Position numbers and translations under genes: made by a program | Origin: Acidobacteriota bacterium | GTDB lineage: Bacteria; Acidobacteriota; G020349885 | Assembly: GCA_020349885.1 (NCBI GenBank) | Contig: CP070701.1 | Location: 585,466-633,688, forward strand | Reading direction: 5' to 3' | Length of the DNA: 48,223 bases | Part shown: positions 1-48,223 of the stretch, one piece after another | Layout: the number at the start of each line of letters is the position of its first letter | How positions within the stretch are numbered: the stretch's first letter is position 1 | The notes under the pieces: model-generated | The model's database searches: none | The model's input: the letters and a program-made list of their open reading frames with translations, nothing else | What the model was told of the DNA's origin: nothing

Positions 1-271
1 AGTCGGCGCAGTCGTCACAGTCGGCGCAGTCGTCACAGTCGGCGCAGTCGTCACAGTCGGCGCAGTCGTCACAGTCGGCGCAGTCGTCACAGTCGTCACA
101 GTCGGCGCAGTCGTCACAGTCCGCGCAGTCGTCACAGTCGGCGCAGTCGTCACAGTCGTCACAGTCCGCACAGTCGTCACAGTCGGCGCAGTCCTCACAG
201 TCGGCACAGTCGGCACAGTCGTCACAGTCCGCACAGTCGGCACAGTCGTCACAATCGATACATTCGCCACA
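1..271 (-). repeat. (Cys-Xaa-Asp)n tract encoded by a 9/18-bp tandem repeat
   Basis: Read on the minus strand in the frame of the giant protein, a Cys codon lies at every ninth base from 271 down to 8: 30 cysteines without a miss, and the tract continues beyond the window. The triplets are almost all C-D-D or C-A-D, with single C-E-D and C-I-D variants at the right end. At DNA level the unit is 18 bp. In the first 130 bases CAD uses TGC and CDD uses TGT, which points to recent expansion of an 18-bp block. The reading frame and Cys periodicity are kept throughout, so the repeat is coding. Confidence 0.95.
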
Positions 272-3200
272 GACCCCCCCCGTGACGGTGAGCGGGTCCC
301 TGACAGCCACGCCCGTCTCGGCCAAGTCCCCAAAGTCCGGGACAAAGGCCGAGGATTTGCTAGAATTTATAACGTTGGTAAGCAGGTTCGCCTGGTTTCC
401 CGTCGAGAGCCAAGCATCCGTTGGCGGAGGGATATACCGGGCGCCATCGCAAAGGGACGCTCCGCCAATGGACTTTCCGCCAAAGACAACCATCTCACCA
501 CTAGTGGTATCCCAGACGGCTGAATGTTCGCTACGCGGGGAAGGGGCATCAATTGTTGTAACAGGGATCCATGTATTCGTGGCCGGAGTGTAGACCGCCC
601 CCGTGTCTGTAGGGGGGAGTGTTCTGCCCGTGGTTTCTTCGATGCCCGCCCCGCCCCAGACAATCATTTCCGCGCCCGTCCAGACGGCGGTATGAAGGTA
701 GCGCGGCATGGGAGCGTCGTTGTCAAATGCGCCCTTCGTTCCAACATCGGGATTCCATGTCTTGGAGGACGTGTTATAAACGCCGCCGCTCATGCTCGGG
801 GTGCCGTCCCCTCGCAGGCCGCCCCAGATAATCATCCGATTGCCAGCGTCGTCCCAAACGGCCGCCACCTGCGTTCCGACGCCCACGCCGGCGGTTGCAA
901 TTGGAAGCCAGGCGCTGGGCGGAGAGAATTGGTCAATCTCAGGTTCCGCGACGCCTGTCGGAGCACCGGAATAAGTGGACGCGGGGACACACGTTGGCCC
1001 TTTCTCGTCTATGAGGCCGTCCCCGTCGTCGTCCACACCGTTGGTGCAAGAGAGCGACGGGCCCTCCCCACACCAGGTGGGCCCTACCCAGAAGCGCAAA
1101 TAAAAGAGTCTAGAATCGAGGCCCGGATAGAAGCTTTTATTAAATATAAATTCATCTATTGAGCCGTCCCCGTCGTCGTCCACACCGTTGGTGCAATCGA
1201 ACTCGTCTATGAGGCCGTCCCCGTCGTCGTCCACACCGTTGGTGCAAGAGTTGGGGAGGAGCCCATCCGCACAGTCGGCACATGCTATACCGCCCGACTC
1301 GTCTATGAGGCCGTTCCAGTCGTTGTCGACGCCGTCGGTGCAATCGGTTTCGTCTATGAAGCCGTCCCCGTCGTTGTCAATGCCATCCGTGCAATCGAAG
1401 GCGAATTCATCTATGAAACCATCCGCGTCGCTGTCAACACCGTCGGTGCAATCGGTCTCGTCTATGAAGCCGTCCCCGTCGTCGTCTACACCGTTGGTGC
1501 AATCGGTTTCATCTGCGAGGCCGTCCCCGTCGTCGTCCGCAGCGTTGGTGCAATCGAGGTCGGCACAGTCGGCACAGTCGGCACATGCCGGCTCGTCCGT
1601 GAAGCCGTCCAAATCGTTGTCGACGCCGTCGGTGCAATCGGTTTCATCTGCGAGGCCGTCCCCGTCGTCGTCCACAACGTTGGTGCAATCGAGGTCGTCA
1701 CAGTCGCCGCATGACGGCTCGTCCGTGAAGCCGTCCAAGTCGTTGTCGACGCCGTCGGTGCAATCGGTCTCGTCTATGAAGCCGTCCAAGTCGTCGTCAC
1801 TCCCGTTGGTGCAATCGAACTCGTCTATGAGGAGGTCCCCGTCGTCGTCCACACCGTTGGCGCAATCGATGTCGGCACAGTCGCCGCAGTCGTCGCATAG
1901 CGGCTCGTCGCAGTCGTCGCATGGCGGCTCGTCTATCGGGCCGTCGAAGTCGTTGTCGACGCCGTCGGTGCAATCGGTCTCGTCTATGAAGCCGTCCCCG
2001 TCGTCGTCGATCCCGTTGGTGCAATCGAAGTAGGGTTCATCTATGAAAGCATCCCCGTCGTTGTCGACACCGTCGGTGCAATCGGTCTCGTCTATGAAGC
2101 CGTCCAAGTCATCGTCAATTCCGTTGGTGCAATCGGCATCGTCTATGATGCCGTCCCCGTCGTTGTCGACGTCGTCGGTGCAATTGAACTCGTCTATGAA
2201 GCCGTCCCCGTCGTCGTCGATCCCGTTGGTGCAATCGATGTCGGCACAGTCGGCACAGTCATCACAGTCGTTGCATAGCAGCTCGTCCATCAGGCCGTCC
2301 CCGTCGTTGTCGAAAAAGTCGACGCAATCGAACTCGTCTATATCTCCGTCCCCGTCGTCGTCCACACCGTTGGTGCAATTGCCAATGTCATCGGGCGTTC
2401 CTAGAATGCCATCTCCGCCTGGAAGGATGTCGGCACAGTCGTCACATAGCGGTTCGTCACAGTCGTCACATGGCGGCTCGTCCACCAGGCCGTCCCCGTT
2501 GTCGTCCACACCGTTGGTGCAATCGAACTCGTCTATGAAGCCGTCCCCGTCGTCGTCAATCCCGTTGGCGCAATCGATGTCGGCACAGTCGCCACATGGC
2601 AGCTCGTCTGTGAAGCCGTTCCCGTTGTTGTCAACACCGTCGAAACAATTGGACTCGCCACAACCGAACCCTCCAAACCCCCCGGGCCGCCAGTCGGAAG
2701 GGTTGTCCATCTCGTCTATTAAGCCGTCCAAGTCGTCGTCCCTGCAGTTGGTGCAATCGCCTTCGTCTACGAGACCGTCGCCGTCGTCGTCAAGCCCGTT
2801 GACGCAATCGACAAAGTACTCGTCTATGGAGCCGTCCCCGTCGTCGTCCACACCGTTGGTGCAATCGGTCTCGTCTATATCTCCGTCCCCGTCGTCGTCC
2901 ACACCGTTGGTGCAATTGAACATGCCGCCGTCGGCACAGTCGGCGCATGACGGCTCGTCTACCAAGCCGTCTGCGTCGTCGTCAAGCCTGTTGACGCAAT
3001 CGAACTCGTCTATGAAGCCGTCCAAGTCGTCGTCGATCCCGTTGGTGCAATCGACGGCGCCGAATTCATCTGTGAGAAAATCCCAGTCGTTGTCAATGCC
3101 ATCCGTGCAATTGGTCTCGTCTATATCTCCGTCCCCGTCGTCGTCAATGCTGTTGTAGCAATCGGAGTCGTCTCTTTCGTCTACGAGGCCGTCCCCGTCG

Positions 3201-5911
3201 TCGTCAACGCCGTTGAAGCAATTGGGATTGAACGGGCCGCCGTCTTCACAGCAATAGGCGTATTCACAGTCGTCACAGTCGGCACAGCCGCCACTGTCGG
3301 CACAGTCGCCACATGACAGCTCGTCTATGCGTAAGTCCCCGTCGTTGTCAACACCGTCTACACAATTGATGGTGAGACAGTCACTGCACTGGCCGCCGAC
3401 GATCTCGTCTATTAGACCGTCGCCGTCGTTGTCACCACTGCCGGGGGTGCAATCGCTGGTGAGACAGTCGTCACATGCCCTGTCGGCACAGTCGGCACAA
3501 CCCCCGATTCCATCGGCAAGCAGGTCCAGGTAGCCTTGGTCAACGCTAATAACACCGTCTATAAACAGGGGGTACTTCCTATCATCGGCACCGGAAGACC
3601 TGGTCGGGTCGCTGATAGGACAGGGGAAGCCGTTTATGACCTGCCAGCCCGCCCCGTCCCAATATTCCACAATCATGTGCTTTCCACCGTCCCAGCACGT
3701 ATTGGGAGTCGGATTAGTAGTACCTGGCTCCGTAAAAACGGAGGCAGATGTCCGCTTATAAAGAATCTGACCAAAAAGCCCCGCCGTTCCTCCCACGACG
3801 ACATATTTCGCCTTTGAGCCGAAGGTCGGGCCGAACGCCGGAGCGCACTTGCCCGCCTGGCATGTGCCGCTGTCGTCATCCACAAAAAATTCCTGCGAAA
3901 CGTCATCCATCAGATTTCCGACGGCGTCCATGCGAAGCGCCTTGAAAGCGACGAGGGTGGGGACTGCAGGGTTAAACTCCCATCCATCTTTTAAAACTTT
4001 TGTTCCACGCTGGCCGCCCCACATGAGCATCCTCGCACCTGTCCACACGGCCACGTGGCCGCGCCGCCCGGCGCCCGCACCAGGGGCGGGCGGCGGAGGT
4101 ATCGGCGCCCACGAATCCTGCGCCGGGTCGTACAGTCCGCCGTCCGCGAAGAAAACAATCCCGTTCGTCCCTCCCCAGACGACCATTTCCCCGCCCGACC
4201 ACACCGCCGTGTGCTCGCCCCTCGGGGCAGGGGCGCCTGTCGGATCCACAAGGGTCCATGCGTTTGCTGGAAGTGCTGCGGGGTCGTAGCGGGCGCCGTC
4301 ACCGAGCCTCGTCCCCAGCAGGTCCGGCACCCCGCCCCAGACAATCATTTCCGTCCCCGTCCAGACGGCCGTGTGCTGAAAACGGCCCTCGATGGGACAC
4401 GCGGCGCCGTCGAGCACCGTCCACCCTCCCCCCGGAGTGTAGCGCGCCCCCGTATTTAATGCCGTTCCCGCAAGGTCCTGCCACCCGCCCCAGACAATCA
4501 TTTCCGTCCCCGTCCAGACGGCCGTGTGCTTGAAACGGGACTCGACCCCGATCGGAGCGCCGGGAATAGCCTCCCACGTATCCGAAACAGGGTCATAGAT
4601 TCCTCCGGCGCTTGCATTGAGGCTACCACCCGTAAAAGGATCCATGTCGCTCAAGCCGTCCATAACGTCGTCAAAGCCGCCCCAGACAATCATCTTTGTG
4701 CCCGTCCACACCGCCGTGTGGTACATGCGCGGCGTGGGAGCGCCGATGGTCGAGATGGGCGTCCAGTAGCCGAGGGCGCCCGGGGCGTAGCGATAGCCGG
4801 TGTTAAAAAGAATCTCGCCGCCCTCGAACGTTGTTCCGCCCCATACAATCATCTCCGTGCCCGTCCAGACGGCCGTATGGCCGTAGCGCGGCCCGGGAGG
4901 TCCGCTTCTCTCCCAGCTGGCTCCGGAGGGAGGGGCCGTAGGCAGCGGTACGAGAGGCATGGGCTCGCTCCAACTGCTCGTGGACTCGAAAGAGGTGCTG
5001 AGCGGTTCCATCGCCCAACCCGGCGGGCTTGCTTCGGCGATCCAATCGTCAAGGGGCTTCTTGGGGACGAAGAGGCTTTCCACGACAAGCGTGCCCGGGT
5101 CTTCGGCGCTTACATGCTCGATCACGAAACCGTCTGAGAGTTCGCGAACGGGACTGATTTGCCCCTCGGGAGGAAGCGCCCGTCGCTTGCGCTCGAATAC
5201 TTTGCTCTCGAGCTCGATTTCCGCGCCCCGCCGAAAGAACCCCTTTCTTGCCGCTCCGGTGCCGGCAGGGCCGGCACCTTCGGAAACGACGCGGCGCAAC
5301 GTGGCGCGGGAATACCGGGCCTTGCCGGCGAACTCCTCAAGGCGACCCGGCTGAAGCTCCGCGTGAATGCTCTCCGCCCGCTCGCGCGCTTCGCGGTGAA
5401 TCTCGGGGTCTCGCTCGTAGCGCGAGCGCAGTAAGCGCCCCGTCAAAATGGGCCGCACCAGAGCCTCTTTAATGAGATACGGGTCGCCCCCGAGGGCATC
5501 GAAAATGCGCTGAAGCGTTTCGGGATCCTTCGTCTCGCGCACGATGCGCGCGAGTTCCTGGTCCAGCGCTTCCTGGGAAATCGACTCGCCGAACACATTC
5601 TTCAAGGCCCAGTTTTGCCGCAAGGTGCGCTGCACCCCGGCCTCCAGGGCCTCTTCCGAAACGGCCCGCACAGATGCCGATGGGCTGGCTTCGAGGCGCT
5701 TCGAGCGGTAAACCTCCTCAATGGCGCGCTGAGCGTTCACCCGCTCCCAGAACTGAAGCCCCCTCCCTTCTTCTGTGCCCGTTATGCCCGTGAACTGACC
5801 CCACACAGGCAGCACAAGCACCAGCAAGCAGGCCACAGCACCGACGAAGCCGACGCGCCCGACTCGAGAAGCGCTAGCCGCCGGCAGCAACGCACATCCC
5901 CTTCGGGACAC
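1..5911 (-). CDS. Giant exported Kelch / Asp-repeat / Cys-triplet protein (3' end off window)
   Basis: One open minus frame without a stop from a GTG at 5911 to the window edge, about 1970 residues; the C-terminus is missing. The GTG is preceded by GGAAAGG and follows a good promoter. The N-terminus is basic and then hydrophobic (VGFVGAVACLLVLVLPVWG), so a signal peptide to about residue 38. Residues 40-330 are charged and probably helical, family unknown. Six Kelch-like blades with the motif HTAVWTGxEMIVWGG follow (about 345-630). Next come 35 Asp-rich repeats of the DCTNGVDDDGDGxIDE type (about 820-1635), like MopE-type or thrombospondin type-3 calcium motifs. Three more Kelch-like blades follow (about 1680-1810). 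From about residue 1881 Cys occurs at every third position. I infer an extracellular, calcium-binding, Cys-rich surface protein. No enzymatic domain is visible. Confidence 0.88.
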   Translation of the reverse strand, partial: MSRRGCALLPAASASRVGRVGFVGAVACLLVLVLPVWGQFTGITGTEEGRGLQFWERVNAQRAIEEVYRSKRLEASPSASVRAVSEEALEAGVQRTLRQNWALKNVFGESISQEALDQELARIVRETKDPETLQRIFDALGGDPYLIKEALVRPILTGRLLRSRYERDPEIHREARERAESIHAELQPGRLEEFAGKARYSRATLRRVVSEGAGPAGTGAARKGFFRRGAEIELESKVFERKRRALPPEGQISPVRELSDGFVIEHVSAEDPGTLVVESLFVPKKPLDDWIAEASPPGWAMEPLSTSFESTSSWSEPMPLVPLPTAPPSGASWERSGPPGPRYGHTAVWTGTEMIVWGGTTFEGGEILFNTGYRYAPGALGYWTPISTIGAPTPRMYHTAVWTGTKMIVWGGFDDVMDGLSDMDPFTGGSLNASAGGIYDPVSDTWEAIPGAPIGVESRFKHTAVWTGTEMIVWGGWQDLAGTALNTGARYTPGGGWTVLDGAACPIEGRFQHTAVWTGTEMIVWGGVPDLLGTRLGDGARYDPAALPANAWTLVDPTGAPAPRGEHTAVWSGGEMVVWGGTNGIVFFADGGLYDPAQDSWAPIPPPPAPGAGAGRRGHVAVWTGARMLMWGGQRGTKVLKDGWEFNPAVPTLVAFKALRMDAVGNLMDDVSQEFFVDDDSGTCQAGKCAPAFGPTFGSKAKYVVVGGTAGLFGQILYKRTSASVFTEPGTTNPTPNTCWDGGKHMIVEYWDGAGWQVINGFPCPISDPTRSSGADDRKYPLFIDGVISVDQGYLDLLADGIGGCADCADRACDDCLTSDCTPGSGDNDGDGLIDEIVGGQCSDCLTINCVDGVDNDGDLRIDELSCGDCADSGGCADCDDCEYAYCCEDGGPFNPNCFNGVDDDGDGLVDERDDSDCYNSIDDDGDGDIDETNCTDGIDNDWDFLTDEFGAVDCTNGIDDDLDGFIDEFDCVNRLDDDADGLVDEPSCADCADGGMFNCTNGVDDDGDGDIDETDCTNGVDDDGDGSIDEYFVDCVNGLDDDGDGLVDEGDCTNCRDDDLDGLIDEMDNPSDWRPGGFGGFGCGESNCFDGVDNNGNGFTDELPCGDCADIDCANGIDDDGDGFIDEFDCTNGVDDNGDGLVDEPPCDDCDEPLCDDCADILPGGDGILGTPDDIGNCTNGVDDDGDGDIDEFDCVDFFDNDGDGLMDELLCNDCDDCADCADIDCTNGIDDDGDGFIDEFNCTDDVDNDGDGIIDDADCTNGIDDDLDGFIDETDCTDGVDNDGDAFIDEPYFDCTNGIDDDGDGFIDETDCTDGVDNDFDGPIDEPPCDDCDEPLCDDCGDCADIDCANGVDDDGDLLIDEFDCTNGSDDDLDGFIDETDCTDGVDNDLDGFTDEPSCGDCDDLDCTNVVDDDGDGLADETDCTDGVDNDLDGFTDEPACADCADCADLDCTNAADDDGDGLADETDCTNGVDDDGDGFIDETDCTDGVDSDADGFIDEFAFDCTDGIDNDGDGFIDETDCTDGVDNDWNGLIDESGGIACADCADGLLPNSCTNGVDDDGDGLIDEFDCTNGVDDDGDGSIDEFIFNKSFYPGLDSRLFYLRFWVGPTWCGEGPSLSCTNGVDDDGDGLIDEKGPTCVPASTYSGAPTGVAEPEIDQFSPPSAWLPIATAGVGVGTQVAAVWDDAGNRMIIWGGLRGDGTPSMSGGVYNTSSKTWNPDVGTKGAFDNDAPMPRYLHTAVWTGAEMIVWGGAGIEETTGRTLPPTDTGAVYTPATNTWIPVTTIDAPSPRSEHSAVWDTTSGEMVVFGGKSIGGASLCDGARYIPPPTDAWLSTGNQANLLTNVINSSKSSAFVPDFGDLAETGVAVRDPLTVTGGVCGECIDCDDCADCADCDDCADCADCEDCADCDDCADCDDCDDCADCDDCADCDDCADCDDCDDCADCDDCADCDDCADCDDCADCDDCAD
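1003..3455 (-). repeat. 35 Asp-rich calcium-motif repeats (about 48-51 bp each)
   Basis: I count 35 units of the form DC(T/V/A)(N/D)G(V/I)D(D/N)DGDG(x)IDE in the giant minus-strand protein. Units with DDDGDG and units with DNDxDG often alternate, as if pairs had been duplicated. Short Cys-rich spacers (for example CDDCADCADIDC) separate some units. The D-x-D-x-D-G spacing is that of calcium-binding loops in thrombospondin type-3 and MopE-type repeats. Plus-strand ORFs across this region are antisense shadows. Confidence 0.9.
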
Positions 5912-5999
5912 TGCCTTTCCATCGCCATGCCCGCCTTTTGGAACAAGAGGTCTCCCCCTCGGCGGGGCTTGAGCCTTGCCTTGCACTTTCACAGTTTGC

Positions 6000-6028
6000 A
6001 TTATACCACGGAAATCCGGAAAAATCAA
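6000..6028 (-). promoter_or_regulatory. Promoter of the giant Kelch/Asp-repeat protein
   Basis: On the minus strand TTGATT (6028-6023) and TATAAT (6005-6000) are separated by 17 nt, with TGG just before the -10 box (extended -10). The start codon is about 89 nt downstream of the -10 box, leaving a leader of some 80 nt. Confidence 0.75.
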
Positions 6029-6139
6029 GCGGTAGAGGGTGTCGGTAAAAACGGCTGCCTGCGGAGCCCCGGCGACCTTTTCAGCGGCCCTGACCGGGTA
6101 TCCACGAGGCGGCGTCCATGGCATCATAATAAACGCGTC

Positions 6140-6895
6140 ATGACCACGCCCCCTCGCACGGAAACGCTCATCGCAAGCGACGGCGTCCGTATCGCCTGCG
6201 ACCTCTACGGCGAGGGCTCGCCTCGCCCGGAGGGCGGGGTCGTGGTGCTCGCGCCGGGCTTCTGGAGAAGACGCGTGTCGCCCGTGATGCGGCGCCTCGC
6301 CGAGCACCTCGCGGCCAGCGGCCGGAGCGTGCTTCTTTTCGACTTTCGCGGCCACGGGCGATCGAGCGGCGCCTACACGTTCGGCCTCGAGGAGGGGCGG
6401 GATTTCGCCGCGGTGCTCGAATGCGCGGGCCGCGTCTTTCCCGAAGCCGCAATCCGTGTGGTGGGGTTTTCCATGGGAGGCAGCATCGCCATGAGTGTGC
6501 TTGCGCGGGAGCCGCGCGCGAAGACGCTCGTCACGGTCTGCGCCCCGGCCGATTTTGCGAAAATCAAAGTGCCACTCCTCAAGGCGCCCACGGCGCTCTC
6601 ATGCCTGAGCCTTCACGAAGTCGTGCGCCCGCCGCGCGTTTCGCTTCGCGCCTATCTGGCCAAGAAGCCCCGCTACACCGACTGCGCGGCGCAGCTCGCC
6701 CCCGTCGCCCTGCACGTCTTTCACACCCGAAACGACTGGCTCGTGGACGTCGGGCACGCGCACCTTCTCTACGAGGCCGCCTCCGAGCCCAAGTCGCTGC
6801 GCATTTTTCCCTTCGAGGAGCCCCTTCACGCCGACGCGCTTCTTAGCGGGCGCTTCGAGGCGTTCTGCGAGGCGCTCGAGGGGGCCATCGGCTGA
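6140..6895 (+). CDS. Alpha/beta hydrolase
   Basis: 251 residues, a single alpha/beta-hydrolase domain without signal peptide, so cytoplasmic. The nucleophile elbow is GFSMGG (Ser about residue 111). An oxyanion-type region (LAPGFWRRR) and a strand LLFDFRGHGRSSG precede it. The acid is probably Asp in NDWLVD and the base His in PLHADAL near the C-terminus. The substrate cannot be told; the layout resembles serine aminopeptidase S33/esterase-type hydrolases. The frame is open upstream, but homology begins at this ATG. CATAAT (6125-6130) ends 9 nt before it, so transcription may begin almost at the start codon. It converges on the rel operon. Confidence 0.85.
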   Translation: MTTPPRTETLIASDGVRIACDLYGEGSPRPEGGVVVLAPGFWRRRVSPVMRRLAEHLAASGRSVLLFDFRGHGRSSGAYTFGLEEGRDFAAVLECAGRVFPEAAIRVVGFSMGGSIAMSVLAREPRAKTLVTVCAPADFAKIKVPLLKAPTALSCLSLHEVVRPPRVSLRAYLAKKPRYTDCAAQLAPVALHVFHTRNDWLVDVGHAHLLYEAASEPKSLRIFPFEEPLHADALLSGRFEAFCEALEGAIG

Positions 6896-6917
6896 CGTTT
6901 TTCGTTAGCCGCGTTCA

Positions 6918-7241
6918 TCAGGACGGTTTCTCCCGGGCGCGCTTGCGCATCGAAAGCCACGTCCAGAAAGCGCCGGGAGCCGTGAGCCACGTTTCAAACC
7001 AGAGCGCGGCCTCGGCCTTTTCCCGCCGCTTCTCCCCGCTCACGCGCTTGTTCTTGGCGATCATCCGCGCCCGCCGCAGCCCCTTTTCCATCTCGTGCAT
7101 GGCGCGCGCCGTGCCGAGGCGGTCACCCTCGCGCTCAAAGCCGCGGTAGAGCGCCTCAATGCGGTGGATGCTCTCCTCTGCCTCCTCGAGCGTTCGGAAG
7201 CGAAGGACACCGTCAAACAACGCGTCGTAGTTCTTTTTCAC
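6918..7241 (-). CDS. Small charged protein of unknown function downstream of rel
   Basis: 107 residues from a GTG at 7241 (MKKNYDALFDGVLRF). A TTG at 7292 would add 17 residues that look unconserved. The protein is rich in Lys, Arg and Glu and probably mostly helical, with a Trp-rich patch near the C-terminus (WFETWLTAPGAFWTWLS) and a basic tail. There is no signal peptide and I recognise no family. It lies just behind rel on the same strand and is probably the last gene of that operon. The role is unknown. Confidence 0.6.
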   Translation of the reverse strand: MKKNYDALFDGVLRFRTLEEAEESIHRIEALYRGFEREGDRLGTARAMHEMEKGLRRARMIAKNKRVSGEKRREKAEAALWFETWLTAPGAFWTWLSMRKRAREKPS

Positions 7242-7320
7242 CGAGAATGGTCCGCACGCTTTTTCCTGCGAAGCGCTCCGCGGACGGTTCAACCTTCGAG
7301 CGCTTCCACCCCATCCCCGC

Positions 7321-9570
7321 CTACTTTCTCGCCACGTCGAAGACGCCGTCCACCTCGCGCAGCACCTCCATGACGCGCTTCAGGTGCGAAAGGCCCAGGG
7401 TCTCGACGGTGAGGTGGAGGACAAACTTGCCGTTCGGGAGGATTATGGATTTGACGTCGCGGATGTTCATCCCCCGCTCGGCGATGCATACCGAGATCTT
7501 GGCAAGCATCCCAACGCGGTTGTCCATGTGGAGGACGAGGCGCGCCGGATAGAGCTGCGCGCCGGCTTTCGGAGCCTTATCCTCCCCCCTCCACTGCACT
7601 TCCACCATGCGCTCCGGCGCAAGAAGAAGCGTCTTGACGTTCGGGCACGAGCGGCGGTGGACGGAGACGCCCCGGCCGCGCGTGATGTAGCCTATGACGT
7701 CCTCGCCCGGAATGGGATGGCAGCAGCGGGTGAGGTTGATGAGCAGGTCCTCCGCGCCGCGCACCTCGAGCGGGGTGCGGGGCAAGGCCTCGGCGGCGTC
7801 TCGGGCAAGCTTGGGCGTGGGGGTTTCTTCGGGATAAAATCTTTCAAGCACCTTTCGGGGCAGAACCTTGCCGTAGGCGACGGCCGCGCAAAGGCTCTCT
7901 TTCTCCGTCACGCCGAGCGAGCGGTAGACGGCCTCGGCCTTCCTCTCGTCCTTCAGGGCCTCGCGCAGGGAGAAGCCGCGCCGCCGGAAGTGTTTCTCCA
8001 GAATCTCGCGCCCCATCTCCACGCTGTGGGCCTTCTCCTCGCGCGCAAACCACGCCTTGATCTTGACGCGCGCGCGCGAGGTGCTCACCAGCTTCAGCCA
8101 GTCCTTGCCCGGATGCGCCTCCTTGCCCGTGAGGATCTCCACGACATCACCATTTCGCAGGGGCGTGTCGAGGGGAACCATGCGGCCGTTCACTTTCGCG
8201 CCTATGCAGCGGTGGCCGACCTCGGTGTGGACGCGGTAGGCGAAATCGAGGGGCGTGGCGGTCCGCGGAAACGAAAACACGTCTCCCTTGGGGCTGAAGA
8301 CGTAGACCTCGGCGGGGTAAAGGTCGAGCTGCATGCTGTCCACGAATTCGCGCGGGTCCTTGACATCCCTGAGCCACTCGACGGTGCGTCGAAGCCAGCC
8401 GAACATTTCCGTATCGCGTCCCTCCCGGGGCGGTTTGCCTTCCTTGTAGCGCCAGTGCGCCGCGATCCCCTCCTCGCTCAGAATGTGCATCTCGCACGTG
8501 CGAATCTGCACCTCGAACGGATGCCCCTCGCCGGTCATAAGCGTCGTGTGGAGCGAGCGGTAGTTGTTGGGCTTGGGAATGGCGATGAAGTCCTTGATGC
8601 GCCCCGGCACGTGCTTCCACACGCCGTGCAGGATGCCCATGATGCGGTAGCACGCCTGCACGCCCTCGTCGCCGACGGCGTCCGTGATGATTCGGAACGC
8701 GAGGTAATCGTACACCTCGTCGAGGGAAACGTGCTTGGTTGTAACCTTTCTGTAGATGCTGTAGGTCGTCTTGACGCGCCACTCGACCGCGGCCGCAATC
8801 CGGTGCTTCGCGAGCGCCTCCTGGAGCGTGCGCTCGATCATGCGGATGAACACCGTGTCCACCTTGCGCCTTTCCTCGACGTTCGCCGTGATGAGCTCTT
8901 GCTCGCGGGGGTTGAGCACCCCGAACGCGAGCTCCTCGAGCTCCGACTTGATGCGCCCCATCCCGAGGCGGTAGGCGAGGGGTGCGTAGATCTCGAGCGT
9001 CTCGCGCGCCTTGCGCTCCCGCACGCCGGGAAGAAGCGCCCCAAGGGTCTGCATGTTGTGGAGGCGGTCGGCGAGTTTAACCAGAAGCGCGCGGATGTCG
9101 CCCACCATGGCGAGGACGAGCTTCCGGAAATTCTCGGCCTGCTGGACCTCTTTGGAGGAAAACGAGATTTTGCTGAGCTTCGTGACGCCGTCCACAAGGT
9201 GGGCCACGTCCCGGCCAAAGAGGCGCTCGATCTCCTCCAAATCGGTCGCGGTGTCCTCCACCACGTCGTGGAGGAGGGCCACGACGACGCAGGTGGGCTC
9301 GAGCTCCATGTCCGCGAGAATGTAGGCGACATGGAGTGGGTGGCTCAGGTACGGCTCTCCAGACCGGCGCGTCTGGCTGCGGTGCTTAGCCGCCGCGTAG
9401 ACGTAGGCACGGTGGATGGCCTCGGGATCGAACCGCGGAATGTAGCGCTCCATGCGCTCCACGAGGTCCTGGTAGCGCACGGGAGTCGGCATCGGGGGCG
9501 CGGCGCCCGCCGCGGGCTCGCCGGTTTTCTCTAATTCCTTCCCTTGAGAGGAAACGGTAGATTCCGCCAT
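7321..9570 (-). CDS. rel: Bifunctional (p)ppGpp synthetase/hydrolase Rel
   Basis: 749 residues, full length for a long RelA/SpoT homologue. It makes and hydrolyses (p)ppGpp in the stringent response. Order: HD hydrolase (about 40-200) with intact HDVVED near residue 103 and ADRLHNM; synthetase (about 240-380) with GRIKDFIAIPKPN and YRSLHTTL; TGS domain (about 410-475); ACT domain at the C-terminus (about 670-749). The synthetase carries the RxKD form (RIKD) typical of bifunctional enzymes, not the ExDD form of monofunctional RelA, and the hydrolase residues are present, so both activities are expected. The ATG overlaps the stop of the upstream HEAT-cyclophilin gene by one base (TGATG), implying coupled translation. 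Confidence 0.96.
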   Translation of the reverse strand: MAESTVSSQGKELEKTGEPAAGAAPPMPTPVRYQDLVERMERYIPRFDPEAIHRAYVYAAAKHRSQTRRSGEPYLSHPLHVAYILADMELEPTCVVVALLHDVVEDTATDLEEIERLFGRDVAHLVDGVTKLSKISFSSKEVQQAENFRKLVLAMVGDIRALLVKLADRLHNMQTLGALLPGVRERKARETLEIYAPLAYRLGMGRIKSELEELAFGVLNPREQELITANVEERRKVDTVFIRMIERTLQEALAKHRIAAAVEWRVKTTYSIYRKVTTKHVSLDEVYDYLAFRIITDAVGDEGVQACYRIMGILHGVWKHVPGRIKDFIAIPKPNNYRSLHTTLMTGEGHPFEVQIRTCEMHILSEEGIAAHWRYKEGKPPREGRDTEMFGWLRRTVEWLRDVKDPREFVDSMQLDLYPAEVYVFSPKGDVFSFPRTATPLDFAYRVHTEVGHRCIGAKVNGRMVPLDTPLRNGDVVEILTGKEAHPGKDWLKLVSTSRARVKIKAWFAREEKAHSVEMGREILEKHFRRRGFSLREALKDERKAEAVYRSLGVTEKESLCAAVAYGKVLPRKVLERFYPEETPTPKLARDAAEALPRTPLEVRGAEDLLINLTRCCHPIPGEDVIGYITRGRGVSVHRRSCPNVKTLLLAPERMVEVQWRGEDKAPKAGAQLYPARLVLHMDNRVGMLAKISVCIAERGMNIRDVKSIILPNGKFVLHLTVETLGLSHLKRVMEVLREVDGVFDVARK

Positions 9571-11621
9571 CAGCGCACCTCCACGCTCAGGATGCGCGTG
9601 CCTTCCGTGATGCGGTCCACGACCTCCATGCCCTTCTTCACATGGCCGAACACGGTGTAGGCCGCTTCAAGATGTGGCTGGGGGGCCTGGGTGATGAAGA
9701 ATTGGCTCCCCGCCGTGTCCTTGCCGCTATGAGCCATGCCCAGTGCGCCACGCGCATAAGGAAGGTTGCTCCATTCGCTGCGGATGCGGTAGCCCGGCCC
9801 CCCCAACCCAGTGCCCCACGGGCAGCCCGTTTGAACGACGAAGCCGGGAACGACCCGGTGGAAGGGGAGGCCGTCGTAGAATCCCTGCTCGGCCAGCGTC
9901 GCAAAGTTGTGCACCGTAAGCGGCGCGTCGTCGGGGAGAAACCCCAACACGACCTCCCCCGCCTCCGTGCGAAGCACGGCTTCGGAGCGCTCGGCGTTCA
10001 GGCTCAGAACGCGGCGGTAAAACGACGGACGCTTCCGCTTGGCGGGAGGAAGCCGCGCGGCGTCGTACGGGTCGCCCGTAATGTCCTCCAGATGGAGCGC
10101 CGCCGTGCGCCGCACCAAAAAGTCGGGGTCGGAGGCGAGCACGTCCCCGTAAAACGCGAGCGCTTCCGGCGTTTGAATGTCCCTAAGGGCGTCGAGTACG
10201 CTCAAGCGGACGACCACCCCCTCGCCGCCCGGGGCCTCGTCGTACAACCGATAGAGAGTCTCGTTGATGGTCTTGCGCTGCCATTGGGAAATTTTAGGCC
10301 GTATGTACGTGGCCAGGTGCTTCATGTCGTCTTGAAGCAGGCGCTGAAGCTCCAGAATGACCTGCCTCAGCCGCAGGGGATGTTTTTCCTTTTCGCCCTT
10401 CTTGTCCTTCCCGACGCGCTCCATGAGCATGTCGTAGCGGTCGGGCACGTCAAGCCTTCCGAGGGTTTCGAGCGCCTGGATCTCGACGCGCATGTCGGGG
10501 TCTTCCAGGAGGGCGCGCGCCCAGCCTTCGGTTTTTCCCTTGTCATACTTGACATCCATCGCGGCCCGAAGCACCGCCCGCCGAACCATCCAGGAAGGAT
10601 GCTTCGTGAGTTTCTCCCCGTGCTTGGCAACGAGAGGCAGGGCCGCACGGCCGGCCGCCTCCACCGCGGCCGCCACAACCTCGGGATGGGGAAGCTCCAG
10701 AAATTGCTCGTAGAACTCCATAGCCGTCGGGGCGCCGGCCTTTTCGAGCGCGGCAGCGGCGGCGAGAAAGACGTAGGGGTGCTGGTCGGGGTGGAGGAGT
10801 TCGCTCAGCACGCGCTTCTCTATCCGCCCGGAGCGGTCGGCAAACAGTTGAAGCGCCGCGGCATGCACGGCGACGGGCTGATTCGGGTCCTCGAGGAGGT
10901 GCCGCACCTGGGCCGGCGCCTCGGGATTCTCCGTGCGGTTGAGGCCCATGATGGCGTAGGAGACGATTCTGGAATCGGCATCGTGCGCAAGCACCGAGAG
11001 CGTCCGGTAGGCTTCCTTGGGTCCCCGGCGTCCGAGCGCGAGGGCGGCGGCCCGCCGCACCGCCGGCTCCGTGTCGGCGTCCGTCGCAAGCTCCATCACC
11101 TTGTCAAGGCGCTCGAAACGGGAAAACTTCCAAAGCGCGCCGAGGGCGGCCTCGACGACCACGGGTGACGGGGAGTCGAGGAAGGACGCGACCTTAGAGG
11201 CATCTTCCTCAAGCCCGACCCGCCCGAGGCTTTCGAGCGCCTGGGCGGTTTCCTCTGGCGAGAGATCGGGGCGGGAAAGCACCTCCGCGAGGGCTTTCGA
11301 GGCGCCCTCGCCCGGCACGAGCCCCAGCGCAAACGACGCCGCCAGCCGCACCCCGGCCTCTTCGTCCTTCGCCAGAGCAGCGAGGAGAGGGACGCTTTGT
11401 TCGCTCCCGATGCGCCCGAGCGCAAGCGCCGCGCGGGAGCGAATCGAGGCGTCCCCGTCGGCCGCGAGCTTTTTCCACTTGCCGCTCTGCGCGTCGCGCT
11501 TGTCCTCGAGCTGCAGGATGAGCGTCTGCTTCTTAAGAAGAGACTTGGAAGTTTCGTCCTTCGCCGGGACGATTCCCGCCGGAAGGACAATCATGAGAAC
11601 GGCCGCCAGTGCACGCATCAT
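9570..11621 (-). CDS. Exported HEAT-repeat protein with C-terminal cyclophilin-type prolyl isomerase
   Basis: 683 residues from the ATG at 11621; a TTG four codons upstream is also possible. A signal peptide (MRALAAVLMIVLPAGIVPA) is followed by HEAT-like repeats over about residues 30-510 (for example ALALGRIGSEQSVPLLAAL). Residues about 530-683 are a cyclophilin domain: FHRVVPGFVVQTG, GMAHSGKDTAGSQFFIT and YTVFGHV, including the catalytic Arg and the QFF core. The Trp of human cyclophilin is Leu here, as in many bacterial forms. Likely a periplasmic folding factor with a protein-binding scaffold. First main gene of an operon with rel. Confidence 0.9.
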   Translation of the reverse strand: MMRALAAVLMIVLPAGIVPAKDETSKSLLKKQTLILQLEDKRDAQSGKWKKLAADGDASIRSRAALALGRIGSEQSVPLLAALAKDEEAGVRLAASFALGLVPGEGASKALAEVLSRPDLSPEETAQALESLGRVGLEEDASKVASFLDSPSPVVVEAALGALWKFSRFERLDKVMELATDADTEPAVRRAAALALGRRGPKEAYRTLSVLAHDADSRIVSYAIMGLNRTENPEAPAQVRHLLEDPNQPVAVHAAALQLFADRSGRIEKRVLSELLHPDQHPYVFLAAAAALEKAGAPTAMEFYEQFLELPHPEVVAAAVEAAGRAALPLVAKHGEKLTKHPSWMVRRAVLRAAMDVKYDKGKTEGWARALLEDPDMRVEIQALETLGRLDVPDRYDMLMERVGKDKKGEKEKHPLRLRQVILELQRLLQDDMKHLATYIRPKISQWQRKTINETLYRLYDEAPGGEGVVVRLSVLDALRDIQTPEALAFYGDVLASDPDFLVRRTAALHLEDITGDPYDAARLPPAKRKRPSFYRRVLSLNAERSEAVLRTEAGEVVLGFLPDDAPLTVHNFATLAEQGFYDGLPFHRVVPGFVVQTGCPWGTGLGGPGYRIRSEWSNLPYARGALGMAHSGKDTAGSQFFITQAPQPHLEAAYTVFGHVKKGMEVVDRITEGTRILSVEVR

Positions 11622-11639
11622 TGGGAAATCCAAAAATTT

Positions 11640-11714
11640 TCAGCGCGCCTGGGAGGGTGCGTCGGGAACTCCCGAAGGCTCCGGGGGGGCGGGCAAGGAA
11701 CGCTCTTCCGTCAT
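11640..11714 (-). CDS. Possible 24-residue leader ORF
   Basis: ATG to TGA, 24 codons, Pro-rich (MTEERSLPAPPEPSGVPDA, then six more residues). AAGGAGAG lies 9 nt before the ATG, and a TATAAT lies just upstream, making this the first ORF on the transcript. It stops 18 nt before the ATG of the HEAT-cyclophilin gene. It could be a leader peptide or a chance ORF; there is no obvious attenuator. Confidence 0.35.
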   Translation of the reverse strand: MTEERSLPAPPEPSGVPDAPSQAR

Positions 11715-11735
11715 GGGATCAGGCTCTCCTTCAAC

Positions 11736-11744
11736 ATTATACCA
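11736..11744 (-). promoter_or_regulatory. Extended -10 promoter of the HEAT-cyclophilin/rel operon
   Basis: TGG-TATAAT on the minus strand (11744-11736), an extended -10 element without a clear -35. The surrounding CCGTGGTATAATG is also found at the promoter of the giant protein (6000-6010). Confidence 0.6.
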
Positions 11745-11800
11745 CGGAGGGGAAACGCGGCTCCCAATGGCAGATAAGCAGATATCCGCCATCCGCTTTG

Positions 11801-11809
11801 TGCTACCAT
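11801..11809 (+). promoter_or_regulatory. Extended -10 promoter of selA
   Basis: TGC-TACCAT, with the -10 box ending 6 nt before the selA ATG. This spacing would put transcription start at the A of the ATG (leaderless mRNA). No convincing -35 and no ribosome binding site are seen. Confidence 0.5.
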
Positions 11810-11815
11810 AACGGG

Positions 11816-13213
11816 ATGCCAGCGAAGCACCTTTCGGCAAAAAGTTTGCTGCGCGATCTTCCCTCCGTGGACCGCCTGCTCTCGGAAAAAACGGTCGCGG
11901 CGCTTGCGGAGGAATACCCGCGCGGGCGCGTGAAGGAGGCGGCGCGGGAAGTTCTCAAAGATTTGCGCCGGGCCGTCCGCGAGGGTCGCCTCGACGCCGG
12001 GGCGCTGCGCGCGCGGCTCGAACGTCTGCCGCAGGCGCTGCGCGAGCGGCTTGCTGGCGCGCTTCGCCCTTCGCTCCTCTCGGTCATCAATGCCACTGGC
12101 GTCATCCTGCATACGAACCTGGGGCGCGCTCCGCTTGCGGAGGAGGCCGTCGAGGAGGTCGCCCGCGCCGCGCGCAGCTACGCAGCCCTCGAATACGACA
12201 TCGCCTCCGGGAGGCGCGGCGGCCGCGGCGCGCACGTCGAGAGCCTCCTGTGCCGCATGCTCGAGGCGGAAGCCGCGCACATCGTCAACAACAACGCGGC
12301 GGCCGTGCTCCTTGCGCTCAACACGCTCGCCCTGGGGAAAGAGGTCGTGGTCTCGCGCGGGGAGCTCATCGAAATCGGCGGCTCCTTCCGCATCCCCGAA
12401 ATCCTCGCCCGAAGCGGCGCCCGCATGCGCGAGGTGGGCACGACGAACAAAACCAAGCCGGCGGACTACGCCCGCGCCGTCTCGAAGGAAACCGGCACCC
12501 TGCTGAAAGTGCACCCGAGCAACTACCGCGTCGTGGGCTTCACGGAAAGCGTCGAACTCGAGGAGCTCGCGGCGATTGCGCGCAAGAAGCGGATTCCCCT
12601 CCTGTACGACCTGGGAAGCGGGCACCTCGCCCCGCTTGCCGGCGTGGGCGAGCCGACCGTGCCGGAAGAGCTGCGCCGCGGCGCGGACGTGGTGTGCTTC
12701 AGCGGCGACAAGCTCCTGGGCGGCCCCCAGGCGGGCGTCCTTGCGGGGAAAAAGCGCCTCGTCCAGGCCATGAAGCGCAATCCCCTGAGCCGCGCCCTGC
12801 GCGTGGACAAGATGACGCTCGCAGCGCTCGAGGCGACGCTCGCGCTCCATTACGCCGGCCGCCTAGAGAAAATTCCCGTCCTCCGGATGGCGGGTGCTTC
12901 GAGAGAAGCGATTCGCAAGCGCGCCCGGCGGCTTGCTTCGCGCATCGCCAAGGTGCATCCCGACTGGGGCGTCGAGGTCAAGGACGACGCCTCCCGCATC
13001 GGAGGGGGAACGACGCCCGCGATGGAGACTCCGACGGCGGTCGTCTCTCTGCTCCACCCTTCGCTGAGCGCCCAGGCCGCTGCCGAGCGGCTCCGCGGCG
13101 CGGAGCCGCCGGTCATCGCCCGTGTGCGCGGCGGACGCGTGATTCTCGATTTAAGAACGGTAGGCCGGGAGGAAGAGAAGAAGCTCGAAGCCGCGCTCGG
13201 CCGGCTCGCTTAA
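11816..13213 (+). CDS. selA: L-seryl-tRNA(Sec) selenium transferase
   Basis: 465 residues, the usual SelA length. A PLP enzyme that converts seryl-tRNA(Sec) to selenocysteinyl-tRNA(Sec) using selenophosphate. Visible marks: SVINATGVILHTNLGRAPL near residue 90, the PLP-lysine region CFSGDKLLGGPQAG (about 300-313), and the N-terminal helical region with LPSVDRLL. The frame is open further upstream, but homology begins at this ATG. No selB, selC or selD is within the window. Its TAA overlaps the stop of the convergent MBL gene. Confidence 0.95.
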   Translation: MPAKHLSAKSLLRDLPSVDRLLSEKTVAALAEEYPRGRVKEAAREVLKDLRRAVREGRLDAGALRARLERLPQALRERLAGALRPSLLSVINATGVILHTNLGRAPLAEEAVEEVARAARSYAALEYDIASGRRGGRGAHVESLLCRMLEAEAAHIVNNNAAAVLLALNTLALGKEVVVSRGELIEIGGSFRIPEILARSGARMREVGTTNKTKPADYARAVSKETGTLLKVHPSNYRVVGFTESVELEELAAIARKKRIPLLYDLGSGHLAPLAGVGEPTVPEELRRGADVVCFSGDKLLGGPQAGVLAGKKRLVQAMKRNPLSRALRVDKMTLAALEATLALHYAGRLEKIPVLRMAGASREAIRKRARRLASRIAKVHPDWGVEVKDDASRIGGGTTPAMETPTAVVSLLHPSLSAQAAAERLRGAEPPVIARVRGGRVILDLRTVGREEEKKLEAALGRLA

Positions 13214-14097
13214 AACTCCACCGTCTGCCCTTCGCAGGCGCAAAAGGCGGCGGGGAACTCCTTCCGTGCGAAGCGCTCCTTCTCGTCGATGGTGTCGTCG
13301 TCGTGGTCGGGGCTGTGGTGGAAGAGGGCGAAGCGGGCCACGTCGGCGCGCTGGGCCACCTCGCGCGCCATCGTGACGGTCGAGTGCCCCCAGCCGCGCG
13401 TTATGTTCTCGTACTCGTTCCTTTTGTACATCGCGTCCAGGATGAGCAAATCCGCGCCGCGCGCAAACTCGACGACCTCGTCGTGCACTCCCTCCACGTC
13501 GGTCGCGTAGACCAAGGAGCGCCCGCGGTGGCGCAGCCGGTAGAGGGCGACGCCGTCGCGGGGATGGATGTCGTAGTTAACGTAAGGCTCGACGAGAACG
13601 TCCTCGTCCGACGCCGCCTCCCCGGCGGGGCGCGGGGCGTCGTCCGAAGGCGACCAGACGAAGCGCTCGCCGGGCTTGACCTCGCTCACCTCGGCCACGC
13701 CCGACATGTTACGCAAATCGAAAGGACACATCGGCGACACCAAGAGGCGATCAAAGGTTGCGCGGGGCGTCTCGTTCATAAACGAGGGCGCGTAGACGTA
13801 GACGCGGTGAGAGGAAAGAAAGGCCGGGCGAAAGAAAGGAAGGCCCTGAATGTGGTCGAAGTGGAAGTGGCTTATGAGCACGAGAGTGTGCTGCCCCTGG
13901 CCGTCGGACGCCGTTTCAAGAATGTGCTTTCCGAGAGGAATGATCCCGCTGCCGGCGTCTAGGACGATGCGCTTGCCGCCCGCCTGGACTTCGACGCATG
14001 ACGTGTTACCACCGTAACGGACGGTGTCGGAGCCAGGAGCGGCGTAGCTTCCGCGCACGCCCCAGAATCGCACTCGAAATGCGGGATTTCCAGCCAT
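13210..14097 (-). CDS. MBL-fold metallo-hydrolase
   Basis: 295 residues from the ATG at 14097; an ATG at 14130 lies upstream of the predicted transcription start, so is unlikely. Begins RVRFWGVRGSYAAPGSDTVRYGGNTSC, as in a widespread group of beta-lactamase-fold hydrolases related to RNase Z/PhnP. Metal ligands: HFHFDH, then Asp in YATDVEG and a late His (FHHSPDHDDD). No signal peptide. Substrate unknown; a phosphodiesterase-like activity is plausible. The stop overlaps the selA stop by 4 bases. A CRP-type palindrome sits at an activating distance from its promoter. Confidence 0.85.
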   Translation of the reverse strand: MAGNPAFRVRFWGVRGSYAAPGSDTVRYGGNTSCVEVQAGGKRIVLDAGSGIIPLGKHILETASDGQGQHTLVLISHFHFDHIQGLPFFRPAFLSSHRVYVYAPSFMNETPRATFDRLLVSPMCPFDLRNMSGVAEVSEVKPGERFVWSPSDDAPRPAGEAASDEDVLVEPYVNYDIHPRDGVALYRLRHRGRSLVYATDVEGVHDEVVEFARGADLLILDAMYKRNEYENITRGWGHSTVTMAREVAQRADVARFALFHHSPDHDDDTIDEKERFARKEFPAAFCACEGQTVEF

Positions 14098-14119
14098 GGT
14101 CCTAAGATCCAATCCCCCC

Positions 14120-14125
14120 AGTATA
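14120..14125 (-). promoter_or_regulatory. -10 box of the MBL-fold hydrolase gene
   Basis: TATACT on the minus strand. It predicts a transcription start near 14113, about 16 nt before the ATG at 14097. There is no good -35; a CRP-type site occupies the expected place. Confidence 0.5.
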
Positions 14126-14147
14126 ACCATACACCCCTCTTTTAATC

Positions 14148-14163
14148 TGTGATGAATGTCACA
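14148..14163. promoter_or_regulatory. CRP/FNR-family operator (TGTGA-N6-TCACA)
   Basis: A perfect TGTGA-TGAATG-TCACA palindrome. Its centre (14155.5) is about 41-43 nt upstream of the start predicted from the TATACT box, which is the class II activator position. A perfect 10-base match is expected roughly 0.05 times by chance in a window of this size. Confidence 0.55.
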
Positions 14164-14202
14164 AACGGCTCAACGACAGGCTGGTCCCTGCTCCGAAGCC
14201 GT

Positions 14203-14219
14203 GCGGCGTCCCACGCCGC
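14203..14219 (-). other. Hairpin downstream of rplM
   Basis: GCGGCGT-CCC-ACGCCGC, a perfect 7-bp stem with a 3-nt loop, 16 nt after the rplM stop. There is no following T tract, so it may be a weak terminator, a processing stem or chance. Confidence 0.35.
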
Positions 14220-14234
14220 GACCAGTGAGCGACG

Positions 14235-14669
14235 CTATATCTCCACGGCCTCCGGACTCTGCGCCGCATGAGGATGGTCGGGTCCGGCATAGACCTTCAA
14301 CCGGTTGAACATGCGCTTCCCCAGGCGGGTTTTGGGAAGCATGCCGTAGACGCTCCACTCCACAAGCTTCGCAGGCTGCTTGGCGCGCATCTCGGAGGCC
14401 CGGCGCTCCTTGAGGCCGCCGGGATAGCCGGTGTGCCACTGGTAAAGTTTTTGCTCTTCCTTGCGGCCCGTGAGGTGCACCTTCTCGGCGTTGACCACGA
14501 CGACGAAATCGCCGCATTCCACGTGGGGCGAGTACTTGGGCTTGTGCTTGCCCATGAGCAGCCACGCGACCCGCGACGAAAGCCGCCCCAGCGGCTTCCC
14601 CGCGGCGTCCACCACGCACCATTTCTTTCCGACCTCGTCGGGCTGCGCAAACCGCGTGCTTTTCTTCAT
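14235..14669 (-). CDS. rplM: 50S ribosomal protein L13
   Basis: 144 residues, normal for L13. Recognised by KWCVVDAAGKPLGRLSSRVA, the GDFVVVVNAEKVHLTGRK core, and YGMLPKTRLGKRMFNRLKVYAGPDHPH at the C-terminal part. A component of the large ribosomal subunit. AGGGG lies 7 nt before the ATG. Its usual partner rpsI (S9) does not follow; the next gene is the MBL-fold hydrolase. Divergent from yraN. Confidence 0.97.
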   Translation of the reverse strand: MKKSTRFAQPDEVGKKWCVVDAAGKPLGRLSSRVAWLLMGKHKPKYSPHVECGDFVVVVNAEKVHLTGRKEEQKLYQWHTGYPGGLKERRASEMRAKQPAKLVEWSVYGMLPKTRLGKRMFNRLKVYAGPDHPHAAQSPEAVEI

Positions 14670-14739
14670 AATTTACCCCTGACCCCTCAGCTTACCATAA
14701 AAAGTAAGAGCTTTCCAAGCCCCGCCGGCAATTCCAAGG

Positions 14740-14745
14740 TATAAT
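14740..14745 (+). promoter_or_regulatory. -10 box of yraN
   Basis: TATAAT ending 9 nt before the yraN ATG, giving a leader of about 0-3 nt. No ribosome binding site is seen in the short interval. Confidence 0.5.
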
Positions 14746-14754
14746 TCCCCTGCG

Positions 14755-15156
14755 ATGCGTACGTGGCTCAAGCGACTCTGGCGGCGGAGGGCGCCGCACC
14801 TGCGCACGGGCGCGGAGGGGGAGCGCCTCGCGCGCCGCCACCTGAAGGAGCGCGGCTACCGCATCGTGGAAACGAACGTGCGCCTCAAGATAGGAGAGAT
14901 CGACATCGTTGCCGAGGAGGGTGGCGCGCTCGTCTTCGTCGAAGTCAAAACCCGCCGCGAAGGGGACGATTACAGCCCCTTCCTCAACATCACGCCCGGC
15001 AAGCGGAAGAAGCTCATCGCCCTCGCGCGCCTCTACTGCGCCCGGAAGAGAATCGAAGACCGCTCCCTCCGCTTCGATTTGGTGGGCGTCTCCCTGGCCG
15101 GCGCGGAGCCCCAGGTCACGCTCCTCCAGAACGCCTTCGGCGCGCCGAGAAGGTAA
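14755..15156 (+). CDS. yraN: YraN family (UPF0102) nuclease-fold protein
   Basis: 133 residues with the family pattern: TGAEGERLARRHLKERGYRI, then GEIDIVAEEGGALVFVEVKTR, a PD-(D/E)xK-like core with Asp and ExK in place. Cytoplasmic. Homologues are annotated as putative endonucleases or Holliday-junction-resolvase-like proteins, and the biological role is unsettled. Single gene between rplM (divergent) and nadA (convergent). Confidence 0.92.
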   Translation: MRTWLKRLWRRRAPHLRTGAEGERLARRHLKERGYRIVETNVRLKIGEIDIVAEEGGALVFVEVKTRREGDDYSPFLNITPGKRKKLIALARLYCARKRIEDRSLRFDLVGVSLAGAEPQVTLLQNAFGAPRR

Positions 15157-15166
15157 TCCGAAGTAT

Positions 15167-16258
15167 CTAGTTCACCTCGAGCATCCGCTTGAGGGCGATG
15201 CGCGCCTTGTCGATTATGTCCTGGGGAAGCGTCACCACGTTCACCTCCCCCGGGTGGTCCACGGAGTAGGCCAGGTTGCCGAGGTTCACCTTGTACATGT
15301 TGGGGCAGAGGGAGCGCGAGAGGGGAAGCACGGTGCGGTCCTGGTGCTGGAACGCGAGGCGCGAGACCATCTGGATCTCGGTCCCGACGGCGATGACGCT
15401 CCCCGGCTCCGCGTTCCGGACGTACTTTTCGATGAAGCCCGTCGAGCCTGCGGCGTCGGACGCGGCGACGGTTTCCTCAGTGCACTCCGGGTGTACGACG
15501 ACCTTCGCGTCGGGGTATTTCTCGCGAATCTCGATAACGTGCTCCGGCGTGAACCACTGGTGGACGTGGCAGAAGCCCTTCCACAAAAGCACCTTGGCTC
15601 GTTCGACGCGCTCCGGCGCGGCGCCGCCCAGGGGCTTGCGGTAGTCCCAAAGAAGGTGCTCCTCCTTGGGGATGCCGCGGCTGTTCGCCGTGTTCCGCCC
15701 GAGGTGCTCGTCGGGAAAGAAGAGGATTTTGTCGCCGCGCGCGAACGCCCACTCGAAAGCCCCCCCGGCGTTCGACGACGTGCAGACGATGCCGCCGTTC
15801 TCGCCGCAGAAAGCCTTCAGGCTGGCGTCCGAGTTCATGTAGGTCATGGGGATGACGCGGCGGACGTCCAAGACTTCCGAAAGCTCCTTCCAGCTTTTCT
15901 CCACCTGATGGATGCTCGCCATGTCGGCCATGGGACAGCCGGCCAGATGCGAGGGGTGGATGACCGTCTGGTGGGGCTGGGCGAGGACGCGCGCCGTCGC
16001 CGCCATGAAGCGCACGCCGCAGAAGACGATGAACTCGGCGTCCTTCTGCTCGGTGGCGACCCTGGCCAGCCCGTAGGAGTCGCCGTGGAAGTCGGCGAGC
16101 GAATAGACGGCGTGGCGCTGGTAGTTGTGCCCGAGCACCACCATGCGCTTGCCGTACTCCCGCTTTCGCGCGCGGATGCGCTCGACGAGGTCTTCCTCTT
16201 CCAGCTCGAGGTATTCGTCGGGCGTTTCGTCGACGAGCGTCCGTACCGCCGTTTCCAT
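15167..16258 (-). CDS. nadA: Quinolinate synthase A
   Basis: 363 residues. Condenses iminoaspartate with dihydroxyacetone phosphate to quinolinate in NAD synthesis, using a 4Fe-4S cluster. The cluster cysteines are apparent in FCGVRFMA, HPECTEE and SLCPNMYK. Other family marks are VVLGHNYQRHAVY, HPSHLAGCPMADM and NSDASLKAFCGENGG. Neither nadB nor nadC is adjacent. It ends 10 nt from the convergent yraN. Confidence 0.96.
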   Translation of the reverse strand: METAVRTLVDETPDEYLELEEEDLVERIRARKREYGKRMVVLGHNYQRHAVYSLADFHGDSYGLARVATEQKDAEFIVFCGVRFMAATARVLAQPHQTVIHPSHLAGCPMADMASIHQVEKSWKELSEVLDVRRVIPMTYMNSDASLKAFCGENGGIVCTSSNAGGAFEWAFARGDKILFFPDEHLGRNTANSRGIPKEEHLLWDYRKPLGGAAPERVERAKVLLWKGFCHVHQWFTPEHVIEIREKYPDAKVVVHPECTEETVAASDAAGSTGFIEKYVRNAEPGSVIAVGTEIQMVSRLAFQHQDRTVLPLSRSLCPNMYKVNLGNLAYSVDHPGEVNVVTLPQDIIDKARIALKRMLEVN

Positions 16259-16392
16259 ACCGTTACTATCTCACGTCGGAAAAATTCTTCCTCAGTTACT
16301 TGTGCGCGCGGGATGCGGACTCGGCCCTCGGGAGGGTACCCCTTACACGCACTCCATGGTAGCACGGTCAAAAAAAGAAATCAAACCTGAAA

Positions 16393-17466
16393 TTAGGAAG
16401 AAGCCGCCCCGCCCTCCCCCGCCGTATCCGCGGGCCCGGGCGGACGGCCGAGCACGCGCTCGGCCGCCTCGAAGACCGCCTCGGGCGCAAGCTCCTTTAT
16501 GCAGCGGAAATGGCCTTCGGGGCAGCGCTTCGCGCCGTGCACGCCGCAGGGGCGGCAGTATAGGCCCTCGAGTTGCGCCACGGCCCAGCGCTCGTGCGTC
16601 GGGACGAAGCCGGCCTCGGGCGCCGTCGAGCAGAAAACGGCGACCTGCGGCTTGCGGAAGGCCGAGGCGATGTGTAGCGGCGCGCTGTCGTTCGAGACGA
16701 CGAAGTCGCAGCGCGCGATGAGCGCCACGACGTCGGCAAGCGTCGTCCGCCCCGTCAGGTCGACGGGCTCCGTGCGGCTCAGCGCGCAGATGCGGGCGGC
16801 GCGCTCGCGCTCCGAGGCGTCGCCCACCAGCACGACGTCGAAACCCCGTTTTTCCCGGAGAAAGTCGGCAAGCGCCGCGTACCCCTCCTCCGTCCATTTC
16901 TTGGTCACCCATACCGAGCCGTGCGCAAGGACGGCGACGGGGCGTGAGCCGTCGAAGCCGCGCTCGCGCAGCACCGCGTCCACGTGCGCGTAGCGCTCCG
17001 GGTCCACGCGAAGGAAGGTCTGGTGGTCGAAGCTCGCGGGGTCGCGGTCGAACGCTTTCATGAGCAGCAGGTAGCGGCGCCCCGCCTGCCGGGCGGGGTC
17101 GTCGTGAACGCGCTGATGGTAGAGGCGCGAAAGGGGATTGGCGTCGAAGCCGACGCGCCGCGGGATGCGTGCCAGCGCGAGCAGAAGCGCCGTGCGCGCC
17201 GAGCGGTGCGCCGCGACGGCGAGGTCGAAGTTCCCCTCCCGTAGCGGCCCCAGGAGCCTGAGCGAGGCGCGCAACACCCCCTCCTCGCGCTTCCGGTCCA
17301 GAAGAAATTCGTCCACCTCCATAAGGCCTTCAAGGAGAGCCTTGTTGGCCGGCGTCGTAAGGAGCGTGAGGCGGCAGCCGGGGTGCGTCTCCTTGAGCGC
17401 CCGCAGAAGCGGCGTCGTAAGCACCGCGTCTCCGAGGAAGGCCGTCTGCACGACGAGAAGGTTCAT
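16393..17466 (-). CDS. waaF: Glycosyltransferase family 9, LPS heptosyltransferase II-like
   Basis: 357 residues. Begins MNLLVVQTAFLGDAVLTTPLL, as in heptosyltransferases. The C-terminal half has the nucleotide-sugar region VSNDSAPLHIASAFRKP and the Cys-rich CPEGHFRCIKELAPEAV typical of WaaF. Probably adds heptose to the LPS inner core at the inner face of the cytoplasmic membrane. TAAAAT (17478-17473) ends 6 nt before the ATG, so the mRNA may be leaderless. The exact acceptor is inferred only from family. Confidence 0.88.
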   Translation of the reverse strand: MNLLVVQTAFLGDAVLTTPLLRALKETHPGCRLTLLTTPANKALLEGLMEVDEFLLDRKREEGVLRASLRLLGPLREGNFDLAVAAHRSARTALLLALARIPRRVGFDANPLSRLYHQRVHDDPARQAGRRYLLLMKAFDRDPASFDHQTFLRVDPERYAHVDAVLRERGFDGSRPVAVLAHGSVWVTKKWTEEGYAALADFLREKRGFDVVLVGDASERERAARICALSRTEPVDLTGRTTLADVVALIARCDFVVSNDSAPLHIASAFRKPQVAVFCSTAPEAGFVPTHERWAVAQLEGLYCRPCGVHGAKRCPEGHFRCIKELAPEAVFEAAERVLGRPPGPADTAGEGGAASS

Positions 17467-17472
17467 GGGGGG

Positions 17473-17478
17473 ATTTTA
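17473..17478 (-). promoter_or_regulatory. -10 box of the waaF-like gene
   Basis: TAAAAT on the minus strand, followed by six C residues and then the ATG: spacing for a leaderless start. It lies in the 77-nt gap after tolR, so the gene may also be read from the yqeY-tolQR transcript. Confidence 0.4.
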
Positions 17479-17543
17479 ACCGCTGCGGCACCGGGAACGC
17501 CAGCGGCGGGGAAAAACCGGGTCGCCCTTTCCCGCGCCGGCAC

Positions 17544-17981
17544 CTATTTCAGCGGCCTTTCCTCCATCACGAGCGCCACGGTCTCGATGCCGGCACCCTT
17601 GAGGCGGTCCATGAACTCCATCACGTCGCCGTAGGGAAGCGCGCGGTCGGCGTAGAGGTACACGGACGTGCCAGCCGCGGCCGCGGCCTCGAGGCGCTCC
17701 GTGAGGACGGCCTCGTGGACGGGCTCCTCCTCGATGAAGACCTCCTTGTCGCGCGTGAGCGCAATCACGATTCTTTCCTCCTCCATGGGCGCGGCGTGCT
17801 CGCCGCGGGGGAGCGACACGTCCACGCCGGCCTTCATCATGGGCACCGTGATCATGAAAATGATGAGAAGGACGAGCATGACGTCCACGAGGGGGATGAT
17901 GTTTATCTCGGCGAGAGGGCCGTCCTCGGCGTCACCTTGGTCCTGCGGCGGCTCCCAGGCGCTAGGCACGGCGCCCCTCAC
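17544..17981 (-). CDS. tolR: ExbD/TolR family biopolymer transport protein
   Basis: 145 residues: a short N-terminal cytoplasmic stretch, one membrane segment (VDVMLVLLIIFMITVPMM) with the functional Asp in NIIPLVDVML, then a periplasmic domain ending GIETVALVMEERPL. Partner of TolQ in a proton-driven motor. The ATG overlaps the tolQ stop (ATGA). TolA, TolB and Pal are not in the window, so Tol and Exb roles cannot be separated with certainty. Confidence 0.93.
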   Translation of the reverse strand: MRGAVPSAWEPPQDQGDAEDGPLAEINIIPLVDVMLVLLIIFMITVPMMKAGVDVSLPRGEHAAPMEEERIVIALTRDKEVFIEEEPVHEAVLTERLEAAAAAGTSVYLYADRALPYGDVMEFMDRLKGAGIETVALVMEERPLK

Positions 17982-18688
17982 TTCACCAGCGTCCCGTCGC
18001 GGAGGGCGATGTTCTCGACGAGGTTCACGAACTCCAGGGCGAAATTGTCCATCTCAGAAGAAGTCTCGCGCGCGCGGGCGTTGAAATAGTTGTAGCCGAG
18101 CACCGCCGGGATGGCCGCCGCGAGGCCCGCGGCGGTCGCCACGAGCGCCTCGGCTATGCCGGGGGCCACGACAGCCAGGCTGGCCGAGGCCTGCATGCCG
18201 ATCTGGCGAAAGGCGTTCATGATGCCCCAGACGGTGCCGAAGAGCCCGATGAACGGCGAGACGCTCGCCGTCGTGGCGAGCACGGCGAGATTCTTCCTTA
18301 ACCGCCCGGCCTCGACCTGCCGCGCCCGGCGAAGCGCGCGCTCGAGGCCCGCGACGTTCACGTACGCGGCGGGCGGGGCGTCCGTGCGGCCGCTCGCGTC
18401 GGGCTGCTGCGGCTGCGACGACTGCTTCGAGAGCTCGCCGTAGCCCTCCCGGAAGAGCGCCGATAGCGTCCCCTGCGGGTAGTTCCCCGCCACGTGCTGG
18501 GCCTCCTTGAGGTTCCGGCTGCGCCGGAAGGCTTCGAGGTAATTGGCGTCGCTGCGGCGGACGGCGCGCATCTGGAACCACTTCAGGCCCATCACGGCCC
18601 ACGACAAAACCGAAAGAACGAGCAGGGCGCCCACAACGCACCACGCCACAGCGCCGCCCTGCCGCAGGAGGCTCAGCAATTCACTCAT
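17978..18688 (-). CDS. tolQ: MotA/TolQ/ExbB proton channel family protein
   Basis: 236 residues with three membrane segments: near residue 15-35, then around 145-165 and 190-210. The family core ASVSPFIGLFGTVWGIMNAF and IAEALVATAAGLAAAIPAVLGYNYF is intact. Forms the inner-membrane channel with the ExbD/TolR partner that overlaps its stop. Its own start overlaps the yqeY stop by 4 bases (ATGA), so yqeY, tolQ and tolR are translationally coupled. Confidence 0.94.
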   Translation of the reverse strand: MSELLSLLRQGGAVAWCVVGALLVLSVLSWAVMGLKWFQMRAVRRSDANYLEAFRRSRNLKEAQHVAGNYPQGTLSALFREGYGELSKQSSQPQQPDASGRTDAPPAAYVNVAGLERALRRARQVEAGRLRKNLAVLATTASVSPFIGLFGTVWGIMNAFRQIGMQASASLAVVAPGIAEALVATAAGLAAAIPAVLGYNYFNARARETSSEMDNFALEFVNLVENIALRDGTLVK

Positions 18689-19158
18689 GACTCAGGCTGA
18701 TCCGATTCAGGCTGACCCGGCGGCTCAAGCTTCTTCGCCGCGACCTCGCGCACCAGCGCCCCGTCCACCTCCGCGCGGTGCTCCTTCATCACGGCGCCCA
18801 TGACCCGCCCCAGGTCCTTCGGAGAAGATGCGCCGAGCTCCTTGATGGTTTCCTCGACGAGGCGCTCGACCTCCTCGCGGCCGAGTTGCGCCGGCAGATA
18901 AGTTTCGAGAATCTTCTTCTCGCCGCGCTCCTTCTCCGCCAGCTCGGGGCGGCCCCCTTTCTCGTACTCCCGCGCGGCCTCCTCGCGCTTCTTCGCGGCG
19001 CGCTTGACGAGCGCGAGCGCCTCCTCGTCCTCCAGGTCGCGCCCCAGCTTGATTTTCTCGTTCTTAAACTCCGAAAGAAGCAGCCGGAGGACGCTGACCT
19101 TCACCCCGTCGCGCGCTTTCATCCCCCCCTTGAGTTCTTTCTGGATTCGCTCGAGCAT
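18685..19158 (-). CDS. yqeY: GatB/YqeY domain protein
   Basis: 157 residues from the ATG at 19158 (MLERIQKELKGGMKARD). The frame is open upstream, but the promoter and the conserved start support this ATG. YqeY family marks: KVSVLRLLLSEFKNEKI, KKREEAAREYEKGGR and ILETYLPAQL. The fold resembles the tail of GatB, which binds tRNA in amidotransferases; the function of stand-alone YqeY is not established. First gene of the coupled yqeY-tolQ-tolR set. Confidence 0.93.
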   Translation of the reverse strand: MLERIQKELKGGMKARDGVKVSVLRLLLSEFKNEKIKLGRDLEDEEALALVKRAAKKREEAAREYEKGGRPELAEKERGEKKILETYLPAQLGREEVERLVEETIKELGASSPKDLGRVMGAVMKEHRAEVDGALVREVAAKKLEPPGQPESDQPES

Positions 19159-19166
19159 GAAAAAAC

Positions 19167-19196
19167 ATTCTATCCCACGGAGTGGGGCGGAGGCAA
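19167..19196 (-). promoter_or_regulatory. Promoter of yqeY-tolQ-tolR
   Basis: TTGCCT (19196-19191), 18-nt spacer, TAGAAT (19172-19167). The -10 box ends 8 nt before the ATG, predicting a leader of 0-2 nt. Confidence 0.6.
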
Positions 19197-19297
19197 GGAG
19201 GGGATTAGCAGTTAGCGACAAGAAAGAAAATTAAATTCCGCCCTCGCTCCGCCGAAGCCTCTGCAGCGTTTTCGCATTTGCATAATGAGCTACCTGT

Positions 19298-19327
19298 CCG
19301 CCGCAGCAAGCTGCTTGCGGACGGCGG
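19298..19327. other. Hairpin between the CHAT gene and yqeY
   Basis: Imperfect inverted repeat: outer CCGCCG/CGGCGG arms with an inner GCAAG-CAG-CTTGC stem (minus-strand reading). It lies about 50 nt downstream of the CHAT gene stop. There is no T tract; it could be a terminator-like stem or a small dispersed repeat. Confidence 0.4.
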
Positions 19328-19376
19328 GCGCGAAGGCGAGTCACCAACGGCCAAAGGCTAACGGCCATCCGCTCAG

Positions 19377-20957
19377 CTACCCCGGACTTCCCACGAGGAC
19401 GAAGGCGGCCCAGTAGAAGGGATGCGAGGCGTCCATGCGCCGGCCGCCCTTCTTTGCGGGGGGCGCGTCCGCTTTCCCGTCGCTGGCCGCGGCGGCCTCG
19501 CGTTCCTGCAGGCGGCGCTTGAGGGGCCCGAGGTCTATCTTCTTTTCCGCCATGGCGCTGCGCGCCCCGCGGAGCGCCTCGGCTTTCGTCTGCCCCTCCC
19601 GCAGGCGGGTGTAAAATTGCTTCATCAGGTGCGCCGTCGTAAGCTCGTTGACGCTCCAGAGCGAGACGAGCACGCTCGGGGCGCCCGCGTGGAGGAACGC
19701 GCGCGTAAGGCCCGCCAGCCCCTCGCCGCGCACCGTATCCTCGCCCAGGCCCGCCCGGCACGCCGAGAGCGTCACGAGGTCGGCGTCGAGGCGCAGGTTG
19801 AAAATCTCGGCCACTTGAAGGAAGCCGTCCTCCCCGGCCCTCGGCCCGCCCGGAAGCGACAGGACGACGCCGCTTCGAGGCGGAAATTCCTCGTCCACGA
19901 CGCCGTGCGTCGCGAAATGAATTATTTCGTACTTCGCGAGGTCGCGCCGCTTGATCTCCTCCTCCCGCGCCCGCCCGCGCAGAAGTACGTCTTCCTCACC
20001 GCTTCCGAAAAGCTCCGCGACCGCTTCCACCTCGACCCCCGTGTAGGGAAGGCGCGCGAAGCTGTAGCCTTCCTCCTCGTAGAGGCCGCGCAAGGTCGCC
20101 GGCTCGTCCGGAAAAGAATCGCCGCCGCCCTCCCCTTCCCCTTCTTCCGGTTTTTCCTGTTTCTCCTGTTTTTCATGTTCTTCCTGCGTGCTTTTTCCGG
20201 ACTCGGAAAAAACCGGGTCGCCCACGCCCAGGAAGGCGGTTTTCCGCCCCGCGTCCGCGGCGGGTCCCTTGGCCTGCTCTTGAAGAATATCCGCCAGCAC
20301 CGAGGCCGAGGGGGCGTAGGTCATCGTGAAGCGGTCGAGGAGATACCGCCCCCGCTCGTCCGCGAGGGCCTCGAAGGGAACATAAGTGAGAATGCCGTCG
20401 GGCACTATGAAGAGGTCGGTCTTTCCCTCCAGAAGAGGCTCGGCGGGCCGGAAGACGAGCTCGTAAAGCGCTTGCCCGCGCTCCTTGTAATCCGAGGAGA
20501 GCGGGTCGGAAATACTTTCGTAAAACGCGCGCGCCGCCTCGACCACCTCGTCGCGCTCCAGCACGAAGACCGAAAGACCGGCTTCTTCCTTTTCTTTCCC
20601 TTCTTCTTTGCCGTCTTCCGCACCGGGCCGCCGGAGCACCCAGAGTGCGGAAAAATTCTCGCCGACTATGTATTCCAAAAGCGCCGCGTCCTCCTCGGCG
20701 AGGCATATTTCGGAAATTTCCTCGTACCCCCTCGGCCTGGGGTAGTGCAGGCTCGCGTACTCCGGGGCGGCGCGGCGCACCTCCTCGATGAGCTCCTCGT
20801 ATTCTTTTTCCCTCTGGGAAAACTCCTCGTCGTGGGGCGAGCGCCTCACTTCTTCCCCGCCGCCCGGGGGCGCGGTCGATTCGTCCCCCTGCGCCCCGGC
20901 GAGCGGCGCCGCGAGCAGGAGGAGAACGAACAGCGCAACGTAGTGTCTTATAGCCAT
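19377..20957 (-). CDS. Exported CHAT-domain (caspase-like) protein
   Basis: 526 residues. An N-terminal signal peptide (HYVALFVLLLLAAPLAGA) is followed by an acidic helical stretch and a CHAT domain from about residue 160 to the end. Both catalytic residues are present: His in IIHFATHG (about 349) and Cys in LSACRAGLGE (about 399). The preceding LFIVPDGILTYVPFEAL and later FLHAGAPSVLVSLWSV are typical. A low-complexity Lys/Glu/Gly insert lies about 255-285. CHAT proteins usually carry TPRs and are often cytoplasmic; this one has no clear TPR and appears exported. Substrate unknown. Confidence 0.9.
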   Translation of the reverse strand: MAIRHYVALFVLLLLAAPLAGAQGDESTAPPGGGEEVRRSPHDEEFSQREKEYEELIEEVRRAAPEYASLHYPRPRGYEEISEICLAEEDAALLEYIVGENFSALWVLRRPGAEDGKEEGKEKEEAGLSVFVLERDEVVEAARAFYESISDPLSSDYKERGQALYELVFRPAEPLLEGKTDLFIVPDGILTYVPFEALADERGRYLLDRFTMTYAPSASVLADILQEQAKGPAADAGRKTAFLGVGDPVFSESGKSTQEEHEKQEKQEKPEEGEGEGGGDSFPDEPATLRGLYEEEGYSFARLPYTGVEVEAVAELFGSGEEDVLLRGRAREEEIKRRDLAKYEIIHFATHGVVDEEFPPRSGVVLSLPGGPRAGEDGFLQVAEIFNLRLDADLVTLSACRAGLGEDTVRGEGLAGLTRAFLHAGAPSVLVSLWSVNELTTAHLMKQFYTRLREGQTKAEALRGARSAMAEKKIDLGPLKRRLQEREAAAASDGKADAPPAKKGGRRMDASHPFYWAAFVLVGSPG

Positions 20958-21024
20958 GTTCTCGCGGGGACATGATAGCCGAAAAGCGGCCCCGTCGCGC
21001 CTTTTTCGGCGGAGCGCCGCGCGC

Positions 21025-21054
21025 TTGACCTGGGAAGCGCCGCCGCACTATCAT
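21025..21054 (+). promoter_or_regulatory. Promoter of tRNA-Val
   Basis: TTGACC (21025-21030), 18-nt spacer, TATCAT (21049-21054). Transcription should begin near 21061, about 23 nt before the mature tRNA. Confidence 0.65.
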
Positions 21055-21083
21055 GAGAATCGAAAAAATTTAGACCGTCTCGT

Positions 21084-21158
21084 GGGCGCTTAGCTCAGTG
21101 GTGGAGCGCTGCCTTCACACGGCAGAGGTCACAGGTTCGAGCCCTGTAGCGCCCACCA
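21084..21158 (+). tRNA. tRNA-Val (anticodon CAC), CCA encoded
   Basis: Full cloverleaf. Acceptor GGGCGCT pairs with AGCGCCC, the D stem is GCTC/GAGC, the anticodon stem CTGCC/GGCAG holds loop TTCACAC (anticodon CAC), the variable loop is AGGTC, and the T stem ACAGG/CCTGT holds TTCGAGC. ACCA follows the acceptor stem, so CCA is genomic. A37 follows the anticodon. A run of five T residues directly after it may terminate transcription. Confidence 0.97.
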
Positions 21159-21199
21159 TTTTTCTACCCCATTTTTCCTAAGGAGCGTCGCGCCGGCCG

Positions 21200-22246
21200 C
21201 TAGATCCGCAGGGTGTCGATCCACGCGAGCTCGGCGGGCTTGACCTCAAGCGTCCGCGACGCGCCGTTTGCGACGCACTCGACGGAAGCCTCCGGCTCGC
21301 CCCTCTCGCCGCTGTAGAAGGCGACGATGGACGCAAGGGTGCGTATCTCCTCCTCGCCGGCCGGCTCGCCCTCGGTGAGCGCCGTGGCGCCCTTGCGGGA
21401 TGCCGGGCGCAGGAGCGTGCGCCCCTCGGCGTAGCGCTCGAGGAAGCGGCTCTCGCCCTCGTCGCGCCCGACGATGAGCTTCAGGCGCGGCGAGAGCCTC
21501 AGGTGGCGCCCCACCTTGAGAAGAAGGGCCTCCTCCGTCGTGTAGCTCTTTTCTCCCTTGGCCTCCCAGAGGTCCTCGAGCTTCCGGGCGAAGTTTTTGT
21601 CCACCAGAGCGCAGCAGCCGCCCGCGGGTTGCGGGTAGTCGGCGACGCCGAGGCGCTCGGCGATCTCCATCTGCTTGTTGCGCGAGCGTCCCGAAATGTC
21701 CCCCAGCTGCTCGCGGTCGAGCCATCCGCACTTTTCGGGCTCCGTGGGCGGAAGCAGCCGGGCCGAAAGCGGCCGCACCAGGTAGCCCTCGAGGCCCGAG
21801 TCGCGCGCGACTATGTCGAGCGCGCGGCGGTGCTGCGACATGGGACGCTGCCCCAGGACCTCGCCCGTGAAGATAAACCGCGCCCCCACCTCCTCCATGT
21901 ACCGCTTCGCGCGGCGGAACATGAAGATGCGGCAGTCGATGCAGGGGTTCATGGCCGAGCCGTAGCCGTACTTCGGCCTGGTGACGACGTCCTGGTACTC
22001 CTTAGAGACGTCGATAATCTCGACGGGCACCTCCAGGTCCGAGCCGGCCCGCAGCGCCTCGTGGCGCTTGGGTTTTTTCCTGTCGTCGTTCCGGATGCCC
22101 GCGCGCTTGTGGTCGTCCACGCAGAAGCCCGTGGAAAAATTTACCCCGAAGACCTCGACGCCCTGCCGCTTGACGAGCGCCGCGGCGAGGGTGCTGTCGA
22201 GGCCGCCCGAGAGCATGCCCACGGCCTTGATTTTCTCCGCCGCCAT
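21200..22246 (-). CDS. PP-loop ATP pyrophosphatase, probable tRNA thiolation-type enzyme
   Basis: 348 residues. The N-terminal PP-loop SGGLDST (residues 13-19) binds and adenylates with ATP. A CxxC in AMNPCIDCRIFMF near residue 105 and paired Cys in PAGGCCALVD (about 215) suggest sulfur transfer or metal binding. FTGEVLGQRPMSQHRRALD is characteristic of uncharacterised thiouridylase-like proteins. Cytoplasmic. It lacks the C-terminal Cys cluster of QueC, so I do not call it QueC although queF is divergent from it. The exact modification is unknown. Confidence 0.75.
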   Translation of the reverse strand: MAAEKIKAVGMLSGGLDSTLAAALVKRQGVEVFGVNFSTGFCVDDHKRAGIRNDDRKKPKRHEALRAGSDLEVPVEIIDVSKEYQDVVTRPKYGYGSAMNPCIDCRIFMFRRAKRYMEEVGARFIFTGEVLGQRPMSQHRRALDIVARDSGLEGYLVRPLSARLLPPTEPEKCGWLDREQLGDISGRSRNKQMEIAERLGVADYPQPAGGCCALVDKNFARKLEDLWEAKGEKSYTTEEALLLKVGRHLRLSPRLKLIVGRDEGESRFLERYAEGRTLLRPASRKGATALTEGEPAGEEEIRTLASIVAFYSGERGEPEASVECVANGASRTLEVKPAELAWIDTLRI

Positions 22247-22252
22247 ACTGAC

Positions 22253-22281
22253 ATTAGAAGCGAAAATATCTTTTTTTGCAA
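22253..22281 (-). promoter_or_regulatory. Promoter of the PP-loop gene
   Basis: TTGCAA (22281-22276), 17-nt spacer, TCTAAT (22258-22253), which ends 6 nt before the ATG: leaderless spacing. Confidence 0.6.
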
Positions 22282-22310
22282 ACCCCGTCGCGCGGGACGC
22301 GCGCCCCGGC

Positions 22311-22340
22311 TTGACCCTTTCCCCGCCCGGTTGCTACACT
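22311..22340 (+). promoter_or_regulatory. Promoter of queF
   Basis: TTGACC (22311-22316), 18-nt spacer, TACACT (22335-22340), preceded by TGC (extended -10). The -10 box ends 6 nt before the queF ATG, so transcription would begin at the start codon. Confidence 0.65.
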
Positions 22341-22346
22341 CTTCCC

Positions 22347-22781
22347 ATGCCGCGCAAAAAGACCGCCCGCGCAAGAGGGAAGGCCGCGAGCCGCCGCGCC
22401 TACACGGCGGCGCACGCCAGGGCGGGCATTTCGGCGAAACACCCGCCCATCGAATGCTGGGAGAACCGCTTTCCGGGCACCGAGATCACCATCACTGCGC
22501 TCGAGTACACCTCGGTGTGCCCGAAGACGGGGCTGCCGGACTTCGGAAAAATCACCATCCGGTACGCGGCCGACGCGCGGTGCCTCGAGCTGAAGTCCCT
22601 AAAGTACTACCTCCTCTCCTACCGCGACCTCGGCATTTTCTACGAAAACGCCGTGAACTGCATCCTGCGCGACATCGTGAAGGCCGCAAGGCCCCGGTGG
22701 GCGCTCGTGCGGGGGGATTTCATGGTGCGCGGCGGCCTCAGAACGACGGTCGAGGCGCACCACGGTCTTCTCGAGGACTAA
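22347..22781 (+). CDS. queF: NADPH-dependent 7-cyano-7-deazaguanine (preQ0) reductase
   Basis: 144 residues, the short single-domain (type I) QueF. Reduces preQ0 to preQ1 in queuosine synthesis. The catalytic Cys is in EYTSVCPKTGLPDFGKI, and the substrate-binding ELKSLKYYLLSYRDLGIFYENAVNCI is intact. A basic 30-residue N-terminal tail precedes the domain. The longer open frame upstream is antisense to the PP-loop gene. The stop overlaps the convergent membrane-protein stop by 4 bases. No other queuosine gene is in the window. Confidence 0.94.
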   Translation: MPRKKTARARGKAASRRAYTAAHARAGISAKHPPIECWENRFPGTEITITALEYTSVCPKTGLPDFGKITIRYAADARCLELKSLKYYLLSYRDLGIFYENAVNCILRDIVKAARPRWALVRGDFMVRGGLRTTVEAHHGLLED

Positions 22782-23254
22782 GGCCGCGCAGGAGGCTCGG
22801 TCGCCGGAGAGGGCGAGCCCGCCTCAAGTTTATCCCGCGACACATCGGCACGGACAAGCCCGCCGAGGCGGACAAGCCGCGCCGCGTGGAAGGCGTGCAC
22901 CAGGCCGAAGGCGCCGTCCATGAGCGCGAACGCGAGAAAGACGCGCGGGGCGTACCCCGTGGCCACGACGACGAGAAAGAAAAAGGCGCCCGCAAGGCGC
23001 ACCGCGGCGGCCAGGACCACGTTGCCGAAGTAGCGCACCGGGTTGCAGCCCGCGAGGGCGTAGGCCGCGCCCAGGCCCACGGCCAAAAGCCCGGCGAGCC
23101 AGAGGTAGACCATCTCCCGGGGAAGCGGCACGTCGAGCAGCACGGAGAGCGCGCGGGGGAAGAAAAGAATGAGAAGGCCGAGCGCCACGTCCACGGCGGC
23201 GCCCAGAAAAAGCGCCGCCCGCAGAAGCGAGTCTACAATGCTCGACCTCGACAT
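22778..23254 (-). CDS. Small four-helix membrane protein of unknown function
   Basis: 158 residues from the ATG at 23254, which has a strong promoter 6 nt upstream; the longer frame start lies upstream of that promoter. Four hydrophobic segments are visible (near 10-30, 45-65, 75-100 and 105-125), with a soluble acidic/Pro-rich tail. I recognise no domain; the pattern resembles small integral membrane proteins of the DUF type. Confidence 0.75.
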   Translation of the reverse strand: MSRSSIVDSLLRAALFLGAAVDVALGLLILFFPRALSVLLDVPLPREMVYLWLAGLLAVGLGAAYALAGCNPVRYFGNVVLAAAVRLAGAFFFLVVVATGYAPRVFLAFALMDGAFGLVHAFHAARLVRLGGLVRADVSRDKLEAGSPSPATEPPARP

Positions 23255-23260
23255 ACGACA

Positions 23261-23290
23261 AGCATAAGGAGCGAGAGCTCGGCCTGTCAA
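23261..23290 (-). promoter_or_regulatory. Promoter of the small membrane protein
   Basis: Consensus TTGACA (23290-23285), 18-nt spacer, TATGCT (23266-23261). The -10 box ends 6 nt before the ATG: leaderless spacing. Confidence 0.75.
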
Positions 23291-23332
23291 ATCACGCGGC
23301 GGCACAGGCCGCCGGGCGTCGACCGTCACCGG

Positions 23333-25126
23333 CTACGCCGCCGATGTTCCCTTGCTTTTCTGCAGCTCCCTCCACCACACGCGCGCCGATTCCACAATGA
23401 TGATGAGGATCATCGCCATCATCGCCACCGTGAGCGCGACGTTCAGGTACGCGCGGAACGGAGCGGTCTCGGCGAGCGGCAGGAAATTGTCCGTGATGGA
23501 AAGCCAGCCGGCGTAGAGCGTCGTCGCGGCGACGAACGCCATGGGCGCAGCCGTCACCCAGGCGTAGCGCGCGCGCCCCTCCTTGATGATGACCGTGGTG
23601 CCGACGGCGAGCGCCGCGGCGGCGAGCAGCTGGTTGGCGATGCCGAACATCGGCCAGATGGTGCGCACCGTGCCCGTCCAGATGAAGTAGCCCCACGCCA
23701 CGACGACCGCGCCCGAGGCGATGAGGTTCGCGGGGAGCCAGTCGGTGCGGCCGAATTTCTTCCAGCGCTTCCCGGCGAATTCCTGAAGCACGTAGCGGGC
23801 TATGCGCGTCCCGGTGTCGATCGTCGTGAGGATGAAGAGCGCCTCGAACATTATGGCGAAGTGGTACCAGTACTTCATGAGGTGGCTGAGGCCGGGGATG
23901 CCGGAGAAAATCTGCGCCATCCCGACCGCGAGCGACACGGCGCCGCCCGTGCGCCCGTGCAGGTCCGTTTCCACGGCCGCGCTCAGCGCGGGAAGCTCCA
24001 CCTCCGCGCAGCCGTAGGTCACGCACTGCTCCGGCGTCAGGTTGATGGCGAAGTAGTCGCCTTCGTAGAGGGCGCAGGTGGCGATCAGGGCGACGACGCC
24101 CACGAGGCCCTCGCAGAGCATCGCGCCGTAGCCGATGGTGCGGACGTGGGTCTCCTTGGAGATCATCTTGGGCGTCGTGCCCGAGCCCACGAGCGCGTGG
24201 AAGCCCGAGATGGCGCCGCAGGCGATGGTGATGAAGACGAAGGGGAAAATTTTCCCCGGCACGATCGGGCCGCCGCCGTGGATGAAGTCCGTGAGCGCGG
24301 GCATCTTGAGCTCGGGGTTGACGACGAGGATCCCGGTCACGAGGAGCGCGATGGTGCCGAGCTTCAAATAGGAGCTCAGGTAGTCGCGCGGGCACATCAG
24401 GAGCCACACGGGAAGCACGGAGGCGATGAAGCCGTAGCCAGCGAGGAGGATCGTAAGCGTGTGGGCGTCGTAACTGAGGAAGGAGGCAAGGCCCGTCTCC
24501 CGGAGCTCGCCGCCCAGATACACGCACACCAGGAGGGCCGACATTCCGATGGCGGACGCCTCGACGACTTTCCCCGGGCGGAAGCTCGTCATGTACCAGC
24601 CGACGAAAAGCGCGATTGGAATGGAGGCGGCGACGGTGAACGTCCCCCAGGAGCTTTCGCGCAGGGCGTTCACGACCACCATGCCGAGGCCCGCAAGTGC
24701 AATAATCAGAATGAACAGGATGGCGAGCGCCGCGACGATGCCCGCGAGTGGGCTGATCTCGCTGCGGGCGATCTCGGCCAGGGACCTGCCGCCGCGCCGC
24801 ACGGAGGCCGCCATGATGATGAAATCGTGCACCGCCCCCGCGAGCACCACGCCCACGACGAGCCACACCAGCCCCGGCAGATACCCGAACTGCGCCGCGA
24901 GCACCGGGCCGATGAGCGGCCCCGCGCCCGTGATGGCGGCGAAGTGGTGCCCGAAAAGCACCCACTTGTTCATGGGCATGAAATTCTGCCCGTCGTTCAG
25001 GGTGTGCGCGGGCGTTTCGCGCGAGTCGTCGAGGGCTGCAACCTTCGCCGCCAAGAACGCGCTGTAGTAGCGGTAGCCGATGGCGAGGACGCACAGCGCG
25101 CCGATCATGAGGGGGAGCGCATTCAT
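23333..25126 (-). CDS. cstA: CstA family carbon-starvation / peptide transporter
   Basis: 597 residues with roughly 14-16 hydrophobic segments. Family marks near the N-terminus: [27 protein letters not shown], then [20 protein letters not shown]. Later PWxx-type loops and [27 protein letters not shown] are typical. Inner-membrane carrier; CstA homologues take up peptides or pyruvate when carbon is scarce. No two-component regulator is adjacent. CATAAT preceded by TGG ends 8 nt before the ATG. Confidence 0.95.
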
Positions 25127-25134
25127 GGAGAAAC

Positions 25135-25140
25135 ATTATG
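25135..25140 (-). promoter_or_regulatory. -10 box of cstA
   Basis: CATAAT preceded by TGG (extended -10), ending 8 nt before the ATG; leader of 0-2 nt predicted. No -35 seen. Confidence 0.45.
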
Positions 25141-25247
25141 CCACGACGGGGCGGCGGGCGCGAGTGACGTGCCGCGTCAGGCGGTACAGGGGGGGGGCTG
25201 TGTAAATTTACAGGGCTTCGGGCGCCTTCTGCGCCCCCGGCGCGCCG

Positions 25248-25994
25248 CTAGGCCCTTCGTCCCGCGAAAATGCTCTGCGCCTCGCGCGTGTATCTCCCCG
25301 TTGGGGTAAAGAGGACAAGCGGGGGCCGCCTCATCGGCTTGCGCCTTGGAGCCAGCAAGCGAAACTCGCGAAGAACAAAGACGGGCCGTCCCCGCCGGCG
25401 GGAGCAGACGAGGCGCTCGCGCCAGAGCGAGAAATCGAGCTCGCGGGCCAGGGTGTCCATCTCCGCGCGGCGCTCCGGGAGATGAATGAGCGTGAAACGG
25501 CCGCGCTCGCGGAGAAGCCGCCGCGCCGCCCCGAAAAGTTCCCGCAGCGTCAGCCGAAGCTCGTGGCGGGCAACGGCCTTCTCCTCGTCCCGCGCGAGGC
25601 GCCCGCGCCCCACGACGCGGTAGGGCGGGTTCGAGAACACGGCGTCGAAAGGCCGCGAAGCGCGGAACGCGAGAACATCCCCCTTGACTACGCTCACCTT
25701 CCCACGCGCGCCGTTGAGGCGGGCGTTCCGTTTGGCGAGAGCGGCAAGCCCCCGCTGCACCTCGAGGCCCGTTACGTGGCGGAACGAGCGCGTCCGGAAA
25801 AGTATCAGGGGAATTACGGCGTGGCCCGTGCCGATGTCCAGAAGGCGGTCGTCGGGGCGCGTGCGAATAAAATCGGCCAAAAGCAGCGCGTCCACGGTGA
25901 AGCGGTAGCCGCGGCGGCGCTGGGCGATTTTCACCCGCCCGCGAAGAATGGCGTCGAGGGTCTCGTGCGTCCCTGCTCCGGCCTCTGTCCCCAT
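25248..25994 (-). CDS. trmN6: TrmN6/YfiC-like tRNA adenine-N6 methyltransferase
   Basis: 248 residues, class I SAM-dependent methyltransferase. Begins with the family feature QRRRGYRFTVDALLLADF. The SAM motif is LLDIGTGHAVIPL, and the catalytic motif NPPY (FSNPPYRV, about 133-140) is that of N6-adenine methyltransferases. YfiC methylates A37 of a tRNA-Val in E. coli; a tRNA-Val gene with A37 lies at 21084. The C-terminal half is Arg-rich, as suits RNA binding. TATAAT lies about 25 nt upstream of the ATG. Confidence 0.8.
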   Translation of the reverse strand: MGTEAGAGTHETLDAILRGRVKIAQRRRGYRFTVDALLLADFIRTRPDDRLLDIGTGHAVIPLILFRTRSFRHVTGLEVQRGLAALAKRNARLNGARGKVSVVKGDVLAFRASRPFDAVFSNPPYRVVGRGRLARDEEKAVARHELRLTLRELFGAARRLLRERGRFTLIHLPERRAEMDTLARELDFSLWRERLVCSRRRGRPVFVLREFRLLAPRRKPMRRPPLVLFTPTGRYTREAQSIFAGRRA

Positions 25995-26140
25995 GGCATA
26001 CCTCGTTCCCTGAAATTATAACTATATGCCATTTCTCCAAAAAAGCAAGGTTTTTCTGAAAATAGCCAGAATTTTCCGAAAAACCCTCAGATATCTCTCC
26101 CCGGAAAGCCGGTTTTTTCGGACAAGTCGGAAGTCCGGGC

Positions 26141-27346
26141 CTACTCGTCCGCTTCGCCCGGGTCGTCAGAGGGGGGGGGCGCAAGGTCCACTTCCCCCGC
26201 TTCGAGGGCGGCGGCAAGCGCCTCGACCGCGTCGGCGTCGAACTGGGTGCCCGAGCAGCGGCGCAGCTCGGCGACGGCCTCCGCCACCGGCCTGCCGTCG
26301 TGGTAAGGGCGATTCGAGGTCATGGCGTCGAACGCGTCGGCCACGGCCACGATGCGCGCCTGAAGGGGGATATCCTCGCCCCGAAGGCCGTAAGGATACC
26401 CTTTCCCGTCGAGCGTCTCATGATGGTAGCGCATGCCGTCGAGGATGTTTTCCAAAAAAGGAATCTTCGACATGATGGTGCCGCCGATTTTCGGGTGGCG
26501 CTTCATGACCTTGAACTCCTCCTCGGTGAGGGAGCCGGGCTTGTTGAGGACGTTGTCGGGAATACCGATTTTCCCGATGTCGTGGAGGATGGCCGAAAGC
26601 TTCAAATTCTCAAGCTCCTCGCCCTCCAGCCCCAACCGCCGCCCCGCGGCATAGGCGAAATCCAGGACGCGCTTCGTGTGCCCCCCGGTGTACTTGTCAC
26701 GGCTCTCGATGGCGAGCGCAAGGGCCGTCGCCGTGCCCACGAACGTCTCCCGCTGCTCCTCGTAGAGCCGGGCGTTCTCCAGGGCGATGGCCACGAGATC
26801 CGCGAGCACGGTAAGGTCACGCAGATCATCCTCGCTGAAGGCATCGGCGCCGATCTTGTTAACCATTTGAATGACGCCCACGAGACGGTCGCGCACGCGA
26901 AGGGGAGCGCTGAGGATAGAGCGCGTCTCGAAGTCGGCCTTCGCGTCCACCGCGGCGCTCCAGCGCGGGTCCTTCTGGACGTCGTTCACGATAGCGGGCT
27001 CGCCGTGGAGGGCGACCCAGCCGACGATGCCCTCGCCGATTTTGAGGCGAATCTGCTTGACCTCGTCGGCCGGCGCGGTCTTCAGGTGGACCAGGCGAAA
27101 GTACAGCTCGCCCTTGGCTTCGTCAATCTGCCAGATGCTCGAAGACTCGGCCCGGAGGAAGCGCTCGGCGGCGCTCATCGCGCGGTCGAGCACCTCGTCG
27201 AGGGCGAGCGTCGAGGTGAGCGAGTGCGCCGTCTCGAGGAGCGCCCGCAGGCGCTCGTTCTCGCTCTGAAGGACGCGCGCCAGCGGTCCGCCCCGGCCTG
27301 TCGCGGCTTTCTTGGAGGTTTCCCGTTTCTCAGCTTTTTTTGCCAT
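26141..27346 (-). CDS. GAF / HD-GYP domain protein, probable cyclic-di-GMP phosphodiesterase
   Basis: 401 residues. A basic N-terminus and short coiled region are followed by a GAF domain (about 40-195) and an HD-GYP domain (about 205-375). The active-site motifs HDIGKIGIPD, the HHETLDGKGYPYGL signature and a downstream DAFDAMTSNRPYH are intact, so hydrolysis of cyclic di-GMP is expected, controlled by the GAF ligand. No receiver domain. The C-terminus is acidic. GGAGGAG precedes the ATG, and a TACAAT box lies about 70 nt upstream. The signal sensed is unknown. Confidence 0.92.
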   Translation of the reverse strand: MAKKAEKRETSKKAATGRGGPLARVLQSENERLRALLETAHSLTSTLALDEVLDRAMSAAERFLRAESSSIWQIDEAKGELYFRLVHLKTAPADEVKQIRLKIGEGIVGWVALHGEPAIVNDVQKDPRWSAAVDAKADFETRSILSAPLRVRDRLVGVIQMVNKIGADAFSEDDLRDLTVLADLVAIALENARLYEEQRETFVGTATALALAIESRDKYTGGHTKRVLDFAYAAGRRLGLEGEELENLKLSAILHDIGKIGIPDNVLNKPGSLTEEEFKVMKRHPKIGGTIMSKIPFLENILDGMRYHHETLDGKGYPYGLRGEDIPLQARIVAVADAFDAMTSNRPYHDGRPVAEAVAELRRCSGTQFDADAVEALAAALEAGEVDLAPPPSDDPGEADE

Positions 27347-27513
27347 GTATCGCTACTGCTTCTCCTCCGCAGAACGACGTCCATGCGCATTCGAACCGTG
27401 AGATAACACCGAATTGTAGCATGGGTTCGCAGGAATTTCACGCGGCGGCCGCTGGTTGCTTACAGCCCGCCCGGAATCTTTCCGAGCCCTCGGACCCGAA
27501 CTTGCTTTATAGC

Positions 27514-27543
27514 TTGACTTTTTCCATAAGAAAGGCGTAGCCT
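27514..27543 (+). promoter_or_regulatory. Promoter of the propeller surface protein
   Basis: TTGACT (27514-27519), 18-nt spacer, TAGCCT (27538-27543). The ATG at 27579 has AGGAG 7 nt before it, so this gene has a normal leader of about 30 nt. Confidence 0.6.
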
Positions 27544-27578
27544 ATCAAAGGAGAGGGAAGCATACTAGGAGCATAGCC

Positions 27579-30500
27579 ATGCTGAGGGTTAGCATAGTGG
27601 CGGGCACCGGGGTGAAAGGGCGGGTTTTTCCGCTCCTTCTCGGCGCCGCACTGTGTTTTCTTTCAGGCCCCCCTGCCTTCGCCCAGTGCACGCCGGACGC
27701 GTACGAGGAGGATGACGCGTGCTTTTCCTCTAAGACGATCATGCACGGCGGCGACACCCAATCCCATAACTTCTGCCAAGACGCCGCGGACTGGATAAAC
27801 TTCAACGCCTGCACGGGGCGGACGTACACGATTGAAACGTCGAACCTCGGCGCGAGCGCCAACACGGTGTTGGAGCTTTACGACACGGATTGCTCCTCAC
27901 TTATCACCTCGGACGATGACGGCGGCGTCGGTTCGGCCTCCAAAATTGCGGGCTGGACGGCCCCGGCGGTCGGGACGTACCACATCAAGGTGCTACAGTT
28001 CGACGGCACGTTCGGAGATAATCGGGGCTACGATATTACGCTCACGGGAGATACGTCGCCATGCTCGACCTGGGCGCGCGTATACGGCTATGACAATTGG
28101 GCTGAAGCCCAGTCCGTCCGGCAGACCTCGGACGGCGGCTTCGTCGTGGCGGGAACAAGCCAGATCATCGACACTTTCAACGGCGATTTCTGGGTCTTGA
28201 AATTGGACGCGTTCGGCAATATAACGTGGGAAAAGACCTACGGCGGTTTTTTCACCGATTGGCCCACCTCGATCCAGCAAACCGCGGACGGCGGTTTTAT
28301 CGTAGCGGGTTTTACGGCTTCCTTTGGTGCAAGCTTCTATGATGTCTGGGTTCTGAAGCTGAATCCCGACGGAACAATTGACTGGGAAAAGACCTACGGA
28401 GGTGCTTCGGACGATAGAGCCTACTCCATCCAGCAGACCGCGGACGACGGTTACGTCGTGGCGGGATATACGCAATCCTTCGGCGATTCCGACGGGGATG
28501 TCTGGGTTCTGAAGCTGAATCCCGACGGAACGATCGAGTGGGACAAAACGTACGGCGGCGCTTACACAGAGGAAGCCAACTCGATCCGACAGACCTCGGA
28601 CTACGGTTTCATCGTGGCGGGAGTTGCGGAATCCCTCAGCGAGCCCAACGGGGATATCTGGGTTCTGAAATTGAGCGACCTGGGAGCAATCGAGTGGGAG
28701 AAAACTTATGGCGGCGCGTCTTTGGATCGAGCCTACTCCGTCCAGCAGACCTCGGACGACTGGTTCGTCGTGGCGGGACAGACCTACTCTTTCGGCACCG
28801 CGGGCGATATGTTGGTTTTGAGGTTGAACAACCTGGGAGCAATCCAGTGGCAGGAAACCTACGGCGGCCCTGATTCGGAACTAGCCAACTCCATCCAGCA
28901 GACCACGGACGGCGGTTACGTCGTGGCGGGATACACGGATATGGGGCCGGGCGGTTCCGCGTGGGTTTTGAAATTGAGCGACCTGGGAGCAATCCAGTGG
29001 CAGAAGATCTACAGCGGCTTTTCGTGGGAGGAAGCCCGCTCGATCCGGCAGACCACGGACGGCGGTTACGTCGTGGCGGGATCGACCGACTCCTTCTCCG
29101 TGACCGCAGATCCCACTTGCTTTTGTGGTTTGTGTACGACTTGCCCCAATTTCTGGGTCTTGAAGCTGGACGCGAGCGGAGGCATTGCTCCCTCGTGCAC
29201 GTTACTCGCGGACACCACCGAGGTGGACGGCGATCCTACAGCAACCGAGACGGGCACGACGGCGGCGGTGGGGGCCGCGGTCATAACACCCGACGGCAAC
29301 CACGCCGTCACCGTTGACGACACGGCGGCCACGGTCGGTCCCAAGTGCGCACCGTATCTAATTTACGACAGCCACGCCGTCACCGATTGCGGAAACGCCG
29401 ACGGCGTCGTGGACCCCGGGGAGACCATCGACCTCAGCGTCACGGTGCAAAACGCGGGGGATGCGGACGCCTTCGAGGCGAGCGGAGTGCTTTCCACGAC
29501 GACGCCGGGTATCGTGCTGACGGTCAACGGCGCTTCCTTTCCCAACATTTCCGCGGGGTCGACCGGAACGCCGCCCACGCCGTTTCGGTTCATCGTGGAC
29601 GTCGGCGTGCCCTGCGGGACGTTTATTGATTTCACGCTCGATCTCTCGTACGAAGACAGTTTCGAAGGTCCCTTCTCCGGCCCCACGGCGTTTCAGGTGC
29701 TGGTGGGCAGCGTGGGAGCACCCTCTACGCTGCTTTCAGAGAACTTCAACTCGGGACTGCCGGGTTCGTGGACGGTGGTGGATGGCCTCGAACCCGGGAC
29801 GTGGTGGGACACTTTTACGGTCGGCGATCCGTGCGCCCGCAATTCATTCCCTGATCCTTATATGCTTGTAGATAACGGATGCACCGGCACGGATATGGAC
29901 GAGCAGCTCATCACGCCGCTCATGGACGCTTCCGGCATGATTGTTGTCACACTCCGCTTTGACCATGAATATATTGCCGGCACCGATCTCGCGAACGTGG
30001 ATGTCCGGAGCAGCAAGACGGGAGGAACGTGGGTGAACCTAGCCCAGTATATGGGCGACATCATCTCTCCCGCCGCGACGGAAGTGCTGGACATTACGGC
30101 GCAGGCGGCTGGAGCGTCTAACGTTGAGGTTCGCTGGCACTATGAAGCGGACGGGCTTGCGATGTACTGGAGTGTAGACAACGTTGTCGTCGAGGGTTCG
30201 CCCGCAGTATGCAACCCTGCGTGCTGTGGCCTGCCGTACGTGGCCTACGACACGGGTTTTACCCCGACGCTCCTGGAGGCCTGCGGCGACGGCGACCTCT
30301 TCGTCGAGCCGGGCGAGGAGTGGCAGGTGACGGTGCAGCTCCATAATTTCGGCTGCGTCACCGCCAACAACACGGTTGCGGATTTGACCGTCAATGTAGG
30401 ATCGGTGGTATCGGCCGCGGTGTGCTCGAACCCGGGCACGTACGGAAACATCCCGGCGGGCGGGGCGAAACAGTTCACGTATTCCTTCGCCGTGGATTCC

Positions 30501-31709
30501 CTTGCGGTGTGCGTCAACGACGTCACGTTCGACGTGACGGGCATCGCCTCCGACGAAGGGGCGTATCCCTCACAGGTTCCCGCCTTCACGGTGCAGGTGG
30601 GCCAGGCCACGGGCGGCGGAAACGAAGTGGGAACACAATTTACCGACCCGTTGAACGCCACGGGCACCTGGGCGGAGTCGGACTTCGCGCCGGACTTCAC
30701 GCTGGCCGCGCCCGTCGCGGACGCCGAGCTTTGGTACGTGCTTTCCTACGTGCCGATTCCCGGCGGAAACGAGGTCGGAACGACGGGAGCCAAGGCGAAA
30801 GCGAAGGGCGCGATCGCCGAGGAGCCTTTCGCGCCGGACTTCACCTTGACCAAGTCGGCCGCGTCGGCCGTCATCTCGTACACCCTGACGCACCAGAAGG
30901 GGGAGCCGGACTTGACGAATTGCACGGCCACGTGGATCGTGCGGCCGGACGCGACGACGTGCCCGGTAAAGCTCCTCGGGGCCGGGGATCCGCAGCCGGT
31001 CGACTTGCCGGCCTGCTACACCGTGCCGGGCACCTATTCGATTCGACTGGAGGAAAACTGCGGCAACGGGAACGCGGAGATTGCAGCGGGGGCGACGTTT
31101 GACGTGACTGAGGTGGACACCGGAAACGCGACGGACAACGTGCAAATCGAGCTGATTGGCCCTTCGGGGACCGACGTCGTAAAGAACTACGGTGCGGCGG
31201 ACCCGGTGAAGCCGATCGACGTGACGGCGTACTACACGGGGCCTGGCACGTACCGGATACGCCTGAGCGAGGACGCGGGCGGCACGGCGACGCTCACGGG
31301 CGGCGTGCTCGACGTGACGGAGCCCACGGGGGTGGAGTGCGACCCGGGCGCGTGCGCGTGTTCGGGCCCGCCGTTGGAGCCCTCGGCCGTCGGTTCACCT
31401 GATGCGTTACTTGTCCCAGCCACCAACCAAATTATCGTCGAGAACGTGTCGAACGAAACGGGCTACGTCGTCTACGAGAACGCCATCGGCACGTGGTACG
31501 GGACGCCTTCGCAGGGGTGCCTGTGGGAGGGGGCGGGCGTCGTGGATTTAGGCGCGACGGTGCAGCTTAACTATTCCCTCGGGGCGGGCGATCGGTGGGT
31601 GGTGGTGTCGGCGGCGAACGCCTCAGGCGAGTCGAGCTGCGGCATGGACAGCACCGACGCGGAAAGAAACGCCCAGCCCGGCTGGCCCGCCACGGGGCCT
31701 TGCCCGTAG
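27579..31709 (+). CDS. Secreted multidomain surface protein with seven-bladed propeller
   Basis: 1376 residues. Signal peptide (VFPLLLGAALCFLSGPPAFA), then a PPC-like domain (about 35-155; DAYEEDDACFSS, YDITLTGD). Residues about 165-535 hold seven repeats of some 50 residues with SIxQTxDGGYVVAG and DxWVLKL...WxKTYGG, the right number for a propeller. Then come CARDB-like beta domains (GVVDPGETIDLSVTVQNAG; VEPGEEWQVTVQLHN) flanking a jelly-roll-like region (NFNSGLPGSWTVVDG). Residues about 1005-1095 contain an internal duplication (GGNEVGT and APDFTL twice). The last 110 residues match the end of the protein at 47471. Cys-rich, so probably disulfide-bonded outside the cell. No enzymatic motif. 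Confidence 0.92.
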   Translation: MLRVSIVAGTGVKGRVFPLLLGAALCFLSGPPAFAQCTPDAYEEDDACFSSKTIMHGGDTQSHNFCQDAADWINFNACTGRTYTIETSNLGASANTVLELYDTDCSSLITSDDDGGVGSASKIAGWTAPAVGTYHIKVLQFDGTFGDNRGYDITLTGDTSPCSTWARVYGYDNWAEAQSVRQTSDGGFVVAGTSQIIDTFNGDFWVLKLDAFGNITWEKTYGGFFTDWPTSIQQTADGGFIVAGFTASFGASFYDVWVLKLNPDGTIDWEKTYGGASDDRAYSIQQTADDGYVVAGYTQSFGDSDGDVWVLKLNPDGTIEWDKTYGGAYTEEANSIRQTSDYGFIVAGVAESLSEPNGDIWVLKLSDLGAIEWEKTYGGASLDRAYSVQQTSDDWFVVAGQTYSFGTAGDMLVLRLNNLGAIQWQETYGGPDSELANSIQQTTDGGYVVAGYTDMGPGGSAWVLKLSDLGAIQWQKIYSGFSWEEARSIRQTTDGGYVVAGSTDSFSVTADPTCFCGLCTTCPNFWVLKLDASGGIAPSCTLLADTTEVDGDPTATETGTTAAVGAAVITPDGNHAVTVDDTAATVGPKCAPYLIYDSHAVTDCGNADGVVDPGETIDLSVTVQNAGDADAFEASGVLSTTTPGIVLTVNGASFPNISAGSTGTPPTPFRFIVDVGVPCGTFIDFTLDLSYEDSFEGPFSGPTAFQVLVGSVGAPSTLLSENFNSGLPGSWTVVDGLEPGTWWDTFTVGDPCARNSFPDPYMLVDNGCTGTDMDEQLITPLMDASGMIVVTLRFDHEYIAGTDLANVDVRSSKTGGTWVNLAQYMGDIISPAATEVLDITAQAAGASNVEVRWHYEADGLAMYWSVDNVVVEGSPAVCNPACCGLPYVAYDTGFTPTLLEACGDGDLFVEPGEEWQVTVQLHNFGCVTANNTVADLTVNVGSVVSAAVCSNPGTYGNIPAGGAKQFTYSFAVDSLAVCVNDVTFDVTGIASDEGAYPSQVPAFTVQVGQATGGGNEVGTQFTDPLNATGTWAESDFAPDFTLAAPVADAELWYVLSYVPIPGGNEVGTTGAKAKAKGAIAEEPFAPDFTLTKSAASAVISYTLTHQKGEPDLTNCTATWIVRPDATTCPVKLLGAGDPQPVDLPACYTVPGTYSIRLEENCGNGNAEIAAGATFDVTEVDTGNATDNVQIELIGPSGTDVVKNYGAADPVKPIDVTAYYTGPGTYRIRLSEDAGGTATLTGGVLDVTEPTGVECDPGACACSGPPLEPSAVGSPDALLVPATNQIIVENVSNETGYVVYENAIGTWYGTPSQGCLWEGAGVVDLGATVQLNYSLGAGDRWVVVSAANASGESSCGMDSTDAERNAQPGWPATGPCP
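31360..31706 (+). other. Shared C-terminal module, copy A
   Basis: Last roughly 110 residues of the propeller protein. It starts at a Cys pair followed by PPLEPS, has the core GYVVYENAIGTWYGTP and then WVVVSAANASGESS, and ends DAERNAQPGWPATGPCP. The core looks like a fibronectin-type-III beta sandwich. The protein at 47471 ends the same way. Confidence 0.85.
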
Positions 31710-31778
31710 GATTTGTTACTCAGTTTCCCGGCTCTAACGGAATAACAGAATCCCGTTTAGAAAAAGGGTGCCGCATGC

Positions 31779-31784
31779 TATACT
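31779..31784 (+). promoter_or_regulatory. -10 box of the TPR-protein gene
   Basis: TATACT ending 10 nt before the ATG at 31795; a leader of about 3 nt is predicted. No ribosome binding site. Confidence 0.45.
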
Positions 31785-31794
31785 GGGTGTCGGC

Positions 31795-32286
31795 ATGGAA
31801 GACCAGTCGATCAAGATTCCGCCCGAGCAGATTTTTCAGCGAGTCAAGACTCTCGTCGAAAGCGGAGAATACAACTCGGCGTTCACGCTTCTCGAGGTCT
31901 TCGAGCAGTACAAGGAGGAGCGCCACAAGGAGTGGAAATACCCGACGCCGGGGCTCATTCTCTCCTACAGGGGCCTCTGCATGGCGCGCGGAAAGAAAAA
32001 CTACAAACAGGGACTGGACATGTGCCTCAAGGCCAGCGGGATGGAGTTCGCCTACCCGGACTGTTACATGAACCTGGGCCGCCTCCTCCTCGACAAGGGC
32101 CGCCGCATGGAGGCGATGAAGGCCTTCACGCAGGCCCAGTCCATCGATCCTAAATCGGTCCCCCTGAAGCGGGAGATCGCGAATATGGGAGTGCGGAAAC
32201 CACCGGTCTTTCCCTTTCTTTCGAGAGGAAATTTCCTCAACCGCTTCTTCGGCAAACTGAGAGCGTCGGGAAAGAAGAAAGAATAA
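31795..32286 (+). CDS. Small TPR-containing protein
   Basis: 163 residues from the ATG at 31795 (MEDQSIKIPPEQIFQRV); an in-frame ATG nine codons upstream lies upstream of the TATACT box. Tetratricopeptide-like helices run through residues 10-125 (for example CYMNLGRLLLDKGRRMEAMKAF). The C-terminal tail is basic (FFGKLRASGKKKE). Cytoplasmic adaptor of unknown partner. The permease gene follows after 45 nt and may be co-transcribed. Confidence 0.8.
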   Translation: MEDQSIKIPPEQIFQRVKTLVESGEYNSAFTLLEVFEQYKEERHKEWKYPTPGLILSYRGLCMARGKKNYKQGLDMCLKASGMEFAYPDCYMNLGRLLLDKGRRMEAMKAFTQAQSIDPKSVPLKREIANMGVRKPPVFPFLSRGNFLNRFFGKLRASGKKKE

Positions 32287-32331
32287 CCGGAAAATATCCT
32301 CGCCGCGGGGCGCCGGCTGCGGCCTTTCGCC

Positions 32332-33465
32332 ATGCTACGGCTCATCTTGAAGAACGCCCTTCGCCAGAAGCGCCGCACTCTTCTGACGGTGCTCTCCGTC
32401 GCCGTGTCCATCTTTCTCCTCGTCACGATGCAGTCGGTGCTCGACATGCTCGACCTCGCGGGGGAAGACGGCGAGGGGCAGTTGCGCGTCGTGGCGCGCC
32501 ACAAGATCTCCCTTTTTATGACCCTGCCCGAAGCACACCGCGCGAAGATCGAGGCCGTGCCCGGCGTCGAGCAGGTCGGCGCGCTCACCTGGTTCGGCGG
32601 CATCTACATCGAGCCCAAAAACTTCTTCGCGCAGTTCGCCACGGACCCCGAGACGTTCCGGGAGATCTGGACGGAGGTCGAGATTCCCGACGAACAATGG
32701 AAAGCCTTCGCGGAGGAGCGCACGGCGGCGATTGCCGGGAAAAAACTCGCCGACAAGTTCGGCTGGAAGCTCGGCGACTCGATCCACATCCGGGGTGACG
32801 CCTGGCCCGTCGACCTCGACCTGAAGCTCCGGGGCGTCTTCCGGAGTATCGAGGAGAATCAGCTCTTCTTCCACCACAAATACTTCGACGAGCTCATGGC
32901 ACCGTGGGAATGGGGGGACTTGATCGGCACGTACTGGATGAAGGTGGCTTCCGCCGAGGACATCCCGCGCGTCACCGAGGCGGTGGACCGGATGTTCGAG
33001 AATTCCGCGGCGCCCACGAAGACGGAGACCGAGAAGGCGTTTCAGATGGAGTTCGTATCCATGATGGGCAACATACGCGCACTGTTCCGCAACACTGGCC
33101 TCGCGGTGGCGTTCGCCATCCTGATGGTCGCCGCGAACACCATGGCCATGAGCTACCGTGAGCGCACGAGCGAGGTGGCGGTCATGAAGACGCTCGGGTT
33201 CCGGGGCGGGCGCGTTCTCGCGCTGGTGCTCGGCGAGGCGGTGAGCATCGCGCTCGCGGGCGGCCTCCTTGGAGCCGGCGGGGCGTCCCTGTTCTACCGG
33301 CTGTACAACCCGTTCGAGATGATGTTTCCGGTTTTCTACGTGACGCCCCCTACGCTCGCCCTGGGCTTCGCGGTCGCCCTCGCGGTCGGCCTGTTGAGTG
33401 GGGGCTACCCCGCCGCCCAGGCCTCGCGCCTCTCAATCGTCGACGGGCTGCGCAAGGTGGTGTAG
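32332..33465 (+). CDS. ABC transporter permease, FtsX/MacB type
   Basis: 377 residues. One membrane helix near the N-terminus (LLTVLSVAVSIFLLVTMQSV), a periplasmic domain of about 200 residues, then three helices at the C-terminus. The FtsX-domain signature MSYRERTSEVAVMKTLGFRGGRVLALVLGE is present, and it ends PAAQASRLSIVDGLRKV. Members pair with a cytoplasmic ATPase to drive lipoprotein, peptide or lipid export; no ATPase gene is adjacent here. Confidence 0.9.
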   Translation: MLRLILKNALRQKRRTLLTVLSVAVSIFLLVTMQSVLDMLDLAGEDGEGQLRVVARHKISLFMTLPEAHRAKIEAVPGVEQVGALTWFGGIYIEPKNFFAQFATDPETFREIWTEVEIPDEQWKAFAEERTAAIAGKKLADKFGWKLGDSIHIRGDAWPVDLDLKLRGVFRSIEENQLFFHHKYFDELMAPWEWGDLIGTYWMKVASAEDIPRVTEAVDRMFENSAAPTKTETEKAFQMEFVSMMGNIRALFRNTGLAVAFAILMVAANTMAMSYRERTSEVAVMKTLGFRGGRVLALVLGEAVSIALAGGLLGAGGASLFYRLYNPFEMMFPVFYVTPPTLALGFAVALAVGLLSGGYPAAQASRLSIVDGLRKVV

Positions 33466-33528
33466 CAATCATGCGCCGCATCGCATACCATGGAAGCCTA
33501 TGAACCAACCCCAAGGAAAGAAAAAACC

Positions 33529-33984
33529 ATGATCGACGGCGTTCGCATAAAACCCTTGAAACTCATCCCCGACGAGCGGGGGCGGCTGATGGAGATTCTG
33601 CGCGCCGACGACGACATCTTCGCCGGCTTCGGGCAGGTCTACATGACGACCGTCTATCCGGGCGTCGTCAAGGGCTGGCACTACCACAAGCGGCAGACCG
33701 ACCACCTCGCCTGTGTCCACGGCATGGTGAAGCTCGTCCTCTACGACAACCGCGACGGCTCGCCCACGAAGGGCGAGGTGAGTGAATTCTTCCTCGGCGA
33801 GCACAACCCCGCCCTCGTTCAAATTCCGCCCCTCGTCCTCCATGGCCTGAAGGGTGTGGGTACCGAGGAAGCCGTCCTGGTGAACATTCCCGACAAACCC
33901 TACAACCACGAAAACCCAGACGAGTTCCGCGTGCCGCCGCACGGGGGCGACGTCCCCTACGACTGGCACAAAGTGGACAGGTAG
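33529..33984 (+). CDS. RmlC-like cupin, dTDP-4-dehydrorhamnose 3,5-epimerase-related
   Basis: 151 residues from the ATG at 33529, preceded by GGAAAG at about 9 nt; an ATG 13 codons upstream is less likely. Cupin core: IPDERGRLMEILRADD, the His-rich GWHYHKRQTDHLACVHG, then IPPLVLHGLKGVG. The family includes dTDP-sugar epimerases, and members lacking other rhamnose genes are of uncertain substrate. No rmlA, rmlB or rmlD nearby. Confidence 0.8.
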   Translation: MIDGVRIKPLKLIPDERGRLMEILRADDDIFAGFGQVYMTTVYPGVVKGWHYHKRQTDHLACVHGMVKLVLYDNRDGSPTKGEVSEFFLGEHNPALVQIPPLVLHGLKGVGTEEAVLVNIPDKPYNHENPDEFRVPPHGGDVPYDWHKVDR

Positions 33985-34012
33985 GGGCCGCGCCCGCCAC
34001 GGCGGTTTGCGT

Positions 34013-35371
34013 ATGGCCGCAGATACATCCCTCCAAGACATCGCGCAGCGGGCCCTCGAGGCCGTGCGCGCCTCGCGCGCGGACGAGGGGGAAATCTACG
34101 TGTCGCGCTCCGTCAGGCGCAAGGTGCTCACGAAGGCGGGCCGGGTGGAGACCGTCGAGCGGGCCGACACGCTGGGCGTCGGTGTGCGCGTTCTCCGTGA
34201 CCGCCGCATGGGATTTTCCTACGCGAGCGAAACCTCGAAGGAAGCGCTGCGCGAGGCCGTCCAGCGCGCTCTCTCGGGCGCGACCCTGAGCCGCCGGGAC
34301 GAAGATTTCTCCTTTCAGGCCGCCGAGGGGCCGCCGGGCTCGGAGAGAATTCCTTCGGAATTCGAGTCGTTCGAAGGCGTCCCGGACGAGGAGCGCATCG
34401 CGAAAGCGCTCGAAATCGCCGAGGCGGCACATAGCGCGGAGCGGCGTGTCATGTTCACGGAAACGCACTGCGTCGACCATGCGGCCGAAGCCGCCGTCGC
34501 GACGACGCACGGCTTCCTGGGCGGCTACGCGTTCTCGAACGTTTACGGCTACGGCGAGGCCGTGGTACGCGAGGACGGGGAAAAGCAGGCGGCCCACGAG
34601 CTCGATTTCTCGAAAAACTTCCGCTTCCTGGACGCCCGCCGCATCGGGCGGACGGCCGCCGAGCGCGCCGCCGCGAAGCTCCACCCCACCTCTTTCCCGA
34701 CGGGGCGCGCCGCAGTCGTGCTCGCTCCGCCGGAGGTCGCTTCCCTGCTCGAGGCCCTGGAGGAGGCGCTTTCGGCGGAAAACGTGCTCAAGGGAAAGTC
34801 GCGCCTGGAGGACAGGCTTGGTGAGCGCGTCGCCGCCCCATGCGTGACGCTCGTCGAGGACGCCCGCGACGAGCGCGGCCCTTCCCCCCTGCCCATGGAC
34901 GACGAGGGAACGCCGACGCACCGCACGGTGCTCATCCGCGGCGGCGAGCTCGTGTCCTTCCTCCATGACCTGCGCACCGCGCGAAAGTACGCCACCTCGC
35001 CCACGGGAAACGCCCTGCGCGCCGGCTTCAGCACCACTCCCCGGATCACCTCCGTCCAGATGCGCCTCGAAGCGGGAACACTCGGACTCGGAGGATTGTT
35101 GCGCGAGGTGGGCGAAGGGCTCCACGTCGAAGAGCTGATGGGCCTTCACACCGTGAACGCCGTCTCCGGAGAGTTCTCGCTTGGTGCTTCGGGGCACGCC
35201 ATCCGGGGCGGCGAGCCGGCCGAGAGCGTCTCGGGCGTCGCCCTGGCGGGCAATCTGTTCGATCTTCTCGGAAATATCGCGCTCGTGGGAGGCAACGCGC
35301 GCTATTTTGTTTCCGGCAAGGAAACCCCGAGCCTCGCCATAGAAGGCCTCACGGTAAGCGGCTCGACGTAA
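34013..35371 (+). CDS. pmbA: TldD/PmbA family protein (TldE/PmbA-like)
   Basis: 452 residues. Family features: SVRRKVLTKAGRVETVERADTLGVGVRVL near the N-terminus, the middle SAENVLKGKSRLEDRLGERV, MDDEGTPTHRTVLIRGGELVSFLHDLRTA, and a C-terminal SGEFSLGASGHAIRGGEPAESVSGVALAGN. It lacks the HExxxH zinc motif, so it is the non-catalytic TldE/PmbA partner type. TldD, the metalloprotease partner in modified-peptide processing, is not in the window. Confidence 0.9.
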   Translation: MAADTSLQDIAQRALEAVRASRADEGEIYVSRSVRRKVLTKAGRVETVERADTLGVGVRVLRDRRMGFSYASETSKEALREAVQRALSGATLSRRDEDFSFQAAEGPPGSERIPSEFESFEGVPDEERIAKALEIAEAAHSAERRVMFTETHCVDHAAEAAVATTHGFLGGYAFSNVYGYGEAVVREDGEKQAAHELDFSKNFRFLDARRIGRTAAERAAAKLHPTSFPTGRAAVVLAPPEVASLLEALEEALSAENVLKGKSRLEDRLGERVAAPCVTLVEDARDERGPSPLPMDDEGTPTHRTVLIRGGELVSFLHDLRTARKYATSPTGNALRAGFSTTPRITSVQMRLEAGTLGLGGLLREVGEGLHVEELMGLHTVNAVSGEFSLGASGHAIRGGEPAESVSGVALAGNLFDLLGNIALVGGNARYFVSGKETPSLAIEGLTVSGST

Positions 35372-35381
35372 CGGTGCCGGC

Positions 35382-35397
35382 GCGGAGAGAGCTCCGC
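35382..35397. other. Small hairpin between convergent genes
   Basis: GCGGAG-AGAG-CTCCGC, a 6-bp stem in the 36-nt gap between the pmbA-like and phosphatase-TPR stops. It may terminate from either side, but there is no T tract. Confidence 0.3.
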
Positions 35398-35407
35398 TGG
35401 GAACGAC

Positions 35408-37558
35408 TCAGCCGCCGGTATCCGGAGCGGCCCCTTCCTTCTCCTCCAGCAGCTGAACGAGCCGGCGTATGTCACTCTGGCCAGGCGCAAGCGCGAGGGA
35501 GCGCCGAAAATGCTTCAAAGCTTCCTGGCGGCTGCCCAAGTCGGCATAAACCTTGCCGAGGGCGTTGAGGATAGCGAGGTTGTCGGGTGCGAGGCTCTCG
35601 GCACGCTCGAGCACCTTCTGGGCACCCTGAAACCGGCCGAGCAAATCGTAAAGGGCGCCGAGGTTGAACCACGGCTCGAACCACCCCGGGTTCAGCTCCG
35701 CCGCCTTAAGGAACATGTCCTCGGCCTCCAGGAAGCGCCCCTCGTCGCCGCGGACGATCAGCCCCAGGAGATTGAAAAAATAGGCGCGTGTCTCGGGAAC
35801 GCGCATATTCTCGAGGGCGCGGCGGGTGGCGGCTTCGGCGCGGTCATAGCGCTTGAGCTCCATATGGAGAAAGGCTTCGATGCGATAGGCGTCCGGAGCC
35901 CTTGGATCCACCGTTTGCGCCCACTCCAAAAGCGCGAGCGCCTGCTCGAAATTCCCCTGCCGCTTGTATACCTTGGCCGCATCCAGATAGGCCCGAACGA
36001 GGTCCGGATCCTCCTCGATGGCCCGCGCGAAAGACTCGAGCGCCGACTCCAAGAGGCCGAGCCCGACCTCGGTGCGTCCCACGTAAAAATGGGCCATGGC
36101 GTAGGAAGGATCCTTCTCGACGGCTTTCTTAAAGAGCCCCCTCGCTTCATCCAGTTTCTTTTTCTGCGCCTTGACGATGCCCATATTGACGTAGGTGCCG
36201 GCGAGGTCGCGAACATGCTCCGCGCCTTCTTTCCAGCCTTCTCCTTCCTCTTCTCCCCCCGCGGTAAGGTAGCCGAGAGCCTGGAGGCGCTTGCGAAGCT
36301 CCGTGACGTCCTCGGCCGTAGCGGAAACGGTCAAGCGTCTGGGCACGCCGGCATACGACGGCACCAATTCCGCAGCCGAGGCCAGGATTGCCTCTCGCTC
36401 GAAGACCTCCCCCAACGGTCCGCCCTCAAGTTCCTTGGAAAGAGGCACGTCAAGAAGCGCGAGCGCGGTGGGCACGATGTCGTAGAGCGACACCTCGAAG
36501 GGAATCTCAAATCCCCGCTTGACGCCCCGCCCGTAGAGCATCAGGACGCCCGTCATGCGGTGCCATACGGCGGCATGGCCACGGCCCCTCTGCGAGGAGA
36601 CATCCGGGCGCTCGAGGCCGCTCAGGAATCCGTGGTCGGAGCATATGATGAGCGTCGTGTGCTCGTCCATGAGCTCCAGGATGTCGGCGAGCACCTCGTC
36701 GAGGTACCGATAGACGTTGTCCACCGCCCGCGCGAAGGCGCGCATGTCGCCCTCGGGCAAGCCCTCGCGAGGAGGCGGCCCGTATTCGGCGAAAAAATGC
36801 CCCGCGGTGTCCGGAAGCGTGAAGTAAACCATGAACAAATCGGGTCGGTAGCGCTCCTGGAGCGCGGAAAGCATCCCGCGGTGCGTTTCCGCCGCCCGCA
36901 TGTAACTGTAAAACTCTCCCGAAATGGCCCGCCCCTCCTCCGAAAGGGTGTCCAGCATCGAGGGAGGGGCAAGGATGCGGTGGTAGATATCCTGAACCTG
37001 CCGAGGCGGCACGGCAAAGGAAGCGAGCGTCTCGCCGAGCGTTGCGGGATAGAAAAGGCCGCGCCGTCCCTTCTCGGCCTGCTGCGGGGTCCACTCGTTC
37101 GTAACCACGAAGCCGTTGATGCGCTCCGCGGGCCACGAGGAGAACCAGTTCACGGCCCCCACGCGGCGTCCGTAGTGCGAGGCGATGTTCCATAGCGCCG
37201 GAGCAAGACGGCTCTCGGACGAGGCGGGGCGCATCTTTTCGCCGTCGCCGTAGAACTCGAAGAAATTGTAGATGCCGTGCGCTTCCGGATCGCGCCCCGT
37301 GACGATGCTCGTCCACAGGACGGGCGAGATGAGGGGCTGCTCGGAGCGCAAATCGCCCCACGCACCCTCACTCCGCAGCTTGGCGAACGTCGGCAGCTCT
37401 CCGCTCGCGATAAGCCGGTCGAGCGTGCGGTTGTCGAGCCCGTCGAAGCCCACCAGGAGAACGCGCGTATGGTCCTCGCGCAGAAAGTACCACGCCGCCA
37501 CCACGACCAAAGCGACAGCCAGAAGCGCCACACCCCAGAAACGTTTGAGAAAATTCAT
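35408..37558 (-). CDS. Membrane-anchored alkaline-phosphatase-superfamily enzyme fused to TPRs
   Basis: 716 residues. One N-terminal membrane helix (WGVALLAVALVVVAAWYFL). Then a type I phosphodiesterase/nucleotide pyrophosphatase-like domain (about 32-400) with VLLVGFDGLD (metal Asp), the likely Thr nucleophile in LWTSIVTGRDPEAHGI, and SDHGF plus HAAVWH for the second metal site. Residues about 430-700 carry several tetratricopeptide repeats (for example AMAHFYVGRTEVGLGLLESAL). The catalytic domain should face the periplasm. Substrate unknown; nucleotide or lipid-linked phosphate esters fit the family. Confidence 0.88.
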   Translation of the reverse strand: MNFLKRFWGVALLAVALVVVAAWYFLREDHTRVLLVGFDGLDNRTLDRLIASGELPTFAKLRSEGAWGDLRSEQPLISPVLWTSIVTGRDPEAHGIYNFFEFYGDGEKMRPASSESRLAPALWNIASHYGRRVGAVNWFSSWPAERINGFVVTNEWTPQQAEKGRRGLFYPATLGETLASFAVPPRQVQDIYHRILAPPSMLDTLSEEGRAISGEFYSYMRAAETHRGMLSALQERYRPDLFMVYFTLPDTAGHFFAEYGPPPREGLPEGDMRAFARAVDNVYRYLDEVLADILELMDEHTTLIICSDHGFLSGLERPDVSSQRGRGHAAVWHRMTGVLMLYGRGVKRGFEIPFEVSLYDIVPTALALLDVPLSKELEGGPLGEVFEREAILASAAELVPSYAGVPRRLTVSATAEDVTELRKRLQALGYLTAGGEEEGEGWKEGAEHVRDLAGTYVNMGIVKAQKKKLDEARGLFKKAVEKDPSYAMAHFYVGRTEVGLGLLESALESFARAIEEDPDLVRAYLDAAKVYKRQGNFEQALALLEWAQTVDPRAPDAYRIEAFLHMELKRYDRAEAATRRALENMRVPETRAYFFNLLGLIVRGDEGRFLEAEDMFLKAAELNPGWFEPWFNLGALYDLLGRFQGAQKVLERAESLAPDNLAILNALGKVYADLGSRQEALKHFRRSLALAPGQSDIRRLVQLLEEKEGAAPDTGG

Positions 37559-37710
37559 TGCTTCTTGCTACCTTTTGTCATGAATCAGTCGGACCCGTCC
37601 GACAAGCCGGAACGACACGTGAGGGAACCTTTTTCAAACGTTTCAGCATAGGTTCATTAAACGAAAACCTTCATTGTATGCAAACTGAATTATAGCCAGA
37701 TTAGTAAACC

Positions 37711-38730
37711 CTATCCTCCCGCTTCCGTTGCGCCCACCAACCGCCCGATCTTTTCGATGCTCCGGGGATTGCCCATTGCGATGAGCGTGTCGCCCGATTC
37801 AATCACGGTGGCCGAAGACGGATTGAACTGCATGCTGGCGTTCTTCTTCTGAACGGCGACGATGATAATATCGGTCTCGCCGCGTATGCCCGATTCGGAA
37901 AGCGCCTTGCCCGCGCATGGCGAATCGGGAGGAATCGTGATCCGTTCGATATCGATATCCATGTTGTCTCCCCTGCCGCTTGCCAGCTCGAAGAACTCCA
38001 CGGCAGCGGGCTGGATGAGCGTCTGCGCCATGTGCCTGCCCCCGATGGTGTATGGGGTGATGACGCGGCTTGCGCCGGCGCGGCGGAGCTTTTCGGAGGC
38101 CTTCTCGTCCGAGGCGCGGGCCACGATGTAGAGGTCCTTCGCGATTCCCCGCGCCGTCAAGACCACATAGACGTTCTCGGCATCGGTATCCACCGTCGTG
38201 GCAAGACCGCGGGCCGACTCGATGTGAGCACCGCGAAGGACTTTCTCGTCCGACGCGTCTCCCTCAACCACCGGGATGCCCATGGAGCGGAGGACGGTGC
38301 ACTTGTCCGAATCTTTCTCGATGACCGCGAAGGGTATCCTGCGCTCATGAAGCTCCTTGGCGATCCGCTCCCCCATGCGCCCGAATCCGCAAACGATGAA
38401 ATGACGGTTCATGCGTTCGACCATTCTGCCGACTCTCCTTTTTTCAAAAAGATGCCTGACCTCGCCCTGGACGATGATCTGGGCGACCTGGGCAAACACG
38501 CCGGCCACCACCGCCCAGCCCCCGACGATAAGCGCGACCGTGAACCACTGCCCGCCAGGCGAAAGGGGCCCCACCTCGCGGTAGCCGACGGTCGAGAGGG
38601 TAATGACGGTCATGTAAAGCGCGTCGGCGAAGTCCCAGCGCTCCAAAACCATGTAGCCCGTAGCGCCGAGCAGGGTTACCGCTACGACGGCCAGGAACAG
38701 CATGATAAGGCGTGGGGCGACGTTTAGCAC
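37711..38730 (-). CDS. Two-helix K+ channel with RCK (TrkA-N/TrkA-C) domains
   Basis: 339 residues starting at GTG (38730). Two membrane helices (about 8-28 and 60-82) flank a pore loop with TLSTVGYREVGPLSPGGQWF. An RCK domain follows (NRHFIVCGFGRMG near residue 110, Rossmann fold), then a TrkA-C domain (about 250-335). This is the MthK-like architecture for ligand-gated K+ flux. The selectivity filter reads TVGYRE instead of TVGYGD/E: Arg51 replaces the last Gly. TATACT lies about 20 nt upstream of the GTG. Confidence 0.9.
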   Translation of the reverse strand: MLNVAPRLIMLFLAVVAVTLLGATGYMVLERWDFADALYMTVITLSTVGYREVGPLSPGGQWFTVALIVGGWAVVAGVFAQVAQIIVQGEVRHLFEKRRVGRMVERMNRHFIVCGFGRMGERIAKELHERRIPFAVIEKDSDKCTVLRSMGIPVVEGDASDEKVLRGAHIESARGLATTVDTDAENVYVVLTARGIAKDLYIVARASDEKASEKLRRAGASRVITPYTIGGRHMAQTLIQPAAVEFFELASGRGDNMDIDIERITIPPDSPCAGKALSESGIRGETDIIIVAVQKKNASMQFNPSSATVIESGDTLIAMGNPRSIEKIGRLVGATEAGG

Positions 38731-38775
38731 GGAAGCACTTCCAGGAAACAGTATACAACGAAACGCGGGGGCGCA

Positions 38776-40500
38776 TCAGCCCCGCCCCGCCTTCGGAAGC
38801 GTCACTTCGGCGCGCGTGCCCCTGCCAGGCTCGCTCTCAACGTGCACGGAGCCGTCGTGGCTCAGGACAATCTTCTGCACGAGCGCGAGGCCCAGGCCCG
38901 TGCCGCGCTCCTTCGTCGTGAAGAAGGGAAGAAAAGCCCTGCTTTTCGTTTCGGCGTCCATGCCGACGCCGTTGTCTTCCACGACGGCGCGGGCGCCTTC
39001 GCCCCCGTCCTCCAGCCGAAGACGCACCCGGCCTCCGGAGCCTTTCTCCCGGACGGCGTCGAGCGCGTTTCTCAGAAGATTCAAAAAAACCTGCTTCAGG
39101 AGCGACGCGTCGCCCGACGTGGCAAGGGAAGCAGCCTCCGGGGACGCCTCCACGCCGACAGAAGCACTTCCCCGATCGACCTCGCGGACGATTTCCTCAA
39201 AGAGCGGGCGAAGGAGCACGCGTTCGCGCTTGAGCTCGACGGGGCGCGCGAAGCGCAGGAAGTCGTTCACGACGCGTTGGGCCTCGGAGGTTTCGCTCAG
39301 AATCTCCTGCGCATAGCCGGCGATGGTCTCGTCGGAGCGGGCCGTGCGCTTTTCGATAAGCTGCGCAAAGCCCAGGATGCTTGCGAGCGAATTTCGGAAT
39401 TCGTGGGCGACGCCTGCCGTCATCTCGCCGAGGCGCGCCATGTTCTCCTTGAGGCGAAGCGTCTCTTCGAGGTTCCGCAGGCGGGTCATATCCGTCAGAA
39501 GGCAGAGGGCGCCGAGGAAGGTCTCTTCGGCGTCGTACATCGGGGACAGGGAGACGGCCAGCGTGCGCTCCTCCCCCTGGGAGGTGGAGTGGCACGTTTC
39601 GGCCTCGCTCACGACCTTGCGCGTCGAAAGAACGTTCTCGACAAGGTCGCGCAGGCGCCCCGCGGGAAACACGTCCGCAAAGCCTCGCCCCTCGGGGGAC
39701 GACTCAATTCCGAGAATGCCTCGCGCGGCCTGGTTGGCGCGAACGACGCGCCCTTCAGCGTCCAGTGTTATGACGCCGCTTGCCACTCCGCGGGCGATCT
39801 CGCCGCTCAGACGCTCCATGGTCTCGGCGCGCTTCCGGAGCTCCCGCATGGCCACCTCGAACGTCCCGACCAAATAGGCGCGCTCGTCCCCGCCCAGCGG
39901 GGAGAGCGAGCCGCCGCCTCCCGCCGCATCGAGCATGCGCGAAAACGGCGCCGCGTACCAAAAGAACAGGCCGATTAAAAGGCCGAACAGAAGCACGAGC
40001 GCCGCGCCCTCGAACCAGCTCAGTCTGCGCGCCATGCGCATCAGCCACTGCTGGCGCGCGGCCGGAAAGGTGGTCCGAAGGACGCGCCCGTCGGCGAGGA
40101 GAAGGTAGCACTCGACCGCCGCTTCATCCTCCGCAACGCGGGTCACGGCCTTGGAGCGGCCAAGGCGCAGGCGCTCCGCGATGGAAAGCTGAGAGCCGCT
40201 TTGAAGATCCCTCTCGGAAAGAAATCCCGCCCCGGAAAACGCTATCGTGTCCTGCATCGCGGGGAGCGCTTCAAAAAAATCGTCCTGGCGCTCCGGGGCG
40301 AGCAACCCACGCTCCTGCGCCCAGCCCTCGAGCAGCCGCGCCCTGGAGAGCGCGCTCTGTTCGAATTCCTCCTCGAGGCCGCGCTCGAGCGCCCGGAAGC
40401 GCACGATCTGCACCAAAAGAAGCGTGCCCGCGAAAAACACAAGGACCGCTCCGAGCAAGAGCACCTGGGAACGGTGGCGGCGTGCGCGGGACACGCTCAT
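38776..40500 (-). CDS. Membrane sensor histidine kinase (NtrB-like core)
   Basis: 574 residues. Two membrane segments (about 12-32 and 162-185) bound a periplasmic sensor of some 130 residues. Then come a linker, a PAS domain (about 235-345; DAEGRVVRANQAARGILG), HisKA with phospho-acceptor His in GVAHEFRNSLASILGFAQL (about 368) and HATPase with NLLRNALDAV, DNGVGM and GTGLGLALVQ. Intact kinase. Its ATG overlaps the stop of the lytic transglycosylase gene (ATGA). No response regulator is adjacent. Confidence 0.93.
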   Translation of the reverse strand: MSVSRARRHRSQVLLLGAVLVFFAGTLLLVQIVRFRALERGLEEEFEQSALSRARLLEGWAQERGLLAPERQDDFFEALPAMQDTIAFSGAGFLSERDLQSGSQLSIAERLRLGRSKAVTRVAEDEAAVECYLLLADGRVLRTTFPAARQQWLMRMARRLSWFEGAALVLLFGLLIGLFFWYAAPFSRMLDAAGGGGSLSPLGGDERAYLVGTFEVAMRELRKRAETMERLSGEIARGVASGVITLDAEGRVVRANQAARGILGIESSPEGRGFADVFPAGRLRDLVENVLSTRKVVSEAETCHSTSQGEERTLAVSLSPMYDAEETFLGALCLLTDMTRLRNLEETLRLKENMARLGEMTAGVAHEFRNSLASILGFAQLIEKRTARSDETIAGYAQEILSETSEAQRVVNDFLRFARPVELKRERVLLRPLFEEIVREVDRGSASVGVEASPEAASLATSGDASLLKQVFLNLLRNALDAVREKGSGGRVRLRLEDGGEGARAVVEDNGVGMDAETKSRAFLPFFTTKERGTGLGLALVQKIVLSHDGSVHVESEPGRGTRAEVTLPKAGRG

Positions 40501-41108
40501 GAGGAAGGCGCGCCGCCGCGGTAAAACTGGAGGACGCGGCGGACGTAGTTCTGCGTTTCCCGAAAGGGCGGAACGCCGCCGTAGCGCTCGACCGCCTCCC
40601 CGCCCGCGTTGTACGCCGCGAGCGCGAAGGAGAGGTCGTCGTATTTTTCGAGCAGGGACTGGAGATGCCGAATTCCGGCATCCAGGTTCTGCTTCGGGTC
40701 GAAAGGATTCTCGGTTCCGTACTGCCGCGCCGTCAAGGGCATGAGCTGCATGAGCCCCATCGCGCCGGCGCGCGAGACGGCGGCCGGGTCGAAGTTCGAC
40801 TCCACGCGCACCACCGCACGCACAAGGCGGGGATCCGCCCCGTGGTGCTCCGACATTTCCTCGATAAGCGAATCGTACGGCGTCACGGCCCTGGCAAGCT
40901 CTTCGGAGTAGTCCGGAATTTCATCATCTAGGACGCGCGCCACCTTGCCGGGCGGAAGCGTCATCTCGCCGCCGCCTTCGAGGACGAGCGTAACGCTCCC
41001 GTTTTCGTGCGTGGTCGCGGAGGTGATTTTGAGAATGCGCCCGTTGTCGAACACCGCAAGGTCGGCGCGCGCCCCGCCGGCATGCGCCAGGGCCAGGGCG
41101 AGCGCCAC
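40497..41108 (-). CDS. Exported lytic transglycosylase (SLT domain)
   Basis: 203 residues from a GTG at 41108, chosen because no ATG, GTG or TTG lies closer upstream. A GTG further back, inside the preceding gene, would add a basic N-region (RRKSFWRNLWRV) and make a better signal peptide. Hydrophobic LALALAHAGGARA is followed by a short beta domain, then SLT from about residue 85. The catalytic Glu is in VVRVESNFDPAAVSRAGAMG, and GLMQLMP, LDAGIRHL and ALAAYNAGGEAV are typical. Cleaves peptidoglycan glycan strands in the periplasm. Coupled to the histidine kinase by ATGA. Confidence 0.88.
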   Translation of the reverse strand: MALALALAHAGGARADLAVFDNGRILKITSATTHENGSVTLVLEGGGEMTLPPGKVARVLDDEIPDYSEELARAVTPYDSLIEEMSEHHGADPRLVRAVVRVESNFDPAAVSRAGAMGLMQLMPLTARQYGTENPFDPKQNLDAGIRHLQSLLEKYDDLSFALAAYNAGGEAVERYGGVPPFRETQNYVRRVLQFYRGGAPSS

Positions 41109-41118
41109 CCGCCAAAGA

Positions 41119-41916
41119 TTACGCCAGAAGCTCTTCCGTCGAGTGGAAGAAGCGGCACTCTGCGGTCGGGTAGAAGAGGCCGAAGGAAGGATCCAAAATC
41201 GCACGTTTGAGGTCGTCCTCCGTGACGTCTTTGTAAATGAGCGAGATTCGAAGCTCCCTGAGGCCGTAGCGCTCGCGGAGCGCATTGGCGAAGTAACGGA
41301 CATGCTCATGGCGGAAGGGGGACTCGCCTTCGCCCTTGAGTCCCCCGCTGCGCAGCTTCGAGAGGTCAAAGCCCATGAGGCCGCGCTTTCGAGGCGCGCA
41401 CTGGTTGGCCGCCTGGAAAATCTCCCGGTAGCGGGCGCGGTTATCGCTGTCCACGTATTCAAGCAGCGACACTTCAGGATGGGACGGATCCTGCGTGAGC
41501 ACCAGGGTAATATAGCAGTGGTCGCGGTCGAGCCGCACGCTCGAATCCACCGAGTCCCGTGCCAAGCCCACGACGAGGCCGTAGCGGGGCTCGATGCGGT
41601 AGAGGCTCTCCAGTTTCTGGCCCCGCAAGTCGATGCGAAAGCGCTTCGCGGTGTTTTCCAAAAGCTTGCCGCTGCTTCGATCCGTCCGGATGACGACGAA
41701 GGCCATCGTCTCGTCGCGCACCATATCGTACTGGTTGAAAAGGTAAATCGCCAACTCGTGCGCGACGCCGCCGGCCTCTTGCCGCCCCGAGAAAGCGACG
41801 TCGCGCAACTGCGCATCCGAGGGTAGATAGGCAACAGAGCTTTTCTCCTCATGGAGTCGATATGCAGTCAGAAAATCTTCGGCGGGCACATCGCGGTAGA
41901 GAATGCAATTCGGCAT
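41119..41916 (-). CDS. Conserved-looking protein of unknown function
   Basis: 265 residues from the ATG at 41916; the longer frame start lies at the promoter, so is rejected. No signal peptide or membrane segment; mixed alpha/beta composition. Segments such as ELAIYLFNQYDMVRDETMAF and RKRGLMGFDLSKLRSGGLKG look folded, but I recognise no family. First gene of a run with the lytic transglycosylase (10 nt gap) and the histidine kinase, so possibly envelope-related. Confidence 0.75.
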   Translation of the reverse strand: MPNCILYRDVPAEDFLTAYRLHEEKSSVAYLPSDAQLRDVAFSGRQEAGGVAHELAIYLFNQYDMVRDETMAFVVIRTDRSSGKLLENTAKRFRIDLRGQKLESLYRIEPRYGLVVGLARDSVDSSVRLDRDHCYITLVLTQDPSHPEVSLLEYVDSDNRARYREIFQAANQCAPRKRGLMGFDLSKLRSGGLKGEGESPFRHEHVRYFANALRERYGLRELRISLIYKDVTEDDLKRAILDPSFGLFYPTAECRFFHSTEELLA

Positions 41917-41940
41917 AGCCGTTTGGTACCGTGCAGTTTC

Positions 41941-41970
41941 AGTATAACAAAGCGTGAACACGGGTGTCAA
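41941..41970 (-). promoter_or_regulatory. Strong promoter of the unknown-transglycosylase-kinase operon
   Basis: Consensus TTGACA (41970-41965), 18-nt spacer, TATACT (41946-41941). The leader to the ATG at 41916 is about 18 nt. Confidence 0.75.
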
Positions 41971-42319
41971 AGACGCTGGCGCCGAAGCGTCTCCGGTTTT
42001 CCGCGTTTTTCGAAAAAATCTCTCTCCCCTCTATCATATGGAATAAAAGTTCCGCCCCCCAGCGAGTCGGAGCAAGTTTTACCTCGCAACGAGAAAGCGG
42101 TCGATAACTGCCTATAAACAAAGGGTTTTTTGGCGAGCACCTCATCGACAGGGAAAGCTCAAAAAAGAAGAGGCACGAAAACTTATGTTTGACCTGCACC
42201 CTCTTTCTCCGGAGGGCATGTCCCGACGCGAGCGCTTGCGCTGCAGGTCGGGATCCGTGTGGATCTGTTTCTCGGCGGATTGGAAAAAGGGCGCTAATTT
42301 TTTTCTTTGAAGCGGCGTC
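41971..42319. other. Non-coding stretch upstream of the gltA promoters
   Basis: About 350 bases with no convincing gene. It holds a CCCGAC/GTCGGG stem at 42222-42252 that encloses an inner GCGAGCGC/TTGCGC self-complement, and several A/T runs. A 67-codon minus ORF here (42142-42345) overlaps the promoter array and has no ribosome binding site. A small RNA is possible; no known family is recognised. Confidence 0.4.
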
Positions 42320-42327
42320 TTTTTCGC

Positions 42328-42357
42328 TTGCATTAAACGCCGCATTCAGGCTATAAT
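42328..42357 (+). promoter_or_regulatory. gltA promoter copy 1
   Basis: TTGCAT (42328-42333), 18-nt spacer, TATAAT (42352-42357). The best -10 of the three copies. The -35 lies inside a GCGGCGT/ACGCCGC inverted repeat (42312-42343). A downstream tail CCAACCAAAAAACGTGTCA is conserved in copy 3. Confidence 0.7.
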
Positions 42358-42418
42358 ATTCCTAAGACCCAACCAAAAAACGTGTCATCCTTGTTTCCGA
42401 TGGAACGCATTTTTCCGC

Positions 42419-42448
42419 TTGCATCAAACGCCGCTTTGAGGCTACCAT
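42419..42448 (+). promoter_or_regulatory. gltA promoter copy 2
   Basis: TTGCAT (42419-42424), 18-nt spacer, TACCAT (42443-42448). Same flanks as copy 1 (TTTTTC before, CAAACGCCGCTTTGAGGC between), but the downstream tail is missing. Confidence 0.6.
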
Positions 42449-42474
42449 GTTTTAGTGAAACATGCCTTTTTCTC

Positions 42475-42504
42475 TTGTATCAAACGTCGCGTTTAGGCTG
42501 TCAT
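42475..42504 (+). promoter_or_regulatory. gltA promoter copy 3
   Basis: TTGTAT (42475-42480), 18-nt spacer, TGTCAT (42499-42504). A degenerate copy of the same unit, followed by CCAACCGAAAAAAATGTCA. Nearest to the gltA ATG (42564). Confidence 0.5.
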
Positions 42505-42563
42505 GCTACTAAGCGCCAACCGAAAAAAATGTCACTCGGAACACCCCATAAGGAAGACAAAAC

Positions 42564-43856
<1,293 letters not shown>

Positions 43857-43907
43857 GGTCCGGCTCGAGAAAAGGGGGACGGCCGCCGGGAAGGGAAGCA
43901 TTCTCAC

Positions 43908-43942
43908 TGCGGCGGCGGCGACAGCCGCCGCCGCACTTTCAT
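43908..43942 (+). terminator. Terminator after gltA
   Basis: Perfect 12-bp GC-rich stem (TGCGGCGGCGGC pairs with GCCGCCGCCGCA, loop GACA) followed by CTTTC. The T tract is short, but the stem is very strong. Confidence 0.7.
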
Positions 43943-44000
43943 GGGGGAAGGCGCGCCGCGAAGCCACTAAGCCCCCACGGCGCGTCCGGAAAGGCAAGGG

Positions 44001-44999
44001 CTATGCTGTTCCGCGACCTCCCGCTGGAAAAGCGCCTCGGCGCACAACCCTCTCTATCGTCTCGAGACTCACGTTCCGCCCCGACAGGATGACCGCCGCC
44101 GGTGCTTTCAACTGCCCCACCCTCCCCTTGAGGCAGGCCGCGACGGCAACGGCGGCGGAAGGTTCGATGAGATATTGATGTTCGTCGAGCATCCAGCGCA
44201 CGCCCTCAAAAATCTCCTCCTCCTCGACAAGGCCCACACCGGCGACGCGCGACTTTAATATCTGAAAGGTTCTCTCCCCGAGGCCGCCTTCGACGCCGCC
44301 GGCGGCGGTCTCAATGGCCGGCATACATGTTACGGCCTCGCCTCTCTCCAGCGAAAGCGCGAGGCCCGGCGAGCCCTTATGCTGGCATCCGACGACGACG
44401 GCGTCACGGAGCTTTTCTTTCGCGTAAAAGGAAAATCCCGCCGAGAGGCCGCCGCCCCCCACGGGAAGGACGAACGCGCGCGCCTCGGGCGCGTCCTCGA
44501 GGACCTCGGCGGCGAGCGACCCTCCGTTTCCGGCCATGACGTAATCGTCGTCGTAGGCGTGAACGAACGTTCTGCCGGAGCTCGCCGCCTCCTCCTGCGC
44601 CCAGGCCTGGGTGTCGTCGTAGCCGCGAAATTTCGAGATGACGGCCTCCGCGCCGTAGCCTAGAATGGCGCGGTGCTTCGACTCGTCCACGTTCGAGGGC
44701 AGGTAGACGGTCGCCTTGACGCCGAGCTCGCGCGCGGCGTAGGCGACCGCCTTCCCGTGGTTTCCGGCCGAGCAGGTGGCGATGCCGGCCCGTCTTTCCG
44801 AATCGCTCAGCTTGGAAAGCCGGAAGAGCGCGCCCCGAACCTTGAAGGAGCCGGTGATTTGAAGCGACTCCAGCTTGAGCCACGCGGGGACACCCAGCAC
44901 GCGGGACAAGCCCGGCGACGGCTCGACGGGCGTGCGCCGGATGCGGCCTTCGAGAAACCCGGCCGCCTCCGCGATGAGGGCCATGCTCAAGGCGGGCAT
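44001..44999 (-). CDS. PLP-dependent threonine/serine dehydratase-like enzyme
   Basis: 332 residues, fold type II. The PLP lysine is in ITGSFKVRGALFRL (about 53), phosphate binding in VGGGGLSAG (about 180), and TCSAGNHGKAVAYAA is typical. There is no C-terminal ACT domain, so it is not the long biosynthetic IlvA. It could be catabolic threonine dehydratase, serine racemase or threo-3-hydroxyaspartate ammonia-lyase; sequence alone does not decide. AAGGAG is found upstream of the ATG. Divergent from atpD. Confidence 0.85.
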   Translation of the reverse strand: MPALSMALIAEAAGFLEGRIRRTPVEPSPGLSRVLGVPAWLKLESLQITGSFKVRGALFRLSKLSDSERRAGIATCSAGNHGKAVAYAARELGVKATVYLPSNVDESKHRAILGYGAEAVISKFRGYDDTQAWAQEEAASSGRTFVHAYDDDYVMAGNGGSLAAEVLEDAPEARAFVLPVGGGGLSAGFSFYAKEKLRDAVVVGCQHKGSPGLALSLERGEAVTCMPAIETAAGGVEGGLGERTFQILKSRVAGVGLVEEEEIFEGVRWMLDEHQYLIEPSAAVAVAACLKGRVGQLKAPAAVILSGRNVSLETIERVVRRGAFPAGGRGTA

Positions 45000-45089
45000 T
45001 CACCTTGCTCCTTGCATACGGTTCCCGTCATGGCAAGGTAGTATATGGCATATTTGCGACGCTTCAAAGGAGAAAAACGCAGGCGATTC

Positions 45090-46588
<1,499 letters not shown>

Positions 46589-46604
46589 GATAAAAACGCG
46601 CCCA

Positions 46605-47006
46605 ATGGCCCTCCGCCTCACCCTCGCCGTCCCCGAAAATCCCCTCGTCCAGGACGAGGAGGCGGCGTGGGTGGTGGCGCCCGCGGCGAAAGGCTACGTG
46701 CAGATCCTGCCGGGCCATGCCGAATACACGGCTACGCTCGGCGTGGGGGAGCTACGGTTCGCACAGGGGGACTCGGTGCGGCGCTTCGCCCTCGCGGGCG
46801 GTTTCCTCGAGGTCAAGGGCGACGCGGTGACGGTGCTCGCCGACGAGGCCGCCGCGCGCGAATCGATCAGCCGCGAGGAGGCCGAGCGGGAGCTCGAGGC
46901 CGGGCGGGAGGCGCTCGGCGCGGCGCGCACGACGGAGGAGGTGGACGCCGCCCTCGCCCGCGAGCGCAAGGCCGCGGCGTGGCTTGAGGCGGCGAAGGAG
47001 GAGTAG
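46605..47006 (+). CDS. atpC: F-type ATP synthase subunit epsilon
   Basis: 133 residues. N-terminal beta sandwich with AAKGYVQILPGHAEYTATLGVGELRF and a Val/Leu-rich FALAGGFLEVKGDAVTVLAD, then a helical C-terminal hairpin rich in Ala and Glu. Joins the F1 rotor and can inhibit hydrolysis. Follows atpD directly; end of this short operon. Confidence 0.94.
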   Translation: MALRLTLAVPENPLVQDEEAAWVVAPAAKGYVQILPGHAEYTATLGVGELRFAQGDSVRRFALAGGFLEVKGDAVTVLADEAAARESISREEAERELEAGREALGAARTTEEVDAALARERKAAAWLEAAKEE

Positions 47007-47419
47007 GAGCCCCTACCAGCTCCCGCGCCCCCCCGTCGGGGGCGCTGCGGAGCCCGTCCTCCGAGCCCCGCGGAGGATGAACGGAGCCGGGAGACGCGGG
47101 GAGGCGCCCCACGGCCCTTTCTCTGAGGCCAGGCGCAGACGATAAAACGCCCCTCACCGCCCCTCATAAGCAATATCCCATAGTTGACCTCATCCAAGGG
47201 GGTTCAGGCGCTCCCTGCCCCGTCTGGAGGCCCTGAGGCCGCCCTGACGCCTGCCCGCCGCGCCGGACGACCAAGGAAGGGGGCTCTCAGGCCGAAGAAG
47301 GCACGGGAGAGGGCGGGGCCCGGCCAAGACGCCCCGAGACCGGGGGCGGCAGGCATGCACGTCCCGCCGGCCGGAAAGGATGCCCCCCACCCCGCGCTAC
47401 CCTCTTTTCCCTTAAACGC
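47007..47419. other. Intergenic stretch after atpC
   Basis: About 410 bases without a supported gene. A GC-rich hairpin (GCGCCCCC/GGGGGCGC, 47025-47045) lies 18 nt after the atpC stop and may end that operon, though no T tract follows. The rest is GC-rich with no recognisable RNA gene; small ORFs here look like chance. Confidence 0.5.
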
Positions 47420-47445
47420 CGAAGGGGCTCATTCGAGCCCCTTCG
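47420..47445. terminator. Perfect hairpin, probable terminator of the secreted protein gene
   Basis: 11-bp perfect stem CGAAGGGGCTC / GAGCCCCTTCG with a 4-nt loop, 25 nt beyond the stop of the minus gene. T-rich sequence is better on the plus side (TATTTGGTTATTTCTTC), so it may act in both directions. Confidence 0.65.
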
Positions 47446-47470
47446 GGAATATTTGGTTATTTCTTCGGTG

Positions 47471-48223
47471 TTACGGGCACACTGTGGAAGCAGGCCAGCC
47501 GGGTTCCAAGTTACGCTCCACGTAGACTGGTCCCGGATCCATTGCACGTCCGGCGCTCGACTCGCCGTCCGCGTTCGCCGACGTCACCACGATCCACACG
47601 TCCGGCGCTCCCATCAGGTAATCCAGCTGCACCGTCCCGGGCTCCGCACCAGGTCCGATCGGCGTCAAGCACGCGCTCTGTCCGGGCGTCCCGTAGAACG
47701 TCCCTATCGCGTTCTCGTACACCACGTAGGCGGTTGCTCCGCTGGCGGTCTCATCCTGGACGTCCACGAGCAGCCCCGCTGCATCCACTATCTTCAGCTG
47801 CGGCGCTCCCGGATCGACAATCGGATCCGACGGCTCATTCGGCGGCACGCCGCCGCACGTGCAGTTCGTGACATCCTCTGCAGGCGACGTCCCGAAGCAC
47901 AAGGTGACGCTATCCTGCACCGTCACGGTGTAACTGCCCGTCGAATTGCACGGCACCTGGATCGTCTGCGTCGTCGCCCCGTCGCCGGGCTCGCCCGGAG
48001 GCACCGAGGTCCACGAGTACGACGCGTACGGTCCTCCGGCATCCAGCGTCGAGGTCGGATCACCGCAGGTCTCCGTGATCACGGGCGTCGGCAGCGGATC
48101 CACCGTCACCGTCGTGCCCGGAACGGTCGTGTCTGAGCACGCAGGCACAGCGCTGTCCGTAATCGTTACGCTGTACACGCCGGCCGCCGTCACCGTTATC
48201 GCCGTCGTCGTCTCGCCGCCCGG
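47471..48223 (-). CDS. C-terminus of a secreted PKD/SprB-like repeat protein (5' end off window)
   Basis: 251 residues visible, open at the right window edge; a GTG at 48193 is internal, not the start. The upstream part has beta-repeat signatures of surface proteins (YSWTSVPPGEPGDGATTQ, then TGSYTVTVQD), with paired Cys. The last roughly 115 residues match the end of the propeller protein at 27579-31709, including VVYENAIGTFYGTPGQ and the terminal ERNLEPGWPASTVCP. Probably a large extracellular protein. Confidence 0.88.
   Translation of the reverse strand, partial: PGGETTTAITVTAAGVYSVTITDSAVPACSDTTVPGTTVTVDPLPTPVITETCGDPTSTLDAGGPYASYSWTSVPPGEPGDGATTQTIQVPCNSTGSYTVTVQDSVTLCFGTSPAEDVTNCTCGGVPPNEPSDPIVDPGAPQLKIVDAAGLLVDVQDETASGATAYVVYENAIGTFYGTPGQSACLTPIGPGAEPGTVQLDYLMGAPDVWIVVTSANADGESSAGRAMDPGPVYVERNLEPGWPASTVCP
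47474..47870 (-). other. Shared C-terminal module, copy B
   Basis: Last roughly 115-130 residues of the partial protein. Same order as copy A: a Cys pair then PPNEPSDP, the core AYVVYENAIGTFYGTPG, WIVVTSANADGESS, and VERNLEPGWPASTVCP at the very end. About half of aligned positions look identical by eye. Confidence 0.85.

Follow-up and report, generated by a model that had tools for sequence, protein, structure and literature searches.

The window analysed here is a 48,223-nucleotide stretch (G000:C1:585466-633688, base 1 being 585466) of a 2.4-Mb Acidobacteriota assembly that forms one scaffold. Its left end is occupied by the open reading frame P0001, whose product runs from an N-terminal signal through an uncharacterised region, a Kelch propeller, an 838-residue acidic array and a second Kelch part to a cysteine tract (Table 1). 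The description of P0001 as a giant exported protein in the initial annotation agrees with its 2000 open codons and hydrophobic N-terminal export signal.

Table 1. Features of P0001, numbered by position in the window.
Feature	Position	Strand	Basis or remark
Giant exported-protein ORF P0001, 2000 residues in window, ATG at 6001	2..6001	-	3' end missing in gap
N-terminal region with hydrophobic export signal (VGFVGAVACLLVLVLPVWGQ)	5798..6001	-	Direct sequence reading
First Kelch-repeat (beta-propeller) region	3932..4966	-	Pfam PF24681 8.4e-49, PF24981 1.5e-36
Array of 17-residue Cys and calcium-loop units (CTNGVDDDGDGLIDEFD), interspersed with short C-x-D runs	986..3499	-	34 units in P0001
Short CxD run CNDCDDCADCAD within array, leading into IDCTNGIDDDGDG	2240..2275	-	Sequence
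Short CxD run CDDCGDCAD within array	1871..1897	-	Sequence
Short CxD run CADCADCAD within array	1559..1585	-	Sequence
Second Kelch region, between array and tract	362..985	-	Pfam Kelch_3 stretch, residues 1720-1773
(Cys-Xaa-Asp)30 tract, residues 1911-2000 of P0001	2..271	-	Cut off by scaffold gap

The cysteine tract and its host protein

All 30 cysteines of the (Cys-Xaa-Asp)30 tract lie at nine-base spacing on the minus strand, from base 271 down to bases 8-10. Every position of this register was checked, and the exact triplet spacing in the frame of the giant ORF is real. The triplets are CAD (14), CDD (13), CGE (1), CID (1) and CED (1), in keeping with the strict Cys and Asp registers and the predominance of CAD and CDD first reported for them. 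Each of the last 28 triplets is C-A/D/E-D. The 90 residues comprise 30 Cys, 44 acidic and no basic residues, with a net charge of -44.

The tract DNA is an 18-bp tandem array (TRF; 15.1 copies, 89% matches, window positions 1-272). Among the 28 strict units, three of the nine columns vary: the third base of the Cys codon and the last two bases of the middle codon. The synonymous third base (wobble) of the Asp codon is the same in all of these units, which suggests that they were copied recently; the Asp codons of the tract are almost exclusively GAC. Six different 9-mers make up the tract, their order partly irregular, and the final units are perfect 18-bp copies. The proposed growth by 18-bp units is supported in the form of 9/18-bp units, the period given by TRF being 18. 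The accompanying rule that the Cys codon follows the next residue holds for TGT before Asp (13/13) and is looser for TGC before Ala (only 9/14). The other open frames across the tract are mechanical shadows of a stop-free repeat.

A 100-N scaffold gap (585366-585465) lies directly left of window base 1, and the window and the known tract stop there because of it. Past the gap is a single-copy flank that adjoins a cupin-like gene and contains no CxD repeat. The remainder of P0001 is therefore mostly inside the gap, if the scaffold order is right, and the C-terminus of the protein and the 3' end of the gene fall within it. The continuation of the tract off the window, as first described, is not seen in the assembly, where base 1 abuts the gap and the flank beyond is free of the repeat. 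An Rfam search around the gap gave no match.

The array unit of P0001 is C-TNGV-DDDGDGLIDEFD, which consists of one Cys and a 12-residue calcium-type loop. Within the array, CxD runs of two to four triplets, typically CADCADIDCTNGIDDDGDG, stand ahead of the units. The tract is a greatly enlarged form of this short C-x-D lead ahead of the 17-residue unit.

A dispersed in-frame unit in exported-protein genes

In this genome, 17 genes together contain 115 copies of the 17-residue unit. A sequence-only model of the 48-nt unit, built from 36 unit copies, gives 124 matches genome-wide at E<1e-4. These counts (124 matches, 17 genes) are a lower bound, since 150 of 2777 first-look candidates were scored. 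The matches fall in 17 ORFs, and each newly inspected one is in the frame of the unit, with the exception of a weak partial match in a subtilase. The hosts, some of them named from sequence reading, are two Kelch proteins, LptD, a PilY1-like protein, a C25 peptidase, an OmpA-family barrel, two DUF5916 proteins, a porin-like protein, an OMP barrel, a carboxypeptidase-regulatory-like protein, a protease-like giant, a TSP3-type protein and four lipoproteins. Wherever the N-terminus could be read or the family assigned, the host looks exported; the N-terminus is not visible in the second Kelch protein or in the protein at 1140 kb. The units keep C (100%), D14 (100%), D6 (99%) and E15 (97%), although the search pattern itself demanded C and D/N there.

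CxD runs lead the units in P0001 and in five other proteins. Outside P0001, the runs in proteins of this genome have only 2-7 triplets, so the long form is not conserved. Such runs recur in the second Kelch protein (410-413 kb), itself interrupted by a 100-N gap, and at 1237 kb in a cohesin-like lipoprotein. In the latter, Asp is encoded by GAT in 6 of 7 cases, whereas the tract uses almost exclusively GAC; the CxD pattern is thus kept at the protein level under different codons.

The second Kelch and acidic-repeat protein ends in a dockerin-like EF-hand pair (L010:6078-6300, minus strand), and the same genome encodes cohesin-like lipoproteins at 1237 and 1495 kb. Further 100-N gaps lie in or at repeat-bearing exported-protein genes (L010:11298-11397, L162:5827-5926 and L165:11940-12039), where the assembly breaks coincide with repeats.

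In LptD (L161:2618-4990, equal to G000:C1:509617-511989, minus strand), the barrel region holds an in-frame Cys/Asp module (CADCDDIDCSNGIDDDGDGFTDETNCADGADNDGDTLIDELD and flank) about 46 residues long. The sequences on its two sides almost adjoin each other in relatives from the same phylum, and the module is absent from 23 of 23 aligned same-phylum orthologues; the comparison genomes are related to the source at phylum level only. In the PilY1-like host, 115 residues separate the anchors on either side of the module, compared with 27 in PDB 3hx6. By inspection, a similar interruption appears in a PKD-type lipoprotein and in the C25 peptidase. Judged from these alignments, the units in hosts such as LptD are insertions that interrupt conserved domains. 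Two neighbouring DUF5916 paralogues (L224:2220-4700 and L224:4486-7029) share a single unit at the same position, and this insertion is therefore probably older than the paralogue duplication.

Rare synonymous codons recur by position in the units of different hosts. Ile13 is ATA in 60/60 cases in the three large arrays and in 7/11 cases in the 14 minor hosts (background 14%), Gly9 is GGG in 61/64 and 14/19 (background 23%), and Thr2 is ACC in 54/56 and 15/15 (background 32%). For the minor hosts, binomial tests give p = 2e-4, 4e-6 and 4e-8, respectively, under an assumption of independent units that tandem copies violate. Counting only the first unit of each host, the codons are ATA in 7/9, GGG in 11/13 and ACC in 10/10. 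This recurrence argues that the unit copies are related as DNA. Copying or gene conversion explains the codon sharing; convergent protein-level selection does not.

A paralogue of the P0001 array domain lies at L164:4826-8167 (G000:C1:2168 kb), and its DNA flanks are 91% and 95% identical to those in P0001. Between the same anchors there are 46 residues in the paralogue versus 803 in P0001, which indicates that arrays change length fast. It is a tentative proposal, somewhat short of probable, that a self-spreading in-frame coding repeat confined to envelope proteins has colonised exported-protein genes and interrupts LptD, PilY1, the C25 peptidase and porins, with the (CxD)n tract as its runaway expansion.

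Related repeats and tracts in other systems

The model NF033662 (acid_disulf_rpt) has the core C-x-[ND]-G-x-D-[ND]-D-G-D-G in common with the window unit and matches P0001 in 17 stretches; further genes of the genome match it as well. The hmmscan score for P0001 is 31 bits, against a curated cut-off of 41, and 46.6-46.9 bits when neighbouring units are summed. Classical members, for example in Myxococcota and Planctomycetota, resemble CTDGIDNDGDGLTDCADPDC; they have four Cys in every 32 residues and hardly any CxD runs. Unlike these, the unit described here has 17 residues, a single Cys and CxD runs ahead of it, and it lacks the arrangement of four Cys in two disulfides. Searching the literature under the name of the acidic repeat gave no papers. 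Tandem DxDxDGxxDxxD loops with interspersed Cys are also a feature of thrombospondin type 3 and dockerin repeats. There are 16 strict loops of this kind in P0001, but their spacing and Cys pattern differ from those of thrombospondin type 3 and dockerin repeats, and Pfam TSP3 is not among the matches to P0001 at E up to 1.

Rickettsia palindromic elements are palindromic DNA repeats dispersed in frame inside unrelated protein genes of many kinds. The unit described here is likewise dispersed and in frame, being present in LptD and absent from the 23 orthologues. It differs in being tandemly amplified, in lying in exported proteins and in having no obvious palindrome by eye.

The strict spacing of the tract recurs in the phage family PHROG_15341, which also has Cys at every third residue, mostly as C-x-D. 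The tract matches this family with E = 1.8e-11 over 90 residues, a match driven by composition and Cys periodicity. The phage proteins (PHROG_15341/PHROG_31265, with no Pfam assignment; loci L178, L179, L181, L184, L187, L188, L190 and L193) contain an unbroken run of 17-56 C-x-[D/G/R] triplets flanked by conserved N- and C-terminal parts, the C-terminal one being in most cases a WHTC..THCRAGW domain. They differ from P0001 in that position 2 is mostly Ser, Arg or Lys, position 3 may also be Gly or Arg, and Kelch or calcium-loop units are absent. In heterocycloanthracin precursors, Cys-Xaa-Xaa is the repeating functional unit (PMC2674419). The statement that no described family has this pattern is not supported in view of these two families, both with strict Cys-Xaa-Xaa tracts. 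The tract is a variant of known Cys-Xaa-Xaa and acidic-repeat architectures and is not unprecedented.

Across 59 same-phylum genomes, (CxD)5 has no occurrence. A scan of the whole sequence collection for (CxD)6 gives at least 116 stretches. Most of those listed were rejected as 9-bp minisatellites that lie in short ORFs or have longer competing frames. A plausible coding case is a 155-aa protein on the minus strand of L037, a Prevotella MAG, with a C-terminal (CxD)16 tail of the pattern CDDCEDCDDCSD. A Sphingomonas protein (L055) is the other.

Origin and possible function of the tract

The explanation that is somewhat favoured on the sequences is that the tract is an in-frame expansion of the C-x-D lead of the dispersed module, copied and exported, and that it may serve as a calcium, metal or disulfide wire. 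On this account a giant exported Kelch and acidic-repeat protein has, close to its known 3' end, a genuine coding tract that was expanded in frame by 9/18-bp units from a module of the form (C-x-D)n-I-D-C-[TNGxDDDGDGxIDExDC]m. The frame that the tract shares with the Kelch and acidic-repeat domains of P0001 supports this explanation. Copies may have spread via gene conversion or template copying, and arrays may grow via slippage or unequal recombination. They would persist because exported loops tolerate, or gain from, an acidic Cys-bearing rod. By analogy with thrombospondin type 3 and dockerin loops, each 12-residue loop would bind Ca2+. The first Cys of every unit, like the Cys ladder in the tract, could form disulfides, chelate divalent metals or both, which would give the cell surface a long wire stiffened by metal.

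AlphaFold2 predicts no structure for the window tract (pLDDT 50) and no usable fold for the phage tract (pLDDT about 30), and a Foldseek search with the phage-family model found nothing. These models yield neither the polyproline-II rod nor the beta-solenoid rod that had been suggested. A PDB sequence search with the tract returned a beetle antifreeze protein as the best hit (0.0017), which was rejected as driven by Cys content. VKOR is absent from the genome, a point against assuming a disulfide-forming pathway. A Ca2+- or metal-binding, disulfide-capable acidic rod is the best guess for the tract from its sequence.

The tract could instead be a neutral expansion, and this ranks as the main rival. 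A neutral or selfish coding repeat would spread by DNA processes and be tolerated in exported loops, leaving a functionless, disordered tract. The missing predicted fold is what such a repeat would give, as are the codon conservation at the DNA level across hosts, the unequal arrays between near-identical paralogous flanks and the invariant Asp wobble; most 9-bp CxD minisatellites elsewhere also look non-coding. This account is nevertheless less likely than expansion of a functional module. It does not readily accommodate the export of all judgeable hosts, the CxD runs kept under different codons in other hosts, or the retained Cys, Asp and calcium-loop positions, although the search pattern required C and D/N.

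The original interpretation, in which the tract was selected in its own right as a disulfide-ladder rod or linear metal-binding polymer, is improbable. Strict registers, 30 Cys and a net charge of -44 in 90 residues would suit such a polymer, and the phage proteins keep their long tracts between conserved domains. Structure is predicted for neither tract, however, and the other CxD proteins of the genome carry only the short runs. Of the original interpretation overall, the exported giant, the registers and the growth by units stand, the absence of a described family does not, and the spread of the module through at least 17 genes was overlooked.

An assembly artefact or untranslated minisatellite is very unlikely. 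The tract does run up against a scaffold gap, and perfect 18-bp copies make up its final units, but the mixed order of its 9-mers, the 2000-codon open frame and the recurrence elsewhere of the CxD motif under different codons oppose this reading. A thiazole-containing bacteriocin precursor with a heterocycloanthracin-like core (TIGR03601) has a published precedent for Cys-Xaa-Xaa (PMC2674419) and is scarcely credible here, since such precursors are small (generally 50-70 residues, versus an ORF of at least 2000 residues with Kelch domains) and depend on a leader and a cyclodehydratase system, while YcaO (PF02624) has no match in the genome in a search that detected its positive controls, which contradicts a TOMM bacteriocin route.

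More surprising than the tract itself is the dispersal of an in-frame module, most of all its presence in LptD. Conserved envelope proteins, among them LptD, an LPS transporter that is essential, have acquired a short coding repeat that retains its frame and rare synonymous codons, and the length of its arrays can vary by over 700 residues where the paralogous flanks are almost the same. Confirmation in related strains would make this a bacterial case for studying the spread and tolerance of coding repeats, and it would provide a natural series of C-x-D polymers for metal and thiol chemistry.

Follow-up and report, generated by a model that had tools for sequence, protein, structure and literature searches.

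The citrate synthase gene in the window (the whole stretch of DNA analysed here, 48,223 nucleotides of an Acidobacteriota genome) is preceded by a sequence unit that occurs three times. Such an arrangement could be a multiplied promoter, a set of binding sites for a regulator, or the remains of a duplication, and the question is which of these best accounts for it. The explanation considered likely here is that the gltA leader holds three copies of one sigma-70-type promoter, which would stem from local duplication followed by divergence, with the first two copies, P1 and P2, feeding gltA. The features of the locus are given below; the two promoter scores of each unit are from a first and a retrained model, respectively.

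41119-41970, - strand: divergent ORF, with a start more likely at 41916
42299-42563: promoter-array region between the divergent gene and gltA
42319-42387, + strand: unit 1 (P1), with T-tract, -35 TTGCAT at 42328-42333, 18-nt spacer and -10 TATAAT at 42352-42357; promoter scores 10.4 and 10.0
42411-42451, + strand: unit 2 (P2), with -35 TTGCAT at 42419-42424, 18-nt spacer and -10 TACCAT at 42443-42448, no tail; promoter scores 8.4 and 7.5
42466-42534, + strand: unit 3 (P3), with -35 TTGTAT at 42475-42480, 18-nt spacer and -10 TGTCAT at 42499-42504; promoter scores 2.95 and 3.15
42564-43856, + strand: gltA, citrate synthase, 430 aa

The product of gltA is a citrate synthase (Pfam PF00285, E 8e-140; NCBIfam NF004126, above the cut-off). 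The divergent ORF had no family in Pfam and NCBIfam profile searches; its promoter, TTGACA-18-TATACT at 41970-41941, scores 11.5 under the genome's own promoter model. Between the divergent gene and the promoter array there is also a strong hairpin (42215-42262, -22.7 kcal/mol) without a T-run. A GTG-started frame of 74 aa (42382-42606), running through units 2 and 3 and overlapping the gltA start, was considered as a leader peptide and rejected, because the two units are 56 nt apart and hence in different frames.

The repeat is directly visible as a 41-nt unit in three direct copies, all on the + strand upstream of gltA, at 42320-42360, 42411-42451 and 42467-42507. The starts of the first and second copies are 91 nt apart, and those of the second and third 56 nt. 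An earlier, sequence-only reading had described a promoter-like unit at these three places, with -10 elements TATAAT, TACCAT and TGTCAT in that order and a fixed spacer of 18 nt, and this description was borne out. The -35/-10 hexamers are TTGCAT/TATAAT in copy 1, TTGCAT/TACCAT in copy 2 and TTGTAT/TGTCAT in copy 3. Across the three copies, 14 of 18 spacer columns are invariant, as are 5 of 6 in the -35, 3 of 6 in the -10 and 6 of 9 in the T-tract part. Copies 1 and 3 can be aligned over 69 nt (42319-42387 and 42466-42534) with 77% identity; this match extends beyond the -10 and takes in a CTAAG...CCAACC(A/G)AAAAAA tail (CCAACCAAAAAA in unit 1, CCAACCGAAAAAA in unit 3), and includes the CCAACC(A/G)AAAAAA sequence already noted as common to the two. 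Copy 2 has no such tail, and its similarity to the others is lost soon after the -10 (tail identities of 9/30 and 7/30). Two details of the earlier description needed correction: the T-tract of copy 2 is TTTTCC in register, and the spacer, although 18 nt in all copies, does not have the same text throughout – it begins TAAACG in copy 1 and reads CAAACGTCGC in copy 3. A promoter duplication should leave a gene preceded by copies of one sequence that all point the same way. This is the case here, with identities of 34/41 (copies 1 and 2), 31/41 (copies 1 and 3) and 32/41 (copies 2 and 3) on the same strand, and we infer that the units originated in this way.

The uniqueness of the repeat was likewise observed directly. 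The best self-match of the gltA leader scored 29, and none of 100 dinucleotide shuffles scored above 12. When up to 3 mismatches were allowed, the unit pattern had 3 matches within the window versus 0 expected. In the entire genome, a single contig of 2.4 Mb, the whole-unit pattern (up to 3 mismatches) and the spacer pattern each matched solely the three gltA sites; a BLAST-type search of the genome gave one extra weak match (stretch L118, E 0.57), sharing just 21 nt. The sequence-only reading had allowed that the units might prove to be a dispersed repeat, but spacer and unit are confined to the gltA leader, with no copies elsewhere in the genome. Among the 297 genomes searched (the source genome and 296 of the same phylum, all of other classes), the source genome alone contained the unit when up to 2 mismatches were allowed. 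The comparison with related gltA leaders that had been proposed could be made in part: none of 109 other citrate synthase upstream regions had a comparable repeat (best score 17 versus 29), with the limit that many of these proteins, from 29 same-phylum regions and 80 named contigs, are only 30-60% identical or are perhaps encoded inside operons.

Only three of the six bases of the -35 sequence TTGCAT agree with TTGACA, and a simple scan for consensus promoters picked up none of the three gltA copies. Both points count against the main reading, and a promoter model was for this reason derived from the genome's own genes. These were identified on the window and 20 stretches with a simple caller based on codon usage, and their upstream regions, with gltA excluded, served to train a two-block EM model that had TTGACA and TATAAT as its starting points. 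The result was TTGACA-(17/18)-TATAAT, with ca. 76 sites. Within the 400 nt before gltA, this first model scored the three copies at 10.4, 8.4 and 2.95 (ranks 1, 2 and 4); after retraining (848 kb, ca. 143 sites), the scores were 10.0, 7.5 and 3.15 (ranks 1, 2 and 3). This agreement with a model built on other promoters of the genome is an observation. When the leader was shuffled 500 times, a score of 10.4 was reached in 4 cases and two sites with a score of at least 8 in none. Two such sites were found in 5 of 178 upstream regions (188 minus 10 with N runs). The best score per region among these 178 had a median of 5.4 and a 75th percentile of 8.9 in the first model, which puts P1 and P2 within the range of the genome's ordinary promoters. 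In the retrained model, even the top site scores below P1 in 88% of 346 upstream regions.

Hexamers near TTGACA and TATAAT with a spacing of 17-18 nt, the mark of a sigma-70-type promoter, are present in copies 1 and 2 and doubtful in copy 3. The -10 of P3, TGTCAT, has a G at position 2 and lacks the A that has 98% of the weight in the model. Judged by score, P1 and P2 look functional, and P3 is a decayed copy, probably weak or dead. The earlier suggestion that a whole promoter was duplicated is supported by these sequence statistics, the copies having ranked 1, 2 and 3-4 in a model that excluded gltA.

Predicted transcription starts, 7 nt past the -10, are at ca. 42364, 42455 and 42511 for copies 1, 2 and 3, for predicted leaders of ca. 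200 nt from P1, 109 nt from P2 and 53 nt from P3. The base at this distance is the first A of CTAAG in both copies 1 and 3, and the repeat therefore preserves the expected start. In the proposed history, one housekeeping promoter would have been copied serially and locally to give three units that are now diverging. P1 (TATAAT) and P2 (TACCAT), which retain good scores, should both load RNA polymerase toward gltA, while the -10 of P3 (TGTCAT) would have decayed. Transcription from both P1 and P2, which we infer from these scores, would give two nested transcripts with leaders of ca. 200 and ca. 109 nt, and would most likely cause an additive, partly interfering rise in citrate synthase transcription. 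The most likely effect is raised transcription rather than a new regulator circuit. If the copies are active, they are a clear natural promoter amplification before a gene of central metabolism, in a lineage remote from those studied so far and with pntA (below) as a second case in the genome, and would allow study of how the copies of a duplicated bacterial promoter share or lose function. If they are inactive, they are a mere record of local duplication and decay.

A related explanation, that P1 works and the other two units are decaying duplicates without function, seems rather unlikely. The -10 is degraded in P3 and weakened in P2, which also weighs against the duplicated-promoter reading, since with impaired -10 elements in copies 2 and 3 there may be one promoter in practice. 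Differences between copies 1 and 3 are evenly spread (transitions are 10 of 16), and conservation is no different in the core than in the tail (31/39 versus 22/30, p = 0.58), as expected of a decaying duplication. However, the P2 score of 8.4 is still in the range of the genome's ordinary promoters, and this explanation overlaps the main reading.

A broader proposal is that this lineage boosts key metabolic genes by serial duplication of whole promoters, as a habit of the genome. The sample for this consisted of 346 upstream regions from the window and 40 stretches (848 kb, ca. 35% of the genome), each of at least 60 nt and with at most 10 N. Within single regions there were 57 pairs of promoters with the same spacing, and 4 of these had an in-register similarity of at least 0.55 – three at gltA and one at pntA – compared to 0.046% of 77,656 random pairs between regions. 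The pntA gene (stretch L131, 2777-3962, - strand) encodes the alpha subunit of NAD(P) transhydrogenase according to Pfam and NCBIfam, and directly before it is a 49-bp tandem promoter duplication with TTGCAA-17-TAAGCT twice (L131 4057-4008, - strand; ca. 1,504,008-1,504,057 on contig C1). As an independent second case within the genome, it speaks for the duplicated-promoter reading of gltA, and so do the similarity figures.

A model-free repeat search with a score cut-off of 17 covered the 276 regions that were 100 nt or longer, and 10 of them had repeats. Three of the ten, chosen after inspection, have promoter-like sequence in both copies: those before gltA, pntA and an EamA transporter gene (L146 5354-6257). 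The EamA repeat has 65 of 89 identical bases at a distance of 91 nt, with -10-like sequences TGGTAATAT and TGATACTAT whose promoter character was judged by eye only. This repeat (L146 5163-5342) also combines an extended -10-like sequence with a possible hairpin leader; it had no Rfam family, and could be a tandem regulatory RNA. The seven other repeats scoring at least 17 were excluded as promoters by eye, as palindromic, coding or ribosome-binding sequence:

L129: coding-like repeat, by inspection
L134, L136 (two) and L155: palindromic repeats, by inspection
L123 (two): excluded by inspection

At L134 9140-9265, a palindromic GTTCGTT..AACGAAC with AAAGGATTTCTTC occurs twice upstream of an elongation-factor-G-like gene. 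Repeated palindromic TTGCCG...CCCAGACTCTTAGTCTGGG units were also seen at L122 18370-18570, upstream of a gene for a TIG-domain protein, with similar words in L126.

Promoter models of the relatives had no clear motif, and these genomes were therefore compared by model-free repeat counts only. Such repeats were found in none of 450 upstream regions from three genomes of the same phylum (129, 191 and 130). The difference is pronounced for all repeats (10/276 versus 0/450, Fisher p = 6e-5), for which a duplication habit is suggested, and borderline for the promoter-like ones (3/276 versus 0/450, p = 0.055). A habit that extends to metabolic genes at large, with three copies at gltA, two at pntA and two at the EamA gene, is on this basis tentative and unlikely. 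If it were true, the copies would be spared or spent by selection, in a manner not seen in the other genomes of the phylum that were sampled.

The units might instead be repeated operators, with a transcription factor binding the AAACGYCGC-TT-AGGC spacers to control gltA and copy 1 as the only true promoter. The sequence-only reading had argued for a bound regulator because the spacer is more conserved than the -10, but with 14 of 18 invariant spacer columns versus 3 of 6 the difference is not significant (Fisher p = 0.31), and the tail of copies 1 and 3 is conserved like the core. With a conservation of 0.78-0.83, the spacer is better kept than the compared stretch as a whole, at pntA as well as in each of the three gltA pairs; at pntA and in the copy-2 pairs it also outlasts the 12-nt flanks. 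In the copy-2 pairs the hexamers are also better kept than the near flanks, which fits an operator too and is a point against the main reading. One degenerate dyad with its centre in the spacer stands out, with 16 of 30 cells paired versus a median of 22% for other centres; however, this centre was selected from many as the best, and the bases that form the dyad vary from copy to copy. Sites for a shared regulator should also be found before other genes, but the three matches in the genome are all at gltA, and there is therefore no regulon. On either strand, CGNCGTTT is about equally frequent upstream (0.42/kb) and in coding DNA (0.36/kb), and neither its counts nor the dyad gave a convincing or regulon-wide signal of an operator shared with other genes. 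The proposal of a bound regulator is thus not supported, and an operator array is quite improbable.

One further candidate within the leader is a hairpin:

42446-42475, + strand: weak hairpin, CATGTTTTAGTGAAACATG then CCTTTTTC, between units 2 and 3, -5.1 kcal/mol

This hairpin would form only in P1 transcripts and is a possible attenuator, and each unit starts with a T-run; a conditional leader in which P1 transcripts partly stop at the hairpin and T-run is nevertheless very improbable, as the stem is weak and was not called by a terminator scan, folding of the leader RNA is no better than in shuffles (z = -0.29), hairpins before the T-runs have energies that come no closer than about the best 5-10% of random pieces (this one is comparable to the best 10% of random 28-mers of the region), and there is no Rfam family. 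A structured RNA element in the gltA leader was rejected as well, with no Rfam match and folding not above shuffles; the Rfam search gave nothing at threshold, and a permissive search gave just two matches, with E 3 or worse and far below gathering scores.

The duplicated-promoter reading can be placed beside systems already described. In E. coli, gltA has more than one transcription start and is regulated by ArcA and others; its promoters are not known to be sequence duplicates. More than one start for citrate synthase is common to both leaders, with predicted starts in the leader described here, where the promoters are copies of one sequence. Searches of open-access literature listed no paper with duplicated gltA promoters in its title or abstract. 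The mycobacterial rrnA operons have a hypervariable multiple promoter region, with two promoters in M. tuberculosis and five in another mycobacterium, for which duplication has been invoked as the origin (PMC10218544). The gltA array is similar in having several promoters in series before one gene with duplication as the proposed origin (PMC10218544); the mycobacterial case differs in being an rRNA operon, not a TCA-cycle gene, with actinobacterial promoters and experimentally studied starts. The PR1 region of the E. coli kps capsule cluster has three tandem promoters that influence one another (PMC5738388), and resembles the gltA leader in having three sigma-70 promoters in one leader, with room for cross-talk. 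The gltA promoters are sequence copies of one another, while a likeness among the PR1 promoters is not stated in the part of that paper used here (PMC5738388). In synthetic constructs, promoters placed in tandem disturb one another when polymerases collide (PMC11339919), and given this interference and the cross-talk at kps, two or three gltA promoters need not simply add up. Promoter duplication and multiplication have been called well known for protein-coding genes of E. coli (PMC7967276). The earlier description of the array as unusual is fair for the phylum, with 0 of 450 upstream regions, but promoter multiplication as such is already known. The gltA array is real, yet it is a modest variation on ordinary tandem promoters – some of which have been ascribed to duplication – and a tidy further example of them.
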